NCBI RefSeq assembly: GCF_014898155.1
Contig: NZ_CP062938.1
Location: forward strand, 1,178,001 to 1,242,000
Length of the DNA stretch: 64,000 bases
DNA from: Bifidobacterium eulemuris
GTDB lineage: Bacteria > Actinomycetota > Actinomycetes > Actinomycetales > Bifidobacteriaceae
Direction of reading: 5' to 3'
Shown piece by piece: positions 1 through 64,000 of the stretch (within the stretch, counting starts at the first letter, position 1; every line of letters starts with the position of its first letter). Position numbers and translations under genes: made by a program. The notes beneath the pieces are model-generated. The model was not told where the DNA came from. It saw only the letters and a list, made by a program, of their open reading frames with translations, and did not search any database.

Positions 1-84
1 TTCACCCGCCGGAGCCATCCTTATAACAAAACTGTTCCACCTCATCACGCAATGCTGCCCATACCTATATATATGCATACGCAA

Positions 85-116
85 AAGGACCCGACTCCAT
101 ACGGAGCCGGGTCCTT
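85..116 (-). terminator. Rho-independent terminator of adhE
   Basis: A near-perfect inverted repeat (arms AAGGACCCGGCTCC / GGAGTCGGGTCCTT, loop GTAT) lies 26 bp past the adhE stop codon. On the minus strand it is followed by a short T run, so it is well placed to end the adhE transcript. Confidence 0.8.
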
Positions 117-141
117 ATATCAGTTCAACGCCAAGGCGTCA

Positions 142-2871
142 TCACCGCTCGGAGGCTTCCTCCGTGGCGGCTTCGCCTTCGCGCTCGACGCGCAGCTTGT
201 GGCCTTCGGCCTGGCTGACGCCGTAGTAGGCGGCGATGGCGATGTCCTTCATGTCCTCGATCTGCGGGATGCGCGGGTTCGCGGGGGCGCACTGGTCCTC
301 GTAGGCGCGCATGCCGATCTGGTCGAGCACGCTCCAGAAGTAGTCCTCGTCCACACCGCAGTCCTGGAAGCTCTTGTTCATGCCGAGCTTGTTGTCGCGG
401 TAGTCCTCGACGGCCTTCGCCAGGTTCTCGACGGCTTCGGCCGGGGTCTTGCCCGGGTCGATGCCGAGGTTGCGGGCGATGTCCTGGTAGCGCTCCGGGG
501 CGATGTACTTGTTGTACTTCGGCCAGGAGGTGGGCTCCTCCGGAACGGATCCGTTGTAACGGATCACGTACGGCAGCAGGATGGAGTTGGTGCGGCCGTG
601 GGCGATGTGGCACAGCGCGCCGATGGTGTGGCTCATGCCGTGGCACATGCCGAGGAACGCGGAGCCGAAGGCCATACCGGCCATGGTGGCGGCGTTGTGC
701 ATCTTCTCCTGGGCGCGGGTCTTGTCCTCACCGGGCTCGCCGTTGACGGATTCGGCCAGGTTGTCCCAGATGAGCTTGGCCGCGTGCAGCGCCATGCCAT
801 CGGTGAAGTCGTTCGCGTACACGGACACGTAGGCTTCCATCGAGTGGGTCAGGGCGTCGAAGCCGGCGTCGGAGGCGAGGCGGCGCGGCTGGGTGCGGGC
901 CAGCACCGGATCGACGATGGCGACCGACGGGGTCAGCGCGTAATCGGTGATCGGGTACTTGTAGCCGGTCTTGTGGTCGGAGATCACGGCGAACGGGGTC
1001 ACCTCGGAGCCGGTGCCCGACGAGGTCGGGATGCACACGAGCTTGGCCTTCTTGCCCAGCGGCGGGATCTTGAACGCGCGCTTGCGGATGTCGAAGAACT
1101 TCTCGCGCACGTCGGAGAAGGAGATTTCCGGGTGCTCGTAGAGCAGCCACATGATCTTGGCCGCGTCCATCGGGGAGCCGCCGCCGACCGCGATGATCGT
1201 GTCGGGCTCGAACTCCTCGCGCATCATCTCGGCGCCCTTCTCGACGGTCTCGACCGAGGGCTCCGGCTCGACGTAGTCGATGATGCGGAAGGTGACGCGG
1301 TTGGCGCGGGCGCGCAGCTGGTCGATGATCTTATCGACGATACCGAGCTGCTCCATCACCTTGTCGCACACGATGACGGCCTTCTCGATGCCGTACATGT
1401 CGCGCAGGTACTTGACGGAGTTCGGCTCGAAGTAGGTCTTCGGCGGGATCTTGAACCACTGCATGTTGTTGTTCCTCCGAGCGATGCGCTTGACGTTGAT
1501 GAGATTCACGGCCTGCACGTTGCCGGACACGCTGTTGCCGCCGTAGGAGCCGCAGCCCAGGGTCAGGGACGGGGCGACCGCGTTGTAGATGTCGCCCACG
1601 CCACCCAGGGAGCTCGGGGAGTTCCAGATGATGCGGCAGGCGTGCATCCTGAGGCCATACTCACGCACCAGATCCTGGTTGTTGGTGTGGATGGCGGCGG
1701 TGTGGCCGGCGCCGTGCACGAGCATCTGCTCGCACATCACGAAGGCCTCGTCCTTGTCCTTGGCCTTGAGCACGGCCTGCACGGGGCCGAGCTTCTCCAT
1801 GGTCAGGGGCTCGTTCTCGCCGACTTCCTTGCATTCGGCGGCCAGAATGGTCGCGTCGGCCGGGATCTCGAAGCCGGACTGGCGGGCGATCCACTGCGGG
1901 GACTTGCCCGGCACCTTGGAGTTGAGGACCGGCTTGTTGCCGGAGAAGGCGGTGCAGCCGAACATGAACTGCTCGAGCTTGGCCTTCTCCTCGTCGTTCA
2001 CGAAGTAGGCCTTACGGCGCTTGAGTTCCTTGACCAGCGGCGCGTAGACGTCCTTGTGGGCGATGATGGCCTGCTCGGTGGCGCAGATCATGCCGTAGTC
2101 GAAATGCTTGGAGAGGATCAGGTCGTTCGCGGCGCGCACGATGTCCACGTCCGCGTCGACGTAGGCCGGGGCGTTGCCGGCGCCCACGCCGAGGGCGGGC
2201 TTGCCGGAGGAGTACGCGGCCTTGACCATGCCCGGGCCGCCGGTGGCCAGGATGGTGGCGATGCCGGGGTGCTTCATCAGCGCGCCGGTCGCTTCGATGG
2301 AGGGATGCTCGATCCACTGGATGCAGTCCGCGGGAGCGCCGGCCTCGACGGCCGCGTCACGCACGATGCGCGCGGCCTCGGAGGAGCACTTCTGGGCGAA
2401 GGGGTGGAAGCCGAACACGATCGGACAGCGGGTCTTCAGGGCGATCAGCGACTTGAAGATCGCGGTGGAGGTCGGGTTGGTGACCGGGGTCACGCCCGCG
2501 ACCACGCCCACGGGCTCGGCGATCTCGTCGATGCCCATGACGTCGTCTTCGCGGATGATGCCGACGGTCTTCTGCCCGGCCAGGTAGTTGGTGACGTGCT
2601 CGCACGCGAAGATGTTCTTGGTGGCCTTGTCTTCCACAAGACCGCGGCCGGTCTCGTCGACGGCCATCTTCGCCAGCACGAGATGCTTGTTCAAAGCGGC
2701 GATCGAAGCCTTGGCGACGATGCGGTCGACCTGCTCCTGATCCAGCTTCTCGAACTCCTCAAGGGCCTTCAGGCCCTTCTTGACGAGAGCGTCGACCTCG
2801 GCCTCGGCCGCGGCCTGCTTCTCTTCGGGGCTCGGCTTGGTAGCCTCGATGTTCTTCTTTGCTTCTGCCAC
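142..2871 (-). CDS. adhE: Bifunctional acetaldehyde-CoA/alcohol dehydrogenase AdhE
   Basis: This cytosolic enzyme converts acetyl-CoA to acetaldehyde and then ethanol, reoxidising two NADH; in bifidobacteria it is the ethanol-forming electron sink of the fructose-6-phosphate shunt. The 909 aa match the usual length. The N-terminal half is a CoA-acylating aldehyde dehydrogenase with the catalytic Cys in DYGMICATEQ (about residue 263). The C-terminal half is an iron-dependent alcohol dehydrogenase with GGGSPMDAAK near residue 560 and metal-binding histidines in GMCHGMSHTIG near 745. The start is GTG at 2871, preceded by a strong GAGGAGG site 7 nt upstream. It is monocistronic, with its own terminator at 85-116 and a TGTGA-N6-TCACA palindrome 58 bp upstream that may serve as a redox operator. 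Confidence 0.97.
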   Translation of the reverse strand: MAEAKKNIEATKPSPEEKQAAAEAEVDALVKKGLKALEEFEKLDQEQVDRIVAKASIAALNKHLVLAKMAVDETGRGLVEDKATKNIFACEHVTNYLAGQKTVGIIREDDVMGIDEIAEPVGVVAGVTPVTNPTSTAIFKSLIALKTRCPIVFGFHPFAQKCSSEAARIVRDAAVEAGAPADCIQWIEHPSIEATGALMKHPGIATILATGGPGMVKAAYSSGKPALGVGAGNAPAYVDADVDIVRAANDLILSKHFDYGMICATEQAIIAHKDVYAPLVKELKRRKAYFVNDEEKAKLEQFMFGCTAFSGNKPVLNSKVPGKSPQWIARQSGFEIPADATILAAECKEVGENEPLTMEKLGPVQAVLKAKDKDEAFVMCEQMLVHGAGHTAAIHTNNQDLVREYGLRMHACRIIWNSPSSLGGVGDIYNAVAPSLTLGCGSYGGNSVSGNVQAVNLINVKRIARRNNNMQWFKIPPKTYFEPNSVKYLRDMYGIEKAVIVCDKVMEQLGIVDKIIDQLRARANRVTFRIIDYVEPEPSVETVEKGAEMMREEFEPDTIIAVGGGSPMDAAKIMWLLYEHPEISFSDVREKFFDIRKRAFKIPPLGKKAKLVCIPTSSGTGSEVTPFAVISDHKTGYKYPITDYALTPSVAIVDPVLARTQPRRLASDAGFDALTHSMEAYVSVYANDFTDGMALHAAKLIWDNLAESVNGEPGEDKTRAQEKMHNAATMAGMAFGSAFLGMCHGMSHTIGALCHIAHGRTNSILLPYVIRYNGSVPEEPTSWPKYNKYIAPERYQDIARNLGIDPGKTPAEAVENLAKAVEDYRDNKLGMNKSFQDCGVDEDYFWSVLDQIGMRAYEDQCAPANPRIPQIEDMKDIAIAAYYGVSQAEGHKLRVEREGEAATEEASER

Positions 2872-2929
2872 TTTCGGTCCTCCTCGATCTAGGATGTCGC
2901 AAAGGGTGGTGTGTTGTCGCAGAACCTAT

Positions 2930-2947
2930 CTGTGACCCAAGTCACAG
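2930..2947. promoter_or_regulatory. Palindromic operator candidate upstream of adhE (TGTGA-N6-TCACA)
   Basis: A perfect 18-bp palindrome, CTGTGAC-CCAA-GTCACAG, lies 58 bp before the adhE start codon. The core TGTGA-N6-TCACA is shared by operators of the NADH-sensing repressor Rex in actinobacteria and by CRP/FNR-family proteins. Because the target is adhE, Rex is the more natural guess; this is inference. A TAGGTT at 2923-2928 on the minus strand could be the -10 box next to it. Confidence 0.6.
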
Positions 2948-3292
2948 GTTACCGGAGAGCAGCCGCTTTTGCACATTTGCCGTGTTGCACACTTCACGGT
3001 ATTTTCTGTGCTATTTATGTTCTTCTTTTGTTCTTTTTTGCGATTTAATCGACTATTTTCTACCATTTGAGTGATTTTGTCCGCTTTTATGTGCGAAATC
3101 GAACATCACTTCGGACAAACTTCTTGAAATTTATTTTCCATAAGTTTTTCCACACAAAATAATTCTTTGAAGTCATTTTATAAAAGTCAGGCGCTACACC
3201 CCGCAAAACCGTTGCCATCACGCCGTTTCTTATATCACCACCACAGTCAGCCAAACAGCGGCATTCGCCGTTTCATCAGCACATTTGGCAAA

Positions 3293-3308
3293 CACTTTTG
3301 ATAAAGTG
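3293..3308. promoter_or_regulatory. Palindromic operator candidate upstream of the ROK regulator
   Basis: The sequence CACTTT-TGAT-AAAGTG is a perfect inverted repeat with a 4-nt centre, located 51 bp before the preferred ATG of the ROK regulator. ROK repressors commonly control their own gene from such a position, so autoregulation is plausible but not demonstrated. Confidence 0.4.
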
Positions 3309-3359
3309 ATGCCAGATATCGTCGAAATACGGCATAGGCATGGGATCAAGGAGCCGACA

Positions 3360-4490
3360 ATGAAGACAGCATCCGTCGCCGCGCTGAAGGAACAGAACCG
3401 CCGCGCCATCACCGACTACCTCTACCGGCACCACGACGTCACCAAGCAGACGCTGGAACGCGAGCTGGAACTCAGTCTGCCGACCATCACCGCCAACCTG
3501 CGGGCCTTGGAGCAGGAGGGGCTGATCGTTCGCGGCACACCGCAGGAATCCACCGGCGGACGCAAGGCGCAGACCTACGAGTTCTCCCCCACATCCCACG
3601 CCGCCATCGGCGTGGCCGCCTGCGCCGGAGGCATCACCATGTGCGCCGTGGACCTGCGCGGCAACGTCATCGCCCGCAGACACAAAACCACCCAATACCG
3701 CGACAGCGACGCCTACTATCGCAAACTCGGCGCGATGGTCACCGAATTCGCCGACGCCGTGTCCAAACAGGGCAGCGCCATTCTCGGCGTCGCCTTCTCC
3801 ATCCAAGGCATCGTCTCACCCGACGGACGGACCATCACCTTCGGCAATATCGTGGGAAACACCGGACTGACGCTGGAAACGCTGGCGCAGGGAGTGGACT
3901 ATCCCGCGCTGATGATCCACGACTCGGACGCCTCCGCCATGGCCGAGCTATGGTTCGATTCCACCATCACCGACGCGGTCTGCGTGTATCTGGAACGCCG
4001 GCCGGGCGGCGCGGTGATCGTGGGCGGGCAACTCTACCAGGGGCCGAACCAATGCAACGGCACCATCGAACATATGCGCCTCGTGCCCGGCGGCGAGGAA
4101 TGCTATTGCGGGCAGCGCGGATGCATGGACGTCTACTGCTCGCCGGAGACGCTGATGGAGGACGGCGAAAGCCTGCCGGGCTTCTTCAGCGTGCTGGAAC
4201 AGGGCGAACGCGATCATCGCGAGCGCTTCGACGAATGGCTGGGCAATGTGGCGCAGGCGGTGGCGAATATCCGCGCCGTGCTCGCCGGCGACATCATCAT
4301 CGGCGGCGAGGCGGCGCAGTATCTTGACGACGCGGACATCATCGACCTCAAACGCCGCGTGGACGCGCTCAGCCCCTTCGCCTCGGAGCGTTTCGAGCTG
4401 CGCAAAAGCAGCTGCGCCGATGACCAGAACATCATCGGCGCAGCCCTACGCTTCGTCCAAACCTATATCGACGAGATCTGCGGCGAGTAG
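3360..4490 (+). CDS. ROK-family transcriptional regulator
   Basis: A 376-aa ROK regulator (NagC/XylR/Mlc group) that probably represses sugar-use genes. The N-terminal 65 residues form a winged helix (KQTLERELELSLPTITANL). The remainder is a sugar-kinase-like ROK domain with the zinc-binding cluster CYCGQRGC near residue 250. I chose ATG 3360 because AAGGAG lies 6 nt upstream; the reading frame is open back to a TTG at 3285, but that start has no ribosome site and would cover the palindrome at 3293-3308. It stands divergent from adhE and converges with the GH31 gene, overlapping its 3' end by 28 bp. The ligand is unknown. Confidence 0.85.
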   Translation: MKTASVAALKEQNRRAITDYLYRHHDVTKQTLERELELSLPTITANLRALEQEGLIVRGTPQESTGGRKAQTYEFSPTSHAAIGVAACAGGITMCAVDLRGNVIARRHKTTQYRDSDAYYRKLGAMVTEFADAVSKQGSAILGVAFSIQGIVSPDGRTITFGNIVGNTGLTLETLAQGVDYPALMIHDSDASAMAELWFDSTITDAVCVYLERRPGGAVIVGGQLYQGPNQCNGTIEHMRLVPGGEECYCGQRGCMDVYCSPETLMEDGESLPGFFSVLEQGERDHRERFDEWLGNVAQAVANIRAVLAGDIIIGGEAAQYLDDADIIDLKRRVDALSPFASERFELRKSSCADDQNIIGAALRFVQTYIDEICGE

Positions 4491-6973
4491 CCTCGCGCAA
4501 GTACCTCATCCACAGCATGAATAACCGGCGTAGGCAAAGGCGGATTAATGGTGTTCAACGCCGCGTGTGCGTTCACGCCCAATTCACACACCATGCCATA
4601 GGACTTTCGCTTCGCATCATCAGAAATCTGCGCATCGCGGAATATCGTGTAGATGTCCCGTTCAGTCGGATTTTGCGCAATACCGAGTCTGCCTGGAAAC
4701 TCCACGGTGATGGCTCTATCGACAGGAAGCTCTGGCAATGCAATCGTTATGGCCAACGTCGCTGGATCGTACGAAGCCTCAACTGCGAAAGGTTCTCCAC
4801 CGTCCATACGCACAGTCACTGAATCTTCATCCAAACAATCGGCCACGCCACGAACGGTTACGGTCCATTGCCTTGTTTGGGGGACGACCTGTGGTTTCTC
4901 CGTCTTCACCGCACCGATGACGAGTTCGGATCGCCTCTCATCGAAAGTGAAGGTGGTACAGGCCGTAATCGCAACTTTTTCTTCGGCACCATCATCCTCA
5001 ATCATGGTGAACGACCCATCGGCTCCGGGAAACAACATGATTTGCAGCGATTGCGGGTTCATCACCGAATTCAACGGCTCGGATTCCGTTTGCAACGGCA
5101 CGATCGCGCCAGCATGGACGAATACCGGCATGCCATCGAGTGGACGCCAAACCTCCATCCTTCTACCAGAGACAGGTTCAGACACATAATGACGACCGGT
5201 GAAGAAGTCGAACCACATGCCCTGCGGCAGCCACACATCGGCCTTGCCCATTTGCACGCACCGTTCACCCGGCGTAACGATAGGTGCGACCAACAACTCG
5301 CTGCCAAACAGGAACTCGTCCGGGAACTGGTAGGCTTCATCCAGCTGAGGATAATGCCAATACAGCGGCTGCACCAATGGTTCCGAATCCCGGGCGGAAC
5401 GCCAATTCATAGTGTACAGATATGGAATCAACGCATGACGAAGACGCAACGCATGCACCATCGCCGACTCTGTTTCGAGACGGAAGTTCCAAGGCTCCTT
5501 GCCTGAGAATGGCGAATCCGTCGAGTGTAGACGATTGATGGGGCTGAATGTCCCCAGCTGATACCAGCGAGCCTCAAGCTCCTCATCTCGATAACCGAGC
5601 ATATGACCGCCGATATCATGACTCCACCATCCATACCCAATATTCGCAGCGGTGGCTGTGAATTCCGGCTGGAAGCGCAATGATTCCCAAGTCATATGGG
5701 TGTCGCCAGAGAAACCAATTGGATAGCGATGCGATCCAGGCCCCGCATAGCGGGAAAAAGTGAGAGGTCGACGGTTTCGTTCCGCATAGGATGAGCCGTC
5801 CTGTCTTGCCGACTCCAGATAGTGCAGGTGGTTCAAGCCCCACAACGGATCGAGTCCCGGCTGACGGGTCACACCACCTTGCTGCCAATCAATCCACCAA
5901 AAATCGACACCCTCGTCTTCCAACGGATGATGGAGTCTGTCGAAATAGGCTTCCATGAAGCGTGGACTCGTCAGATCGAATTGGACCGCTTCTCCTGTGG
6001 ATGGATCAATGCCCATGGCTTGGGCCATGGTCTCATACTGATCCTCATACGCTCTGATACCGTCTTTCGGATGTATGTTCAATGTGACGCGCATTCCATG
6101 CTCATGCAACCAAGCAAGGAAACGCCGCGGATTAGGGAAGAAGTTCCGGTTCCACGTGTATCCGGTCCAACCGGTTCCGTATTGCCGATCCACATCGTCG
6201 ACCAGATGCCAATCCATATCGATTACGGCTGTGGTAAATGGAATCCGTTCACTCTCAAATCGCTCGATCAAAGCGCAATATTCGCTCTCGGTATACCGGT
6301 GAAAACGACTCCACCAATTGCCGAATGCGAAACGAGGCAGTAGCGGCGTTGCACCCGTTAATCGCATAAAATCACGAACCGCTTCACGGTAACGATGCCC
6401 ATAGGCGAACAGATAGATATCCGTCGTATGTGTATCTTTGGGAACCACCCAAGTGCCGAATGGGTTGGGTGCACCGTGGACGGCTGGCACCTCGCGAATG
6501 AGATTCGCGTCAGAGTCATCGATAATGGCCCAGCCATCCCGACTGTTGACGCCCACTTCTAGAGGAATACGCCCGTTGGCGTTGTCCAATGTGCGAGCGG
6601 TTCCGCCAAGATTTCCCCGCTGCTCATCACCGTAATGCCAAGTGTTGTTACCAGAGGGCACCTGTTTGACCGTGGCATACAGGCCCTCTTTGCTGAAAGG
6701 ACCGCGATTGTACGAGATATGCACGGATGCGGTGTCAATCTCCAACCATCCGTCGCGATCCTGCACCGTATATTGCGGCACTTCGTTGAAATCTCGCACC
6801 ATTGTCATCTGCGTGGCGTCATCCACAAACACGCCGCTGTCCGACCATTCGAATCGCACCAGCGCGTCGGTGATCAGACCAATACGCCAATGTTCCCCTT
6901 GGATAACCGCTCGCGTATCCATATGGGGCTGAATACCTTGCGAGCGCAGCGAAAACTGTCGTGCATCAACCAT
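4463..6973 (-). CDS. Glycoside hydrolase family 31 (alpha-glucosidase/alpha-xylosidase type)
   Basis: An 836-aa GH31 enzyme that hydrolyses alpha-glycosidic links from non-reducing ends, presumably in the cytosol because no signal peptide is seen. The nucleophile Asp is in FWWIDWQQGG (about residue 365) and the acid/base Asp in GFSGDTHMTWE (about 420). The C-terminal 150 residues look like the usual beta-sandwich extension. The start ATG at 6973 has AGGAGC about 6-8 nt upstream. It is the last gene of the cassette that begins with the lipoprotein at 12480 and lies 29 bp after the permease, so alpha-gluco-oligosaccharide processing is the likely role; alpha-xylosidase activity cannot be excluded from sequence alone. 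Its 3' end overlaps the convergent ROK gene. Confidence 0.88.
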   Translation of the reverse strand: MVDARQFSLRSQGIQPHMDTRAVIQGEHWRIGLITDALVRFEWSDSGVFVDDATQMTMVRDFNEVPQYTVQDRDGWLEIDTASVHISYNRGPFSKEGLYATVKQVPSGNNTWHYGDEQRGNLGGTARTLDNANGRIPLEVGVNSRDGWAIIDDSDANLIREVPAVHGAPNPFGTWVVPKDTHTTDIYLFAYGHRYREAVRDFMRLTGATPLLPRFAFGNWWSRFHRYTESEYCALIERFESERIPFTTAVIDMDWHLVDDVDRQYGTGWTGYTWNRNFFPNPRRFLAWLHEHGMRVTLNIHPKDGIRAYEDQYETMAQAMGIDPSTGEAVQFDLTSPRFMEAYFDRLHHPLEDEGVDFWWIDWQQGGVTRQPGLDPLWGLNHLHYLESARQDGSSYAERNRRPLTFSRYAGPGSHRYPIGFSGDTHMTWESLRFQPEFTATAANIGYGWWSHDIGGHMLGYRDEELEARWYQLGTFSPINRLHSTDSPFSGKEPWNFRLETESAMVHALRLRHALIPYLYTMNWRSARDSEPLVQPLYWHYPQLDEAYQFPDEFLFGSELLVAPIVTPGERCVQMGKADVWLPQGMWFDFFTGRHYVSEPVSGRRMEVWRPLDGMPVFVHAGAIVPLQTESEPLNSVMNPQSLQIMLFPGADGSFTMIEDDGAEEKVAITACTTFTFDERRSELVIGAVKTEKPQVVPQTRQWTVTVRGVADCLDEDSVTVRMDGGEPFAVEASYDPATLAITIALPELPVDRAITVEFPGRLGIAQNPTERDIYTIFRDAQISDDAKRKSYGMVCELGVNAHAALNTINPPLPTPVIHAVDEVLARGYSPQISSI

Positions 6974-7002
6974 GTGTTTGCTCCTATTCGAATGGCCAGC
7001 TG

Positions 7003-7947
7003 TCAGCCCTTGACAGCGCCGATCATAACGCCCTTATTGAAATATTTTTGCAGGAACGGGTAGATGATAAGCAGCGGCAAAGTGGAGACCAGAATGATAC
7101 CAAACTTGATCTGATCGCCCAGATTCTGCGATTGCGCCGCGGACATGCCCGCCGCCCCTTGGTCCGTCTGATTGGCGAGCAGAATATTCTGCAACACCAC
7201 CTGCAACGGCTGCTTGTCTTGCGTGCGAATATAAATCAAACCGGTGAAATAATCATTCCAGTGACCTACGAAACAGTACAAGCCGATAACCGCGATAATG
7301 GCGCTTGACAACGGCAGCACTATCTTCACGAAGAACCCAAAATAGCTGACGCCATCCACACGGGCGGCATCACGAAGTTCCTCCGGGATGGAGCTTTCGA
7401 AGAAGGAACGTGCGATGATCATGTTGTATACGCCGAAAGCACCCGGCAGGATGAACACCCACATCGAATCCAAAAGGTTCAGCTGTTTCATCAACAGATA
7501 GCTCGGCACCAAGCCTCCGCCGAAGAACATGGTGAAGGTGAACAGGAGCATCAGCACGCGTCTTGGTTTGAATTCCTTGCGGGCACATGCAAACGCCGCC
7601 GGGATAGTGACCAGGAGGTTCACAACCGTGCCGACCACGGTGTACAGGATGGTGTTGGCGTATCCCGTCCAGATTCGACTGTCGGCAAGTATCGTCGCAT
7701 AGGCATCGAAGCTGAAGCCTTTAGGCAGTAATGTGACATTTCCGGTCGCCACATCAGTCGGATCGGAGAACGATGCGATGACGATAAACCAGAGAGGATA
7801 GATAATCACCAGTACGATGGCGACGACGATCACCGCGATAACGCCGTCGACAATCCAGTCGGACATTGTTTTCTTTTGACGCACGCGAGGGTTAAAAGGA
7901 ATGCTTTCGGAACGAGGACGATCTTGCACGGAGGCTTGTGAACTCAT
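7003..7947 (-). CDS. Carbohydrate ABC transporter permease (LplC/MalG-like)
   Basis: A 314-aa inner-membrane permease with six predicted helices, one of the two membrane subunits of an oligosaccharide importer. The permease loop motif EELRDAARVDGVSYFGFF (the EAA motif) contacts the ATPase. I start it at ATG 7947, which has AAAGGA about 9 nt upstream; the ATG at 7956 is immediately next to that site and too close. It lies 13 bp behind its partner permease (7961-8923). No ATP-binding subunit is encoded in the cassette, so it probably uses a shared MsiK-type ATPase. The C-terminal end (LLIIYPFLQKYFNKGVMIG) is nearly identical to the permease at 58672-59634, showing paralogy of the two cassettes. 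Confidence 0.92.
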   Translation of the reverse strand: MSSQASVQDRPRSESIPFNPRVRQKKTMSDWIVDGVIAVIVVAIVLVIIYPLWFIVIASFSDPTDVATGNVTLLPKGFSFDAYATILADSRIWTGYANTILYTVVGTVVNLLVTIPAAFACARKEFKPRRVLMLLFTFTMFFGGGLVPSYLLMKQLNLLDSMWVFILPGAFGVYNMIIARSFFESSIPEELRDAARVDGVSYFGFFVKIVLPLSSAIIAVIGLYCFVGHWNDYFTGLIYIRTQDKQPLQVVLQNILLANQTDQGAAGMSAAQSQNLGDQIKFGIILVSTLPLLIIYPFLQKYFNKGVMIGAVKG

Positions 7948-7960
7948 GGTGTTCATCCTT

Positions 7961-8923
7961 TCAGAAGATGCTAGTGTCGCTGGTCTTCTTGGCGATCATG
8001 TTGGCAATGATCAGGAAGAAGAAATTCACCACGGAATTGAATAGGCCAATGGCCGTGGAATAGGAGAATTGATTGTCGAGAATACCGATGCGATAGGTGT
8101 ATGTGGAGATGACCTCGGAAGCGGTGATATTCAGCGTATTTTGCATAAGCCACACTTTTTCGAAGCCAACACCCAGCACCGATCCCATGTTCATGATCAG
8201 CAGCACACCAACCGTCGGCATAATCGTAGGGATATCCACATATCGAATGAGCTGCAGCCGACCGGCACCGTCGATTTTCGCAGCCTCGTAAAGCGCCAAA
8301 TCCACAGAGGAAAGCGCCGCCAGATAGATAATGCAGTTCCACCCCATATGTTGCCAGACCTCAGAAATCCAGTAGATGGGAGTAAACGCACCAGTCTCAC
8401 CCATAAGCGAGGTGTCACCGAAGAAGCGGCCAAGCAAACCATTGCCGGGAGCCAGAAAAATGTTGATCATCGATACCATGACCACTGTGGAGATGAAATG
8501 AGGCATGTAGGTGATGGTTTGCACGAAGCCCTTGATTTTCGCATTACCGATTTGATTAATCAATAAGGCGAGGATGATGGGTGCCACGAACCCGGTGGCC
8601 AGCGTCCACAGACTGATGCGGAACGTATTGATGATGATTTCCGTGAACAGCGGATCCTGGAAGAAACGGATGAAATACTTCAGGCCGACGAATTCCCCGC
8701 CGGTAAGTCCCTTGCCGATTTCATATTCGCGAAAAGCCAACTGAATGCCATACATTGGCACATAGGCGAAAATCACTACGAAAACAATGGCCGGCAGAAC
8801 CATGGCCCACAGCTGCCAATACAGGCGGATATGTTCGGCAAGCCCTCTGAGGATGGACTTGGACCGAGCGCGAGATTCATGGTGGTGATGAACGGCTTCT
8901 CCTGTTTTCATGGTTGCAGACAT
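7961..8923 (-). CDS. Carbohydrate ABC transporter permease (LplB-like)
   Basis: A 320-aa integral membrane protein with about six helices and the EAA-type loop LYEAAKIDGAGRLQLIRYVD, which marks sugar ABC permeases. It pairs with the LplC-like permease immediately downstream and with the lipoprotein at 10843-12480. The ATG at 8923 follows a strong AAGGAGG. It lies 10 bp after the GH13 gene, so the operon is tightly packed. It is closely similar to the permease at 59684-60676. Substrate is inferred from the neighbouring GH13 and GH31 enzymes as alpha-glucosides. Confidence 0.92.
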   Translation of the reverse strand: MSATMKTGEAVHHHHESRARSKSILRGLAEHIRLYWQLWAMVLPAIVFVVIFAYVPMYGIQLAFREYEIGKGLTGGEFVGLKYFIRFFQDPLFTEIIINTFRISLWTLATGFVAPIILALLINQIGNAKIKGFVQTITYMPHFISTVVMVSMINIFLAPGNGLLGRFFGDTSLMGETGAFTPIYWISEVWQHMGWNCIIYLAALSSVDLALYEAAKIDGAGRLQLIRYVDIPTIMPTVGVLLIMNMGSVLGVGFEKVWLMQNTLNITASEVISTYTYRIGILDNQFSYSTAIGLFNSVVNFFFLIIANMIAKKTSDTSIF

Positions 8924-8933
8924 GACATCCTCC

Positions 8934-10757
8934 TTAGGATGCGAATTCGACAGCGAACGCCGACCACGGCATCAGCGTTCCGGATTGGATTTGGCGGATG
9001 ATGGCTTCGGCATTCGTGCCAGTCAGCACGATATCTTCAGCTGAGACTTTGTCTAAAGCGGCAGCGGTCTGGCTCGGGATGCACGACATCCGAGATGACA
9101 CGTTTATCACCACGAGCAGTGTGGTGGCGTCCAACGTTCGGGTAAAGGAGTAGACATACGCATCCTCTTCATCAAGAAGGTGGAAGGAACCCGCCGCCAC
9201 CACCGAATCGTTATGTCTCATGGCGATAAGCTTCTTGTAGAAGCCGTACACGGAATCCGGATCGTCGAATTCGGCGGCCGCATTGATTTCGGCATGGTTT
9301 GGATTCACACTGATCCACGGCTCCACCGCCGCATCGGGCATGGTGAATCCCGCGTATTCGGATGCGTCCCACTGCATGGGAGTGCGGGAGTTATCCCGGC
9401 TGGCCTTGGCGAGGGCACACATCATCGAAGCAGCATCTTGGATTTTCGCTTTATTCACACGCTGGTCGAACGCGTTCAAAGATTCCAAATCCCGATATTG
9501 GTCGAGTGATGCGAAATGCGCATTCGTCATCCCCAACTCTTCACCTTGATAGATATACGGGGTGCCACGATGTAAATGCAGCAACATGGCCAACGCCTTG
9601 GCTGAAGCGACACGCATTTCCTCGTTGGAGTCGTCACCCCATCGGGAGACCGAGCGAGGCTGGTCATGATTGTTAAAAAACAGACTGGACCAGCCGCGCT
9701 GTGCCACGGATTTCTGCTGTTGGACCATTGACCGCTTGAGTTTATGCAACTCAAGTTCCGTCATATCCCATTTACCCGCTGGCTGATCGATACCGATATG
9801 ATCGAACAGAAACAGCATGTCCAACTCGCCGTTGTCCGGATCGGTGATGTGCTCGTTGCGTTCAGGAGTCACTCCTTGCGCCTCGCCCACAGTCAGGAAG
9901 CCCTCGCGCCCCTCGAACACCTCGCGGCGCATCTCAGCCAGGAACTCATCCAGACGCGGACCATCCATACTGAACGGCCAAGGACTGGAATAGCCCTCCT
10001 CGCCCACCGGCAGATCGTCAGACAGGGAGCCTGCAACGCCCGGCAGTTCACCGTTCGCGTCCACATGCTTGGAGATCAAGGTGATCACATCCATGCGGAA
10101 GCCGTCGACGCCGCGATCCATCCACCAGTTCATCATGTCGTACACGGCGCGGCGCACGGCCGGATTCTCCCAATTGAGATCGGGCTGCTTCTTCGAAAAA
10201 GTATGCAGATAGTATTCGCCGCGCTCGGGGCTATACTCCCACGCCGAACCGCCAAACGTGCCTCCCCACTCGTTCGGCTCCGCCCCCGGCGTGCCGGGCT
10301 CGTGGCCGGGCTTGGCCGGACGCCACCAATACCAGTCGGCATGCGGATCGTTCTTGTCTTTGGACGCCTCGAACCATGCGTGCTCGTCGGAGGTGTGGTT
10401 CACCACCAGATCCATCACGATCTTGAGCCCCCGCTTGTGCGCCTCGGCAAGCAGCTCGTCCATATCCTCGAGCGTGCCGAACAGCGGGTCGATGTCCTGA
10501 TAGTCGGAGATGTCATAGCCGTTGTCATCCTGCGGGGACTTGTACACCGGGGAAAGCCACAGCACATCCACACCCAGATCGGCCAGATAGTCCAGACGGG
10601 AGGTGATGCCCTTCAGATCGCCGAAGCCGTCGCCGTTCGTGTCCTGGAACGAACGCGGATAGATCTGATACACCACCGCGTTCGACCACCACGGATTCGG
10701 CGTCGCGCCATTGGTATGAATGTCGTCGGGAATAAGCATACGTTGTTGAGAGGTCAT
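8934..10757 (-). CDS. GH13 alpha-glucosidase (oligo-1,6-glucosidase type)
   Basis: A 607-aa cytosolic GH13 enzyme. Catalytic residues are visible: nucleophile Asp in GFRMDVITLISK, acid/base Glu in FLTVGEAQGV, and the third Asp in FNNHDQPRSVSRWG. The VGEAQGV form and the overall layout fit the oligo-1,6-glucosidase/alpha-glucosidase subfamily that cleaves isomaltose, panose or sucrose-type substrates. I start at ATG 10757, which has CCAAGGAATT upstream; an in-frame ATG at 10784 has no ribosome site. It is the second gene of the operon, between the binding lipoprotein and the permeases, so the imported oligosaccharide is probably its substrate. Confidence 0.92.
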   Translation of the reverse strand: MTSQQRMLIPDDIHTNGATPNPWWSNAVVYQIYPRSFQDTNGDGFGDLKGITSRLDYLADLGVDVLWLSPVYKSPQDDNGYDISDYQDIDPLFGTLEDMDELLAEAHKRGLKIVMDLVVNHTSDEHAWFEASKDKNDPHADWYWWRPAKPGHEPGTPGAEPNEWGGTFGGSAWEYSPERGEYYLHTFSKKQPDLNWENPAVRRAVYDMMNWWMDRGVDGFRMDVITLISKHVDANGELPGVAGSLSDDLPVGEEGYSSPWPFSMDGPRLDEFLAEMRREVFEGREGFLTVGEAQGVTPERNEHITDPDNGELDMLFLFDHIGIDQPAGKWDMTELELHKLKRSMVQQQKSVAQRGWSSLFFNNHDQPRSVSRWGDDSNEEMRVASAKALAMLLHLHRGTPYIYQGEELGMTNAHFASLDQYRDLESLNAFDQRVNKAKIQDAASMMCALAKASRDNSRTPMQWDASEYAGFTMPDAAVEPWISVNPNHAEINAAAEFDDPDSVYGFYKKLIAMRHNDSVVAAGSFHLLDEEDAYVYSFTRTLDATTLLVVINVSSRMSCIPSQTAAALDKVSAEDIVLTGTNAEAIIRQIQSGTLMPWSAFAVEFAS

Positions 10758-10842
10758 AATAATTCCTTGGAATACAGCGCTCATGACGGATGCGCGAAAC
10801 CGGTTCCTCCCCGCGCATCCGCCATAAGCGACGACCGTTGAT

Positions 10843-12480
10843 TCACTCGTTATTAAGACTGTTTAAATCGACGCCGGTGCCGGCCATCGTCTTCTTGAAG
10901 GAGTCGTACACCTGCTGGTACACCTCGATATTCTCGTCGAGGTTATTCTTCTGCAGGCTCGCAACGTATTCGTCCCATTCGTCATCCACGCCGCCTTTGG
11001 TGACCCATTGCGCGAACTTGCTCATCGCGCCTTGCGTGATGCCCGTGTTGTTCGCGCTGACGGTACGGGACTGATCCATGGTCATCGGCATATTGGCATA
11101 GAACACATCGTTATTGAAGTCGACATTCTCAAAATCGCCATCATATGTCGCATCGGCGGCACGGTACTCCGTAAGCTGCTCCGGCAATTCAAGCTTCATA
11201 TCACCACCAATCCATCCAGGGGCACCATCCGCCAAAGAATTGGTGAACTGCCAATCTGAGGCATTCTTAGTGGAATCGGCCGGATCCAGCACCGTATAGT
11301 CAGCCGCCCCGTTCTTCTTCACGCAGGTATCGAAGGATCCGTAACGTGCCTGAATGGAAATATCCGGACTATAGAACGCATCGACGACCTTCAACGCGGC
11401 TTCTTTGTTGGACACTTTGGCGGATACCACCGCGCGATCCGCCTGATACGCCAGATCATCGCCATTGTAGGACCATACTGGAGTCTCGCTCTGTCCATCT
11501 TCGGCCTTCAATGAGGGAATCGTAATGTACTGGTCGGCAAGCTCCGTGCCGAAGATATCCGATGGGGTCCACATCCAGGTCACCCCTACTTTAGCCGTAC
11601 CTTCCTCGCCCTTGGCTGTGGAAGTGTATTTTGACCAATCATGGGTGAACGCCTCAGAGGAGATGACACCGTCCTCCCACAAACGGTTCAGATATACAAT
11701 AAGGTCCTTATACCGGTCATCGGTCAGGTAATTTTTGACGATGCCATCCTCGACGTACATTCCAAGAGGACCGTTACCTACGACAATGCCCATGCTGGCC
11801 AACAGCACGTTGGGCTGGAACAGACCGAATCCGCCAGTGCCCGGAGAATTGAAGTCCAGCGGAATCTCGTCCGCCTGCCCATTGCCATTGGGATCCTGCG
11901 TCTTGAACGCTACAAGCACCTCCTCCAGCTCGTCCCATGTGGTAGGCACCTGCAGTCCCAGCGTATCAAGCCACTGCTTGTTGATGAACATATGATTGCT
12001 GGTACGCGCGGTGATGCTGCGCCCCACTGCCGGAGTGCCGAGGATCTTCCCATCAGCCGTGGTGGACACGGCTTGCGCGTAGGGCTCAGCCTCAAACAAT
12101 TTCTTAAGATTGGGCATATTGTCCAACTCATCGGTCAGGTCCAGGAATAGGCTGCCGTACTCGGCCATGTCACCGGCACCAAAGCCGCTAATAGTCACAT
12201 CGGCGACTTCTTCCGCCGCCAGAGCAGCTTTTTTCTGCTGGTCCCATGATGAACTGACGGTTTCCTGCCAAGTGATATGGCAATCGCACGCCGCTTCCAG
12301 ATCCTGCGTCCACTCCATATCCGCCATCTTCTTGGCACGGGCGTCCTTGACCACCTGCACAACAACGATTGGCTTGCCATCAGAAGCGGTGTTCTGATTA
12401 CCGGCACCGCATCCAGACAAAAGCATCGCCGTAGCACAGATAATGGCACTGACCGTGACTATCGATCGCTTCTCGCTCAT
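10843..12480 (-). CDS. Sugar ABC transporter substrate-binding lipoprotein
   Basis: A 545-aa solute-binding lipoprotein of the large LplA-like group. After a basic N-terminus and hydrophobic core comes the lipobox LSGCG, so it should be acylated on Cys and anchored outside the membrane. The start is ATG 12480, with AAAGGAG 9 nt upstream; in-frame starts further up would lengthen the signal peptide without a ribosome site. It is the first gene of the cassette and delivers substrate to the permeases at 7003-8923. It is divergent from the LacI regulator at 12651, and the shared promoter region carries two operator-like repeats. The protein at 60885-62480 is its paralogue (shared start such as DWE-type CDCxIxW region). 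Confidence 0.93.
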   Translation of the reverse strand: MSEKRSIVTVSAIICATAMLLSGCGAGNQNTASDGKPIVVVQVVKDARAKKMADMEWTQDLEAACDCHITWQETVSSSWDQQKKAALAAEEVADVTISGFGAGDMAEYGSLFLDLTDELDNMPNLKKLFEAEPYAQAVSTTADGKILGTPAVGRSITARTSNHMFINKQWLDTLGLQVPTTWDELEEVLVAFKTQDPNGNGQADEIPLDFNSPGTGGFGLFQPNVLLASMGIVVGNGPLGMYVEDGIVKNYLTDDRYKDLIVYLNRLWEDGVISSEAFTHDWSKYTSTAKGEEGTAKVGVTWMWTPSDIFGTELADQYITIPSLKAEDGQSETPVWSYNGDDLAYQADRAVVSAKVSNKEAALKVVDAFYSPDISIQARYGSFDTCVKKNGAADYTVLDPADSTKNASDWQFTNSLADGAPGWIGGDMKLELPEQLTEYRAADATYDGDFENVDFNNDVFYANMPMTMDQSRTVSANNTGITQGAMSKFAQWVTKGGVDDEWDEYVASLQKNNLDENIEVYQQVYDSFKKTMAGTGVDLNSLNNE

Positions 12481-12542
12481 CGCTTCCATCTCCTTTGATT
12501 CCGTCATTCTCCGTCGATGAGATGTTCCACATCGACATCCAT

Positions 12543-12571
12543 AGCGTAACATTGATGAATTATTTACGCAA
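12543..12571 (-). promoter_or_regulatory. Candidate promoter of the alpha-glucoside cassette
   Basis: On the minus strand TTGCGT (12566-12571) and TACGCT (12543-12548) are spaced by 17 bp, fitting -35 and -10 boxes. The -35 box is one arm of the palindrome at 12566-12580, so a repressor bound there would block the polymerase. Confidence 0.5.
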
Positions 12572-12604
12572 ATCTTGCGTTTCCCTTTCTATCAAAATTT
12601 GCAT
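12566..12604. promoter_or_regulatory. Paired LacI-type operator candidates
   Basis: ACGCAA-ATC-TTGCGT at 12566-12580 is a perfect inverted repeat. A related but imperfect copy, TATCAAAATTTGCAT, follows at 12590-12604, centred 24 bp away. Both lie between the divergent lipoprotein and LacI genes, so they are the likely targets of that LacI protein. A third, A+T-rich inverted repeat (ATAATT-GTTGA-AATTAT) is at 12603-12619 and may be chance. Confidence 0.55.
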
Positions 12605-12650
12605 AATTGTTGAAATTATCAGATACTTACAAACGTAATAGGAGGAAACC

Positions 12651-13661
12651 ATGCCCGCCACCCTCGCAGATATCGCACAAAAAGCCGGAGTCAGCCAAGC
12701 GACAGTCTCTCGCGTAATGAACGGAAAACCCGGAGTTTCAAACGAAACAAGGGAGGCTATCCTGAAACTGGCAGAATTGCTTGGAGTGCCGACCAACACC
12801 GCCCGGCACGACAGCACTCAACTCATCGCCCTCATAACCCCGGATTTATCAAATCCGATTTTTCCGCAGTTCGTCAACACACTCAGCACCCTGCTGACGC
12901 AGCAACGGGCATTACCGATTCTCTGCACTTACGCTTTTTCCGGCACGTCCGAAGCCTCACTCATCAATATGTTGCAAACGCAGCCCATCCAAGGGGCGAT
13001 TCTGCTTGCCGGAAATTTTGACACCAACTCCAGCGACCACAGCATCTACCAGTCTTTGGTAGACCGAGGAATCCCCCTAGTCTTCCTCAACGAATCAGCC
13101 CATGACATCAACGGCTTCTACGTGGAGACCGACCATACCTCAGCGATGACCATGGCGTTAAAGCACCTGATCAATCTAGGTCATACCAACATAGGCGTGC
13201 TTCTCGGCGATCATAATCACTACCCCACCATCGCCATGTACCAAGCGTCTGAGCGTTTTTTCCTCCAACATGAAATCCCCCACAGCGAAGACCTCACCGC
13301 ATGGACCACCTACGGTGTGGAATCAGGCAAGGAAAAAGCCCGTCAGCTCATCGACCAAGGAGCCACAGCCATTGCGTGCGCCAGCGATCAACTGGCGCTG
13401 GGAGCCATACAAGCGGCAAAGGACATGGGGTTGCAGGTGCCCAAAGATATTTCAGTAACGGGATTCGACGATTCGTTACTCGCCGCACAGACCTCCCCCG
13501 CGCTCACCACCGTTCGTCAACCCGTATCCGCCATATGCCAGTCTATGGTCCGAAGCCTGTTCGCGATGATGCAGGACAAAATGCTTTCCGCCCGGCACGA
13601 GACCATTTCACACCAACCAGAACTCATTGTCCGCGACTCAACCGCAATTTGCAAAAAATAG
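12651..13661 (+). CDS. LacI-family transcriptional regulator of the alpha-glucoside cassette
   Basis: A 336-aa LacI repressor. The N-terminal helix-turn-helix reads TLADIAQKAGVSQATVSRVM, followed by the hinge helix region and a periplasmic-binding-like effector domain ending with the typical SVTGFDDSLLAAQTSPALTT segment. The ATG at 12651 has AGGAGG 5 nt upstream. It is divergent from the sugar-binding lipoprotein and most likely represses it, released by an alpha-glucoside; the inverted repeats at 12566-12604 are the best operator candidates. It is followed by a terminator at 13816-13852. Confidence 0.93.
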   Translation: MPATLADIAQKAGVSQATVSRVMNGKPGVSNETREAILKLAELLGVPTNTARHDSTQLIALITPDLSNPIFPQFVNTLSTLLTQQRALPILCTYAFSGTSEASLINMLQTQPIQGAILLAGNFDTNSSDHSIYQSLVDRGIPLVFLNESAHDINGFYVETDHTSAMTMALKHLINLGHTNIGVLLGDHNHYPTIAMYQASERFFLQHEIPHSEDLTAWTTYGVESGKEKARQLIDQGATAIACASDQLALGAIQAAKDMGLQVPKDISVTGFDDSLLAAQTSPALTTVRQPVSAICQSMVRSLFAMMQDKMLSARHETISHQPELIVRDSTAICKK

Positions 13662-13815
13662 GAAGATTTGCACTTATCTTACATAACCAACAGACCCGTA
13701 CCATGTCCGCCGGCGTCCAATATATTTGATGCACCGTCGGACTCATCACCACGCCTGCGCCAATCATCGTCGCAGCCCCATCTCCAATCGGATGAAACAA
13801 TGATGGACTGCAACG

Positions 13816-13852
13816 AAAAAGGCTTGGCTCCATATCAGAGCCAAGCCTTTTT
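13816..13852. terminator. Bidirectional rho-independent terminator
   Basis: The arms AAAAAGGCTTGGCTC and GAGCCAAGCCTTTTT surround a 7-nt loop. With A and T runs on both sides it could end transcripts from the lacI gene on the plus strand and from the VOC gene on the minus strand. Confidence 0.85.
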
Positions 13853-13881
13853 AGCCCTCAAATCGAACGCTACGATCCCTC

Positions 13882-13925
13882 GTCATCCCGAGCGGAGCAG
13901 AGCGGAGCGCAGTCGAGGGATCTCC
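13882..13925. repeat. Dispersed intergenic repeat, copy 1
   Basis: GTCATCCCGAGCGGA ... TCGAGGGATCTC is a member of the short GTCATCCCGAGCGGAG-type intergenic element also seen at 19222-19287 and 28814-28857. This copy carries an internal duplication of the GAGCGGAGC segment. It sits directly at the 3' end of the VOC gene. Confidence 0.7.
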
Positions 13926-13929
13926 TGCC

Positions 13930-14328
13930 TCACACGATCTGACAGAATTCGATGGTCTCGCCGTTGGGGCCGTAGACGTTGAAATAGCGGATGCCGTTAT
14001 CCCAGAACGTGGGGATGGACTGGATCTCGGTGTCTTTGAAGTCCAATCCCAGCGCCTTCGCGTTCTCGAACGCGGCTTCGATATCCGGCGTATCGAAGGC
14101 CCAGTGGTTGATCGCGCCCGTGGTCATCGGCGCGGGATCGCCCTCCCAGGTTTCGATGGTCAGATGCCCGTAGCGCAGGAAGGCGCAGCGGTTCTCGCCG
14201 TTCTTGAACAGGCCGGCCAGTTCGAAGCCGAGCTTGGTGGTGTAGAACTCAATGGTCTCGTCCAGATCCTTGGCCGGCATGCCGGAATGCTGCAGGTCAG
14301 TGGTGAACGCGGTCATAGGTGTGGTCAT
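13930..14328 (-). CDS. VOC (glyoxalase/bleomycin-resistance fold) protein
   Basis: A 132-aa single-domain VOC protein with the usual two beta-alpha-beta-beta-beta modules. It starts with HSGMPAKDLDETIEFYTTKLGF, then has HLTIETWEG in the middle and ends with VYGPNGETIEFCQ, where His and Glu residues would bind a metal. Reaction and substrate are unknown; the family includes glyoxalase I, dioxygenases and epimerases. Two adjacent ATG codons (14331 and 14328) follow AGGAGG; the second has the better spacing. It stands alone, with the bidirectional terminator 80 bp downstream. Confidence 0.8.
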   Translation of the reverse strand: MTTPMTAFTTDLQHSGMPAKDLDETIEFYTTKLGFELAGLFKNGENRCAFLRYGHLTIETWEGDPAPMTTGAINHWAFDTPDIEAAFENAKALGLDFKDTEIQSIPTFWDNGIRYFNVYGPNGETIEFCQIV

Positions 14329-14460
14329 CATGGTCCTCCTTTGGATTGGGGTTTGTTTTCTAGGGTAAGTCCGCGGGCCAAACGTTTCATCAACGCAACG
14401 CCGCGCATATCGCCGTCGGCCGGACCCGCCGCCCGGACCCGGCCCGCGCGCGTCGCCGCA

Positions 14461-15312
14461 TTATGCGGCCACGGCACCCACGTCGAGCGCCTGGTGCTTG
14501 AACGAAGGGAACACGTGCGTGTCGGCCCAGCCGGTGATACCGCCCTGGAACAGGAAGGCGAATACGGTGCCCAGACCGAAGAAGTTCACCGTCAAACCGC
14601 CGTTGGCCACCGACAGCAGCGCGATCGAGACGACGGCCACCAGCGCCGGCGGCACATACGACAGCCACATGGCCACCGCGGCGTTCCCCTTGCAGTATTT
14701 GAACCGCAGGATCTGCATCAGGTCGTCCGCCGGATGCAACGCGATGTTCGCGCGCTGGTAGATCGAGATGGCGATGGCGATGCAGGCGACGCCGACGAAG
14801 TTCACCAGCACGTACGCCACGTGCATGACGATACTGGAGCCCGCATAGGGCAGACCGTCCCAGCCGGGCGTGTAGCGGCCGAGGAAGAAGTCGGTGAACA
14901 CGCCCACCAGCAGCGAGAACGGCACGAGGAAGATCACATTGCCGAGGATGCGCGCCCAGTTCACACGTCCAACCAGCAGCTGGTTGACGACGATCACCGC
15001 CAGACCGACCAAAAAGAACGACCAGAACTGCAGGTTGAAGACGCCGCCGACGTTCAGCCACGCAGGCAGCACATCGGCGAAATTGTATTCGGCCGCGGTC
15101 CAGAACGCCGCGCCGAGATAGGAGGCCTGCGCGCCTTCGCCGGCGACGCGGTTGCTCGAGACGGCGGTAAGCACGTTGCCCAACGCGTTGAGCGGCAGGG
15201 ACAGCGCGAACAGGGCGATGGTGGTGCCGCGGGACGCCGTGCGACCGGCCCTCGCAGACGAGGAGACGGACGACGGAGAGGATGAAGACGTTGCGAAATC
15301 CATGGTGGTCAT
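14461..15312 (-). CDS. YczE/YitT-like integral membrane protein
   Basis: A 283-aa membrane protein with five to six hydrophobic helices. The segment IAISIYQRANIALHPADDLMQIL resembles the conserved glycine/proline-poor loop of the YczE (COG2364) family in position, and the C-terminus VFPSFKHQALD is cytosolic-looking. The first 30 residues are Ser/Thr/Ala-rich and probably disordered. Function of the family is not established; it may transport a small solute. It lies 92 bp upstream, on the same strand, of nothing obviously related; the alcohol dehydrogenase gene ends at 15405 just ahead of it and may be cotranscribed. The start choice (ATG 15312 or 15303) is uncertain. Confidence 0.6.
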   Translation of the reverse strand: MTTMDFATSSSSPSSVSSSARAGRTASRGTTIALFALSLPLNALGNVLTAVSSNRVAGEGAQASYLGAAFWTAAEYNFADVLPAWLNVGGVFNLQFWSFFLVGLAVIVVNQLLVGRVNWARILGNVIFLVPFSLLVGVFTDFFLGRYTPGWDGLPYAGSSIVMHVAYVLVNFVGVACIAIAISIYQRANIALHPADDLMQILRFKYCKGNAAVAMWLSYVPPALVAVVSIALLSVANGGLTVNFFGLGTVFAFLFQGGITGWADTHVFPSFKHQALDVGAVAA

Positions 15313-15404
15313 CGTTGACTCATTTCCTTAAACGGGGTGGGCGGAGAGATGCGCGCCTGCCGGCGTTCTCGTCCCGGCAGGCGCGTGCGGACGGCGCGGG
15401 GGCC

Positions 15405-16409
15405 TTACTCGCCGAGCTTGACGACGGCCTTGGAGACGCCGGCGATCTTGCCGTCGAGGAAGTCCTGCACCTGCTCGAGTTCCAGCTCGTGGCTGATCAG
15501 GCCGCCGATGTTCATCTTGCCGGCCGACACCAGCGAGATCGCGTCGCGGAAGGTGAGCGGGTTGATGAAGGAGCCTTGGATGGTCAGCTGCTTCTTGTAG
15601 ATGTCGTAGGTGTTCATCTCGAAATGCGCCTCCTGCGGGCCGACGCCGAACATCAGCACCTGCGCGCCCTTCTTGGTGGCGGCCACGGCCTGCGCCTGGG
15701 TGGCGGGCAGACCGACGGCCTCGATCACCACGTCGTAGGAGTCGGCCGGGATGGCCTCGCGGGTGGTGTTGTAGATATTGGCGACGCCGAACTCCTCCTG
15801 GTTGCGCTTGAGCTTCTCGTCGAAGATGCCGGCGAGGTCGACCTGATGCACGCCATAGGCCTGCAGCAGCTGGGCGAAAATCTGCCCCATGAAGCCGTCG
15901 CCGATGACCAGCGCCTTCTGATAAGGATGCAGATCGAGCAGGTCGAGGCCGTGCACGCCGCAGGAGACGGGCTCGATGGCGGCGGCGTCGCGCAGGGAGA
16001 CGTTGTCGGGCAGCTTGTAGACCACGGTGGCCGGGGCGGTGAACTGTTCGGCGAGGCCGCCGTCGCGGGTCACGCCCACGGCGGAGAGATGGTCGCACAG
16101 TTCGGGGCGCTGCGTGAGGCAGAACTCGCACTGGCCGCAGTAGATGTTCGGGTCGACGGCCACGCGGTCGCCGACGACCACGTTGGTCACTTCCGCGCCG
16201 ACGGCGGCGACCACGCCGGAGTTCTCATGGCCGAGCACGATCGGCGGCACGGCGGCGGCGGAGCCGGGACGGCCGGCGTACAGGTCGTGGTCGGTGCCGC
16301 ACACGCCCGCATAAGCGGTGTTGATAAGCACCTCATTCGGCGCGATGGCCGGGGTCGGCAGTTCCTGGATTTCGAATTCCTTGACGCCGGTGAGCACGAG
16401 AGCCTTCAT
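15405..16409 (-). CDS. Zinc-dependent medium-chain alcohol dehydrogenase
   Basis: A 334-aa medium-chain dehydrogenase/reductase. The catalytic zinc site is seen in GVCGTDHDLYAG and LGHENSGVV, the structural zinc site in the cysteines of YCGQCEFCLTQRPELC, and the NAD(P) fold in ALVIGDGFMGQIFAQLLQ, where the normal GxGxxG reads GDGFMG. The group includes sorbitol/galactitol and threonine dehydrogenases; the substrate cannot be fixed. ATG 16409 has AAAGGA 8 nt upstream and the protein then begins MKALVLTG, as is typical. It is divergent from glgX, so both may share regulatory sequence in 16410-16573. Confidence 0.85.
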   Translation of the reverse strand: MKALVLTGVKEFEIQELPTPAIAPNEVLINTAYAGVCGTDHDLYAGRPGSAAAVPPIVLGHENSGVVAAVGAEVTNVVVGDRVAVDPNIYCGQCEFCLTQRPELCDHLSAVGVTRDGGLAEQFTAPATVVYKLPDNVSLRDAAAIEPVSCGVHGLDLLDLHPYQKALVIGDGFMGQIFAQLLQAYGVHQVDLAGIFDEKLKRNQEEFGVANIYNTTREAIPADSYDVVIEAVGLPATQAQAVAATKKGAQVLMFGVGPQEAHFEMNTYDIYKKQLTIQGSFINPLTFRDAISLVSAGKMNIGGLISHELELEQVQDFLDGKIAGVSKAVVKLGE

Positions 16410-16487
16410 AATGATTGTCCTTTCCACTGCGAAAGTGTGTGATCCACGATGATTTGTGTTTGCCGCCGCTCCGTCTGCGGTGCGGTG

Positions 16488-16567
16488 TTGACAATGAGCA
16501 TATCTTATTTAATTCTGTTTTGCAAATTCGTTTTCTAAAACTACTTTGCACGGCGTGTCGGTAGAAT
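16488..16567 (+). promoter_or_regulatory. glgX promoter region with a leaderless-type -10 box
   Basis: TAGAAT at 16562-16567 ends 6 nt before the glgX ATG, so transcription from it would begin at or next to the start codon; no Shine-Dalgarno sequence is present. Farther up there is TTGACA at 16488-16493 with an AATTCT 17 bp on, which could be a second promoter. The stretch also holds the palindromes TTTGCAAA (16519-16526) and GTTTT-CT-AAAAC (16530-16541), possible operators. Confidence 0.5.
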
Positions 16568-16573
16568 ACAGCT

Positions 16574-19204
16574 ATGAGGAATCCGAAACTTCACCGGTAT
16601 GCGACGAGGCCCGGTCTGTACTTCACCGACGATGGCGGCGCCGACGCCGTCGTGCGCTCGGAAACCGCCGATCAGGTCTGGCTGTCCGTGCTGGAGCCCA
16701 TCGACCAGCCCAGCGCGTTCTTCGGCGAATCCGTCCGCCTGTTCGACACCCCCAACGTGCCCTTCGTGCGCCAGATCCAGGAATTCGCCGTCTGCTCGCG
16801 AGTCATCGAATCGCTGTATGTGCGCGAGACGCTGTTCCGCATGCAGGGACCGAACTACGGACTGTGGTATGTGCATCTGCCCAAAGCGTGGGACGGCATG
16901 CGCTACGGCTACCGCGTGGATGGGGCGTGGGATCCGAAACACGGCGTGCGCTTCAACCCGTACAAACTGCTGCTCGACCCCTACGGCAAAGGCATCGACG
17001 GCTCCATGGAGCTCTGCCCCGCCGCCTTCTCCTACGACTGCGACGTGGTGGACGGCAAGGTGAAAGGCTCCGCGTTCGGCCCCATGAACACCATCGACTC
17101 GCTCGGGCACATGCCCATATCCGTGGCGATCGACGACCGCGACTCCAAAAAACACGAAGGAGACCCGGACCACCCCCACGTGCCGTGGAGCAAAACGGTG
17201 ATCTACGAGCTGCACGTCAAAGGCTTCACCGCCAACGCGCCATGGCTGCCCGAGGAACTGCGCGGCACCTACGCGGGCCTCGCGCACCCCATCACCTTGA
17301 GCTACCTGCAGAACCTCGGCGTCACCTCCCTCGAGCTGCTGCCCATCCAAGCCAAGCAGGACGAACTGTTCCTCCAAGAGCACGGCCGCAGCAACTATTG
17401 GGGATATTCGACCCTGAACTACTTCTCCCCCGAACCCTCCTACGCCACCAAGGCCGCGCGCGAACGCGGCGCCGGCGCGGTGCGCCAGGAGGTCATCGAC
17501 ATGGTGCGCGCCCTGCACGAGGCGGGCTTCGAGGTCATTATGGACGTGGTCTACAACCACACCTGCGAGGGCGGCGTGGAAGGGCCGACCACCTGCTGGC
17601 GAGGCCTCGACTCCATCTCCTACTACCGCCACCAGAAAGACAACGTCGGACGGCTCGAAGACACCACCGGCTGCGGCAACAGCCTCGACTTCACGAACAC
17701 GCACGTCATCACATTCGCCATCGATTCGCTGCGCTACTGGGCCAAACGCATCGGCATCGACGGATTCCGCTTCGACCTGGCGGCCTCGCTCGCCCGGCTC
17801 GACGGCGAATTCACCCGCCACCATCCTTTCCTGTACGCCCTGCGCTCCGACCTGCTGCTCGGCAATCTCAAACTCATTATGGAACCGTGGGATCTGGGTA
17901 ACCTCGGCTGGCGCACCGGCCAGTTCGGCAGCCCCTTCGGCGAGTGGAACGACCGCTTCCGCGACACGACCCGCACCTTCTGGCTCACCGACGTGGAGGC
18001 CGGCCACGGATCGGGCCGCGTCGGCATGCAGGAGATGGCCACGCGCCTGTGCGGATCGGCGGACCTGTTCGCCACCGATCCAGGGCGAGGCGCCTCATCG
18101 TCGATCAACTACGTCGCCTGCCACGACGGCTTCACCCTCACCGATCTGACGCAATACGCGGTCAAACACAACGAGGTCAACGGCGAGAACAACAACGACG
18201 GCTCGAATGTGAACCATTCCGCCAACTTCGGCGTGGAAGGGCCGAGTGACGACCCCGCGATCACACTCAAACGCGAGCGGGCCGCGATGAACATGCTGGG
18301 CACGCTGCTGCTCAGCCTCGGCACCCCGATGATGCTCGCCGGAGACGAGTTCGGCAACTCGCAGCACGGCAACAACAACCCCTACAGCCAGGACAACGAC
18401 ATCACCTGGCTGACGTGGGACTGGCTGTACGCGCCGGAGAAGACGCCCCAGATGAACCGTCTGGACACCGTCTCGCGGCTGCTGTCGCTGCGGCGCTCGC
18501 TGGACATGTTCCATCATGAGGATTTCTTCACGCGATTGAGCCAGCTGGGATTGCTCAAGCCCTCCAGCCGCGTGCAGTGGTTCCTGCCCAACGGCACGAC
18601 GCCCATGGAACGCGACTGGTTCGATCTGGGGATGCGCAGCTTCACCATGCGGCTGCTCTCCAACAATGAGGTGGACGTGCTGCTGCTCGTCAACGGTGTG
18701 AACGAGGACACCGCCTTCCGCCTGCCCTCCGACAGCGAATGGACGCCGGTGTGGAGCTCGGCGGAATCGACCGGACAGAGGCCCGGACACGGGCTGGCGG
18801 TGGAGGATCTGCCCACTGAGGATTCGCAGTCCACCTGGACGAGGAACGTGCCGCCCGACAGCTCCGTACACTATCTGATCAAGCGGATGCAGGAGCGGAT
18901 GGCGGCCGACGACGCGATCCATCTGGTGTCGATGGTCGAAACGGAGAACGAATCCAGCACCTTGGCGATGCCGGCGGCGCGCGACGACGACGCGCGCGAT
19001 GGTGGTGCGCACGATGGCAGCGTATATGGCACCAGCGCACGCGATGACGCACGCGATGCATCGGCCGTCAAGGGCAAGGCCCAATCACAGGCCCAAACAC
19101 AGTCGCAATCCCCGGCGGAGCAGCCGGCCGTGGCGGAACAGCCCGACGACAATGTCTGGACGGCCCCCGCCTTAAGCATCAGCCTGATGAAGCAGGTGGG
19201 ATAG
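16574..19204 (+). CDS. glgX: Glycogen debranching enzyme GlgX (GH13 isoamylase type)
   Basis: This enzyme cleaves alpha-1,6 branch points of glycogen or limit dextrins. An N-terminal CBM48-like sandwich (about 1-150) precedes the GH13 barrel with GFRFDLAASLARL (nucleophile Asp), LIMEPWDLG (acid/base Glu) and ACHDGFTLTDL (third Asp). At 876 aa it is longer than the usual 700-730: from about residue 790 on there is a low-complexity tail rich in Asp/Arg/Ala and then Gln/Ser, ending in an ordinary-looking ALSISLMKQVG. The tail is encoded by imperfect short repeats around 18975-19150 and is probably disordered. The gene is monocistronic; together with malQ at 20605 it serves alpha-glucan metabolism. 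Confidence 0.93.
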   Translation: MRNPKLHRYATRPGLYFTDDGGADAVVRSETADQVWLSVLEPIDQPSAFFGESVRLFDTPNVPFVRQIQEFAVCSRVIESLYVRETLFRMQGPNYGLWYVHLPKAWDGMRYGYRVDGAWDPKHGVRFNPYKLLLDPYGKGIDGSMELCPAAFSYDCDVVDGKVKGSAFGPMNTIDSLGHMPISVAIDDRDSKKHEGDPDHPHVPWSKTVIYELHVKGFTANAPWLPEELRGTYAGLAHPITLSYLQNLGVTSLELLPIQAKQDELFLQEHGRSNYWGYSTLNYFSPEPSYATKAARERGAGAVRQEVIDMVRALHEAGFEVIMDVVYNHTCEGGVEGPTTCWRGLDSISYYRHQKDNVGRLEDTTGCGNSLDFTNTHVITFAIDSLRYWAKRIGIDGFRFDLAASLARLDGEFTRHHPFLYALRSDLLLGNLKLIMEPWDLGNLGWRTGQFGSPFGEWNDRFRDTTRTFWLTDVEAGHGSGRVGMQEMATRLCGSADLFATDPGRGASSSINYVACHDGFTLTDLTQYAVKHNEVNGENNNDGSNVNHSANFGVEGPSDDPAITLKRERAAMNMLGTLLLSLGTPMMLAGDEFGNSQHGNNNPYSQDNDITWLTWDWLYAPEKTPQMNRLDTVSRLLSLRRSLDMFHHEDFFTRLSQLGLLKPSSRVQWFLPNGTTPMERDWFDLGMRSFTMRLLSNNEVDVLLLVNGVNEDTAFRLPSDSEWTPVWSSAESTGQRPGHGLAVEDLPTEDSQSTWTRNVPPDSSVHYLIKRMQERMAADDAIHLVSMVETENESSTLAMPAARDDDARDGGAHDGSVYGTSARDDARDASAVKGKAQSQAQTQSQSPAEQPAVAEQPDDNVWTAPALSISLMKQVG

Positions 19205-19221
19205 CAGCCACCCGCAACATC

Positions 19222-19287
19222 GTCATCCCGAGCGGAGTCGAGGGATCTCTCTTCGCCAGGAGATCCCTCGACTCCGCTCGGGATGAC
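19222..19287. repeat. Dispersed intergenic repeat, copy 2, as a perfect inverted pair
   Basis: Two 27-bp arms that are exact reverse complements (GTCATCCCGAGCGGAG... / ...CTCCGCTCGGGATGAC) flank a 12-nt loop. This is the same element as at 13882 and 28814, here as a head-to-head pair. It lies 18 bp past the glgX stop and could act as a terminator or stabilise the mRNA end. Confidence 0.8.
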
Positions 19288-19304
19288 GATGATAACGGTT
19301 ATTC

Positions 19305-19353
19305 GTCACGCTGAGCGCAGTGCGACGAGGCGCAAGCATCTCCACGGAATGAC
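19305..19353. repeat. Related intergenic repeat, GTCACGCTGAGCGCAG type
   Basis: GTCACGCTGAGCGCAG followed by AGCATCTCC...GAATGAC matches the general plan of bacterial GTCATnCTGAGCGnAG intergenic repeats: the ends GTCA and TGAC are inverted. It follows the inverted pair at 19222-19287 by 17 bp. Confidence 0.55.
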
Positions 19354-19373
19354 AATATCCGCCATGGAAACGA

Positions 19374-19405
19374 GAAAGGCTCCCGGAAAAATCCGAGAGC
19401 CTTTC
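19374..19405 (-). terminator. Rho-independent terminator of rplM-rpsI
   Basis: GAAAGGCTCTCGG and CCGGGAGCCTTTC pair around a T-rich loop, 23 bp past the rpsI stop. One mismatch interrupts the stem. The position is right for ending the ribosomal-protein transcript. Confidence 0.8.
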
Positions 19406-19428
19406 GTATAACGCGTATCGCGCCAAAC

Positions 19429-19917
19429 TTAACGCTTGGAGAACTGCGGTGCGCGGCGAGCCTTGTGCAGACCGGCCTTCTTGCGCTCCACGACACGGGA
19501 GTCGCGGGTCAGGAAGCCAGCCTTCTTCAGGGTGGCGCGGTTGGCATCGCGGTCGATGGCGTTGAGCGCGCGGGCCACGCCGAGGCGGATGGCGCCGGCC
19601 TGGCCGGTGGTGCCGCCGCCGTCAACGAGGACGATCGCGTCGAACTTGCCTTCGAGCTTGAGCAGCACGATCGGGGAGTTGACCTCACGCTGCAGCAGCT
19701 TGGAGGGGAAGTACTCCTCCAGGGTGCGGCCGTTGATGGTCCACTTGCCGGAGCCCGGAATCAGACGCACGCGGGCGACTGCCTCCTTGCGGCGACCGGT
19801 GCCGTAGCCCGGCTCGATCGCGGAGGTGCCGGTGCCGGCGCCCTCGTTGGTCTCGGTGGTGTAGCTGGTGAGCTCTTCGGTTTCCTGAACCTGGGAGTCG
19901 TTGGTGTTTTCAGCCAT
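19429..19917 (-). CDS. rpsI: 30S ribosomal protein S9
   Basis: S9 (uS9) sits in the head of the small subunit and reaches to the P-site tRNA with its C-terminal tail. The 162-aa protein has the family core [19 protein letters not shown] and ends with [10 protein letters not shown], whose terminal Lys-Arg is the conserved P-site contact. The first 35 residues are an acidic, Thr-rich extension common in Actinobacteria. AGGAGG lies upstream of ATG 19917. It follows rplM by 22 bp and shares its promoter, the universal L13-S9 pair. Confidence 0.98.
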
Positions 19918-19939
19918 GATTCTTATCTCCTCCTACGGT

Positions 19940-20389
19940 TCACTTGGCCTGTTGCGAGACCTGGGCGATCTCGAAAGCCTGCGGCTTCTGGGCGACGTGC
20001 GGGTGCTCGGCGCCACGGAAGATGCGCAGACGATCAAGCTGCACCTTGGCCAGACGGTTCTTCGGCAGCATGCCCTTGACGGCGGCGCGGATGATGCGCT
20101 CGGGGTTCTTCTCGAGCAGCTCGGCGTAGGAATCGCGACGCAGACCGCCCGGACGGCCGGAGTGCATGTAGAGTTCCTTGCCCATCTTGTTGCCGGTCAG
20201 AGCAATCTTGTCGGCGTTGATGATGATCACATGGTTGCCGGAATCGGCGTGGGGCGCATAGGTCGGCTTGTTCTTGCCACGCAGCAGGGTTGCGACCTGG
20301 GAGGCGAGACGACCGAGCACCACGTCGGTGGCGTCGACAACATACCAGTCATGAGTCAGATCAGCTGGCTTCGGAGTGAAAGTTTTCAC
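19940..20389 (-). CDS. rplM: 50S ribosomal protein L13
   Basis: L13 (uL13) is an early-assembly protein of the large subunit. With a GTG start at 20389 the protein has 149 aa, the usual size; AAAAGG lies 7 nt before it, and the in-frame ATG at 20410 lacks a ribosome site. Family motifs: [17 protein letters not shown] at the N-terminus and [19 protein letters not shown] in the middle. It is the first gene of rplM-rpsI. Confidence 0.96.
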
Positions 20390-20589
20390 TAGGGTACCTT
20401 TTCTATTCATTGTGTTCCGGGCCGTCCAAATCCGGGCATGCGTTGAAGCGGCGCAAAGCCCGGCTTTTCAAGCCTCATTATCCGTGGGCTCCCTGAAAGT
20501 CCTCGATGGCGAGTGGGAAAGCGCTTTGAAGGACCCCTTAGGGAAACACAACAATCCACTAGTATATCGCCGGCCTTGACTTTAGGCAA
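20390..20589 (-). promoter_or_regulatory. Promoter and leader of rplM-rpsI
   Basis: On the minus strand TTGCCT (20584-20589) and TATACT (20561-20566) are 17 bp apart, a strong promoter. The resulting leader of about 165 nt is long and includes a stem with arms GCCGGGC / GCCCGG (about 20432-20463). Ribosomal operons are often autoregulated through such leaders, but I cannot identify a known L13 leader class here. Confidence 0.65.
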
Positions 20590-20604
20590 CCAGCGGGTTG
20601 CGTC

Positions 20605-22770
20605 TCAGCCCCGCATGATCGCGGCGATGCGCTGCACGGACTCGCGGTCGAACAATCCCTCGACCGGAACCACGTTGCCGTGCTCGTCACCCAGCGGAAT
20701 ACGCCAGTTCGGATACTCGTTATTGGTGCCCGGCTGGTTCTGCGCGCGCTTCTCGCCCACCGCGTCGGTGATCGAGGCGGCGAGCAGTTTGCACGGCGAA
20801 TCGGTGAGCGCGCGGTACAGGGCCTCCACGATCGTCTTCTCGTTGGCCACACGGTCCGCGGCGGCCTGCGCGTCGAGATAGCCGTTGTCGACCAGCATCG
20901 CGATCATCGCATCCTGCTCGGCCTGGGCGCTGGCCTGGAACTCCTCGACCGGGCACGACAGCAGTCCCAGACGTTCGCGGATCTGCACATGCTCATACTC
21001 GAGATAGCCGGCCGCCGGCGGCAGATCATGCGTGTTCACCGAGGCGAGCGCGTATTCGCGCCACTGCTTCGGCGTGCGGAACACACCGTCGCGCTGTTCG
21101 AACCATTCGACCGCGCAGCCCAACAGACCATGCGCGGACAGCGAGTCGGCCACGTAATCGGGCACCACGCCCAAGTCCTCGCCGACGACGACACCGCCGG
21201 CGCGCGAGGCCTCCAGCGCGAGGATGCCCAGCATGACATCGGCGTCGTAGTGCACATAGGCGCCATCCGTCGCGCTGCGTCCCTCGGGAATCCACCACAG
21301 GCGGAACAGGCCGAGGATATGGTCGATACGCACCGCGCCGGCGCGCGCGAACATGCTATGAACCATCTGGCGGTAGGCGGCGTAGCCGGTACGCTCCAGA
21401 TCGAGCGGGTTCAACGGCGGCTGGCTCCAATTCTGGCCCTGCTGGTTGAACATGTCCGGCGGGGCGCCCACGGTCGCGCCTTTGGCGAAGCGCTCGGGAT
21501 TCCACCACACTTCGGAACCGTTGGGATGCACGCCGACGGCCATATCGGCCATCACGCCGATGGCCATGCCCGCATCGCGCGCGGCCTGCTGCGCCGCGTT
21601 GAACTGCTCCACGGCGACCCATTCCAGCCAACGGTAGAAATCAAGCGTGTCGGGGAACCGATCCCTCAGCGCGACGACCTGTTCGGAATCCTTGGTGAGC
21701 GTACGTTCCCAGTTCTCCTCGCCGCCATCGGGCGCGCCCCACTTGTCATAGCACAGGCACCATGTGGCGTAGGCCTCCAAATCATCGCCCTGCTCCGCCT
21801 TGAACGCGTCGAACCGCGCCTGACGTTCCGCGCTGCGCCCGGCTTTGAAGATCAGCCACAGCGCGCGCATCTTCGCGCCCCACATGGTGTCGCGGTCGAT
21901 AACCTGCGAATCGCCGTTCAGCGGATCGGTTTCGGCGTGAAGCGCGTCGATCTGGGCGCGCGTGGCCTCGTCCAGCTGCGCGTATTCGGCGACGCGTTCG
22001 GGGCGGATGTAGGTGAAGTTCACCAGACTGCGCGACACCGGCAGATACGGCGACGGGGTCAGCGGGGAGACCGGCTCGGCCGCATGCATCGGATTGATCA
22101 GCATGAAATCGGCGCCCGTGCGCTGCTTGGACTCCACCAGCAGGGTTTTGAGGTCCTCGTAGTCACCCACGCCCCACGATCCGGCGGAGCGGATGGAGTA
22201 CAGCTGCGCCATCCACCCCCACAGGCTGCCGGACTTCATCTCGTCCAGCAATTCCACCCGCTCGGGAACGCTGATCAGCGTGGCGTCCTCCGTGCGGCCG
22301 GCGACCGTGACATGCAGGGTGTGGTAGCCGATCGGCAGATCCGCGGGAATGGCGAGCGAGGCGGTGGACACGAATTTGCCGTCCACCTCGTAGGCCTTCG
22401 AGCCATCCCCAGGGCCGGGAACCAGCGTGCCCTCGTATTCCTCGCCGTTCTCCAGAGTGATCGTGCCCGAGGGGACCTCCAGGATTCCGGTGTTCACCAA
22501 CGCGTGATCTTCACGGCCGGCGATATGCAGCACGGTGGGCGCGACCAGACGGCCATGTCGTTCGCGCAGGATCCCGCGGATGGAGTCGAGCGCGATGGAT
22601 TCGTCACGGGCGTCGACGCCAAGCGCCGCCAGCACTTCGACCAGGACATCATCGTCGATCTCGTGCCAGTCATGGCTCATGCCAGTGTAACTTGTGGCGA
22701 TTCCGACCAATCGAGCCAAACGAATCAGCGGACGTGCCAGACGTTCTTCACTCTCAAAGTTCTCTGTCAT
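20605..22770 (-). CDS. malQ: 4-alpha-glucanotransferase (amylomaltase)
   Basis: MalQ (GH77) transfers maltooligosaccharyl units between alpha-1,4-glucans, releasing glucose. The 721 aa match the long actinobacterial/E. coli-type form with an N-terminal extension of about 140 residues before the barrel. Catalytic residues: Asp in GAVRIDHILGLFRLWW, Glu in VVVGEDLG, and Asp in NTHDLPPAAGYL. ATG 22770 is preferred over an upstream ATG at 22788: a TACACT box ends 7 nt before it and there is no Shine-Dalgarno site, which suggests a leaderless mRNA. It works with GlgX in glycogen and malto-oligosaccharide metabolism. It stands alone. Confidence 0.95.
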   Translation of the reverse strand: MTENFESEERLARPLIRLARLVGIATSYTGMSHDWHEIDDDVLVEVLAALGVDARDESIALDSIRGILRERHGRLVAPTVLHIAGREDHALVNTGILEVPSGTITLENGEEYEGTLVPGPGDGSKAYEVDGKFVSTASLAIPADLPIGYHTLHVTVAGRTEDATLISVPERVELLDEMKSGSLWGWMAQLYSIRSAGSWGVGDYEDLKTLLVESKQRTGADFMLINPMHAAEPVSPLTPSPYLPVSRSLVNFTYIRPERVAEYAQLDEATRAQIDALHAETDPLNGDSQVIDRDTMWGAKMRALWLIFKAGRSAERQARFDAFKAEQGDDLEAYATWCLCYDKWGAPDGGEENWERTLTKDSEQVVALRDRFPDTLDFYRWLEWVAVEQFNAAQQAARDAGMAIGVMADMAVGVHPNGSEVWWNPERFAKGATVGAPPDMFNQQGQNWSQPPLNPLDLERTGYAAYRQMVHSMFARAGAVRIDHILGLFRLWWIPEGRSATDGAYVHYDADVMLGILALEASRAGGVVVGEDLGVVPDYVADSLSAHGLLGCAVEWFEQRDGVFRTPKQWREYALASVNTHDLPPAAGYLEYEHVQIRERLGLLSCPVEEFQASAQAEQDAMIAMLVDNGYLDAQAAADRVANEKTIVEALYRALTDSPCKLLAASITDAVGEKRAQNQPGTNNEYPNWRIPLGDEHGNVVPVEGLFDRESVQRIAAIMRG

Positions 22771-22777
22771 AGTGTTT

Positions 22778-22783
22778 AGTGTA
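22778..22783 (-). promoter_or_regulatory. -10 box of a leaderless malQ promoter
   Basis: TACACT on the minus strand is followed by 7 nt and then the malQ ATG. No Shine-Dalgarno sequence is present and no convincing -35 box is seen. Confidence 0.45.
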
Positions 22784-22790
22784 ACCATCG

Positions 22791-22812
22791 AAAAACCGCG
22801 CCACGCGGCTGT
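22791..22812 (-). terminator. Short terminator upstream of malQ
   Basis: On the minus strand CCGCG-TGG-CGCGG is followed by TTTTT. It would end transcripts from the LRV gene at 22972 and insulate malQ, although it is 160 bp past that gene's stop. Confidence 0.5.
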
Positions 22813-22971
22813 TTTACGGTTTCTGCAATCGTTGTCAGAAAAAAGACGGGGGCAACGGACACGGTCCGATCCTCCATGTTACGGGCAAACGGACCGGTTG
22901 AAGCCACGCGCCCATTCCCCCGACCTCTCCCCCGCACCTCGGGAAACGATCAATCATGACACGCGCGAAAA

Positions 22972-23592
22972 CTACCGGCCTGCGGCGCGGCGCACCTCTT
23001 CGGACGGATCCGTCGCCAGTTTTTCGCGCATTTCCGCGCTGGTGTTGGGATTCAACGCCACGGCGCGGCGCACCATGGACGAGAGGATCGGCGAGGCCCC
23101 TGATTCGAGTTCCGTGCCGAGAACCCCAAGATAATCCAAGGTCTGGGTATCCGTTTCGGGATTCTGCGCCCCCTCCAGACGCATCTTCCATGACGTGTGC
23201 TTGTTGGTGAGCGCGGTGTCGCGCACTTCAGGAATCGGATCCTTGGTCAGGCGGCCAAGCAGCCAGTTCTTGCTGTCCTCGTTGGCGGCGACGGCTTGGC
23301 GCACCGCGGGCTCGGCATCGACCGACAATTTGATCAGCACATTCGGGAACGGCATGGTTTGGGCGAGGAACAGACGGTCCTCGACTGGCGTGTGGGGATT
23401 GCCTGCCACGGCCTCCAGCAATGCCGTGGCTCGTGAGAACGAGGCCTGGTCGGCGCGGTCGGGCAACGGCCGGCGTGCGAATTCGCTGAGTTCCGCGGAA
23501 TCGGTGGAATGGCGCAGACGTTCGTAAGTCTCCGTCAACGGTTCGAAGCCCTGCGAAGCGGATGTGGTCTCATTGCTGTTCTCGTCGGTCAT
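22972..23592 (-). CDS. LRV/HEAT-like repeat protein of unknown function
   Basis: A 206-aa soluble protein. From about residue 50 it is built of helical repeats with the recurring patterns AVAGNPHTPVEDRLFLAQ, AVAANEDSKNWLLGRLTKD and AVALNPNTSAEMREKLATD, as in leucine-rich-repeat-variant proteins. The Cys residues of the iron-sulfur type are absent. Such repeats make a binding surface, so a scaffold role is likely but the partner is unknown. No ribosome site precedes ATG 23592; instead TAAGCT ends 7 nt upstream (23600-23605), suggesting a leaderless mRNA. The FHA protein at 51842 ends in a related segment. Confidence 0.6.
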   Translation of the reverse strand: MTDENSNETTSASQGFEPLTETYERLRHSTDSAELSEFARRPLPDRADQASFSRATALLEAVAGNPHTPVEDRLFLAQTMPFPNVLIKLSVDAEPAVRQAVAANEDSKNWLLGRLTKDPIPEVRDTALTNKHTSWKMRLEGAQNPETDTQTLDYLGVLGTELESGASPILSSMVRRAVALNPNTSAEMREKLATDPSEEVRRAAGR

Positions 23593-23649
23593 ACCGACCA
23601 GCTTAGTTCAGGGTCCGCGACGTCGCCTCGCCGCGTCGCACGGCTCGGC

Positions 23650-23875
23650 GTGGACGAACCGGCAGCTACCGACGAATCATCCACGCCTACGCATCGCCCA
23701 CCGTGGACGAACCGGCACACACTAACGAACCATCCACGCTGACAGGCCCGAGCGTGGATAAAACAACAGCTACTACAAAATCGTCCACGCTGAGACACCT
23801 CTCATCGTGGACGAACCGGCAGCTACTAACGAATCATCCACGCCTAGGCATCGCCCAGCGTGGACGAACCGTCTC
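23650..23875. repeat. Tandem array of five hairpin units (51-53 bp period)
   Basis: Units begin at 23650, 23703, 23754, 23807 and 23860, each with GTGGACGA (one GTGGATAA). In the first four, TCATCCACGC or TCGTCCACGC follows about 27 bp later, closing a stem of up to 10 bp. Stem changes keep pairing (ACGA with TCAT or ATAA with TCGT, G-T wobble). The fifth unit is cut by the end of the IMPACT gene. The array lies between the 3' end of that gene and the start of the LRV gene. Confidence 0.85.
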
Positions 23876-24548
23876 AGACGCCGACCTGACCGGCATCCGC
23901 GCCCGAACCCGCATCCGGCACGGCGCGGTTCACGCAATCCAACGGCTCCGGCGTCAACGCGGCGTTGAACGCCTCACGCACCCGATCCTCGAAACGCGCC
24001 GCATTCTCGACGGGCACGGCCACCACCAGCTCTACCCTATCGGTGTAAGTCTCCTGATCCTGAGTGCCGTCGCTTTGCGCCAGCAACTGCTGCAATCGGG
24101 CCAACTGCGGATACTCCAACCTCAGCCGATACCGCTGGCAGGGCACGATGCTCGCCGCGGTCGCGGCCTTCATCGCCAACGAAGCGGCCGACGAATACGC
24201 GCGCACCAAACCGCCCGAACCCAGCAGAATACCGCCGAAATACCGGGTGACAGCCACCACGCAATCCGTGGAGCCGCTTTGGCGCAGCACGTCGAGGATC
24301 GGCTTGCCCGCGGTGCCGGAAGGTTCGCCGTCATCGCTCATACGCTCGCTCAGCCGGCCATCCGCGCCACCCGTCACCGCCGCATACGCCACATGCCGGG
24401 CTTTGGGATGCTGTTCGCGGATCGTCTCCACGAACGCGAGCGCCTCCTCAAGCGAGTCGATATGGGCGGCGTCGCCGATGAATTCGGATTTCTTCTCCAC
24501 CAGCGAGGCGTGCGCCGGCTGGTCGGCAGGATTCAGAATCGTGCGCAT
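23874..24548 (-). CDS. IMPACT-family (YigZ-like) protein
   Basis: A 224-aa protein of the UPF0029/IMPACT family. The N-terminal domain (about 1-120) has KKSEFIGDAAHI and the signature DGEPSGTAGKPILDVL; the C-terminal domain is the DUF1949-type ferredoxin fold. Bacterial members are thought to bind RNA or ribosomes, but the role is not settled. The start codon ATG 24548 shares its A with the stop TGA of the dehydrogenase upstream, so the pair is translationally coupled. Its 3' end runs into the tandem hairpin array at 23650. Confidence 0.85.
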   Translation of the reverse strand: MRTILNPADQPAHASLVEKKSEFIGDAAHIDSLEEALAFVETIREQHPKARHVAYAAVTGGADGRLSERMSDDGEPSGTAGKPILDVLRQSGSTDCVVAVTRYFGGILLGSGGLVRAYSSAASLAMKAATAASIVPCQRYRLRLEYPQLARLQQLLAQSDGTQDQETYTDRVELVVAVPVENAARFEDRVREAFNAALTPEPLDCVNRAVPDAGSGADAGQVGV

Positions 24549-25570
24549 CAGCGTTCCGACACCACGACGTTCAGCCGTTCGCCTTGCAGAAAGGCGGCCG
24601 CGCAGGCGACCATCTGGCGGGTGAGCTCCACGAACGCGCCGTCGGTGCGCCATCCCACATGCGGCGTGAGCACGATGCCGGGGATTTGGCACAACGGATC
24701 GTCCGCGGCCAGCGGCTCATGGTCATACACGTCGAGCGCGGCGGGGATGTCGCCTCGTTGCAGTCGGGCGAGCAGCGCGCCCGGCTCGATCACCTCGGCG
24801 CGGGCCGTGTTGACGAACAGCGTGCCCGGGCGCAGGCGTTCCAAATGCTCGGCGGTGATGATGCCGCGCGTGCCATGCTCGCCTTCCAGCAGCGGCATAT
24901 GCACGGAGACGACATCCGAATCCTCGATCAGGTCGCCTAGATCGGCCACCGGGGCCGCGCCGCAGTCGGCGAACATCTTCTCGGGAACATGCGCGCTCCA
25001 AGCGCTCACCCGCATGCCGAAGGCGCGGGCGATGCGGGCCACGGTGGCGCCGATGCCGCCGAGTCCGATGATGCCCAGACGTTTGCCGGCCAACTGCAGG
25101 CCGTCGCCACCGGCCCACGACCAGTCGCCGCGTTTGGTGGCCGCGTCGAGCTCGCCGGTGCGGCGGATCAGTTCGAACAGCAACGCGAAGGTGAGTTCGG
25201 CCACCGCGTTGTCGCCGTAGTGCTCGGCGTTGCACACACGCAGGTTCAACGTCTCGGCCAATTCGAGGTTGACGTAGCTGGCCACGCCGGTGCCGCAGAA
25301 CACCAGGCATTTGACGCCGCCGTCGGCAAGACGGCGCAGCAGCGCGTCGCTGATGTGGTAGCCGCCGATCAGCAGCACATCCGCGCCTTGCGCGCGGTCG
25401 GCGAGCGTGCCTTCGTCGGAGGTGAACTCCTCGAACATGCGCACGCGGGCGATGTCATGCAATTGCGGGAACTGGGCCTTGATCGGTTCGACCATCGCAT
25501 CGAGCACCGCGGGCATCACCACAAGCGGCAGGTCGGCGCGGTCGGATTGGGTTTCGAATACTTGCGTCAT
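24548..25570 (-). CDS. D-isomer-specific 2-hydroxyacid dehydrogenase family protein
   Basis: A 340-aa NAD-dependent dehydrogenase acting on D-2-hydroxyacids or related phospho-acids. The nucleotide-binding fold is GLGGIGATVARIARAFGMRV; the catalytic Arg, Glu and His are in FVNTARAEVIEPG, YDHEPL and VLTPHVGWRT. The substrate is unknown. Start ATG 25570 has AAGG about 8-10 nt upstream, better than an in-frame codon at 25588. The stop overlaps the start of the IMPACT gene by one base, so they form an operon; the CapA-like gene ends 42 bp upstream and may belong to it. Confidence 0.85.
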   Translation of the reverse strand: MTQVFETQSDRADLPLVVMPAVLDAMVEPIKAQFPQLHDIARVRMFEEFTSDEGTLADRAQGADVLLIGGYHISDALLRRLADGGVKCLVFCGTGVASYVNLELAETLNLRVCNAEHYGDNAVAELTFALLFELIRRTGELDAATKRGDWSWAGGDGLQLAGKRLGIIGLGGIGATVARIARAFGMRVSAWSAHVPEKMFADCGAAPVADLGDLIEDSDVVSVHMPLLEGEHGTRGIITAEHLERLRPGTLFVNTARAEVIEPGALLARLQRGDIPAALDVYDHEPLAADDPLCQIPGIVLTPHVGWRTDGAFVELTRQMVACAAAFLQGERLNVVVSER

Positions 25571-25612
25571 GGGCAACACCTTAGGCACACCAGCCGAAAA
25601 AGATGGCAGATG

Positions 25613-26971
25613 CTATTGCGCGGTCTGCTGCGCCTGCTCTTCGGTGATGTTCCATTCGCGCACCACGTTCTGGTCGGCACCCATCGAATAGATGACGTCC
25701 CATATGCGTTGCCGCACCTGGGCGTCCTGGTCGTCTCCCCAACATGGGCCATCCGGCTTGTCCGCGGCGATCGAACACCATTGGTAGCCGCCTTGGCGCA
25801 CATTCGCGGTGGGGATCCAGTCGATGCGGTTGACGCGCCATGAGCCGGCGACGCCTTTCTTGCCGGCGAACTGGATGCGGGCGGTGACGCCCTGGTTGTT
25901 GACGATGGTCGCCGCGGTGTTGGCGGATTCGGTGACCGCATTGCCCAGACCGTAGACGATCCACGTGCCGTTGTAGTTCTCGATCGGCTGCGCGCAATGG
26001 CATCCGGCACCATAGATCACATCGAAGGCGCCCGTGTCGGCGAGCGCGTGGGCTTCGGAGATCTGCCAGGAATCGGCGTAGTCGATGTACTCCTGCACGG
26101 AATGCATGGCCATGGCCACCACGTCGGCGCCTTGCTCGCGCGCGGCCTCGGCTTTGGCCACCGCCTTGTCGATATCCGACTGGTGGTTCGGATCGCCGGA
26201 TTCGCGCAGGCGGTCCACCTGCCAGTCATAGTCGGCACTCATGCCGTTGAGGGACACCGTGCCGGTGACCAGGCCCAGCTTGCCGCCGCCGGTCGGCGAA
26301 TCGATGACGAGCGGTTTGGTGGAATCCGCCTCGGTTTTGTAGGAGCCGGTCTGGGCGATGCCGTTCGCCTCCAGCGTGTCCCATAGGCGGGCGATGCCGT
26401 CGGCGCCTTGGTCCCATGAATGGTTGGTGGCGTGCGTGCAGGCGGTATAGCCCGCGTTTTTGGCCGCATCGGCCACTTCGGCGGGGATGTTGAAGATCGG
26501 GTACGCCGAGTAGGGGCCGCCGCGCTGGGCGATGGGCGTCTCGAATTCGCAGACGGCGATGTCGGAGGCTTGGATGTATTTGCGCATCGGCTCGAACAGC
26601 GGGTCGAAGTTGAATGCCGTGCCATCGGTGGCGGAGGTGTCCGCGCCGGCGAACTGACTCCACAGGCCTTCGTGGAACAACAGGTCGCCGTTGACGAGCA
26701 TGGCGATGCAGTCGGTGTCGGGGCAGTCCGGCGAGTTGCCGTGGTGTTCGACCACCGGAGTCGGCGTCGCCTCGGTTTTCTCCAAATCGGCCCGCACGCT
26801 GGCGTTGGAACCGTCGGCGGACGTGGTGCCGGGCGCGTCGGTTCCCCTTGTGGCGAACCATACCGCGATCACCACGAGGATGGCGACCACGATGCTTAAG
26901 GGAACCACCCACGCGGTGCCGACGCGATCACGCATCGCACCGTAATGGCCGTAGCCGCTCGCATGTTTCAT
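25613..26971 (-). CDS. CapA-like membrane-anchored metallophosphatase-fold protein
   Basis: A 452-aa protein with one N-terminal helix (VPLSIVVAILVVIAVWFA, about 24-41), a Pro/Thr linker to about residue 85, and an extracellular CapA/PgsA domain (poly-gamma-glutamate synthesis type). AMLVNGDLLFHEG supplies the first metal Asp and THATNHSWDQGADGI the Asn-His site. The usual late GHHPH motif reads GAGCHCAQPIE, so part of the metal site is changed. No capBC genes are nearby; a role in cell-envelope chemistry is inference. GGGAG lies 6 nt before ATG 26971. Confidence 0.8.
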   Translation of the reverse strand: MKHASGYGHYGAMRDRVGTAWVVPLSIVVAILVVIAVWFATRGTDAPGTTSADGSNASVRADLEKTEATPTPVVEHHGNSPDCPDTDCIAMLVNGDLLFHEGLWSQFAGADTSATDGTAFNFDPLFEPMRKYIQASDIAVCEFETPIAQRGGPYSAYPIFNIPAEVADAAKNAGYTACTHATNHSWDQGADGIARLWDTLEANGIAQTGSYKTEADSTKPLVIDSPTGGGKLGLVTGTVSLNGMSADYDWQVDRLRESGDPNHQSDIDKAVAKAEAAREQGADVVAMAMHSVQEYIDYADSWQISEAHALADTGAFDVIYGAGCHCAQPIENYNGTWIVYGLGNAVTESANTAATIVNNQGVTARIQFAGKKGVAGSWRVNRIDWIPTANVRQGGYQWCSIAADKPDGPCWGDDQDAQVRQRIWDVIYSMGADQNVVREWNITEEQAQQTAQ

Positions 26972-27461
26972 ATCGGACTCCCAGCTCTTCTCACATACTC
27001 CCTTATCAGACTACTGTCCATTGCAGGTATTGGAAAATCGCACGTCCGACGGGGCAGGACGCGCCGCGCCCGCCACCAATAGACGTAAAGGGCTAGGATG
27101 TCATGTGGAGACGGACGGACAATGGCGTACCTCCGCTCCACCTATCGGATTCCCACCGCACGGCCGGAGCCATCGCCCGCGTTCGACGACGAGACGTGTC
27201 CGCGAGATGACCGCCTGTTTCTCACGCTCGGCCTTTGGAACGCGTTTTGTTGCGATCGCCTTTGGCTACGCCGCCATTGGCATGGCCAAGACGGCCCCAT
27301 CATTCGGATACGCTCGGATACTCGGGCGTCGGGCGGGCGCGCCGCGGAACCCGCTCGGTTTTTCGATGCGACTTTCCCGCCGCGGCGGGCGAGTCGCATC
27401 CACACCCAGTGGTAATGTAATATGCTGTTGCGCTCATATGAGCATGTATGAATGCAGCGCC
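26972..27461. other. Intergenic region before tRNA-Ser
   Basis: A 490-bp stretch without a convincing gene. Open frames of up to 105 codons exist on both strands but have no ribosome sites, no recognisable motifs and an Arg/Ser/Pro-rich composition typical of chance frames in G+C-rich DNA. It holds the hairpin at 27365-27400 and a TAATAT (27418-27423) that may be the tRNA -10 box. Confidence 0.6.
27365..27400. repeat. Long inverted repeat upstream of tRNA-Ser
   Basis: GATGCGACT and AGTCGCATC form outer arms, with CCCGCC-GC-GGCGGG inside, separated by 2-nt bulges. No T run follows on either strand, so it is not an ordinary terminator. It lies 62 bp before the tRNA. Confidence 0.7.
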
Positions 27462-27549
27462 GGAGTCATGCCTGAGTGGCCGATAGGGGCACCCTGCTAA
27501 GGTGTTAGTCGTTTATAGCGGCTCGAGGGTTCGAATCCCTCTGACTCCG
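27462..27549 (+). tRNA. tRNA-Ser (anticodon GCT)
   Basis: An 88-nt class II tRNA. The acceptor arms GGAGTCA and TGACTCC pair fully with discriminator G. The anticodon loop CTGCTAA carries GCT (27496-27498), reading AGC and AGT. A long variable arm, as expected for serine, follows, and the T arm contains GGTTCGAATCC. CCA is not encoded. Confidence 0.97.
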
Positions 27550-27559
27550 CGAGGAGCGA

Positions 27560-27587
27560 AAGGACGGTACGCGGTACCGTCCTTTTT
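27560..27587 (+). terminator. Rho-independent terminator after tRNA-Ser
   Basis: AGGACGGTAC-GC-GGTACCGTCCT followed by TTTTT, 11 bp past the tRNA. Confidence 0.9.
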
Positions 27588-27827
27588 CGTATGCCTTCAC
27601 CCCCTGAAAACCCAGTGATTCCAAGGGTTTGCGAGCTGCCGCGCAAGGTTGCGCAGTGTCCGCCCAAAATCCGGCGAAACAGCGCGATACTGCATAATAT
27701 GACACGAAAAAGCGCGGTTAATGTACTTTTAATTGACTCACGAAAAGCGCCAAACGGGGGTTAAGCGCACGGCATGGCGCGCCATAGGCCGAATCCCACA
27801 TTGGTCAGAGAACATCCGAAACGATGC

Positions 27828-28766
27828 TTAGCGGGACGCGGCGGAATCGCCGGAAAAGGTGATGACGACGGCCAGAATCACCAAGGCGACGCCGCCGAGT
27901 TCCCCGAGACTGGGGATTTCACCGAACGCAAGGCCGACGGCCACCGCGACGGCGGGGTTGATCGACTGCATCACCGAGAACGTGCCCGACGTGGTGCGGC
28001 GCATGGTCACCTGCTCCACCATATAAGGGATGAACGAGGCGAACAGCGAGATCAGAAACAGCAGTCCGAGCAGCATCCACGAGCCGCCGGGCTCCAACGC
28101 CCACGTGGCGTCCGGCTTGGGGTGGACGACGTGGGAGACCGCCGGCACGGCGAGGAACAGCGACTGCACCAGCCATCCGATGGCGATGCCGACGGCGAGG
28201 TTGTCCAAGGAACTGCCGCGCGAAGCCACTTTGCGCCCGGTGACGATATATACGCCCCACATCGTGCCGCCGATGAGAATCGCGACCAATCCGACCGCGA
28301 AATTGCCGTCCGACGACCCCGTCAGCGAGATGCCGGCCAGCAGCACCACGCCGAGCGCGGCGATGCCGATGCCGATGCGCTCGCGCCAGCCGTTGCCGGT
28401 GATCACCGCCACCGCAAGCGGACCAAGGAACTCGATGGCCACGGCGATGCCCATGTCCATATTGCTGATCGCCACATAGAACATGGTGTTCATCAGCATG
28501 ATCGAGCAGCCAAGCAACGCGACCAGCGCCCAGCCTCGCGGCGTGCGGTGGAACATCGCCTCCCGTTTGGCTTTGGACCATGGCCTGCGCCACGCCATCA
28601 GCAGCACCGCCATGAAACCGACGCGGTACCACACCGCATACAAGGGATCGAGCTGCGTGAACGCGAGTTTGGCGATGGCCGTGGCCACGTAGATGATCAA
28701 CGCCTGTCCGATCACGATACAGACCACCGGCACACGGTTCAACACATCAAGCACAGCCTTCTTCAC
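27828..28766 (-). CDS. EamA/DMT-family transporter
   Basis: A 312-aa membrane protein with about ten helices in two EamA repeats, resembling the RhtA-type exporters of amino acids such as threonine and homoserine. The second repeat carries the typical SVMQSINPAVAVAVGLAFGEIPS. The substrate is not known. The start is GTG 28766; there is no ribosome site, but TAGCCT (28775-28780) ends 8 nt upstream, which may be a leaderless promoter. It is monocistronic. Confidence 0.85.
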   Translation of the reverse strand: MKKAVLDVLNRVPVVCIVIGQALIIYVATAIAKLAFTQLDPLYAVWYRVGFMAVLLMAWRRPWSKAKREAMFHRTPRGWALVALLGCSIMLMNTMFYVAISNMDMGIAVAIEFLGPLAVAVITGNGWRERIGIGIAALGVVLLAGISLTGSSDGNFAVGLVAILIGGTMWGVYIVTGRKVASRGSSLDNLAVGIAIGWLVQSLFLAVPAVSHVVHPKPDATWALEPGGSWMLLGLLFLISLFASFIPYMVEQVTMRRTTSGTFSVMQSINPAVAVAVGLAFGEIPSLGELGGVALVILAVVITFSGDSAASR

Positions 28767-28813
28767 GGAGGACTAGGCTACCCCAACCACCCGAACGGCG
28801 AGCATGTGGCGTG

Positions 28814-28857
28814 GGAGATCCTTCGACTCCGCCATTCGGACTCCGCTCAGGATGACG
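28814..28857. repeat. Dispersed intergenic repeat, copy 3
   Basis: GAGATCCTTCGACTCCG ... CGGACTCCGCTCAGGATGAC is the reverse orientation of the element at 13882 and of the arms at 19222-19287, with an internal duplication of the GACTCCG segment. Confidence 0.7.
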
Positions 28858-28891
28858 TCGGGCTTGGCGTCCCTCATGCCGGGCCCACGGT

Positions 28892-28911
28892 TCGAACATC
28901 TGTACTATACT
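28892..28911 (+). promoter_or_regulatory. dinB promoter with SOS (LexA) box
   Basis: TCGAAC-ATCT-GTAC (28892-28905) matches the actinobacterial SOS box CGAAC-N4-GTTCG in all but one core base. The -10 box TATACT (28906-28911) follows at once, so LexA would cover the core promoter. The -10 ends 8 nt before the dinB ATG. Confidence 0.7.
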
Positions 28912-28919
28912 GAGGGGCT

Positions 28920-30194
28920 ATGAGCACCGCACCGAGACTTGAGGCCGCCAAACGCGACTGGGGCCATGACGAGACGGGTTGCACGGTGCTGCATATCGAT
29001 ATGGACGCCTTCTACGCGTCGCTGGAGATCGCCCGACGGCCGGAGCTCAAAGGCAAGCCGGTGATCATCGGCACCGGTGTGCGTTCGGTGGTGTCCGCCG
29101 CAAGCTATGAGGCGCGCGAATACGGCGTGAATTCCGCGATGGCGACCGCCCGAGCGCGCCAGCTCTGCCCGAACGGTATTTTCCTGCCGGTGGATATGGC
29201 CTATTACCGCCGTGTTTCGCACGCCATTATGACCGACGTGTTCCACGCGGTCACACCCCAAGTGGAGCAGGTTTCGGTTGACGAGGGTTATATGGACGTC
29301 TCCGCCGCTTTGTTGCGATGGGGCTCGCCCAGCGCGATCGGCGCATGGATCCGCCAGGAGGTGGAGCGCCGCTTCCATGTGACCTGTTCCGTAGGCATCG
29401 CGGCCAACAAGCTGGTGGCGAAGATGGCTTCGACCAACGCCAAACCGAACGGCATGCTGCTCATCCCCACCGCGCGTTCCGCCGAATTCGTGCAGATGAT
29501 GCCGTTGCGCGGCATTCCCGGCATCGGCCCATCGCTGGAACAGCGGTTGAACTCGTGGGGCGTGCATTCCGTGAGGGATCTGGCGGCGCTCGACGAGGAC
29601 GCGCTCGCCCACGCCACGGGATCGCCGGCGGCAGCGCACGGGCTATGGATGGCCTCGCATGGTCTCGACGAGCGGAAGGTCACGCCGTATACGCCGGAGA
29701 AATCCATCGGCTCAGAGAATACGCTGGAACGCGACACCACCGATATGCGTGTGGTGTGCGACCTGCTGCGCGTGGCATGCGATGACGTGGCCAGCACATT
29801 GCGCCGTCGCGGACTGGTGGCGCGCACGCTGACGGTGAAGCTGCGGTTCGCCGACCTGAGCTACCGCACCCGATCGCACACGATGGACAGTCCCACGGAC
29901 GCGGCGAGCACGCTGTACCCGCATAGCGTGGCCCAACTGAAGGCCATGCTGGAGATGCCGCAATCGGCCGGCCCCGACACTCCCCTGCCCAAACTGATCC
30001 GTTTGGCCGGAGTGTCCGCCTCGGGGCTCACCGAGGCCGGAGGCACCGCCGTGCAACCTTCGTTGGACGACATGCTGGAGGAATCCGCCAGTCCGACCGA
30101 GCGAACCTCGGCCGCACGGTTGCGCGACGCGGAGGCCGCGCTCGACGAGGTCCGCCGCAAATTCGGCAGACGCTCGGCCAGTTTCGGCGCATAG
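28920..30194 (+). CDS. dinB: DNA polymerase IV (Y-family translesion polymerase)
   Basis: A 424-aa error-prone polymerase that copies damaged templates. Catalytic acids lie in LHIDMDAFYASLE (about residues 24-36) and VSVDEGYMDVS (about 120), followed by the helix-hairpin-helix GIPGIGPSLEQRL and the little-finger domain. The last 40 residues are an extra acidic/Arg-rich tail; no obvious beta-clamp motif at the extreme end. The SOS-type box over its promoter supports damage induction. GAGGGG is only 2 nt from the ATG, too close to help, so the mRNA is probably leaderless. Confidence 0.95.
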   Translation: MSTAPRLEAAKRDWGHDETGCTVLHIDMDAFYASLEIARRPELKGKPVIIGTGVRSVVSAASYEAREYGVNSAMATARARQLCPNGIFLPVDMAYYRRVSHAIMTDVFHAVTPQVEQVSVDEGYMDVSAALLRWGSPSAIGAWIRQEVERRFHVTCSVGIAANKLVAKMASTNAKPNGMLLIPTARSAEFVQMMPLRGIPGIGPSLEQRLNSWGVHSVRDLAALDEDALAHATGSPAAAHGLWMASHGLDERKVTPYTPEKSIGSENTLERDTTDMRVVCDLLRVACDDVASTLRRRGLVARTLTVKLRFADLSYRTRSHTMDSPTDAASTLYPHSVAQLKAMLEMPQSAGPDTPLPKLIRLAGVSASGLTEAGGTAVQPSLDDMLEESASPTERTSAARLRDAEAALDEVRRKFGRRSASFGA

Positions 30195-30246
30195 ACCAGC
30201 AACCGCACCATGGGATTATGGTGGGGGCCAGGTTATAGGGAGATGA

Positions 30247-31371
30247 TCAGCGGGTTAGGCGCGCACAGGCGTCGGCGATGGCCTCATCGGTGGCGGTGGC
30301 GGAGAACCGCAGGTGTTCCGGCGCTCCGTAGAACTCGCCGGGACTGGCGACGATCCCCAATTCGGCCAGGGCGGCCATATCGGCCCAGCAATCGCCGGAC
30401 AAGGCCTTCACCCACACGTACAGCGCGCCCTGAGGCATGGCGGCGTCGTATCCGCGCGAACGCAACGCCTCCGTCAGCATCCTCAGACGGGCGGCATACC
30501 GTTGCCGCTGCGCGCGCACCGCATCCGCGTCGCGCAGGCCCGCGGCCATGGCGGCCTGCACGGGGCCGGGGATGATCTGCCCGATCTGTTTGCGGTATTC
30601 GGCCATCTCGCCCACGAGCTGGTAGTCGCCGGCGATGAACGCGGTGCGGTAGCCGGCCATATTGCTCTGCTTGCTCAACGAATACAGCACCAGCACATTG
30701 CTGGCGCTCCCCTCGCACACTTGGGCGTTCAACGCGCATGGGGCGCAGCTGGCACCGGAACGCCAATCCATCAGTGCATAGCATTCGTCGGAGAGCACCA
30801 CGGCACCGACACGGCGGGCGGCGGCCACGATGTCGGCCAGCCAGTCGGCGGAGATCACTGCTCCGGTGGGATTGCAGGGCGAATTCACCCACACCGCTTT
30901 GACGTTCGGCACGTTCGCCCACGATTCGACGTCGGCCACGTCGTCGACCTTAAGCACGCTCGCCCCGGCCAGCTGCGTGCCGATCTCATAGGTGGGATAC
31001 GACACCCGCGGCTGCACGACCACATCCCCCGGTCCCAGATGCAGCAGGCTCGCCATCAGGGCGACCGCCTCTTTGGATCCGACCGTGGGCGTCACGCCCG
31101 CGTTCACCGACTTCAGATCCACGCCGCGCTGGTCGCGGAACCATTCGTCGATGGCCCGACGCAAATCCGCGGTTCCCGCGGTGGCGGGGTATCCGTACGC
31201 GTTCGGCGCATCGGCCGCGTCGGCGAGCGCCTGACGCACGCTGGCCGGCACCGGATCGGCGGGAGAGCCGACGGAGAGGTCGACCATGCCGCCGGGCGCG
31301 GCTTTCGCGGTCGTTTTGTATGCGGCGATACGCCCCCAATCGTAGGGGGATTCGTAGGCGTGGAAACCCAT
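30247..31371 (-). CDS. dapC: Succinyldiaminopimelate aminotransferase DapC
   Basis: A 374-aa class I PLP aminotransferase for the lysine/diaminopimelate pathway. The PLP lysine is in YSLSKQSNMAGYR, and NSPCNPTG carries the conserved Asn and Pro. The assignment rests mainly on its place 3 bp behind the ferredoxin gene, the conserved fdx-dapC pair of Actinobacteria. No ribosome site precedes ATG 31371, so translation is probably coupled to the ferredoxin. Other class I aminotransferase roles are possible. Confidence 0.85.
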   Translation of the reverse strand: MGFHAYESPYDWGRIAAYKTTAKAAPGGMVDLSVGSPADPVPASVRQALADAADAPNAYGYPATAGTADLRRAIDEWFRDQRGVDLKSVNAGVTPTVGSKEAVALMASLLHLGPGDVVVQPRVSYPTYEIGTQLAGASVLKVDDVADVESWANVPNVKAVWVNSPCNPTGAVISADWLADIVAAARRVGAVVLSDECYALMDWRSGASCAPCALNAQVCEGSASNVLVLYSLSKQSNMAGYRTAFIAGDYQLVGEMAEYRKQIGQIIPGPVQAAMAAGLRDADAVRAQRQRYAARLRMLTEALRSRGYDAAMPQGALYVWVKALSGDCWADMAALAELGIVASPGEFYGAPEHLRFSATATDEAIADACARLTR

Positions 31372-31374
31372 GGA

Positions 31375-31695
31375 TCAGTTGCCCTGCGGAGGCAGAGCGG
31401 CCACCTGCTCGGGATCCTTGCCGATGGGGCCGTTGGCGGAGGCGCCGCCGAGGTCGCCGACTTCGGCGAAGAAGCTCACGGCCGCGTCCTTGTACCACGC
31501 CCATGCCTCGGGCAGGTCGTCCTCATAGAAGATGGCCTCGGTGGGGCACACGGGCTCGCAGGCGCCGCAGTCGACGCACTCGTTGGGGTTGATGTACAGC
31601 GAACGGGAGCCCTCGTAGATGCAGTCGACCGGGCACTCGTCCACGCAGGCCTTGTCCCGCACGTCCACGCACGGCTGGGCGACAACGTATGGCAT
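31375..31695 (-). CDS. 7Fe/8Fe-type bacterial ferredoxin
   Basis: A 106-aa cytosolic electron carrier. Two cluster motifs are seen: [19 protein letters not shown] (3Fe-4S or 4Fe-4S) and [19 protein letters not shown] (4Fe-4S). The C-terminal half [21 protein letters not shown] is the extension usual in actinobacterial FdxA/FdxC. AGGAGG lies 5 nt before ATG 31695. It is the first gene of the fdx-dapC operon. Confidence 0.95.
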
Positions 31696-31713
31696 GGTTC
31701 CTCCTTTGATGCG

Positions 31714-33216
31714 TTACTGCTCTAAGGGTACTACTGGCTCCGTCTTCTTGCCGAGCAGCGCGTGGCGGTATCCGTAGGCGAAGTAGATGGCGAAGCCGAT
31801 GGCCAACCAGACCACGAAGCGGATCCAGGTGAGCACGGACAGGTTCAGCATCAGCCATAGGTTGGCCACGGCGATGAGGATGGGCAGCCAGGGATTGCCC
31901 GGCACTGTGAAGGTGCGTGGCAGTTCGGGGCGCTTCCTGCGCATGATGGGCACGGAGATGGCCACCAGCGTGAACGCGGATAGTGTGCCGATGTTCACCA
32001 TATCGCCCAGCACGTCGATCGGGAAGCATGCGGCGACCACGGCCACCGCCACGCCGGCTGCTATCTGCAGCTTGGCCGGCGTGCCGTGCCGTCCGGTCGA
32101 GGACAGGCCTCGCGGCAGCAGACCGTCGCGGCTCATGGCGAACACCACGCGCGTCAGACCAAGCAGCAGCACCATCACCACCGTGGCCAAACCCAGCACG
32201 ATGCCGAAGCTGATGATTTTCGCGGCCCAAGTGGCGCCCACCGCCTCGAACGCGGTGGCGAGCGAGGGACTGTCGACCTGGGCAAGTTCCTTGTAGGAGA
32301 CCATGCCGGTGGTGACGATGGCGACGATGGCGACGAGTATGTACATCACGATGATCAGCGCCAGTCCCGAGCAGATGCCCAGCGGCACGTTCCGTTTCGG
32401 ATTCTCCACCTCCTCGGAGGTGGTGGCCACCACATCGAAGCCGAGGAACGCGAAGAACACCAGCGCCGCGCCGGAGAGAATGCCGGGGATGCCGTAGATG
32501 CTGGGCGTCATGCCGGTGGCCCACTGCCACAGCGGCTGGGTCGTCAACGCCTCGCCTCCGGTGGCGGCGGACGGCTCGCTCGGCGGGATGAACGGCGTGA
32601 AGTTGGAGGCTTTCACATAGAAGAATCCGACGATGATGACGAAGAACACAATGGCGATTTTCAACACGGTCATCGCGCCGTCGACGCGCGCGCCGATTTT
32701 CGTGCCGAACACGAGCAGGGTGGTGAAGAACGCGACGATGAGGATGGGCGCGACGTCGACGTCAAGCGGTCCGACGGCGACGGTGGTGTCGATATCCCAT
32801 CCCATCAGGTGCATGAAGTCGTTGAGGTAGACGCCCCAGTATTTGGAGATGACCGACCCGGCCATCATCATCTCGAGGATGAGGTCCCATCCGATGATCC
32901 ACGCCACGATCTCACCCACCGTGGTGTAGGTGAAGGTGTAGGCGGAACCGGCCACGGGCATCATCGACGCGAATTCCGCATAGCACATCACGGCCGCGCC
33001 GCACACCAGACCCGCGATGAGGAAGCTGATGATGACGGCAGGGCCCGCATGGAAGGCGGCGGCCTGCGCGCCCACCGAGAAGATGCCCGCGCCCACGGCG
33101 ACGGCCACGCCCATTACGGCAAGATCCCACCATTTGAGGTTGCGCTTGAGGGAGCGCCCTTCCTCGCCGGTTTCGGCCAGCGTCTGTTCGACGGATTTGG
33201 TGCGCAAAACGTTCAT
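31714..33216 (-). CDS. APC-family amino acid permease (cationic amino acid transporter type)
   Basis: A 500-aa membrane protein with about 12 helices. The first helix has the APC signature VGAGIFSVGAQAAAFHAGPA, and helix 8 region has ASEEVENPKRNVPLGI (TSEEVENPKRNVP), both typical of the CAT/YfnA subgroup that imports arginine, lysine or other amino acids. The short C-terminus ends in the cytosol. It lies 18 bp upstream of the ferredoxin stop side, on the same strand, but has its own start with AGGAGAGAAG ahead. Specificity cannot be told. Confidence 0.9.
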   Translation of the reverse strand: MNVLRTKSVEQTLAETGEEGRSLKRNLKWWDLAVMGVAVAVGAGIFSVGAQAAAFHAGPAVIISFLIAGLVCGAAVMCYAEFASMMPVAGSAYTFTYTTVGEIVAWIIGWDLILEMMMAGSVISKYWGVYLNDFMHLMGWDIDTTVAVGPLDVDVAPILIVAFFTTLLVFGTKIGARVDGAMTVLKIAIVFFVIIVGFFYVKASNFTPFIPPSEPSAATGGEALTTQPLWQWATGMTPSIYGIPGILSGAALVFFAFLGFDVVATTSEEVENPKRNVPLGICSGLALIIVMYILVAIVAIVTTGMVSYKELAQVDSPSLATAFEAVGATWAAKIISFGIVLGLATVVMVLLLGLTRVVFAMSRDGLLPRGLSSTGRHGTPAKLQIAAGVAVAVVAACFPIDVLGDMVNIGTLSAFTLVAISVPIMRRKRPELPRTFTVPGNPWLPILIAVANLWLMLNLSVLTWIRFVVWLAIGFAIYFAYGYRHALLGKKTEPVVPLEQ

Positions 33217-33253
33217 ATCACTCTTCTCTCCTGCGAGGCCGGCCTCTCACCGT

Positions 33254-34498
33254 CTACCGTAAGTCGATTCCGACGACCACCGGTTCCGGGACCAGGCGGA
33301 TGCCGAAGCTCGCTTCGACCTGATCCTGCACGGCTTTGGCCAGCGCGGCGATGTCGGAGGCCGTCGCGCCGCCGCGGTTGGTCAGGGCGAGCGTGTGCAG
33401 CGTGGACAGGCCCGCCTTGGCCTGAGGGTCGAGCTTATGGCCTTTGTGCAGACCGGCGTGGTCGATCAGCCAGGCGGCCGACGTTTTCACGCCGGGTGTG
33501 CCGTCGGGCAGCGTCGCGTCGAAACGCGGGGCGTCCTCGGGCAGGCGCGCCGCCTGGTCGACGGAGAGTATCGGGTTCATAAAGAAGCTGCCGCAGCTGT
33601 GACGGTCGAAATCAGGGGCCGGCAACGCGGCTCCGGCGGTATCTTGCACGGACTGTTCATCTTGTGCGGATCGTGCGGACTTGGCCTGCCCGGCGAGCGC
33701 CAGTCCGATCTGCTCATCGCGTTTGGTCTCGGCCATCGCGGGCGTGAGATATCGGGTGGCGTCCTCCAGCATGCCTTTGGCGGCGCGCACTGTGAGCACG
33801 GCGTCGCGGATGGCTTGCGTGTCCATACGGTCGCCCACCTCGACGCCGAGCGCTTTGGCGAGCTGCCCGTAGCCCACCACACCGGTGGCGGAATGCCGCA
33901 GCGCGAAGGTGACGGAAAGCACCACATAGCGCGGTGTGGGGAAGAACTCCGGATTCGGGACGGCCGGAGCGGCGTACATGCTGGCCTTCAGCGCGCTCAT
34001 ACGGTAGCCGAAGCCGAGTTCGGCGGCGGTCAGTTCTTTGGACTGCTTGTCCTGACGGTCCCACACTTCGACGGATTCGACCGCGCCGGCGACCTCCTGG
34101 CCGTATGCGCCGATGTTCTGCACCACGCTGGCGCCCACGGTTCCCGGAATGCCCGACAGGCCTTCGACGCCTTCAAGACCGAGCTCCACGGTGAACGCGA
34201 CGAAATCGTCCCAGTTGCAGCCGGCTTCGGCGTTCACATGCACGGTGGTGTCGTCGCCTTCGACCGGCGCGGCCTCGTCGGGCACGGTGATCTGACGGCG
34301 CGCGTCGCGCACGACGATGCCTTCGAACGCCTCATCGGCGACCAGCAGATTGGAGCCCCCTCCGATCACGCATAGGGGCAGTCCTCGCTCGTCGGCGTCC
34401 TCGATGGCTTCGATTACGCCGACGCGGGAGGTGGGTTCGACGAAACGGGCGATCTCGCCGCCCACACCGATGGTGGTGATGTCTGCAAAACTCGTCAT
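33254..34498 (-). CDS. murB: UDP-N-acetylenolpyruvoylglucosamine reductase MurB
   Basis: MurB reduces UDP-GlcNAc-enolpyruvate to UDP-MurNAc with NADPH and FAD in peptidoglycan synthesis. The 414-aa protein has the FAD-binding segment LCVIGGGSNLLVAD, GASVVQNIGAYGQEV, the catalytic Ser in CGSFFMNP and the late Glu-region TLALTNRGGATASD. An insertion of about 30 residues rich in Ser/Asp/Gln lies before CGSFF. The chosen ATG 34498 follows AAGGTGA; an in-frame start at 34540 would add 14 residues not seen in the family. Confidence 0.95.
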   Translation of the reverse strand: MTSFADITTIGVGGEIARFVEPTSRVGVIEAIEDADERGLPLCVIGGGSNLLVADEAFEGIVVRDARRQITVPDEAAPVEGDDTTVHVNAEAGCNWDDFVAFTVELGLEGVEGLSGIPGTVGASVVQNIGAYGQEVAGAVESVEVWDRQDKQSKELTAAELGFGYRMSALKASMYAAPAVPNPEFFPTPRYVVLSVTFALRHSATGVVGYGQLAKALGVEVGDRMDTQAIRDAVLTVRAAKGMLEDATRYLTPAMAETKRDEQIGLALAGQAKSARSAQDEQSVQDTAGAALPAPDFDRHSCGSFFMNPILSVDQAARLPEDAPRFDATLPDGTPGVKTSAAWLIDHAGLHKGHKLDPQAKAGLSTLHTLALTNRGGATASDIAALAKAVQDQVEASFGIRLVPEPVVVGIDLR

Positions 34499-34540
34499 TC
34501 CTGTCACCTTACTCCACGGCTCCCACGACGGACGGCACAC

Positions 34541-34652
34541 TTCCGTAAAAAAACCGCCGCTGACGCCGACTCAGCGGCGCAAATTACGCGGAAGACGCCG
34601 CATTTTCCGTAAAACTGACGCTGAGTGCGACTCAGCGGACGTTTTTACGCGA
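34541..34652. repeat. Two related hairpins between rpmG and murB
   Basis: Two copies of a CGTAAAA...CGCTGA...TCAGCG...TTTACGCG unit follow each other about 63 bp apart. In copy 1 CGCCGCTGA and TCAGCGGCG pair; in copy 2 CGCTGAGT and ACTCAGCG pair. In both, an outer GTAA(AA)/(TT)TTAC stem closes the structure. Confidence 0.7.
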
Positions 34653-34680
34653 GGCTCCGTTGAGGCCGTCCGGAATACGC

Positions 34681-34709
34681 AAAAGCCCGACCGGGCTGGT
34701 CGGGCTTTT
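34681..34709 (-). terminator. Rho-independent terminator of rpmG
   Basis: AAAAGCCCGACC-GGGC-TGGTCGGGCTTTT lies 15 bp past the rpmG stop and is followed, on the minus strand, by the T run of the stem itself. Confidence 0.9.
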
Positions 34710-34723
34710 CTGAAGCTTGATGC

Positions 34724-34891
34724 TTAGCGGGTCTCGCGATGCGCGGTCTGCTTGCCGCAACGCGGGCAGAACTTGTTCAGTTCGAGACGGTCGGGCGTAT
34801 TGCGACGATTCTTCGTCGTGATGTAGTTACGCTCCTTGCACTCGGTGCATGCCAGCGTGATGCCGGGACGGATGTCGGCGCTCTTAGCCAT
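34724..34891 (-). CDS. rpmG: 50S ribosomal protein L33
   Basis: A 55-aa protein (bL33) at the large-subunit E-site region. Translating the minus strand gives a start [19 protein letters not shown] and an end [19 protein letters not shown], with two CxxC pairs, so this is the zinc-binding (C+) form. GAGGTG lies about 7 nt before ATG 34891. It follows tRNA-Tyr, -Thr and -Met and is followed by a terminator, a known actinobacterial arrangement; it may be processed from a transcript started at 35221-35249. Confidence 0.95.
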
Positions 34892-34943
34892 TTCATTCAC
34901 CTCTAGTCGTAATAAGCGCCTGCCGGTTGACAGGCGCGATTTG

Positions 34944-35017
34944 TAGCGAGGAAGAGGCTCGAACTCTTGACCTTACGATTATGAGTCGTACGCTCTAGCC
35001 AGCTGAGCTACCCCGCC
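34944..35017 (-). tRNA. tRNA-Met (anticodon CAT)
   Basis: A 74-nt tRNA read on the minus strand. Acceptor arm GGCGGGG pairs with CCTCGCT, allowing two G-T pairs. The anticodon loop has CAT, and the D arm is GCTCAGCTGGC. It looks like the elongator form, since the first acceptor pair is G-T rather than the C-A mismatch of the initiator; an Ile-lysidine type cannot be excluded. Confidence 0.93.
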
Positions 35018-35021
35018 AGAG

Positions 35022-35093
<72 letters not shown>

Positions 35094-35094
35094 G

Positions 35095-35176
35095 TGGCGG
35101 ATAGTGGATTCGAACCACTGAAGCACGAAGCGCCTGATTTACAGTCAGGTCCCTTTGACCGCTTGGGAAATCCGCC
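35095..35176 (-). tRNA. tRNA-Tyr (anticodon GTA)
   Basis: An 82-nt class II tRNA with long variable arm. The acceptor GGCGGAT pairs with ATCCGCC, discriminator A. Anticodon stem CCTGA/TCAGG encloses CTGTAAA with anticodon GTA. It is the first member of the Tyr-Thr-Met-rpmG series, one base from tRNA-Thr. Confidence 0.96.
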
Positions 35177-35220
35177 AGCCGTTTCCCTCCGGACCGTGGG
35201 GCCCGTCAGGCAACTTGGTT

Positions 35221-35249
35221 AGTATGCCACGGCTTTGAGACAATCGCAA
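35221..35249 (-). promoter_or_regulatory. Promoter of the tRNA-Tyr-Thr-Met-rpmG cluster
   Basis: On the minus strand TTGCGA (35244-35249) and CATACT (35221-35226) are spaced by 17 bp, about 45 bp before tRNA-Tyr. Confidence 0.7.
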
Positions 35250-35277
35250 GTCGCGTGTCGCGCCACCGTGTGTCGCG

Positions 35278-36357
35278 TTAGAAACCAGCGGTTTTCAGCC
35301 GTTCGCACACCTCGATCACCGCCGTATTCGCCTCGGGCTCCCCGATGGAGATGCGGATGCCTTCGCCGGGGAACACGCGTGTGGAAAGGCCTGCCTTGAG
35401 GAATTCGGCCGCGGCGGCTTCGGTGCGCTCCCCCAGCGGAAGCCAGAAGAAGTTCGCATACGGCTGGGGAAAATCCCATCCCTGGGCTTGGAGCGCGGCG
35501 ACCACGCGGTCGCGTTCGGCCACAATCGACCTGACGCGGGCCTCAAGCTCGTCCTCGGCGTCCAGACTGGCGAGCGCGGCGGATTGGGCCACATCGGTCA
35601 CACCGAAGGGCAGAGCGACCTTGCGCATGCCGTCGATCACGTCTTCCGGGGCGATTGCGTAGCCGATGCGCAGGCCCGCGAGTCCGTAGGCTTTGGAGAA
35701 GGTGTGGGCGACGACCACGTTGGGGTATTCGCGGAACAGATCCATCGCCACGCTGGTGCCTTCGGCGGTGTTGAACTGGATGTATGCCTCGTCGAACAGC
35801 ACGAGCACGTCGGAGGGGACGGCCTGCATGATGCGGCGCGCGTCGGCATCCGAGATGGAGGTTGCGGTGGGATTGTTCGGATTGTTGACGATGACCAAGC
35901 GGGTGCGCTCGTTGACGGCGGCGATCAGCGCGTCGACGTCGTGGCCGCCGTCGGGCAGATTCGGCACCTGCACGCTGGTGGCGCCCGCGCCGGTGACGAT
36001 GATCGGATAGGCTTCGAAGCTGCGCCACGGGTAGACGATCTCGTCGCCGGGGCCGGCCACCAGGCCCACCAGCATGGTGATGACCTCGGTGGAGCCGCAG
36101 CCGAGCACGATGTTTTCCGGTTCCACGCCGTATTTGGCAGCCAGACGCTCGACCACCGCCCAGCCGCGCATGTCGGGATAGCGGTTGAGACGGGTGAGCG
36201 CATTGGCGTTGATGGCGTCGACGACGCTGGGCAGCGGGTCGAAGGCGTTCTCGTTGCTGGAGATCTTGTAGGAGCGTTGGCCGGCGACCTGAGGCGCGGG
36301 CTTGCCCTGCTTGTAGCCGGGGATGGTGTCGATAATGGCGCGATGTTGGAAAGTCAT
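35278..36357 (-). CDS. hisC: Histidinol-phosphate / aromatic aminotransferase (HisC-like)
   Basis: A 359-aa class II PLP aminotransferase. Signs are SNENAFDPLP at the start, NNPNNPTATSIS, the PLP lysine in FSKAYGLAGLRIGYA, and the phosphate-binding Arg in GEGIRISIGEP. The family contains both histidinol-phosphate aminotransferases and the closely related phenylalanine aminotransferases (Pat) of Actinobacteria; as no his genes are nearby, the latter is a real alternative. No ribosome site is present before ATG 36357; TAGGAT (36365-36370) ends 7 nt upstream, suggesting a leaderless mRNA. It is divergent from the Cys/Met enzyme. Confidence 0.85.
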   Translation of the reverse strand: MTFQHRAIIDTIPGYKQGKPAPQVAGQRSYKISSNENAFDPLPSVVDAINANALTRLNRYPDMRGWAVVERLAAKYGVEPENIVLGCGSTEVITMLVGLVAGPGDEIVYPWRSFEAYPIIVTGAGATSVQVPNLPDGGHDVDALIAAVNERTRLVIVNNPNNPTATSISDADARRIMQAVPSDVLVLFDEAYIQFNTAEGTSVAMDLFREYPNVVVAHTFSKAYGLAGLRIGYAIAPEDVIDGMRKVALPFGVTDVAQSAALASLDAEDELEARVRSIVAERDRVVAALQAQGWDFPQPYANFFWLPLGERTEAAAAEFLKAGLSTRVFPGEGIRISIGEPEANTAVIEVCERLKTAGF

Positions 36358-36364
36358 GCCCCAT

Positions 36365-36370
36365 ATCCTA
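36365..36370 (-). promoter_or_regulatory. -10 box of a leaderless hisC promoter
   Basis: TAGGAT on the minus strand, then 7 nt, then the hisC ATG. No Shine-Dalgarno site is seen. Confidence 0.45.
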
Positions 36371-36473
36371 TACCGGTTCTTGTTATATCGTGTTCAAAAA
36401 CCGCATTGTGGAGCGGTTTTCGCCTCTTTTGCCCCACTTGCGCGCGATGGGCGGCGCTGGCATGCTGGGCAGC

Positions 36474-37727
36474 ATGACTTCACAACTGGTACATCATGGG
36501 CAATCTTTCGACGACCAGCCGCTGGGATTCGGCACGCTCAGCGTCCATTTGGGCAACGGCGTGGACGCCGAGACGGGCGCGATCCGCAGGCCGATCACGC
36601 TCGCCAACGCGTACGCGCTGCCGTACGATCCCTCCGACATCAACTGGTCGAGTTCCGACGTGAACCTGTACACGCGCAACGGGCATCCGAACCAGCGTTA
36701 CCTCGAGGAGAAGCTGGCCCGGCTGGAGGGTGCCGAGGACGCGGTGGCGGTGGCCTCCGGCGTGGCGGCGCTGTCGGCGACGTTCACCACGTTCCTGGGC
36801 CGGGGCGACCATGCGATTTTCTCGGACACGACGTATATCGCGGCCTATCGTCTGCTCAACGAGATCCTGCCGGAGAAGTACGGCATCGAGACCTCGATCG
36901 TCGACACCTCCGACCCCGAGAACGTGCGGGCGGCGCTCAAAGGCAACACCAAGCTCGTGCATATCGAGACGCCGGCGAACCCGACGCTGAAGGTGTCGAA
37001 TATCGAGGCCATCGCGCGCATCGCGCACGAGCATGGGGCCGCGGCCGGCCATGAGGTGCTCGTCAGCGTGGACAACACCTTCAACACGCCGTACAACGTG
37101 CGCCCGCTCGATTTGGGCGCGGATATCGTGATCGAAAGCCTGACCAAGTACATCAACGGGCACGGCGACGCGCTGGGAGGCCTGATCGCCACCACCAAGG
37201 CGCGCACCGACGAGATCCGTTTCACCGCGCAGGTGAACTACGGCGGCATCATCTCGCCGTTCAACGCCTGGCTGATCAACCGCGGTTCGGTGACGTTGCC
37301 GCTGCGCGTCCGCCAGCACAACGCCTCGGCGCTGGCGATCGCCCGGCATCTGCAGTCGATTCCGGCCGTGCGCTTCGTGGCGTATCCGGGTTTGGAAAGC
37401 CATCCGGGCCATGCGGTGGCCGCCTCGCAGCTGGCCCGCGCGGATTCCGGTTTCGGCGGTGTGCTCTCATTCGGCTTGGACACCGACCATGAGGGGCACA
37501 ACCGTTTCGTCTCGAAACTCAACGTGATCACCTCGGCCGTTTCGCTCGGCCACGACGAAAGCCTGATCGTGTTCCTCGGCGAGGACGATGAGCGGCAATA
37601 CCTGTATCCGGGCGACTTCCACCGTGGGTTCTTCCGTCTGGCGGTCGGCTTGGAGGATACGGACGATCTGATCCGCGATATCGACCATGCCTTGGCCGAG
37701 GCAGGTTTCGACGTCCCCTCCGCCTGA
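36474..37727 (+). CDS. Cys/Met-metabolism PLP-dependent enzyme (O-acetylhomoserine sulfhydrylase / cystathionine gamma-synthase type)
   Basis: A PLP enzyme of about 417 aa working on sulfur amino acids. The PLP lysine is in ESLTKYINGHGDALGG, and the active-site Tyr/Arg region in VNLYTRNGHPNQRYLEEKLARLEG. The family members exchange substituents at the gamma carbon; which reaction occurs here cannot be decided. The N-terminus is uncertain: ATG codons at 36447, 36462 and 36474 are in frame and none has a good ribosome site; TATATC near 36384-36389 may be the -10 box. The last five residues are encoded by a 29-bp repeat that occurs again 61 bp downstream. Confidence 0.85.
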   Translation: MTSQLVHHGQSFDDQPLGFGTLSVHLGNGVDAETGAIRRPITLANAYALPYDPSDINWSSSDVNLYTRNGHPNQRYLEEKLARLEGAEDAVAVASGVAALSATFTTFLGRGDHAIFSDTTYIAAYRLLNEILPEKYGIETSIVDTSDPENVRAALKGNTKLVHIETPANPTLKVSNIEAIARIAHEHGAAAGHEVLVSVDNTFNTPYNVRPLDLGADIVIESLTKYINGHGDALGGLIATTKARTDEIRFTAQVNYGGIISPFNAWLINRGSVTLPLRVRQHNASALAIARHLQSIPAVRFVAYPGLESHPGHAVAASQLARADSGFGGVLSFGLDTDHEGHNRFVSKLNVITSAVSLGHDESLIVFLGEDDERQYLYPGDFHRGFFRLAVGLEDTDDLIRDIDHALAEAGFDVPSA

Positions 37728-37798
37728 GGGAAGCTGGGCATCGGCACCGACATCCCCCTGCTCGACTGGCGACGTCCCCTCCGCCTGAGGGAAGCTGG
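37709..37798. repeat. Direct 29-bp repeat, first copy inside the gene end
   Basis: CGACGTCCCCTCCGCC...AAGCTGG occurs exactly twice, at 37709-37737 and 37770-37798. Copy 1 includes the stop codon of the PLP enzyme gene. CCCTC and GAGGG inside each copy can pair. Confidence 0.9.
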
Positions 37799-37814
37799 CC
37801 AAAGGGGCACCCGA

Positions 37815-40800
37815 TTAGGATGATGGGATAAGCGAGGCGGGGAAGACGCGGCGCAGGATGTTCCCGTTTCTGGACGCGAGGGCGCGGACGGCGACGGCGA
37901 GATCCGCCGCCAGTCCCGCGTCGTGGGCCGGTCCGTCGGTACCGAACGCGGCGAGCATGGCCTGATCGGCGACCTGACGCACGATCGCCGCGGCATTGAG
38001 GGCGGGAGTCTCCGCCGTCAAATAGGCGATAATCCGCCCGGCGATGACGGCGTCGCTGTCGGAGGATTCCCACCGCACGCCGGCATCCCACGCGCTGTCG
38101 CGCAATTCGGACCACGCGGCCCGCCAAGCCCGAGCCCACCGCTCGTCGCCTTGCGCGGACGCTCCAACGGTGACGTCGAGCGCACCGGTTTCTCCGCCGG
38201 CGGCACCCGCGCCAGCACCCGCTCCATCACCCACGTCGACACCCGCATCGATGCTGCGGCACGCGTCCTCGACAATGGCGAAGCGACGGCGGCGGCGCAA
38301 GGCACGCGCCCCGGCGGGAAGCGATGCGAGCGCGATCGCGCAGACCATGACGCCGGCCACAATCAGCGCCACCCGGGCCCATGACGGCAGCGTCGACCAG
38401 AACGACCCGCCCGCGCCGACGTCATCAGCCGTATCGGAAACGGCATCGTCGGCGGCGGACTCGTCCGAGGCGTCGGCGTCTGAAGCGTCATCATCCGAAA
38501 CGTCGTCATCCACGGCCGTATCGTCGGCGGCACCGTCATCCGTGCCGATATCGACGGAAGCGCCGGTGTCCGCCGAGTCATCGGCGTCGGCCGAATCCGC
38601 CCCATCCGTCGCCCCCGTCTCCGAGGCCGCGCTGCCGTTCTCGCTGGTGGCGGGCGTCACGTCGAAGGGCACCCAACCCACGCTGTCGATATACGCTTCG
38701 ACCCAGGCGTGCAGTTGCCGCGCCATCACGTTGTATCGGCCGGTCGAATCGCGCTCGCCCACGCCGGCGTTGTAGCCGAGCACCATACGCGTGGGCACGC
38801 CCATCGCGCGGCCCAGCACAGCCAAGGCGCTGGCGTAGTGCGCGCAGTAGCCGGCGTGGCCGCCGTCGGGATCGAGGAAGTCGTCAAGCGTCTCCATATT
38901 GTTGCGGCCGTCGCCGTCGGGCGCGTCCAGCGTGTAGGTGAAGCCGTTCGCCGGATCGGTGAAGTAGTCCACCAGCCAACGCATCGCGGCGACCTGCTGG
39001 TCGTAGCCCTCGCCGTCGGTGGCCACGCCGTCCGCCCGCGCCTGTTCGACCACCACGTTCACCTGCTCGGACAGGTCGTCGGGCAGGCCCGCATACCGTT
39101 CGTGGATTTCGCTTTCCCTCTCGTCGAGGGCGTCGAACAGCTGTTGGTACCGCTCGGCCATAATGCGGCCGCTCTGCGTGTCGCTGCCGAACGCCGATCC
39201 GTATTCGGCGTAGCCTCCTTGCTCCACCACGGCCCACAGCAGCGTTTGGGCCAGTCCTTCCTGCCCCTCCTGCCGCTCGATCGTGCTGAGCCGCCATGTT
39301 CCGTTCAGGGATTCCTGCCGGCATAGGATCTCACCGGTGGCGCCGTCGACGATCGCCTCCTCGCCCTGCTCGTCCTGCGCCACCTGCAGATCGCTCACGT
39401 CGACCGCCAACAGGGCGAGCGTCACCTGGTCATCACCGGAGAACGCCAGCCCCTTGATGTCGTCGTCGGCGATTCCCAGCCGCTCCTTCAGCGCGTCGGT
39501 GAAGGTGTAGTCGAAGGGGAATCCGGATACGGCGACGCCGCCGGTTCCGGACCCGTCGTCGGCCCCTTGGACGATGCCGGCGCCGTTCGCGACCGTGGCC
39601 ACCACCTCGCCTTGCGCGTCCACCAACGCGCCCGATTCCCGATCGAGGGTGAAATGCGCGAGGATGACACCGCCGACGCGCTCCGCATACCCTTCGGCGA
39701 CGGCCTGCGTGCGGGCCGCGAGACGCTGCGTCATATCCATGTCCGTCTCGCCGTTCTCGCCTGTCTCGCCGCGCACAAGCTGGCCCAGGGCGAGCACGCC
39801 GTCGATCTGGGAGAAGCCGGCGTCGGTGGAGATGGGCGTGATGTACGAGCCGTACACCCGATAGTTCGTATTCTCATCGGTGCCGCCCGTGCGGTTGTAC
39901 ACCGTTCCATCCTCGTACTGCACCCAGTTGCTGTTCACGCCCGTCACCGATGAGGCGTCGCCGATCACCGGCAGGAACCGCGAGCTCAGAGTGGTGATGT
40001 TCACTTGGGCCCCGGCCTGCAGGCGGCTCATCGTATTGCGTTCGGCCTCCGACATGCCGTAGGCGTCGTATCCCAGATAGTCGCTGTATCCCAGTATGTC
40101 GAGATAGGCGCTTAAGGGGCTGAGGCTGATGCGCTGCCACCAGTCCAGCTCATCCTCCTCGTTGGCGCCGAGACGGATGCCGGAGCCGTAGAAGCCGCCG
40201 TCGATGGCGAGCGACTGGTCGAAATTCCACGTATCGCCGTCGAAGTCGTCGAGGGTGGCCATGCGCAGATACAGCCGTTGCTCGGCCTGATAGCTGAGCA
40301 CGGTCGATTCGGAGCCGGTCTGCAGCGTGCGTTTGAGGTCGATCATCGGATTGATGGTGTTCGCGGAGAACAGTCCCGCGTTGTCGCCGATGGACAAAGG
40401 CACGCGGTAGGCCCAGGCGGTGGCGGCCGGGGTGAGCGCCAACGCGATCGCGGTGACGGCGGCGGTGGCGGCGACGGGCACGGCCGGGGCGATGCGTCTC
40501 GGATGCGCGGCCCATAGGCTCAAGGGGAAGGCCGCGATAAGCAGGCTGAGCTCCCACCAGGGCGCGAGACGTCCGACGAAAGCGTAGTCGGCGGCGAGCG
40601 CGGCGGCCGGCAGGATGATAAGCGCGGGCGCGCAGGAGCGTTCGAACAGAAGGCAGCGCAGGATGACGGCGGCGAGCGCGATGATCAGAATGAGGAACAG
40701 GTCTCCGGCCGCGTCGACGTTCAACGGCGGCAGTTGCAGGTTGAGTTGGTCGAAGCCGGCGCCCACGCTGTCGGCAAGCGTCTGCCAAAAGCCGGCCGTG

Positions 40801-42389
40801 TACGTCTCCGTCAGCGGCACGTCGCCGTCGGAGGTGACGATGCTGACGGATTCGCTTTGACCACCCACCAGCTCGTGCAGCCATACGCCGGCGATGTCAT
40901 GCACCCGCAGGATGACCAGCGGCACGGTGGCGACGAGCACGGCCAGCGCCATACCGGCCGTGCGCCAGGCGGCGCGCAGGGCGGTTTTCGAGGGGATCTG
41001 CGATTCGATGGCGACGCATCCCAACGCCCCGGCCGCGAACCACGGCCAGTAGACATCATCGGCGGAGGCCAGTCCCGTAAGCGCGTGGACGGTCACGCCG
41101 AAGAACACCAGCAGCGTCGCCGCGGTGGCGATCCGCCCGATGATGTCAGCCGCCGGGGAGGAGCCTCGCGGTTCGGACCGGACCGGCTGGGATCCGAAGG
41201 CCACGGCGGTGAGTGCGGAATCGTCTGGCAGAGGCGCGATGGAGCGGACGTGCAGACACCCTGCGGGCACGACGGTATGCAACGCCGTGGCGAGGGGGCC
41301 ACGCGGATCGGCGGAATACAGCGTCACATGCGCCGATTCGTGGCGACGCGCGGCAAACCAGCGTTCCACGGTCGTCTCGCACGCTTTCGCCGAAACACCC
41401 TCCTGCGGTGATGGGGCGTTGGCGGAGCCCGGCGAAGGCTTGGATGCGGCCTTCGGCTCGCGCTCGCCATCCGCTTGTATGGCGGCGAGCAGTGTGAGTA
41501 TGGATTCGTAGTCGTCGGCGATATGCGTGCCGGCGATGACGGTGAGCCGCATATTCGTGTCACGGGCCGCGCGTGCGATGGCCGCGACCTGCGCGGCGGC
41601 CGCGTCGAGCGCATCCGGCGCGCAGTCCGTGTCCACGACGATCGCGGTGTTGGTGTGGGATTCACGATCGGTTTCGCGCGTCATCAGCGCGCCGCGGTGC
41701 GCGCTGTGCCGCCAGGAGATGGTTTTGGGCGGATCGCCCGGCATGTAGCCGCGCACGCTTCCCGCGTTCTCGTCGCTGTTGCGCCCCTGCATTCGCAGAT
41801 CCGCCGTCAGCCGGCGCGCGTCGTCTTCGGTTTCGACGTCGGGCAGGACGGCGATCCGCGTTTCGGAACGGACCACGCGTCGCATGGCGATCAGTCCGAA
41901 CAGGTCACGCCAGGCAAGCGAGGTGGAGGACAGCCGGTACAGTCCGCGTCTGCGAGGCGGCGCGCCCACGAATCGGCCGATCACCACGCCGTCGGCGTCG
42001 CACTGCTCGTATTGGCCGCGCACGGTCATATCCCGCGGTGCCAACAGTTCAACCAGTCGGAAGAACCAGCGCGGCGATCGCACGGAAGCGTCGCCGGTGT
42101 GACGCAGCGGCACGATGACGAACTGGGCCACGGCCACGATAAGCGACACCGCCACCGTCAGCGCGACGGCCACGAACACCCCCATCAGCGCGCGGTCGTC
42201 CAATAGCAATCCGCCATAGCAGGCCAACGCGCCGAACAACAGCACCAGCAGACCCGCGAACGTCGGACGCATCATGCCGTGGGCGTGCCAGCCGCGGGGG
42301 CGCATACTCCGATCCGCATGCCGCAGCCGCGGCCCGCGCAAATCCCGAGCGCCGCCGCCGTGCCGTCGTCCACCCGCGTCTGCCGCCAT
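37815..42389 (-). CDS. Fused DUF58 - transglutaminase-like membrane protein
   Basis: A 1524-aa membrane protein. The N-terminal part (about 40-400) has two helices and a DUF58/von Willebrand-like domain with GYMPGDPPKTISWRHSAHRG near residue 211. About five helices span 420-640 as in TgpA-type proteins. A long outside region leads to a transglutaminase-like core with Cys in HAGYCAHYASA (about 1182), His in RQLHAWVEAY (about 1226) and Asp in WVPFDVTPA (about 1242). An Asp/Ser/Ala-rich linker, another helix (about 1340) and a cytosolic tail follow. In most bacteria DUF58 and transglutaminase are separate genes behind a MoxR ATPase; here they are one frame, 27 bp behind it. Substrate unknown, probably envelope related. 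The start is unsure (42389, or ATG at 42275/42272). Confidence 0.85.
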   Translation of the reverse strand: MAADAGGRRHGGGARDLRGPRLRHADRSMRPRGWHAHGMMRPTFAGLLVLLFGALACYGGLLLDDRALMGVFVAVALTVAVSLIVAVAQFVIVPLRHTGDASVRSPRWFFRLVELLAPRDMTVRGQYEQCDADGVVIGRFVGAPPRRRGLYRLSSTSLAWRDLFGLIAMRRVVRSETRIAVLPDVETEDDARRLTADLRMQGRNSDENAGSVRGYMPGDPPKTISWRHSAHRGALMTRETDRESHTNTAIVVDTDCAPDALDAAAAQVAAIARAARDTNMRLTVIAGTHIADDYESILTLLAAIQADGEREPKAASKPSPGSANAPSPQEGVSAKACETTVERWFAARRHESAHVTLYSADPRGPLATALHTVVPAGCLHVRSIAPLPDDSALTAVAFGSQPVRSEPRGSSPAADIIGRIATAATLLVFFGVTVHALTGLASADDVYWPWFAAGALGCVAIESQIPSKTALRAAWRTAGMALAVLVATVPLVILRVHDIAGVWLHELVGGQSESVSIVTSDGDVPLTETYTAGFWQTLADSVGAGFDQLNLQLPPLNVDAAGDLFLILIIALAAVILRCLLFERSCAPALIILPAAALAADYAFVGRLAPWWELSLLIAAFPLSLWAAHPRRIAPAVPVAATAAVTAIALALTPAATAWAYRVPLSIGDNAGLFSANTINPMIDLKRTLQTGSESTVLSYQAEQRLYLRMATLDDFDGDTWNFDQSLAIDGGFYGSGIRLGANEEDELDWWQRISLSPLSAYLDILGYSDYLGYDAYGMSEAERNTMSRLQAGAQVNITTLSSRFLPVIGDASSVTGVNSNWVQYEDGTVYNRTGGTDENTNYRVYGSYITPISTDAGFSQIDGVLALGQLVRGETGENGETDMDMTQRLAARTQAVAEGYAERVGGVILAHFTLDRESGALVDAQGEVVATVANGAGIVQGADDGSGTGGVAVSGFPFDYTFTDALKERLGIADDDIKGLAFSGDDQVTLALLAVDVSDLQVAQDEQGEEAIVDGATGEILCRQESLNGTWRLSTIERQEGQEGLAQTLLWAVVEQGGYAEYGSAFGSDTQSGRIMAERYQQLFDALDERESEIHERYAGLPDDLSEQVNVVVEQARADGVATDGEGYDQQVAAMRWLVDYFTDPANGFTYTLDAPDGDGRNNMETLDDFLDPDGGHAGYCAHYASALAVLGRAMGVPTRMVLGYNAGVGERDSTGRYNVMARQLHAWVEAYIDSVGWVPFDVTPATSENGSAASETGATDGADSADADDSADTGASVDIGTDDGAADDTAVDDDVSDDDASDADASDESAADDAVSDTADDVGAGGSFWSTLPSWARVALIVAGVMVCAIALASLPAGARALRRRRRFAIVEDACRSIDAGVDVGDGAGAGAGAAGGETGALDVTVGASAQGDERWARAWRAAWSELRDSAWDAGVRWESSDSDAVIAGRIIAYLTAETPALNAAAIVRQVADQAMLAAFGTDGPAHDAGLAADLAVAVRALASRNGNILRRVFPASLIPSS

Positions 42390-42416
42390 ATCGATCTGCC
42401 GCCCGTCAACCAGCGA

Positions 42417-43376
42417 TTACGCGTTGGCGACCCGAGGCGCGGCCGTCGCGGCGACGATATCGGCGACCAGCGCGCGCGAACGGGCCATCACACTCGTGCC
42501 GTATCCGCCATGGTCCAACACCAGACGGTGCGCCAGCACGGGAGCGGCCACCGCCTGCACGTCATCGACGAGCACGAAATCGCGTCCAAGCATCATCGCG
42601 CGGGCGCGCGCCATCGCGCCCAACCCCAGACTGCCTCGCGGCGAGGCGCCGTAACGCACGCCCTCCCAACGGCGTGTGGCGGCGACCAACGCGACGATAT
42701 AGTCCGCGATCGGCCGCGCGATACGCACTTGGCCAGCCCGCGCGCGCAGACGCGCGATATCCTCGGCGGAACACACCTGATCCAGATGCGCCAGCGGGGA
42801 GTCCGTGTGGTCGTTCGCCACCATGGCCGATTCGGCCTCCGCGGTGGGGTATCCGAAGCTCGCGCAGGTCATGAAACGGTCGAGCTGCGCCTCGGGCAGG
42901 GCGTACGTGCCCTCCAGTTCGATGGGGTTCTGCGTGGCGATCACCATATAGGGATCCGGCAGCGGGTAGGTGCCGCCGTCCACGCTGATCTGCCCTTCGG
43001 CCATGGCCTCCAGCATGGCCGACTGGGTTTTGGGATTCGCGCGGTTGATCTCGTCGGCGATGACGATGTTGGCAAACAGCGGACCCGGATGGAATTCGAA
43101 TTGGCCGGTGGCCTGCTGGTACACGCTCACACCGGTCAGGTCGCCGGGCAGCATGTCGGGCGTGAACTGGATGCGTTTCGACGTGCCGCCCACACCGCGC
43201 GCCATCGCCCGGGCCAACGTGGTTTTGCCCACGCCGGGCACGTCCTCAAGCAGCAGATGCCCGCCCGCGACCATCGTGCACACGGCGAGTTCGATCACCT
43301 CGCGGGAGCATGACAGCACGGAGGCCAGCGCCTCGGTGAGACTGCCCAACACGGCGGTTTCTGGAGTGGATGTCAT
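42417..43376 (-). CDS. MoxR-family AAA+ ATPase
   Basis: A 319-aa AAA+ ATPase. The Walker A motif is LEDVPGVGKTTLARAMA, Walker B FANIVIADEINRANPKTQ, with sensor motifs VIATQNPIELEGTYALPEAQLDRF. MoxR proteins act as chaperones that assemble or activate partner complexes, usually together with DUF58/VWA proteins; the next gene is just such a protein. ATG 43376 has GAGG 5 nt upstream; a GTG at 43379 is a possible alternative. Confidence 0.95.
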   Translation of the reverse strand: MTSTPETAVLGSLTEALASVLSCSREVIELAVCTMVAGGHLLLEDVPGVGKTTLARAMARGVGGTSKRIQFTPDMLPGDLTGVSVYQQATGQFEFHPGPLFANIVIADEINRANPKTQSAMLEAMAEGQISVDGGTYPLPDPYMVIATQNPIELEGTYALPEAQLDRFMTCASFGYPTAEAESAMVANDHTDSPLAHLDQVCSAEDIARLRARAGQVRIARPIADYIVALVAATRRWEGVRYGASPRGSLGLGAMARARAMMLGRDFVLVDDVQAVAAPVLAHRLVLDHGGYGTSVMARSRALVADIVAATAAPRVANA

Positions 43377-43487
43377 CACGACCTCGTTTCAGGTGGCCCC
43401 GCTTCCCCTCGCCATCAGTCTACGCGCATGGCGGCCGTCCTTCCAATACGCGGATTGAAGGATTCCCCATACCCGCCGCGCATGGAA

Positions 43488-43522
43488 GAACCCCGCTCCT
43501 GCCGAGGCGGGAAGCGGGGTTC
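43488..43522 (-). terminator. Hairpin terminator after groES
   Basis: GAACCCCGCT and AGCGGGGTTC enclose an inner CCCGCC/GGCAGG stem, 28 bp past the groES stop. No strong T run follows. Confidence 0.65.
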
Positions 43523-43549
43523 GCAACGTAACGTTTTTCGCGAAGGCTA

Positions 43550-43843
43550 TCAGCCGAGGATGGCGAGCACATCGCGGGAGGCGATGATCAGGTAGTCCTC
43601 GCCCTCGTAGTGCACCTCGGTGCCGCCGTACTTGGAGTACAGCACCTTGTCGCCGACCTTGACGTCGACGGGGATGCGCTCGCCCTTGTCGTCGCGACGG
43701 CCCGGTCCGACGGCCAGAACCTCGCCCTGCTGCGGCTTCTCCTTGGCGTTGTCCGGAATGTACAGGCCGGAAGCGGTCTGGGTTTCGGCCTCAGCCTGCT
43801 TGACGATGATCTTGTCTTCCAACGGTGTGAGCTTGATCGCCAC
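43550..43843 (-). CDS. groS: Co-chaperonin GroES
   Basis: A 97-aa lid of the GroEL chaperonin. It shows the family order: start [18 protein letters not shown], mobile loop [18 protein letters not shown], and the end [15 protein letters not shown]. The start is GTG 43843 with GAGGTGAC upstream. groEL is not adjacent, as is usual in bifidobacteria. A perfect CIRCE element 113 bp upstream indicates HrcA heat-shock repression. Confidence 0.98.
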
Positions 43844-43940
43844 TGTGGGTCACCTCTTACTGTTCGATACCGATAGTTACCGCGCCAGGACCGGACTCAA
43901 GAGGCTGACGATCACTTGCGCCGTCCTTGCACTAGGGACC

Positions 43941-43982
43941 ATCGTAGCGCGGTTGTTAGCACTCTGCCAACTTGAGTGCTAA
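43941..43982 (-). promoter_or_regulatory. groES promoter with perfect CIRCE (HrcA) operator
   Basis: TTAGCACTC-N9-GAGTGCTAA at 43956-43982 equals the CIRCE consensus exactly. TTGGCA in its loop (43965-43970) and TACGAT at 43941-43946, 18 bp apart, are the likely -35 and -10 on the minus strand, so HrcA binding would block initiation. Confidence 0.95.
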
Positions 43983-44029
43983 CGCTGAGAGAGAAAAGTC
44001 GGGACGCCCGCGACCGGGCAAAGTCCGCG

Positions 44030-45202
44030 TCAGGCGGCGCGACGGGAGAGGATGGATTCGAGACCCACACCCAGGGAATCCGACGTGGCGGCCGGCGGAT
44101 CGATATCCGTACGCTCCTCGCGGTCGTGGAAGGAGGCGGCGTCCTGCTCGGCGACCTTGCGGGCCTGTTCGGAGATCAGCTCGGCCGTCTCCTCGCCCAC
44201 CGGTTCGGCTTTGGCGACCTGGCGCATCGACTTGATCTCCAGGCTCTGCGGCTCGTCGGCGCGCTCCTCGACGATATTGCGCGGCGCCCCCAACGAGAAG
44301 GAGATGAGATCCTGCGAGACGGCCATCTCGAACGCGTCCAGAGCCTGCGATGGGCGGATCCGGTCGAGCTGCGTGGTGTGGTCGTCCTGCTGATCCGGCT
44401 GGACCTGCGCCGTCGGTTGGTCCTGCGATGCCTGCGGAACCGACTCCTCCGCCTGCCGCGCGGATTCGGCGGACTCGGACGGATGTCCATCCATACCATC
44501 GGAGGATAGGCCGTCGGCGGATGCGCCATCGGCCGCGGCGGCCTCACGCAGCGCCATCGCCTGGGCTTTGGCGATTTCGGCGTCACGCAACGCGCGGCGG
44601 ATCTCACGCTGTTCCATCACATCGGTATCGGCCTCGCCGACCGCGACCACCACCTCATCGGCGGGAGCATCCCCCGGCACCGGCTGTTCCGGAGCCTTGA
44701 CGGCCTGCGCGCCCCGCGCCTGCGAGCGCTTGGCGAGACTCACCTTCCGCTCCCACGCGCGGGCCTGCTTCGCCGCGTTGACGCCCAACGCCAGCACGAT
44801 GACGAGCAGCGCCGCGGGAATCAGCGCGAATAGCGGGCTGAAACGCAACACCACCGCCAGCACCAGCACCAGCACGGTGACGGCGGCCAACGACAGCACC
44901 AGAATGCGACGGCGACGCGCGGCCGCACGACGCAGCCCACGTATACGGGCGATATGCTCGTCGCTTAGTCTGGCCTGCGATGTTTCTGCCTGCACGGTCG
45001 TCCCTTTCGCCCATTGAGGTGGCTCATCCGTGAACCGCGTCCCGCTCTCGGCATCCACCAGATGCAGGGAGGGGGAGAATCGGTCCTGCCGATGTTCCGC
45101 CACTCGCTTCATACCGTTGGCTGTCCGGGCGGGCAGCCAGACGGCGATGAGAATCACGACGACCACCAGCACGACAACCGTACTCAGCGACTCGTAACCC
45201 AT
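44030..45202 (-). CDS. Membrane protein of unknown function
   Basis: A 390-aa protein starting MGYESLSTVVVLVVVVILIAVWL, so with an N-terminal helix (residues 7-24), then a charged stretch, two more close helices (about 115-160: ILVLSLAAVTVLVLVL and LIPAALLVIVLALG), and a long cytosolic tail rich in Glu/Ala/Gln/Asp. The Arg cluster RRAAARRRR precedes the helix pair. No family is recognised with certainty. GGAG is close upstream of ATG 45202; the frame is open further but without a ribosome site. It is followed by groES in the opposite direction of nothing related, so context gives no clue. Confidence 0.7.
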   Translation of the reverse strand: MGYESLSTVVVLVVVVILIAVWLPARTANGMKRVAEHRQDRFSPSLHLVDAESGTRFTDEPPQWAKGTTVQAETSQARLSDEHIARIRGLRRAAARRRRILVLSLAAVTVLVLVLAVVLRFSPLFALIPAALLVIVLALGVNAAKQARAWERKVSLAKRSQARGAQAVKAPEQPVPGDAPADEVVVAVGEADTDVMEQREIRRALRDAEIAKAQAMALREAAAADGASADGLSSDGMDGHPSESAESARQAEESVPQASQDQPTAQVQPDQQDDHTTQLDRIRPSQALDAFEMAVSQDLISFSLGAPRNIVEERADEPQSLEIKSMRQVAKAEPVGEETAELISEQARKVAEQDAASFHDREERTDIDPPAATSDSLGVGLESILSRRAA

Positions 45203-45294
45203 AAGCTCCAAGAATAGGAGATACCGTAACCATCTGTGCGCATGCTTCTGGGCGTGTCGGGCTGAAAGCACCTGAAAATCGGCTGATATGGCCC

Positions 45295-45969
45295 CTACTG
45301 GGGCACGTTCGCACCCCGTCGCGCAAGACGTGCCGCGAACCCCTCGTCTCCGGCGTCCTCCGTCAAAAGCGCGTAGGTCTCATGGTCCCGCCATTGGCCG
45401 TTGACATACATATACCGCTCGCGCACGCCTTCGTGGCGCGCCCCCACTTTGCGCGCCACGCTTTGGGAACGCTCGTTCTCCGGCAGAATGGCGATTTCCA
45501 GACGGTGCAGCGCGGGACCGGTGAAATCGGTGAGCGCCCAATCCGCCAGAAGACCGACGGCCATCGGCGCGATGCCCCGTCCCGCATGCCGTTGGTCGAC
45601 CCAGTAGCCGACCACGCCGGTGCGCATCGCCCCGTAGCAGATGGCGCCCAGCGAAACCTGCCCGACGATGCGGGTCTGGTATTCGATGGCGAACACCGCG
45701 CCCACGCCTTGCTGTTCGTTGCGTCGCAGCCGTTGCATCCACTGGTTGTAGGTCAGGCCGGGCCCGTGCAGCGGATCGCCGGATTCCCACGGTTTGAGCC
45801 AGTCGTCATTGGCCCAGCGCACGTCGTTCCACTCGTCGGCGTCATCCGCCGTCAACGGACGCAGCGTAACCGGCACGCCGCCGGCGGGCGCGTGCAGCTG
45901 GTACGGCATGCGGATGGCGTTGGGCGAGACTGGCGCGAACGCGTCGCGAAGGGTTTGAAAAACGGACAC
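45295..45969 (-). CDS. GNAT N-acetyltransferase (RimJ/RimL type)
   Basis: A 224-aa acetyltransferase of the group that modifies ribosomal protein N-termini or small amines. VTLRPLTADDADEWNDVR is the typical first strand/helix, and YWVDQRHAGRGIAPMAVGLLADWAL contains the acetyl-CoA pyrophosphate loop (Q/R-x-x-G-x-G/A, here RHAGRGIA). NERSQSVARKVGARHEGVRERYMYVNG is the usual end. The start is GTG 45969. It is divergent from the cyclo-ligase gene. Substrate unknown. Confidence 0.85.
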   Translation of the reverse strand: MSVFQTLRDAFAPVSPNAIRMPYQLHAPAGGVPVTLRPLTADDADEWNDVRWANDDWLKPWESGDPLHGPGLTYNQWMQRLRRNEQQGVGAVFAIEYQTRIVGQVSLGAICYGAMRTGVVGYWVDQRHAGRGIAPMAVGLLADWALTDFTGPALHRLEIAILPENERSQSVARKVGARHEGVRERYMYVNGQWRDHETYALLTEDAGDEGFAARLARRGANVPQ

Positions 45970-46041
45970 GCCCCTATTGTGTCACCGACGACGACAACCG
46001 CCGCCGCGCCAAAGACCGACCGGCATGGTAGAACGGCCGGT

Positions 46042-46785
46042 ATGGAAGACCTGCGGACCAAATCGGCGTTGCGTACGGCCGCGCTCGCCCGGCGCAAAAC
46101 CGTGCCCGTCGGGGAACGCGAGCGAGCGGGCGTCGCGTTGGCGTCCCGGATCGGCGAATTGCCGGCCGCGGCGACGGTGGCGGCGTATGTGTCGATGGGC
46201 AGTGAGATTCCGATGGAACCCGCGCTGCGGGCGTGGCTTGACGCGGGCGTGCGCGTGCTGGTGCCGCGGTTGGGGTCGGGACTGCGGATCGGATGGAGCG
46301 TTCTGCCCGCGATTGGGGCATTGCGGGATGTGGATTCCGCTGGCGTTCCTATCGCCCGGCTTATGGGCGAGGGTGATGCGGGTGATGCGCGGGCTGAATC
46401 GTCTGAATCGTCTGAATCGTCCGCATCGTCCGCATCGGCTGCATCGTCCGCATCGCGGTCCCAGCCGAGCAATCCTCGCCGCCCGCAGGAGCCGGATGGC
46501 GAGGTGCTGCCGCCCGAAGCGTTGGCCCAGGCCGATTTGATCGTGGTGCCCGCTTTGGCCGTGGACCGCGGGGGCGTGCGTTTGGGGCGTGGAGGCGGAT
46601 GGTACGACCGTGCGCTGGAGCATCGTCGCGCCGATGCTCCGGTGGTCGCCGTGGTGTGGCCGTGGGAGATCGTCGATGGCCCGCTGCCCCATGAGGCGCA
46701 TGACGTGCCGGTGGATGCGGCGCTCAGCGTGGACGGCGTCGTCATGTTCGCCCGGCGCGATGCCGACTGTCGGCCCCATGACTAG
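46042..46785 (+). CDS. 5-formyltetrahydrofolate cyclo-ligase
   Basis: This enzyme converts 5-formyl-THF to 5,10-methenyl-THF using ATP, returning the stored folate to one-carbon metabolism. The 247-aa protein has LRTAALARRKTVP at the start, AAYVSMGSEIPMEPAL, and the signature RLGRGGGWYDRAL near residue 185. A Ser/Ala/Glu-rich insertion (about residues 119-138) coded by 9-bp repeats interrupts the usual fold in a loop. TAGAAC ends 7 nt before ATG 46042 and no ribosome site is seen, so the mRNA may be leaderless. Confidence 0.92.
   Translation: MEDLRTKSALRTAALARRKTVPVGERERAGVALASRIGELPAAATVAAYVSMGSEIPMEPALRAWLDAGVRVLVPRLGSGLRIGWSVLPAIGALRDVDSAGVPIARLMGEGDAGDARAESSESSESSASSASAASSASRSQPSNPRRPQEPDGEVLPPEALAQADLIVVPALAVDRGGVRLGRGGGWYDRALEHRRADAPVVAVVWPWEIVDGPLPHEAHDVPVDAALSVDGVVMFARRDADCRPHD
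46396..46455 (+). repeat. In-frame 9-bp microsatellite in the cyclo-ligase gene
   Basis: About six and a half copies of GAATCGTCT / GCATCGTCC follow each other, encoding alternating Glu/Ala-Ser-Ser triplets. The unit length keeps the frame when copies are gained or lost. Confidence 0.9.
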
Positions 46786-46834
46786 GATATGAACGGTTGC
46801 AACACTTGAGACAGACGTCGTAGCGGAGGATTTC

Positions 46835-47032
46835 ATGCCCACGTATCATTATCGCTGCAAGAACTGCGGCTATGACTTCACCGAACACCAGTCGTTCGAC
46901 GACGACCCGATCACCGTATGCCCCGAATGCCATGAGGCGCAGGTGCGTAAGGTCTTCTCCGCCGTGCCGGTCACGTTCAAGGGCAGCGGTTTCTACCGCA
47001 CGGACGGCGCGTCCGGCGGCTCCACGAAGTAA
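46835..47032 (+). CDS. FmdB-family zinc ribbon protein
   Basis: A 65-aa small protein. The start MPTYHYRCKNCGYDFTEHQS and later VCPECHEAQ give two CxxC pairs that bind one zinc. The end is KGSGFYRTDGAS. Members are regarded as possible regulators, but the function is unproven. GGAGG lies 6 nt before ATG 46835. It follows the cyclo-ligase gene by 49 bp on the same strand. Confidence 0.9.
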   Translation: MPTYHYRCKNCGYDFTEHQSFDDDPITVCPECHEAQVRKVFSAVPVTFKGSGFYRTDGASGGSTK

Positions 47033-47102
47033 GGCGAGGCGCGCGAGGGGCGTTCCGGGCATACGACCGGGAGGTTTTGGTAAGTCGCACCAAGTTTTTT
47101 CG

Positions 47103-47165
47103 GTGGATAACCCGAGGCTGGAACCACATAGGCCGTTCCGGCTTGCGGTCGCATTCTTCCACAGG
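47103..47165 (+). repeat. Intergenic block shared with 54914-54985 (copy A)
   Basis: GTGGATAACCCGAGGCT, GGAACCACATAGG, CCGTTCC and a C/T-rich stretch are matched in the same order at 54914-54985. GGAAC and GTTCC are inverted, as are CGAAC and GTTCG in the other copy. It ends just before the SAF gene. Confidence 0.5.
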
Positions 47166-47178
47166 TCATCATGCAAGC

Positions 47179-47919
47179 ATGGTGACCTTTTTTCATAAGC
47201 GTGTTCCCCAACGGGGATCTCTGGCCCGTCGTCGTGCGACGACGCGGCTGCGGCGGTGGCTTGCGGCATGCTGCGCCGCGGTGGCCGTGTGCGCCGTGAT
47301 GTCCGCGGTGTCATCCCTGGTGACGACCACACCGGTGGTGGTGGCGCGGACGGCGATCCGGCGCGGGGAGACGATCGAGCAGACCGATGTGGCATGGGCG
47401 GATATGCCCGTATCGCCGACCAGCCGTCTGCTGGTCGACTCCACCGCATTGGTGGTGGGGCGTGTGGCGCAGGTCGACATCGACGTCGGACAGCCTTTCA
47501 CCACGCATATGGCGCGGGATTCCCCGGTCACGCCGGCGGGGCACACGGTGATCGAGGTGCGCCTGTCCAGCGACGCGGAACGGCTTATCGCCGGCGATAC
47601 GGTTTCGTTGGTGTCGGCCATGGGCTGCGACGCGGCCGTTGGGGACGCCCCGGAAGCCGTATCGGGGTCCGGTGCCGAGGCCGGCGCGGATGCCGGCGCG
47701 GATGCCGACAGGGATGTGAACGGGAAGGTAGGCGAGGATGCCGGTTTATTGGATGGTGCCTGCGTGCTGGCGCGATCGGCTTTGGCGATGGACCGCTCCC
47801 ATGCCGATGAGGCCTCGGCCTCCGCGGGATCGGTGGTGCCGTTCGCCATGCCGCCGCGCGACGCGCTGCGGGTGATGGCCTCGCAGGAGGCCGGCGCCAT
47901 CGTGGCCGTCACACGCTGA
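47179..47919 (+). CDS. SAF-domain membrane-anchored protein
   Basis: A 246-aa protein with a basic N-terminus and one helix (about 27-48, WLAACCAAVAVCAVMSAVSS), then a SAF domain with VVVARTAIRRGETIEQTDVAW, found in CpaB/FlgA-type proteins and in antifreeze/sialate families. It would face outside. The middle (about 155-190) is Gly/Ala/Asp-rich. CpaB helps assemble Flp pili, but no pilus genes are nearby, so the role is open. The ATG 47179 has no clear ribosome site. Confidence 0.75.
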   Translation: MVTFFHKRVPQRGSLARRRATTRLRRWLAACCAAVAVCAVMSAVSSLVTTTPVVVARTAIRRGETIEQTDVAWADMPVSPTSRLLVDSTALVVGRVAQVDIDVGQPFTTHMARDSPVTPAGHTVIEVRLSSDAERLIAGDTVSLVSAMGCDAAVGDAPEAVSGSGAEAGADAGADADRDVNGKVGEDAGLLDGACVLARSALAMDRSHADEASASAGSVVPFAMPPRDALRVMASQEAGAIVAVTR

Positions 47920-48003
47920 TACGTATCGTCACAGGATGACGCAAGCCGTCACAGGCTAACGCGAGCCATCACGCGCTGACGAGAACCGCGCTGACGCGAG
48001 CCG

Positions 48004-48216
48004 TCAACGCTTGTCGTTGAACACGGCCCAGTGCGGCGGCAGTTCGCCGAGGATGCGCTGGTCGTCATCGGCGGCGCGCTGGCGGTCGGTGACCATATCG
48101 CCCGGTTCGAGTTTGACGCCGTCCGCGTCGAAGAGTTCGGTGCCTTGCCGGACCACGCGCCTATGCTTGCGCGCGGTCCGCCGTTCGGCCGAATACGGTT
48201 CGCGCTCATCGGCCAT
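48004..48216 (-). CDS. 70-aa conserved-looking hydrophilic protein of unknown function
   Basis: A small protein, MADEREPYSAERRTARKHRR at the start, with a core VVRQGTELFDADGVKLEPGDMV and the end ELPPHWAVFNDKR. The VxLxPGDMV turn suggests a small beta fold; the first 20 residues are strongly charged. The start codon lies 2 bp after the stop of the 1204-aa helicase-like gene, with GGGAGGT 9 nt upstream inside that gene, so it is translationally coupled. It is the last gene of the FHA / helicase-like / small protein series. No family is recognised. Confidence 0.75.
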   Translation of the reverse strand: MADEREPYSAERRTARKHRRVVRQGTELFDADGVKLEPGDMVTDRQRAADDDQRILGELPPHWAVFNDKR

Positions 48217-48218
48217 GG

Positions 48219-51200
48219 CTACTTGACCTCCCGGTAGATTTCGGCGATGCGCGCCACGATGCGGTCGACCTCCTTGTCGGGGTTGACGAACGCGGCCACG
48301 CTCCACACGACCATCACGTTCCAGCCAAGCGTGTTCAGATTCTGCATCAGCAGACGATGGCGTTCCCTGGTGGATTGGATGCCCATGAACCCCGCGTCGT
48401 CGGTCAGCACGGCCAACGCGTACGGCTTGCCCTTGAGTCCGACGACCAGCGGGATCGCCATGCCTCGCTCGTAGCCGTACCCCACCGTGGCGTCGAGTCC
48501 GCGGGCGCGGATGCGGTCGGCGAGATCGGCGAACAGCACGTTGTCGCCGGAATCCTGTGTGCGGGGAGGCGTTGCCTGTTCGTCGAGCCGCTGGGCCCAT
48601 GCCAGCATGGACTTGAGCAGTTTGGGTCCGGGCTGGTGCAGACGCTCGTCGTCGAGATCATCGGCGGTGAACGCGCTGACGATATCCAGATGACGGTCGG
48701 CCAAGGCCAAGGCGTCCAACAGCATGCCGCGGCCGCCCTCATCCTCCAGCACGCCGAACTGCTGCAGCAGACGACCATGCGAGGTCTTCGCATAGCACAG
48801 CGACACGATCACGTCGGTGGCATGGGAACCGGCCACCTCACGCAAGGAGACCAGACGCACATGGCGCAGGAAACGGCCCATCGACTTGTTCTTCGCGGCC
48901 AGCGACTTCAGTTCGGAGCCGAGACGGGTGCGGAACACCTCGGTAAGCGTCACGACGGACAGCATGTATCCGGCCGGCACGATGGTGAAGCTCGCGGCGC
49001 GTTCGGTGATGATGCGCACCACCTCATCGATCTCGCGCTGGCTGGATTCCACCAGACCGGACAGCATCACCGGCACGCCGGTCGCCTCGAGCGCATGCAG
49101 GCGCACCTTGCCGCACATGGCTTCGGTGGCGGTGTCGTGACGCACCACGCCATAGCCTTCGGATTCGAGGAACGCGGTCAGGCGCGGGTCGCGACGCATC
49201 GGATGGGAGGTCACTTCGATATGCGGCAGCATATCCATCAGCAGCTTCAGGCTGGAGCAGGTCACCGTGGCACCATGGGCGAGCACGACGATCTGGCGGG
49301 CGCGGCTGACGATGGAGAGCATCTGGACGGCCGGAATATGCGCGCATGCATCGAGAATCGCCACGTCGGCGATCACCCCCGGATCGGTGAGCGCGGCGAG
49401 CGTGCCCGGGGTGGCCACCAGCACCGGCTTGGCGGCGGCGAGGATTTCGGGATGGTCGCGGCGAATGCGGCTCAACGGCACGTTGGCCCGCCCGGCGAGC
49501 ACCGTATGCAGCTGGTTCGCCTCCTGCGTGCGGGAGAACAGCATATCGCACAGACGACGCATCGACTCCTGCGCGACCATGGGGCCGACCGAGCGCACAT
49601 GCTCGACGTCCACCTGGGCGAACCGGTCGGAGACGGTTTGCAGGGCGGATCCATCCTGATTGGAGATGATGGCGGAGGAGCGCACGATATCCTCGAACAC
49701 CGTGGTCCACCATGCCAACTGCAGTTCGCCGCGCACGGCGTCGCCGTCCACGCGGCGCGCGCGCAGATCCTCGACGAATTCACCAAGGCCGCAGGAGGCG
49801 AACTCCTGCTCCAGACGGCAGCGCTCCGGCAGGGTGTCCAAGGCGATATGGTCGTCGAACAGCATGGTCAGCCGCTGTTCGGCATCGTTGAAATCCGAGG
49901 TTTCGAAATTGCCGCCCTGCGGAGTGGTGGACAGCACCGCGTCCAGCGCGGTCATATGCTGCGACACCGCCTCCTGCGTGGCGATGATCTCATCGAGTTT
50001 GCTCGGCAGCACGGGCCAGCCGCCGTGCGGCACGAACTGGTGCCACTGGTCGGCCTGCTTGGACACCACCTTCAGCGCCTCGTGCAGGTTCTCGACCTGC
50101 GCGCCGGCACGCAGCAGTCCACGGGCCTCCTTGACATGGCGTCGGCGTTCCCAGAACCCCATCGACGTGCCTTCGGCCTTGCGCTGCGCCTTGGGTTTGG
50201 TCGCCTCGATCATCGCGTCGATATCGCGTTCGAAGATCTCCGGCTGGAACACGTCAAGCACGCGGCGCAGATTCTTCAGCACGGTGACCTGGCGGCCCCA
50301 CTCGCGGGCGGTGGGAGGCACGGGGAATCCACAGGTCTCCACAGTGCGGGTCACCTGTTCGCGGGTGGCGGGCAGCAGCTTGCCCAGCAGATCGGACACC
50401 CGCTGATAGACGTCGACGGCCTCGTCCTCGGTGGTGATGGACGCGCCGAACCATGCGGTGTCGTCGGGGCCGATCACGAATTCGCCGAGCTCGCCGGCGC
50501 GTTCGAGCTTGCCGATCCACTCGTCCATCTGCCCGCCGATGCTTTGCGCGCATTCCCGGCTCAGACGCACGCGCGTGGCGGGATGCGTGGGCAGCACCGC
50601 GATGCGGGCCAGATTCTGGATGGTCTGGTAGGCGGAGACGCCCCACTGTTCGTTGAGGCCGTGCAGGTCGCCGAGATAACGGGTCAGACGCGAGCGCACG
50701 CCGACCAATTCGTCGGCCAGCTGGTCGAAGCGCTGGGTGGCGACGCCGGGCTGGAAGCCGACCGCGGTGATGAGCTGACGGTCGATGGAGGCGTTCATGC
50801 CGTCGTCGGCCACGTCAAGCATCAGTCCGCCGAGTTCGTTGGTGTTCATGGCCTGCGCGAAACGGCGCTTCTGCTCGGCCACGCCGGGCACGTACAGCAC
50901 GGAGCGCCCGCTCATCACGCAGCGTGTGGCGATGGCGACCGCCTGCCCCGCGGTGTCTTTGGCCACATCGCCGTCGACGACGATGCTGCGCCCGGAGGCG
51001 GCGACATTGGCGGCATAGCGTACGGTGTTGTCCACATCGCCAACCTCGTACTCGCCATGGGGGTCGGCGTCGAAGGGGCTGAACTGCGGCAGGTCGGCGT
51101 CGGACAGCGTGGCCATGGCGGCCTCGTTGCCCGCCAGAGCGTCCAGCAGCACGTTGCCGGTCGGCCCGTCCTCAAGCTGGTCGATCAGTCGCTGGCTTTC

Positions 51201-51833
51201 GCTCAGCGTCAACGCGGAGGGCTCCATGAAGCAGCCGAGCACGATGCGTCGTTCGATGGTGAAATCGGCGATTCGGGCCTCCGCCTCGGCGGCGATCTTC
51301 GCGAACATGGCGGAGGTCTCCGGAGTGCCGCTTTCATAGTTCGCGCCGTCGAACAGCGCGGCCTCGTCCAGCATGACGCCCTGGCTGTGCATCACGGAGA
51401 CGAACACGTCGTTAAGCGCCACATGCCCGGTGAAGCGGATCGTGGTGTTGCCCTCCGACTCGCCCACCTGGGGCAGCGTGACATCCACCGGATACAGCAG
51501 CACCGGCAGGGCGTTGCCGTGCCAGGTGGCGACGCCGACCGCCAGCGAAAGTTCGGCCACGCCGCTGACGCGTTGTTTGGCGTTGCGGTCGTCGATCACG
51601 CGCGAGATATGGCGGCCCGACGCTTTGAGCATGCCGCTGTCGCGGAACAACGCGGCGAGATTCGCGTGTCCGCTGGCGAACAGCTGGGCGATGCCGGAGG
51701 GATGGGCATGCGTCATGTCGAGCTGCGCGGACAGCTGCTTGATATCCTCCAACGGCGATGGCGGCAGCGCCGCACGGTACTGCTCACGCCACTGACGGAT
51801 CGTGTCGAGACGGCTATTGGTGTTTTCGGTCAT
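48219..51833 (-). CDS. Helicase-nuclease-like protein with lost catalytic motifs
   Basis: A 1204-aa cytosolic protein laid out like actinobacterial SF1 helicases of the DUF4011 type with a C-terminal Vsr/MTES_1575-like nuclease fold. Yet each motif is altered: the place of Walker A (GPPGTGKS) reads VVDGDVAKDTAGQA (about 290), the DEAS box reads ILDACAHIP (about 826), the GDxxQ motif reads LAHGATVTC, and the RRLNVAxTRAR motif reads GMLLDALALADR (about 1038). No GKS/GKT occurs anywhere. The nuclease part (about 1100-1200) keeps STRERHRLLMQNLNTLGWNV but its first Asp (normally IDL) is Pro-Leu. The frame is intact, so it is likely a working, non-enzymatic protein. It starts 8 bp after the FHA gene; ATG 51833 preferred, GTG 51845 possible. 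Confidence 0.75.
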   Translation of the reverse strand: MTENTNSRLDTIRQWREQYRAALPPSPLEDIKQLSAQLDMTHAHPSGIAQLFASGHANLAALFRDSGMLKASGRHISRVIDDRNAKQRVSGVAELSLAVGVATWHGNALPVLLYPVDVTLPQVGESEGNTTIRFTGHVALNDVFVSVMHSQGVMLDEAALFDGANYESGTPETSAMFAKIAAEAEARIADFTIERRIVLGCFMEPSALTLSESQRLIDQLEDGPTGNVLLDALAGNEAAMATLSDADLPQFSPFDADPHGEYEVGDVDNTVRYAANVAASGRSIVVDGDVAKDTAGQAVAIATRCVMSGRSVLYVPGVAEQKRRFAQAMNTNELGGLMLDVADDGMNASIDRQLITAVGFQPGVATQRFDQLADELVGVRSRLTRYLGDLHGLNEQWGVSAYQTIQNLARIAVLPTHPATRVRLSRECAQSIGGQMDEWIGKLERAGELGEFVIGPDDTAWFGASITTEDEAVDVYQRVSDLLGKLLPATREQVTRTVETCGFPVPPTAREWGRQVTVLKNLRRVLDVFQPEIFERDIDAMIEATKPKAQRKAEGTSMGFWERRRHVKEARGLLRAGAQVENLHEALKVVSKQADQWHQFVPHGGWPVLPSKLDEIIATQEAVSQHMTALDAVLSTTPQGGNFETSDFNDAEQRLTMLFDDHIALDTLPERCRLEQEFASCGLGEFVEDLRARRVDGDAVRGELQLAWWTTVFEDIVRSSAIISNQDGSALQTVSDRFAQVDVEHVRSVGPMVAQESMRRLCDMLFSRTQEANQLHTVLAGRANVPLSRIRRDHPEILAAAKPVLVATPGTLAALTDPGVIADVAILDACAHIPAVQMLSIVSRARQIVVLAHGATVTCSSLKLLMDMLPHIEVTSHPMRRDPRLTAFLESEGYGVVRHDTATEAMCGKVRLHALEATGVPVMLSGLVESSQREIDEVVRIITERAASFTIVPAGYMLSVVTLTEVFRTRLGSELKSLAAKNKSMGRFLRHVRLVSLREVAGSHATDVIVSLCYAKTSHGRLLQQFGVLEDEGGRGMLLDALALADRHLDIVSAFTADDLDDERLHQPGPKLLKSMLAWAQRLDEQATPPRTQDSGDNVLFADLADRIRARGLDATVGYGYERGMAIPLVVGLKGKPYALAVLTDDAGFMGIQSTRERHRLLMQNLNTLGWNVMVVWSVAAFVNPDKEVDRIVARIAEIYREVK

Positions 51834-51841
51834 ACTTCGAC

Positions 51842-53392
51842 TCACTTTCCAACTGCCTCACGGTAGTCCTGATATCCCTGATTGCGGGCGAGCGCCTCGT
51901 CGATATCGCGGTTTCCCTGCGCGGCCAGCCACGCATAGAGGTCGTCGTACAGCGAGGGGTTCATCGCGAGGAACGGCAGCAGTTCCGGATGCCGCGCCAT
52001 TTCGAACTGCATGGCAAAATCCTCGGTGCGACGGGCATCGTCGGAGTTCAGTCCGTCAACCTGCACCACCTGCTCCTGGGCGTCGAATTCCCCCTTGGAG
52101 ACGCGCTCGAACACGGAACCGGGCTCGAACGCAGGAGTGTAGGCGTCGGCGGCCATATCATTGCCGGATTCCATCGCGGTGAACGTCATCGAAGCGTTCG
52201 CCGCCGTGGCGGTGGGCGTCGCGGCGGATGCCACGGTCGTGGTCGGAGTCGGGGAAGCATCCTCCATGGGAGCGAACACGATCCGCTGCGGCTCGGCCGT
52301 CTGCGACTCGATCACTTGCGGCTCGGTCGTCTGCGCCATCGGCGTATCGCCTTCGCCCTGAGCTTCGGGTTCGACGGCCGCGTACGAATCGGAGGCCGTC
52401 TCGTCGACCGGCGCGATCCGGTCGGACGCTGCCGGCTGGTCGACGGGCTCGGACTGCGCAGCGAACACGGACTGCGCGACGAACACGGACTGTTCCGCGG
52501 ATTGCGCGGCTTCCGCAGCCTCAAATGATCCGGACGCCGCGAACGACAGCGCGTCGGCGGATGCCTCGGTCTGCGCTTCGGGCATCGCCTCCGGCTTGTC
52601 GGCATCAACCGGCGCGGCATCGGTCGGAGTCTCGGCCACGGCGGCCACCGTCGCGAACGGATCGACCGACGCCGGCTGCATGGCGACCTCGTCGGCGGCC
52701 AGCGGCACCAGCTGCGGCGCGGCCTGCGTCTGGGACTCCCCGGCCGTGGTGGCCACCGCGTCGGCGAACAGATCGCGGGGCTGCTCAGGTTCACGGTCGA
52801 GCTGGGTCAGTGGATTGGAGAGATCGAGCTCGCTCACCCTGCGCTTCACACTGGCCGCGTCGAACATACTGGTGGGCTCGCCGGCCCGCAGATCGAGAAT
52901 ATCGTCCACCGACATATCGGCGGCGTCCGGCTCCTGTTTGGCGGGTTCGACCGCGAAACCGAACAGGTCGGGCACGGGCGTATCCTCCGGTTCCGCCTCG
53001 ACCGGCTGCTCGAGGCGGATCAGATCCACCGGCACATCGCCGAACTGCATGCGCATCGGCGAGGTGGGCAGCAGAAAGTCGACGCCCGCCGGCAACCGCA
53101 GCAGGTCGCCGTTGTCCCGCACCACATAGGTGCCGTTGGTCGAGTTCAGATCGCAGATGACCGCGCCGCCGGACTGCTGCACTTCGAACACCGCATGCCG
53201 TTTCGACATCGACTTGGTGCCGTCGATCACATCGACGCGCGTATTGCCGTCATCCGCCAGCGGACGCAGCGGCTTACGGCCGATCTCAACGCGCTCGCCC
53301 GGTTTGACGCTGACATGGTCGATCCCATTGATTCTCACCGTCCACTGCACCGTGCCAGCCTTCCTTTCACGCAAAAACACACTACGAGCCAT
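51842..53392 (-). CDS. FHA-domain protein with disordered linker and LRV-like C-terminus
   Basis: A 516-aa protein. Residues about 15-105 form an FHA domain that binds phosphothreonine: ERVEIGRKPLR, SMSKRHAVFEV and CDLNSTNGTYV carry the conserved Gly-Arg, Ser, His and Asn-Gly. Then comes about 300 residues rich in Ala, Gln, Glu, Thr and Pro, surely disordered. The last 70 residues (MARHPELLPFLAMNPSLYDD and AWLAAQGNRDIDEALARN) look like a leucine-rich-repeat-variant unit. Partner phosphoproteins of a PknB-type kinase are to be expected. ATG 53392 has AAGGA 11 nt upstream. The helicase-like gene follows after 8 bp. Confidence 0.88.
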   Translation of the reverse strand: MARSVFLRERKAGTVQWTVRINGIDHVSVKPGERVEIGRKPLRPLADDGNTRVDVIDGTKSMSKRHAVFEVQQSGGAVICDLNSTNGTYVVRDNGDLLRLPAGVDFLLPTSPMRMQFGDVPVDLIRLEQPVEAEPEDTPVPDLFGFAVEPAKQEPDAADMSVDDILDLRAGEPTSMFDAASVKRRVSELDLSNPLTQLDREPEQPRDLFADAVATTAGESQTQAAPQLVPLAADEVAMQPASVDPFATVAAVAETPTDAAPVDADKPEAMPEAQTEASADALSFAASGSFEAAEAAQSAEQSVFVAQSVFAAQSEPVDQPAASDRIAPVDETASDSYAAVEPEAQGEGDTPMAQTTEPQVIESQTAEPQRIVFAPMEDASPTPTTTVASAATPTATAANASMTFTAMESGNDMAADAYTPAFEPGSVFERVSKGEFDAQEQVVQVDGLNSDDARRTEDFAMQFEMARHPELLPFLAMNPSLYDDLYAWLAAQGNRDIDEALARNQGYQDYREAVGK

Positions 53393-53495
53393 TGTGTCAT
53401 GCTTCCTTGAGAATTCGCGGATTGTCCTCAAGGATTAACAACTTCCGCCGATTTCCCCCCGTTGTGAACCCTCCGGTCCACGCCCGACTATGCGG

Positions 53496-53530
53496 AGAAC
53501 CCCGCAGTCCATACGGAACTGCGGGGTTCT
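53496..53530 (-). terminator. Hairpin terminator after rplL
   Basis: AGAACCCCGCAG and CTGCGGGGTTCT pair around about 11 nt, 40 bp past the rplL stop. Confidence 0.7.
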
Positions 53531-53569
53531 TCCAAGCGTCGCAATAGGCGGGTTTCACACCCGCGCGTA

Positions 53570-53953
53570 TTACTTGAGCTCGACGGTGGCGCCAGCCTCT
53601 TCCAGCTGAGCCTTGGCCTTCTCGGCGTCTTCCTTCTTGGCCTTCTCCAGGACCGGCTTCGGAGCGCCGTCCACGAGAGCCTTGGCCTCGGCCAGGCCGA
53701 GGTTGGTGATGGCGCGCACGGCCTTGATCACCTGGATCTTCTTGTCGCCAACGGCGGCGAGGACGACGTCGAACTCGTCCTTCTCTTCCTCGGCGGCGGC
53801 AGCAGCGCCCGGAGCGGCGGCGACGGCGACGGCGGCCGGAGCGGCGGCCTCGACATCGAACTTCTCCTCGAAGGCCTTGACGAACTCGGAGAGCTCGACG
53901 AGGGTCATCTCACCAAAGGCTTCCAGCAGCTCTTCGTTGGTGTACTTAGCCAT
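53570..53953 (-). CDS. rplL: 50S ribosomal protein L7/L12
   Basis: The 127-aa stalk protein (bL12) recruits translation factors. The N-terminal dimer domain starts [20 protein letters not shown]; the hinge is Ala/Glu-rich; the C-terminal domain has [20 protein letters not shown] and [16 protein letters not shown]. It follows rplJ by 111 bp and shares its transcript. Confidence 0.98.
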
Positions 53954-54064
53954 AATGGCTTCCTTTCCATCTTGGTCGCGGATGAAGTGGATTCCGCAAC
54001 CGAATAAACCTTGTTTGTTTTCAGTTATGAAGCTTCATGATTCACGCGGCGAGCCGCAGGCGAA

Positions 54065-54586
54065 TCAGGCAGCCTTCTCCTGCTTCTCGCGCAGGGCGTC
54101 GATCGTACGCACGGCCTTGGTCGGCAGGGCGTTGAACAGGTACGCGGCCTTGGCCATCGTAGCCTTGACGTCGCCGGCGAACTCGGCGAGCAGCTGCGGA
54201 CGAGACTTGAGGTCTGCCAGCTTCTGGGCGGCTTCGGCGTCGTACACGATGCCGTCAGCGGCGGCACCCTTGACAACCAGAGCCTTGTTCTCCTTGGCAA
54301 AGTCACGCAGGATCTTCGCCACCTCGATGAAGTCGCCCTTCACGAACGTGACGGCGGTCGGGCCGGAGAGGATCTCGTCGAGACCTTCGATGCCCGCTTC
54401 CTTGGCGGCGATGCGTGCCAGCGTGTTCTTAGCCACAGTGTAGGAAGTATCGCGGCCTAGCTTTTCACGCAGATCGGAGATCTGCGGAACGGTAAGCCCG
54501 CGGTACTCGGTCAGGTAGACGGCGTCAGCGTTACGGAACTGCTCCGTAAGCTGGGCGACCACCACTTCCTTTTCGGGCCTCTTCAT
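54065..54586 (-). CDS. rplJ: 50S ribosomal protein L10
   Basis: A 173-aa protein (uL10), base of the L12 stalk. The start MKRPEKEVVVAQLTEQFRNA is preceded by AAGGAA 5 nt upstream of ATG 54586. The core VYLTEYRGLTVPQISDLREKL and YTVAKNTLARIAAKEAG is typical; the C-terminal helix binds L12 dimers. A leader of about 200 nt with L10-type structure lies upstream, allowing feedback control. Confidence 0.97.
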   Translation of the reverse strand: MKRPEKEVVVAQLTEQFRNADAVYLTEYRGLTVPQISDLREKLGRDTSYTVAKNTLARIAAKEAGIEGLDEILSGPTAVTFVKGDFIEVAKILRDFAKENKALVVKGAAADGIVYDAEAAQKLADLKSRPQLLAEFAGDVKATMAKAAYLFNALPTKAVRTIDALREKQEKAA

Positions 54587-54829
54587 GGCGTTCCTTCCTA
54601 AGTCGGCCGTTGACTTGAAGGACGGATCGTCCCGCCGGGCAATAAAAAGCCCTGCGCACAGGCAGAGCAACATAATCTCGCAAGCGAACCTGCGTACCCT
54701 TGACGGGCTTATATCTCTCAACCTGCGCTGGCTTGGCGAACCAAACTTCGGGAGTGCTTGCACACTCCAACCAACGGTCTGTGGTTTACAAGTCGACAAC
54801 TATACCGACCCGAGCGGACCCACACCCAA
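54587..54829 (-). promoter_or_regulatory. Leader (L10-type) and candidate promoter of rplJ-rplL
   Basis: On the minus strand TATAGT (54799-54804) may be the -10 box, with TTGGGT 19 bp upstream as a weak -35. The following 200 nt contain GCGCAGG-TT-GAG near 54720 and GCAGGGCTTTTTATTGCCC near 54640, which resemble the kink-turn and stem of bacterial L10 leaders bound by L10(L12)4. The match is by eye only. Confidence 0.55.
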
Positions 54830-54913
54830 TCCGGGCGTGTCGCGCTTGGCAGCGACGATGCGCTTTGGCCGCGACGCCGCTGTCGGAGGAACGCACCGGA
54901 CGCGCATCGCCTT

Positions 54914-54985
54914 TGTGGATAACTCAAAGGCTCGAACCACACAAGACTGTTCGACTGGACATCCTCGCCTCCTTCCGCCCACCAT
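54914..54985 (+). repeat. Intergenic block shared with 47103-47165 (copy B), with DnaA-type box
   Basis: TGTGGATAA (54914-54922) is the reverse complement of the DnaA box TTATCCACA. It begins a stretch that resembles 47103-47165: GTGGATAAC, AGGCT, GAACCACA and GTTC in the same order. The arms here are CGAAC and GTTCG. It lies in front of the toxin gene. Confidence 0.5.
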
Positions 54986-55016
54986 CGAACTATCGCGTGC
55001 GAGACGGGAGACTATT

Positions 55017-55361
55017 ATGCCTATTGACTTTCCGTATCCAATCGGATACACTTCGAAATGGACGATTATGCAGTCGAGCCACTACGACAAATGGTGGCGG
55101 AAACTCGAGGATGCCCGCGCAAAGAAAAGGATCGGTTCTTCGCTGCGCCGCATGGAGCGCGAAGGACGACTTCTGGGAGACTGGAAGATCTTCGATGGCA
55201 TCATCGAATTCCGATTCGACTTCGGCCCTGGCTACCGAGTCTACGCGGCACTCGAAAAAGACGAGTTGCTCCTACTGCTCGCCGGAGGGGACAAAGGCAG
55301 CCAAAGCCGAGATATCTTTGCGGCTAGGCAACTTCTAGCTCAGCGACGAAAGGAACGATGA
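55017..55361 (+). CDS. RelE/HigB-like toxin (addiction module killer protein type)
   Basis: A 114-aa protein matching the killer-protein family paired with HI1420-like antidotes. Its body LEDARAKKRIGSSLRRMERE, LGDWKIFDGIIEFRFDFGPG, YRVYAAL and LLLLAGGDKGSQSRDI has the usual order; Arg in FRFDFGPGYRVY and the late Lys/Gln are likely active-site residues of this ribosome-dependent RNase fold. GGGAG lies 6 nt before ATG 55017. In this family the toxin gene comes first. Its stop overlaps the antitoxin start (ATGA). Confidence 0.9.
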   Translation: MPIDFPYPIGYTSKWTIMQSSHYDKWWRKLEDARAKKRIGSSLRRMEREGRLLGDWKIFDGIIEFRFDFGPGYRVYAALEKDELLLLLAGGDKGSQSRDIFAARQLLAQRRKER

Positions 55362-55744
55362 TGGACACCACATTTTCCACTTGGCATATCGAGGATGACA
55401 TCCGATCCGACGAGGATGCCATCGGATATCTCAACGCAGCGCTTGAAGAGCGCGACCCGGCCTCGCTGCAGGATATGCTCGGCGTGGTCGCGCGCGCCCG
55501 AGGGATGACGGGCGTCGCCCGGGCGTCCGGATTGGGCCGCGAATCGCTGTACAAGGCGCTGCGCCCCGATTCTAAACCTTCGTTCGATACCATCATGCGC
55601 GTGGCCGACGCCTTGGGAGCGCAGCTGTACTTCCTTCCCAAAGACATCGACATGGAGGCGGTGCATAACGCCATCGAAGAAGTGAAACAGCATGCCGCCA
55701 AGCAAACGACCATCCCCACCACCGCAACAGGAAGCCTGACATGA
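55358..55744 (+). CDS. HTH antitoxin (addiction module antidote type)
   Basis: A 128-aa antidote of the HI1420 family. DEDAIGYLNAALEERDPASL and VVARARGMTGVARASGLGRE, then SLYKALRPDSKPSFDTIMRV form the helix-turn-helix that binds the promoter and neutralises the toxin. After about residue 100 there is an extra Lys/Ala/Thr-rich tail. The start is ATG 55358 or 55361, both after AAGGAACG. It overlaps the toxin gene upstream and the third gene downstream by 4 bp each. Confidence 0.9.
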   Translation: MMDTTFSTWHIEDDIRSDEDAIGYLNAALEERDPASLQDMLGVVARARGMTGVARASGLGRESLYKALRPDSKPSFDTIMRVADALGAQLYFLPKDIDMEAVHNAIEEVKQHAAKQTTIPTTATGSLT

Positions 55745-55998
55745 GCCAAACCACAGAACCAGCATCCCACCGAACGCCGAAGGACCCGCAGAAGTCACAG
55801 AAGCCCGCCGCCCAAACAGCCACCACCCGAGCGTGGCCGCATAAGGAACGTCAATCACGCAATCCTTTCGCGGTCAATCCGCGAGCGCAGGGAATCAAAG
55901 GCAAAGACGGCGGCAAATCACTAGGCAAAGGCACGATGCCGTTCAAAGCCACCGGCCACAAAGGCGGCATCAGCAGACAGGGTTCAAAACGCGGCTGA
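55741..55998 (+). CDS. Third gene of the toxin-antitoxin operon, basic 85-aa protein
   Basis: An unrecognised 85-aa protein, strongly basic and low in hydrophobic residues: the first half is Thr/Pro/Gln-rich, the second has NPFAVNPRAQGIKGKDGGKS and FKATGHKGGISRQGSKRG. It has no predicted fold and may bind RNA or DNA. Its ATG overlaps the antitoxin stop (ATGA) and AGGAA lies 7 nt upstream, so it is translated as part of the operon. Standard modules of this type have two genes. Confidence 0.65.
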   Translation: MSQTTEPASHRTPKDPQKSQKPAAQTATTRAWPHKERQSRNPFAVNPRAQGIKGKDGGKSLGKGTMPFKATGHKGGISRQGSKRG

Positions 55999-56295
55999 CC
56001 GACGTCATCCGATCGCCACGAATCGAAGCGAGGCGCGCATCTCGCCCGTCATCGAGTTCGGTCATTGCCCGCTCTCCATACATCATGATCCGTCGTATCG
56101 GACGATTGCCGTTCAGATCGGTGAAATGCAGGCCAGCATCAGATACAGCGAACCTAACAGCCCGGTCGTCCGCTGGCTTCGAAGCCGGTGAGCCGAAATA
56201 AACACAGCAATAATGAGACGGCATGGGCGATTCCTTTCATATGGCAATGTCCACGCGGCTCCCAGAGAACAGCCCAGGAACCTCATGGCGGGCAT
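55999..56295. other. Intergenic region between the TA operon and GH51
   Basis: A 297-bp stretch. On the minus strand an open frame of 84 codons (55970-56224) overlaps the end of the third TA gene; it contains AGLHFTDLNGNRPIRRIM but has no ribosome site and no recognised family. It might be a remnant of an older gene of the sugar cassette, but I would not call it a gene. Confidence 0.5.
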
Positions 56296-58668
56296 TCAGC
56301 CCTGCTCGCCGTCCGGAATGGACAAAACGGTGAATGACCAAGCGGGAACGGTGACCATCGAAGACACGCTCAGATCCACTATGTCGTCTACGGGAGCAGT
56401 CGGGGAGGCCTCATACCGCACGCCGGCCAACGGATCATCTCCGGTGAGCGTGCGTATCGACGAAACCGGAAGATCGGAACGCCCCAGCGCCTCCTTCACA
56501 TCAACCGCCACAGGTGATCCCATGGCATTGGTGATGCGCAGATAACTGGTTCGTTTCCCACTGTTGTGGGCTAAAGCCACCGTTCTGCGGATCTCCTCTC
56601 CTCTTTCGACGCCGCTCATCAGCTCGCTTCCATCCACGAGCACACGGACTTTCCGCCCACGGTCGGACACTAGAATCCGAAGCCGCCAACCATCACCGGG
56701 CTGGGGCTGTCCCTCCGTCCGCTGACCCACGGTAGACACGGCGGCGATATCAAAACCACCGCTTTCGGAATATGCGGTGATACGCGACATATTACGACTC
56801 AGACGAATCTGGTCGTACACACCTGCATCGATGTCGCCGAAATCAAAGAAGAAATCGGACTTCCCAGCGAGGTATTCCAGATGTAAGCGAATCTCATAGT
56901 CATCAGCATGAAGGTCAATGTCGGGGCATTGCTCCAGACCGGTGAAATAAGTCATGTCCGGCAGGCGACGTATCTCGCCGTCGCTCATACGAATCTCGAA
57001 TTCGGTGATAGAGAGCTTGAGATCGCCTCCCCACACCTGATCATGGGTGAAGCGTAGCCGCACCCGGTCGGAAAGTTCACGCACGCTTCCCACGACCCCT
57101 TCGATTTCAAGAGGAACAGCTGTGTCGGCGATCGTATCGGCATACATCTGCTGCACCCAATAGCTGTAGGTGCGGTGCACATGCTCGTTGTCAAAGTAGA
57201 TGAGATTCGGGTTCCAACCGGCATGTCCATTTTTGCAGAATAACGGCGCGTAAGAGGCCATGACCACGGCGTCTCCGTTGGCTTCCATGCGTCCCATGAT
57301 TGCGGATTCCGCCAATCCGTTAATGAGTCCGGTGCCCCATGAGCCGTATTCTCCTAAATACACCTTTGGCCCTTGACGATTAACGCCATCCCAATGGTCG
57401 AGATGACGGAACCACCAGCTGGGAGAACGGTAAGAATGCTCATCGACGATAGGAACGCCAAGTTTGCTCGCGATACGCCAGCCTTCGTCATAATCGCGTC
57501 CTTCCGGGTCGGGACCGACGGTGCCGATGACTGTGATCTCGGGATGAGCGGCCCTGACGGCCTCATAGATACGGGTGAACCGATCCTCGAACACCGCATC
57601 AATGCGGTCCTCATTGCCAATGCCGAGATATTCCAAGCCGAACGGATCGGGATGCCCCATTTCCGCACGCTTGGCCGCCCACTCATTGTCCGCAGGATCG
57701 GCATTGCAGAAATCAATCAGGTCGAGTACTTCCTGAATATATGCAGGCATGTCCTTCAGCGCGATGGGAACCGGTCCGGAATCCGTGTTTTGACAGCCCA
57801 CCCCCGCTGGGAGTATAGGCAGTGGCTTGGCTCCGATGGTTTCGCATAGAAGAAAGTACTCATAGTATCCGATGCGGAAGGATTGGTGGTATCCCCAACA
57901 GTTGAAGTTGTGCGGACGATGCTCCACCGGACCAATGGTGTCCTTCCACCGGTACATGTTGTAATAGCCATAGCCATGGGCAATGCATCCTCCGGGGAAG
58001 CGCATGAACCGCGGATGGAGCTCGTCCAGGACCCTTACCAGATCAGGACGGCAATGCTTCAACCCTTTATAGGCGGCACGGGGTTCAAGACTGACGAAAT
58101 CAAGTTCGAACACGCCTTCGCTCAGAAAGGTCAGACGGAAAGCGCCGTTAGAAGCCTCACCCTGCGAGACGAGCTCAAGGGTCAGCTTTTTCCATCCAAC
58201 GGAATCACAGACCAGCAGCCCCTCGGCCAGTACCTGACCATCATCGCCCAACAGCTCAGCACGCACCCGCTGGGGGCGTCCCGATTCGGTGCGGCACCAC
58301 AGACTCAAGTCATAGGACTCCTTTTTACGAAACACCATACCGTCAAAGCCTTCATTGGTCAGACTCGCCGGAGCCTTGCCGATTTCGACGATGGCATAGT
58401 GCGGATTCTCTTCAGCCACTGGAGAGTCGATGCCAAGAGAGAACGCCGCGAACGAGTCTTCAGGCACGGACTTGGTCCAGAATGAGTAGTTGCTCCAATG
58501 CTCCGAGCTCGAACGGCAGTATTCGAATGCACCGTTCTGCACGAGTTCGCTGGCGATACCACCGTCCGCACAGGCATTGATATCCTCGAAAAAGATTCCC
58601 CACAAATCGTCGCTGACACGATGGGAAGAAGCGGACCGTCGCACATGGATGGTTTCGATGTCTCTCAT
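56296..58668 (-). CDS. GH51 alpha-L-arabinofuranosidase
   Basis: A 790-aa enzyme that removes alpha-L-arabinofuranosyl groups from arabino-oligosaccharides. The start IFFEDINACADGGIASELVQ is typical; the acid/base Glu is in YLGIGNEDRI and the nucleophile Glu in VYLGEYGSWG. No signal peptide, so it works in the cytosol after import. At 790 aa it is longer than the 500-aa GH51 core, because of an added sandwich domain between the first strand and the barrel (about 60-190) and a C-terminal sandwich. AAGGGG lies before ATG 58668. It lies 3 bp after the permease gene, last in the second cassette. Confidence 0.93.
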   Translation of the reverse strand: MRDIETIHVRRSASSHRVSDDLWGIFFEDINACADGGIASELVQNGAFEYCRSSSEHWSNYSFWTKSVPEDSFAAFSLGIDSPVAEENPHYAIVEIGKAPASLTNEGFDGMVFRKKESYDLSLWCRTESGRPQRVRAELLGDDGQVLAEGLLVCDSVGWKKLTLELVSQGEASNGAFRLTFLSEGVFELDFVSLEPRAAYKGLKHCRPDLVRVLDELHPRFMRFPGGCIAHGYGYYNMYRWKDTIGPVEHRPHNFNCWGYHQSFRIGYYEYFLLCETIGAKPLPILPAGVGCQNTDSGPVPIALKDMPAYIQEVLDLIDFCNADPADNEWAAKRAEMGHPDPFGLEYLGIGNEDRIDAVFEDRFTRIYEAVRAAHPEITVIGTVGPDPEGRDYDEGWRIASKLGVPIVDEHSYRSPSWWFRHLDHWDGVNRQGPKVYLGEYGSWGTGLINGLAESAIMGRMEANGDAVVMASYAPLFCKNGHAGWNPNLIYFDNEHVHRTYSYWVQQMYADTIADTAVPLEIEGVVGSVRELSDRVRLRFTHDQVWGGDLKLSITEFEIRMSDGEIRRLPDMTYFTGLEQCPDIDLHADDYEIRLHLEYLAGKSDFFFDFGDIDAGVYDQIRLSRNMSRITAYSESGGFDIAAVSTVGQRTEGQPQPGDGWRLRILVSDRGRKVRVLVDGSELMSGVERGEEIRRTVALAHNSGKRTSYLRITNAMGSPVAVDVKEALGRSDLPVSSIRTLTGDDPLAGVRYEASPTAPVDDIVDLSVSSMVTVPAWSFTVLSIPDGEQG

Positions 58669-58671
58669 AGG

Positions 58672-59634
58672 TCACCCCTTGACCGCGCCGATCATGACGC
58701 CCTTATTGAAATACTTTTGCAGGAACGGATATAGAACGAGCAACGGCAGCGTGGAGACGATAATCACTCCGTATTTGATTTGGTCGGCCAACTGTTGTTG
58801 TTCGGCGGCGTTCGCCATGTTCACATTGCCCTGCTGCGCGTTGGTCTGATTGGCCAGTAGGATATCGCGCAGCACATTCTGCAACGGATACTTCGCGGAG
58901 TCACGGATGTACACCAGACCAGTGAAGAAGTCATTCCAATGGCCGACAAAATAATAGAGACCGACGACCGCGATAATCGCACTCGACAATGGCAGGACGA
59001 TTTTGAAGAAGTGTCCGAAATAGGTCAGCCCATCGATCTGCGCCGCATCATAGAGCTCATCGGGAATCGACGTCTCGAAGAACGAGCGCGCGATGATGAG
59101 GTTATACACATTGACGGCGGAGGGCAGAATGAACACCCACATGGTGTTGAGGATGCCGAGATTCTTGAACAGCAAGTAGTTCGGAATCAGACCACCGACG
59201 AAAAACATCGTGAAAGTTAGCAAAAACAGCAGCACGCGACGGGATTTCCATTCACGTCGCGACAAGGCGAACGCCGCAGGCAGCGTGACGATCATGTTGA
59301 GTGCGGTTCCAACCACCGAATACAAGATGGTGTTCGCGTATCCCTGCCAAATGCGACTATCGGCGAAAAGCTTCTCATAGCCTCCGAAATTGATGCCTTT
59401 CGGCAAGAACAGGATCTGCCCTTGGGATACCATGCCTTGATTTGAGAACGAGGCGATGATGACAAACCACAACGGATAGATGATGGCGAATACGATTGAC
59501 GCCAGCATCACAACGATGATGATGTCGGCGACCCAGTCGCCCATCGTTTTATGAGGCCGGACCTTCGGATTCCATGGAATATCGGCGGAAGTCAATTTAG
59601 AGGTTGGAGAATCGCCTGCGAGTGCGCTTGTCAT
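58672..59634 (-). CDS. Carbohydrate ABC transporter permease (LplC/MalG-like), arabinoside cassette
   Basis: A 320-aa membrane subunit with six helices and the loop DELYDAAQIDGLTYFGHF that meets the ATPase. I start it at ATG 59634 (AGGT upstream); the frame is open to 59823 but that part overlaps the partner permease and has no ribosome site. The last residues LLVLYPFLQKYFNKGVMIG are shared with 7003-7947. It works with 59684-60676 and the lipoprotein at 60885-62480. Confidence 0.92.
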   Translation of the reverse strand: MTSALAGDSPTSKLTSADIPWNPKVRPHKTMGDWVADIIIVVMLASIVFAIIYPLWFVIIASFSNQGMVSQGQILFLPKGINFGGYEKLFADSRIWQGYANTILYSVVGTALNMIVTLPAAFALSRREWKSRRVLLFLLTFTMFFVGGLIPNYLLFKNLGILNTMWVFILPSAVNVYNLIIARSFFETSIPDELYDAAQIDGLTYFGHFFKIVLPLSSAIIAVVGLYYFVGHWNDFFTGLVYIRDSAKYPLQNVLRDILLANQTNAQQGNVNMANAAEQQQLADQIKYGVIIVSTLPLLVLYPFLQKYFNKGVMIGAVKG

Positions 59635-59683
59635 TGGGATACCTGACCTTTTCTGACGGGTTTGCCTCATACCACTTCTCACA

Positions 59684-60676
59684 TCAGTAGATGCTGGTAT
59701 CTGAGACCTTCTTCGAAATCGTGTTCGCCGCGACAACGAAGATGAAATTGATGAGCGTGTTGAACAGGCCAATGGCCGTGGAATAGCTGAACTGGTTGCC
59801 AAGGATGCCGATGCGATAGACATACGTTGAAATGACCTCGGAGGATGACAGGTTCAGCGCGTTTTGCATGAGGAAGACCTTTTCGAATCCGACCGACAGC
59901 ACCGATCCCATCTTGAGAATGAGCATGACGCCGATGGTCGGCATGATCGTCGGCAAATCGACATATCGAATAAGCTGGAGGCGTCCCGCTCCATCGATTT
60001 TCGCCGCCTCATACAAGCTAAGATCCACGGAGGAAAGAGCGGCAAGATAGATAATGCAGTCCCAGCCGACATGCTGCCAGATTTCACTGACCCAATAGAT
60101 GACAGAGAACATGCCTGGGATGGCCATCAGACTGGTGTCTCCTGCGAAACGACCAAGGATGCCAGCGGTCGGATCCAGGAAGATATTAATCATGGCGACG
60201 ATGACCACCGTGGAGATGAAATGGGGCATGTAGGTAATCGTCTGCACGAATCCCTTGATTTTGGAGTTGCCAATCTGGTTGATCAGCAGCGCAAGGACGA
60301 TCGGGCAGATGAAGCTCATCACCAAGGTCCACAAGGAGATGCGAATAGTGTTGACCATAATCTGTCCGAACATCGGTGACATGATGAATTTGCTGAAATA
60401 CTTCAGCCCCACGAACTCACCCCCGGAGATGCCTTCTCGGGGATCAAAGTCGAAGAAGGCCAGACGGAGGCCATACATCGGGGCATAAGCGAACACCGCC
60501 ACGAAAAGCAGACAGGGGAACGTCAGCACCCACAGCCGCCATTTCGGCCCCACCTTCGAATCCAACCATGATCCAATTCGCGCCGGCAACGATTGCCCGT
60601 GCAGTAACGAGCCGCCACCCTCATGACGACCCCACGCCGCCGCCGGGCGAACCACCTCATCCACTCTCGCACTCAT
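59684..60676 (-). CDS. Carbohydrate ABC transporter permease (LplB-like), arabinoside cassette
   Basis: A 330-aa membrane subunit with about six helices and the loop LYEAAKIDGAGRLQLIRYVD, identical to that of 7961-8923. The first 45 residues are a cytosolic, His/Gly-rich extension. ATG 60676 follows AAAGGAAAG. It opens the permease-GH51 transcript, whose promoter at 60742-60769 is covered by two operator copies. Confidence 0.92.
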   Translation of the reverse strand: MSARVDEVVRPAAAWGRHEGGGSLLHGQSLPARIGSWLDSKVGPKWRLWVLTFPCLLFVAVFAYAPMYGLRLAFFDFDPREGISGGEFVGLKYFSKFIMSPMFGQIMVNTIRISLWTLVMSFICPIVLALLINQIGNSKIKGFVQTITYMPHFISTVVIVAMINIFLDPTAGILGRFAGDTSLMAIPGMFSVIYWVSEIWQHVGWDCIIYLAALSSVDLSLYEAAKIDGAGRLQLIRYVDLPTIMPTIGVMLILKMGSVLSVGFEKVFLMQNALNLSSSEVISTYVYRIGILGNQFSYSTAIGLFNTLINFIFVVAANTISKKVSDTSIY

Positions 60677-60731
60677 TCTCTTTCCTTTCGTCCAAGGCCT
60701 CACTGCACTTGACAGAACGAACACATCGTTC

Positions 60732-60769
60732 TCATAACGTTATGATATCACAACGTTATGAGAAAGCAA
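60732..60769 (-). promoter_or_regulatory. Promoter of the permease-GH51 operon with two LacI operators
   Basis: On the minus strand TTGCTT (60764-60769) and TATCAT (60742-60747) with 16-bp spacing form a promoter. TCATAACGTTATGA (60732-60745, perfect palindrome) covers the -10, and TCACAACGTTATGA (60748-60761) fills the spacer, centres 16 bp apart. Confidence 0.8.
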
Positions 60770-60787
60770 GTTGGACCAACGCGAAGA

Positions 60788-60828
60788 GGGCGGGGTGTGG
60801 AGTCCACGCAGATTCCACACCCCGCCCT
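60788..60828. terminator. Hairpin between the binding-protein and permease genes
   Basis: GGGCGGGGTGTGGA and TCCACACCCCGCCC (14 bp, apart from the loop edges) form a very stable stem 57 bp past the stop of the binding-protein gene. No T run follows; it may protect the abundant binding-protein mRNA or partly terminate it. Confidence 0.65.
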
Positions 60829-60884
60829 CGTTGATTCAGATACGACTCAGACTCAAATCTCAGCCCCAGTCCTATCCAGAGCAA

Positions 60885-62480
60885 TCACAGTTTGGCATAT
60901 TCGTCATACCACTTCTGCCAAAGCGCAATGTTGTCTTCAACGCCCAAGGCCTTGATCCTGTCTTGGAACTCGTCCCATGAGGCATCGTCAAGGCCCCCGT
61001 TACTTACCCATTGGGAGACTTGAGTCACCACATAGTTGAGCAGCTGGGTGCGGTTATCGGAAAGTGTTTTTGCATCCTCATCGTTCGGGATGACATACCC
61101 CGGCCAATAGTCGTCGCTATCAAGCCCAGGAGCTTGGTCGCGGTAGATGCGCGTCGTCTCATCGAAATGCTCCACCGGATTGTTTTCAATCGTAATGCCC
61201 TCTGGGAAGTACGAGTATCCGCGGTTGCCCATGCCGTATTCGCCGGCGGACACGGCATCGTACTGCTCCTGAGGAATCTCATAGCTCTTGTCACCGAGTT
61301 TTGTGACATACTCACCAAGATCACCGAAAAACTGAGCTACCGACACATCCGTGTCCATCATCTTTTCAACGACTTTGAAGATAGCCTCCTTGTTGGGAGC
61401 GTCAGCTTTGATAGCTATGCCATCATACGAGGCCAACTGCGCCTGTTCGGCCGTGGCATCGGCAGGATCGTCGCTGGAGGACGGCACCGGAATGGACACA
61501 TACTGATCCGAGAGACCACCGAACGATGTGGTGTCCCAAGTGATGGCCATGCCGGTGATGGCGGTCTCGCCATCGGACTGGAGCTCGGAGTTCCACTTCG
61601 AATCGTCCTTGGTCCAGCCCGCTTGAGGGATCAGCCCTTCGCTGGTCAGTTCACTGAGATATTCGACCACCTGACGGAAATTCTCGGTCTGCAAGAAGTT
61701 GCCGACCTTGCCATCCTTAGCGTAGATCCCTTCAGGACCAGCGGGAGACATGGTCATGGCGGTGGAGATACCCGTGGAGTTGATGAGCTGGAATGGTGAA
61801 TACCAACCGAAGCCGGAGGTCTCCATCGCGCGGATATTCCACGGAATCTCGTCGGCCTCGCCATTGCCATTCGGATCCTGGGTCTTGAACGCCCTTAGCA
61901 CTTCGGTCAACTCATCCCAAGTCCGAGGAATATCCAACCCTAGCTTGTCGAGCCACGTCTTGTTGATCAGGAAAGTCTGACCGGTATAGTTGCTTTCGCC
62001 TTGGGACACCACATCATTAGGGATCTGGTAGATGTTGCCGTCCATCGTAGTGGCGGACTTGCGCGCGTAGTCACGGTCTTCGAAGAACTTCTTGACCGAC
62101 GGAAGCTGGTCCAGATCATCGGAGAGGTCTTCGAAGTAAGGATATCCGGCCAAATCGGACTGTCCGAACAGCGCAATGCTGATGTCCGCCACCTCTCCAG
62201 AAGTTAGCACGGCGGCCTTCTGCTGCTGCCACGCGTCGACTGAGACAGTGTCCCACTGGATGGTGCAGTCGCATGCCGCCTCAAGTTCTTTGAACCATTG
62301 AGTCTCGGCGGGATCGATCTTTGTCAGAGAGTTTTTCGTCGACATGATGGTCACGATTGGCTTGCCACTGTCATCAACCGCGGCATCGCTGCCGCCGCAC
62401 GCTGTGACGCCCACCAGCATTGCAACGGCCACACCCGCAGCAAGTATCGAATTAACCCTACGCTTCAGCGAAGTGCTCAT
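60885..62480 (-). CDS. Sugar ABC transporter substrate-binding lipoprotein, arabinoside cassette
   Basis: A 531-aa large-type solute-binding lipoprotein. After the signal peptide comes the lipobox VTACG. ATG 62480 has AAGGAAG 6-8 nt upstream. It resembles 10843-12480 throughout, for instance in ACDCTIQWDTVSVDAWQQQK versus the corresponding CDCHITWQE part. Because the GH51 gene belongs to the same regulon, arabino-oligosaccharides are the probable ligand. It has its own promoter with three operators. Confidence 0.93.
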   Translation of the reverse strand: MSTSLKRRVNSILAAGVAVAMLVGVTACGGSDAAVDDSGKPIVTIMSTKNSLTKIDPAETQWFKELEAACDCTIQWDTVSVDAWQQQKAAVLTSGEVADISIALFGQSDLAGYPYFEDLSDDLDQLPSVKKFFEDRDYARKSATTMDGNIYQIPNDVVSQGESNYTGQTFLINKTWLDKLGLDIPRTWDELTEVLRAFKTQDPNGNGEADEIPWNIRAMETSGFGWYSPFQLINSTGISTAMTMSPAGPEGIYAKDGKVGNFLQTENFRQVVEYLSELTSEGLIPQAGWTKDDSKWNSELQSDGETAITGMAITWDTTSFGGLSDQYVSIPVPSSSDDPADATAEQAQLASYDGIAIKADAPNKEAIFKVVEKMMDTDVSVAQFFGDLGEYVTKLGDKSYEIPQEQYDAVSAGEYGMGNRGYSYFPEGITIENNPVEHFDETTRIYRDQAPGLDSDDYWPGYVIPNDEDAKTLSDNRTQLLNYVVTQVSQWVSNGGLDDASWDEFQDRIKALGVEDNIALWQKWYDEYAKL

Positions 62481-62532
62481 CGCGTTCTTCCTTTCCGGCT
62501 TCAATGCCTCGCACAACGACCACCGCATCCCT

Positions 62533-62601
62533 TTGCCGTGTCATATCGTTATGATAATCATAACGATATGACACGGCAAGATATTTGTCAAATCGTTATG
62601 A
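62533..62601 (-). promoter_or_regulatory. Promoter of the binding-protein gene with three LacI operators and a 47-bp palindrome
   Basis: On the minus strand TTGACA (62586-62591) and TATCGT (62563-62568), 17 bp apart, form a strong promoter. Operators: TCATATCGTTATGA (62541-62554), TCATAACGATATGA (62558-62571, over the -10) and TCAAATCGTTATGA (62588-62601, over the -35). The first two are the halves of a perfect palindrome of 23+1+23 bp at 62533-62579. Confidence 0.85.
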
Positions 62602-62685
62602 GAAAGGTTTGATGCAATCAGGAAACGGGAAACATCCAAAGAAGGCGTAGATAACCACCTTCCACAGGATCACGGACCGCTCACC

Positions 62686-63705
62686 TCAGCGAGAAGACTC
62701 ACGCACCAGTAACTCAAGCCTTGCCTCTTCACGGCGGGGAGGACCGTCATAGCTCCCCTCAACTCTGGACTTGAGCATATCCACGGCTTTGGCGGCCATA
62801 TCCTCGATATCCACGGAAACCGTGGTCAGGCTAGGCACCATATAATTGCCAACAGAAATGCCGTCGAACGCCGAAACCTTCACCGCATCAGGCACACGAA
62901 TGCCTTTGTCCGCGAAACCCCTGATCAATCCCAATGCCAAGGAATCCGCCGCGCACACGATGCCATCGTATGGCATCCCGTCCTTGAGGATTCGCCAAGC
63001 GGCCTCACGTCCGGGTTCAACGGTCCAAGCCGCGTCATACATATTCTCAACGCGATATTCCAGGCCGCCTTCGGACAAGGCAGTAGCATATCCTCTCTTA
63101 CGAAGATCCCCGCTGTTTGTTGGATCCAGCTCCGCGAGCGGCGCGTAGGCACCTCCAACATAGGCGATATTCGTGCAGCCTCGTTCGATCAGATGCTTCG
63201 TGCTCAGACGAAGCCCTTCCTCTCCGGAAATAATCACCGTGTCCAGCACCAAACGTTGTGAAAAATCATCGACAAGCACCACATGCTTGCCCATTCCCAA
63301 CCGTTTCAGTTCAGCCGAGTTCATACCGCCGGCATTGGTGATCAGTCCGTCGCACGGTTGATCGGCCAATCTACTCACAGCCTCACGCACCGTCTTGACG
63401 TTGGCTCCAGTCTGCACCACCAAAGCCTTGTATCCCGATTTCTCGATTCTCTGAACCATGGCCTCAGCCATTCGCGAATAAAAGTATGGGATGTCAAGCT
63501 CGTGCACGCCGACCTCAAGCACGCCGGTGCGCCCGTTACGGAGATTGCGGGCGGTCTGGTTCGTGGTGTAACCGAGTTTTTTTACAGCTCTCTGCACCTT
63601 TTCCATCGTGTCTTGAGACACATACTGCCCGCCACGCAAGGCATACGAAACCGTAGCCGGCGACACATCGGCTTCCTTCGCCACATCTTTAAGTGTTACC
63701 ACCAT
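62686..63705 (-). CDS. LacI-family repressor of the arabinoside cassette
   Basis: A 339-aa LacI repressor. The helix-turn-helix is TLKDVAKEADVSPATVSYAL, the hinge TNQTARNLRNGRTG, and the effector domain ends with KVSAFDGISVGNYMVPSLTT. ATG 63705 has AAGG 8 nt upstream. It lies upstream of the binding-protein gene on the same strand and is the natural partner of the five TCATAACGTTATGA-like operators at 60732-60761 and 62541-62601. No such site is seen before its own gene, so it seems not to repress itself. Confidence 0.92.
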   Translation of the reverse strand: MVVTLKDVAKEADVSPATVSYALRGGQYVSQDTMEKVQRAVKKLGYTTNQTARNLRNGRTGVLEVGVHELDIPYFYSRMAEAMVQRIEKSGYKALVVQTGANVKTVREAVSRLADQPCDGLITNAGGMNSAELKRLGMGKHVVLVDDFSQRLVLDTVIISGEEGLRLSTKHLIERGCTNIAYVGGAYAPLAELDPTNSGDLRKRGYATALSEGGLEYRVENMYDAAWTVEPGREAAWRILKDGMPYDGIVCAADSLALGLIRGFADKGIRVPDAVKVSAFDGISVGNYMVPSLTTVSVDIEDMAAKAVDMLKSRVEGSYDGPPRREEARLELLVRESSR

Positions 63706-63866
63706 GTTGATGCCTTATTCCCTTGATTATCCATCAGATGCCACGTCACGCTCGCTGGCAGTGTGCCATCATCGCAGCCGAGCCCCAGCAGAGCGCCTTC
63801 TTGCACCCATTCTACGTCAGAGACATAGATATATCGGGAGGAGCTCCTTTACAAAACGCAAGGACA

Positions 63867-64000
63867 TCACTCCACGCCGATACGACCATCGTTGTCACGC
63901 AAACGGTCGTATTCGGCCTTCGTCAACGAAAGAACCCCGCCATGCTTGGTATGCGGCGCCATCACAAAGTCCGGAGTCTCAAGATATTCAAAGCCTTTGT
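63867..64000 (-). CDS. C-terminal end of an unidentified gene, cut by the window edge
   Basis: On the minus strand an open frame enters from the right edge and stops at TGA 63867-63869. The visible 44 residues include KGFEYLETPDFVMAPHTKHG and GVLSLTKAEYDRLRDNDGRI, ending GVE. The coding look and the position before the lacI gene suggest a further member of the sugar cassette, but the family is not recognisable from this part. Confidence 0.55.
   Translation of the reverse strand, partial: KGFEYLETPDFVMAPHTKHGGVLSLTKAEYDRLRDNDGRIGVE

Follow-up and report, generated by a model that had tools for sequence, protein, structure and literature searches.

How does a gene for a helicase–nuclease persist in a bacterial chromosome when the motifs of both enzymes have been replaced? 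This question is raised by three neighbouring genes in a 64 000-nucleotide stretch of Bifidobacterium eulemuris DNA (hereafter the window), encoding an FHA-domain protein, a 1204-residue helicase-like protein and a small protein (Table 1). Their coordinates and order, and the spacing of 8 bp between the FHA and large genes and 2 bp between the large and small genes, agree with an earlier note prepared from the sequence alone, as does the claim that the large gene is free of stops and frameshifts. The large gene starts at an ATG; a GTG 12 bases upstream would give 1208 residues.

Table 1. Features of the three-gene locus and its surroundings (window coordinates).
Feature	Coordinates	Strand	Basis
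fmdB-type zinc-ribbon and SAF-domain genes, convergent, part of the conserved slot	46835..47919	+	Slot comparison
Small partner protein, 70 aa, 2 bp after the large gene	48004..48216	-	Order-wide pairing
Conserved C-terminal tail motif DDDQRILGELPPHW of the small protein	48028..48069	-	Tail profile
Basic segment RRTARKHRRVV of the small protein	48151..48183	-	Regex; related run in many other small proteins
Large gene, motif-dead SF1B helicase-like protein with C-terminal Vsr-like (MTES_1575) domain	48219..51833	-	Pfam, structure matches, order-wide orthologues
Vsr-like nuclease-fold region, residues 1095-1204	48222..48551	-	Pfam PF18741
Former motif VI, residues 1036-1046 GMLLDALALAD (intact RRLNVAITRAR)	48696..48728	-	Alignment
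Former motif III, residues 852-857 AHGATV (intact GDxxQLPP)	49263..49280	-	Alignment
Former Walker B, residues 827-830 LDAC (intact FDEA; DEAS to DACA, E to A829)	49344..49355	-	Alignment
Former Walker A, residues 288-295 GDVAKDTA (intact relatives GPPGTGKS; K to T294)	50949..50972	-	Alignment
FHA protein, 516 aa, C-terminal LRV_2	51842..53392	-	Pfam; partner found in Bifidobacteriaceae alone
LRV_2 domain of the FHA protein	51881..51997	-	Pfam PF25591, E 8.8e-12
FHA domain, phosphothreonine-type residues retained (GR, SMSKxH, STNG)	53108..53287	-	PF00498, E 6e-8, above cut-off
Strong hairpin in the interval from rplL to the FHA gene	53490..53575	-	Fold z-score -7.2

Alignment with intact relatives confirms the earlier observation that Walker A, Walker B, GDxxQ (now AHGAT) and RxxxxxTRAR (now MxxxxxALAD) are all replaced in the large protein, and neither GKS/GKT nor [AG]xxxxGK occurs anywhere in its 1204 residues. 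The 11 intact copies share 267 conserved columns, of which the 76 dead rows have lost 67. By this alignment the loss is concentrated in the motifs: the SF1 motif windows hold 40 of the 67 lost columns against 34 of the 200 retained ones (Fisher p 1e-10, descriptive only, as the windows were set by hand after the list of lost columns had been viewed). The SF1 nucleic-acid motifs that we take to be Ia, IV and V are degraded together with the ATP motifs, and helicase-style nucleic-acid binding may therefore also be gone. The C-terminal region matches PF18741 with E 3.3e-9, its 37.1 bits falling short of the 38.2-bit cut-off. Here the nuclease fold lacks two acids (D to P1128 and E to L1143), not one as previously stated, which leaves D1145 as the sole acid; R1156, R1158 and R1160 are retained. 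Since some relatives keep the nuclease triad, the family taken whole, as judged from its motifs, is not always non-catalytic. DUF4011 itself (PF13195), the domain after which the earlier note named the layout, gives no Pfam match to E 1 in the 1204-residue protein; it has probably diverged, because Pfam finds it in two intact relatives, L071 and L072, and also in L067, which is partly degraded.

The large protein is by no means confined to Bifidobacterium. A match is present in 377 of 379 good Actinomycetales genomes sampled, presence meaning a match at E 0.001, which may be partial and need not have been placed in the slot; several genomes (G052, G090 and others) have two or three matches each, possibly one gene in pieces. 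Positional orthologues across the order occupy a common slot, usually convergent to mscL, fmdB or 5-FTHF cyclo-ligase. The loci were picked among the best-scoring matches, which makes the outgroups a non-random sample, and there are duplicates (e.g. L001/L013, L056/L164, L060/L205, L123/L201 and several Bifidobacteriaceae genomes); eight duplicate rows were removed from the motif census (229 to 221), and three further rows were not assessable. The Walker lysine is lost in 59/59 Bifidobacteriaceae copies and in 137/142 other Actinomycetales copies. The remaining five same-slot copies are intact and belong to family f4 and part of family f17. Orthologues with intact motifs, which the earlier note had named as evidence against its reading, thus do exist in the slot, but none is found in Bifidobacteriaceae. 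The large-protein tree, which leaves out the truncated L066 and L118, largely tracks families. Genomes G152 and G177 lack both the large gene and a full FHA-LRV match; co-loss as a sign of linkage was considered and rejected, and an assembly gap is likelier because the adjoining rplL is missing too.

Selection on the large gene in Bifidobacteriaceae is strongly purifying, in keeping with the original claim that selection maintains it. Pooled dN/dS is 0.051 over 41 close pairs, chosen by dN < 0.06, a criterion that by itself favours low dN/dS. In a looser set of 197 pairs with dS 0.1-1.0 the median is 0.29 (range 0.012-0.66), although this set mixes in distant pairs with underestimated dS; its 24 lowest-dS pairs (dS 0.108-0.449) give 0.012-0.107 and the 25th (L014/L043) gives 0.655.

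Across the order, the conserved pair consists of the large gene and the small tail gene, which are sometimes fused. The small gene has a pooled dN/dS of 0.074, and the tail of its product follows the consensus [ND]DxR[LI]xx[DE]xPPHW. The tail profile comes from a search requiring the letters PPH, in which only the flanking positions are informative. In a control comparison the tail is found downstream in 162/205 loci, compared with 3/205 on the reverse strand and 0/205 upstream, and in 17 loci this tail forms the end of the large protein itself. Of 206 loci searched, 32 gave no tail, 16 of them from outside the order and 16 from inside it, although reading showed the tail in L180 and L206 of the latter. 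It was likewise not found in 9 of 24 further loci. The basic run, searched by regex, is present in 76/95 separate non-Bifidobacteriaceae, 43/64 Bifidobacteriaceae and 1/12 fused rows. In the AlphaFold model of a naturally fused member (5 of its 44 rows are fused) the tail is undocked and disordered, with pLDDT of about 32-43, a result that speaks neither for nor against docking. The tail pattern has 25 DNA matches in the window's own genome versus 8 for a reversed control; PPHW as a genome-wide general tail was rejected, as the small gene alone among 20 matches read has tail context.

Wherever Bifidobacteriaceae loci were examined, the FHA-LRV gene adjoins the large gene, with the LRV end present in 54/54 rows; in other families it does so in 0/80 and 0/25 loci. 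Of the three-gene order, whose conservation the earlier note had proposed to check, the large and small genes stand order-wide and the FHA gene is seen in Bifidobacteriaceae only. Residues G38, R39, S61-K64, H66 and S84-G87 of the FHA domain, which presumably contact phosphothreonine, are invariant across 13 orthologues. With a dN/dS of 0.234 the FHA gene is under the weakest constraint of the three, and its frame is broken in one locus, L028, within the stretch examined. Given this distribution, a phosphorylation link, which we infer from the FHA domain only, would be a lineage-specific addition. The hairpin upstream of the FHA gene is probably the rplL terminator, and for this reason the three genes likely form their own unit; a consensus scan of the hairpin segment reported no terminator and no sigma-70-type promoter.

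A non-enzymatic binding complex is the most economical reading of this locus. Specifically, we favour, with a probability of roughly 0.55 and by analogy with RecC, a non-catalytic scaffold whose docking tail is detachable and to which Bifidobacteriaceae add a phosphothreonine adaptor. The window protein would represent, in Bifidobacterium, an old chromosomal gene of Actinomycetales that has passed down mostly by vertical inheritance and that descends from an active DUF4011/SF1B helicase/Vsr-like nuclease related to Hhe, ProA and PDC-S37. Its ATPase motifs would have been lost in most sampled families, and in Bifidobacteriaceae the nuclease acids also, with the fold, slot and small partner kept. 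The large protein would then most likely work as an ATP-independent scaffold, as RecC does with its dead helicase and nuclease domains, and its helicase-shaped body and nuclease-fold module might hold nucleic acid or a partner protein. The small protein may serve as a detachable C-terminal tail composed of the basic segment and the docking peptide, and the FHA-LRV protein of Bifidobacteriaceae would link the putative physical complex to threonine-phosphorylated proteins. The phosphorylation-linked, non-enzymatic DNA- or protein-binding complex first envisaged is thus retained as far as a motif-dead, conserved and selected protein is concerned, but the three-gene set is not core. A broader proposal, to which we give tentative credence at less than even odds, is an undescribed near-universal Actinomycetales core complex whose scaffold would recruit a common partner through the separable PPHW tail and would, in Bifidobacteriaceae, come under Ser/Thr-phosphorylation control by way of an FHA-LRV adaptor.

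Among the competing explanations, the best survivor is a retained anti-phage role, in which a protein of Hhe/ProA-type descent would act as a chromosomally fixed, non-catalytic defence component, either sensor or regulator of another nuclease. The nearest models are indeed the anti-phage ProA (E 3e-45), Hhe and PDC-S37 (E 8e-49), and intact members carry the full motif set. However, the scores are far under the NCBIfam equivalog cut-offs (154 against 1500 bits for ProA and 59 against 2000 for Hhe), under which the intact L071, L108, L096 and L102 likewise fall, and the window protein shows neither a Pfam match to DUF4011, intact motifs I, II, III and VI, the set of catalytic acids nor an equivalog score. 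Defence genes are usually patchy and mobile in distribution, and the fixed slot in nearly all sampled genomes, the family-tracking tree and the very low dN/dS make this role unlikely. An RNA- or ribosome-linked factor, that is, a Upf1/IGHMBP2-like RNA-binding scaffold, seems quite unlikely. The structure model contains two RecA-like domains in the Upf1 arrangement (SF1B, Upf1-like fold), RNA helicases of the Upf1 group make up most of its best fold matches, and rplL lies upstream of the unit in 9/11 Bifidobacteriaceae rows, window included; but the fold is also that of the DNA helicase-nuclease Dna2, the other 142 rows of the slot comparison gave no rplL and the hairpin parts it from the unit. 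Solved structures searched by sequence gave no match, and an entry missing from the VIA list is not counted as a missing fold. We rate still lower a nucleotide-binding switch, whose altered P-loop would bind nucleotide without hydrolysis and change shape on binding. K292, two residues before the lost Walker lysine, and D828 are present, and the P-loop strand (280-283), loop and helix (290-303; model numbering, residue minus 4) are kept in the model; yet K292 is not conserved within Bifidobacterium and the loss extends to motifs I, Ia, II, III and VI together. The structure matches give no sign of an ATP site elsewhere, another finding that had been named as adverse. Finally, a decaying gene without function would suit the loss of two enzymes' catalytic motifs, but this pseudogene reading is ruled out by dN/dS (0.05 overall, 0.07 in the former motif segments), no internal stop occurs among the large-gene matches listed, and even a 0.8-Mb member of the family (G180/L076) retains the gene.

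Because five same-slot copies are intact, the ancestor was probably active, with two or more losses of activity since then. For the Walker lysine the minimum is three changes on an 88-row tree and two on a 50-row tree; many independent losses were considered and rejected. A single loss for all dead copies is weakly rejected (AU p 0.034, log-likelihood 66.6 lower) and the Actinomycetales dead copies could form one clade (support 58), on quick LG+G4 trees with long branches, uneven composition and most motif columns excluded (windows I, II-III and VI). Replacement of the slot copy by gene transfer may also have occurred.

Retention in nearly all members of the order sampled, usually beside or fused to the small tail protein, suggests an unrecognised core scaffold and not a broken gene. 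A large gene kept nearly order-wide, even at 0.8 Mb, with both enzymes apparently silenced, probably has a central role that the annotation 'helicase' masks. Within the slot, copies of one orthologue range from active-looking through half-dead to fully dead, a natural enzyme-to-scaffold series, and the PPHW tail, being conserved, offers a concrete bait with which to identify a partner. In Bifidobacterium the complex might be one of the targets of Ser/Thr phosphorylation. A transposon study of B. breve UCC2003 reports 53 essential hypothetical genes (PMC5514069).

In the literature searched, which included no preprints and few subscription papers, the family is not described as dead. Hhe, ProA and PDC-S37 (DUF4011 - SF1 helicase - Vsr-like nuclease) share the helicase-nuclease order with the window protein, the similarity lying in helicase 2 and the nuclease region, and the slot orthologues of f4 and part of f17 resemble them further in their intact motifs. 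The window protein differs in its replaced catalytic motifs, core chromosomal slot and tail-protein partner, and is shorter, at 1204 aa where the models have about 1550-1900 positions. The MTES_1575 giants of Actinobacteria combine HEPN, SF1 helicase, Vsr and wHTH domains, and a defence role was proposed for them (PMC3710099). Their SF1 helicase and Vsr-type REase domain, the namesake of PF18741, are common to the window protein, in which, unlike the giants, no Pfam match to HEPN, transglutaminase or winged-helix domains was found. PriA has a known role in replication restart. The PriA pseudohelicase of Deinococcus reportedly has a conserved helicase fold and has lost activity, and is like the window protein in this retention of a bacterial helicase fold (PMC4504706). 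It belongs to a different helicase family. RecC of RecBCD uses non-catalytic helicase and nuclease folds as a scaffold. Its partner architecture is different, but by analogy the window protein likewise joins, as judged by motif only, a dead helicase and a dead nuclease domain in one polypeptide.

The three reading frames at the locus match the earlier note's description (see table). In Pfam searches at E up to 1, the large protein gives an MTES_1575 (Vsr-like) domain slightly below its cut-off and, elsewhere, a DUF559 match (E 0.097), and its C-terminal third is tied to ProA, PDC-S37 and Hhe by NCBIfam and PADLOC models. The assignment to the SF1 helicase/Vsr-like nuclease family is sound, because AAA_11, AAA_12, DUF4011 and MTES_1575 are all detected by Pfam in two intact relatives, L071 and L072. 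Alignment with intact relatives bears out the proposed loss of catalytic motifs, the P-loop, DEAS, GDxxQ and motif VI all being substituted in the window protein; for the nuclease, a missing acid had rightly been noticed, but two of the three are lost, not one. In all 59 Bifidobacteriaceae copies the first nuclease acid is proline, the second is a residue other than glutamate and the third, an aspartate, is kept. The loss is coherent, with several motifs gone together across copies, and the SF1 nucleic-acid motifs have gone too. D1145, R1156, R1158 and R1160 of the nuclease module stay conserved though other acids are lost.

Coordinates of the genes and other features discussed
Feature	Sequence	Position	Strand	Remarks
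Small gene	window	48004-48216	-	70 aa; Pfam search (E up to 1) negative
Large gene	window	48219-51833	-	1204 aa
FHA gene	window	51842-53392	-	FHA and LRV_2 domains; DUF3739 sub-threshold, E 0.14 (Pfam, E up to 1)
Hairpin	window	53490-53575		after rplL; very strong, z -7.2; not in the terminator-scan list, for which a T-run is required
413-aa protein	window	44030-45271	-	hydrophobic N-terminal stretch; near the slot; no Pfam match at E 0.001
LRV_2 protein	L234 (genome G152)	420-1965		two LRV_2 matches; convergent to a small FHA protein; directly after an ORF PP2C-like by eye, without Pfam confirmation

The AlphaFold model of the large protein (pLDDT 89.4, pTM 0.76; 65 aligned sequences) has Upf1, senataxin, Sen1, IGHMBP2 and Dna2 as its best solved-structure matches by VIA-align; Foldseek E-values rank the spliceosomal helicase Aquarius first, with a poor rmsd, followed by Upf1 and its relatives. 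The P-loop strand, loop and helix in the model coincide with the positions given by the alignment. The structure matches carry no hint of a second ATP site, which the earlier note had regarded as a possible objection; this is absence of evidence, no proof. The claim that selection maintains the large gene is upheld: pooled dN/dS is 0.051 (median 0.042, maximum 0.107; 41 close pairs, 53 Bifidobacteriaceae loci), far from 1, with 0.107 for the closest pair of the window copy, 0.070 for the former motif segments and 0.042 for the nuclease region. Values are 0.074 for the small gene and 0.234 for the FHA gene, the latter from close pairs only among the 32 loci where that gene was motif-detected.

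A match was found in 181 of 189 Bifidobacteriaceae genomes (159 of 161 good ones). Both good misses are also without the neighbouring rplL, and an assembly gap at the locus is probable for G152 and G177, assemblies with neither rplL nor the large gene. Across the order Actinomycetales, 389 of 396 genomes match (375 of 379 good ones). Of the four good genomes without a match, G209 and G325 are picked up by a broader model, which leaves G253 and G308 (170 and 580 contigs). A further 24 genomes, picked to span 12 families and mostly weak or partial matches in the order survey, all match, with GK[ST] at the site in none (one row is cut off there). Some match, often partial, occurs in 151 of 296 class and 43 of 149 phylum genomes, samples that take in some order members; outside the order, full-length matches recur chiefly in one family, f38.

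At least one of mscL, fmdB, 5-FTHF cyclo-ligase, SAF and rplL adjoins the large gene in 127 of 153 loci, in nearly all of which mscL, fmdB or the cyclo-ligase gene lies downstream and convergent; among the 26 loci with none are several short contigs and 11 of the 17 loci from outside the order. Orthologues with intact motifs, which the earlier note had set against its reading, do exist within the order, but none is found among the 59 Bifidobacteriaceae copies. The five intact members of the order all occupy this slot (as do six f38 loci) and so are positional orthologues, not unrelated defence genes. The protein tree mostly tracks families, with family f17 split, and the Walker lysine state requires two to three changes. 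Intact motifs are also seen in seven of seven other copies outside the order, so the change was likely a loss; replacement by gene transfer into the slot may be an alternative. As to the order of motif loss, dead-helicase copies such as L067, L069, L087 and L113 retain all three nuclease acids, so helicase loss may have preceded nuclease loss, and these copies, judged by their residues, might be intermediate forms that could still cut DNA. Their logic, a dead helicase with a kept nuclease, resembles that of AddB.

The conserved tail of the small protein reads mostly N/D-D-x-R-L-x-x-D/E-V-P-P-H-W in 107 non-Bifidobacteriaceae rows and D-D-x-R-I-L-x-E-L-P-P-H-W in 63 Bifidobacteriaceae rows, PPH having been a fixed requirement of the search. 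A more stringent pattern has hits in 162 of 205 stretches downstream; the reverse strand has it in 3 of 205 and the upstream side in 0 of 205. At 12 of 206 loci and 5 of 24 further ones, the tail forms the end of the large protein itself; in L152, L161 and L064 the preceding basic segment is likewise fused, judged by eye (its regex is satisfied in only 1 of the 12 fused rows). Because a tail gene follows the intact L071, L116 and L117, and the tail terminates the intact L072 and L108, the pairing is independent of activity loss within the order; outside it, only L092 among 17 loci has the tail. Among 24 more diverged members, nine (L247, L258, L260-L263, L265, L266 and L269) gave no tail within 600 bases downstream; some are cut by contig ends, and in others the tail may be altered or absent.

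The three-gene set was seen within Bifidobacteriaceae only: judged by its LRV end, the FHA gene lies directly upstream in 54 of 54 rows (L001 and L013 being one locus) and in 10 of 10 further rows from partly overlapping genomes, and was not found in 80 non-Bifidobacteriaceae and 25 further other-family loci. The FHA part is visible in 45 of the 54 rows; in eight the frame extends beyond the 1.5 kb examined, and in L028 it is broken within that stretch, with 154 aa stop-free versus at least 495 in those eight, which may reflect a frameshift, an assembly error or a shortened protein. The FHA contact residues are invariant across 13 orthologues, and the partner is retained in the 0.8-Mb genome G180 (L076). 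FHA-type and LRV-type matches also adjoin in G165, G176, G177, G180 and G182; from such separate neighbours, as in L234, the window FHA-LRV protein may unite two components of a single signalling set.

The analysis establishes the fold, the loss of motifs, the selection, the slot shared across the order, and the pairing and fusion of the genes. Because fusions occur, the large and small proteins would form a complex, presumably non-catalytic in most families sampled. Its nuclease module, with the conserved aspartate and arginines, may hold nucleic acid uncut; the helicase-shaped body may bind protein instead, since its SF1 nucleic-acid motifs are lost. The tail would dock a partner (it is undocked in the AlphaFold model of a naturally fused member), and the FHA protein would add phospho-control.

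Our literature search found no description of a motif-dead branch that spans an order and has a tail partner. In Pseudomonas aeruginosa, a defence hotspot has a DUF4011 gene as a core flank (PMC10250203), and SF1-Vsr-HEPN giants, MTES_1575 among them, are described (PMC3710099). For a relative of the known DUF4011/Vsr helicase-nucleases, the distribution is unexpectedly universal.
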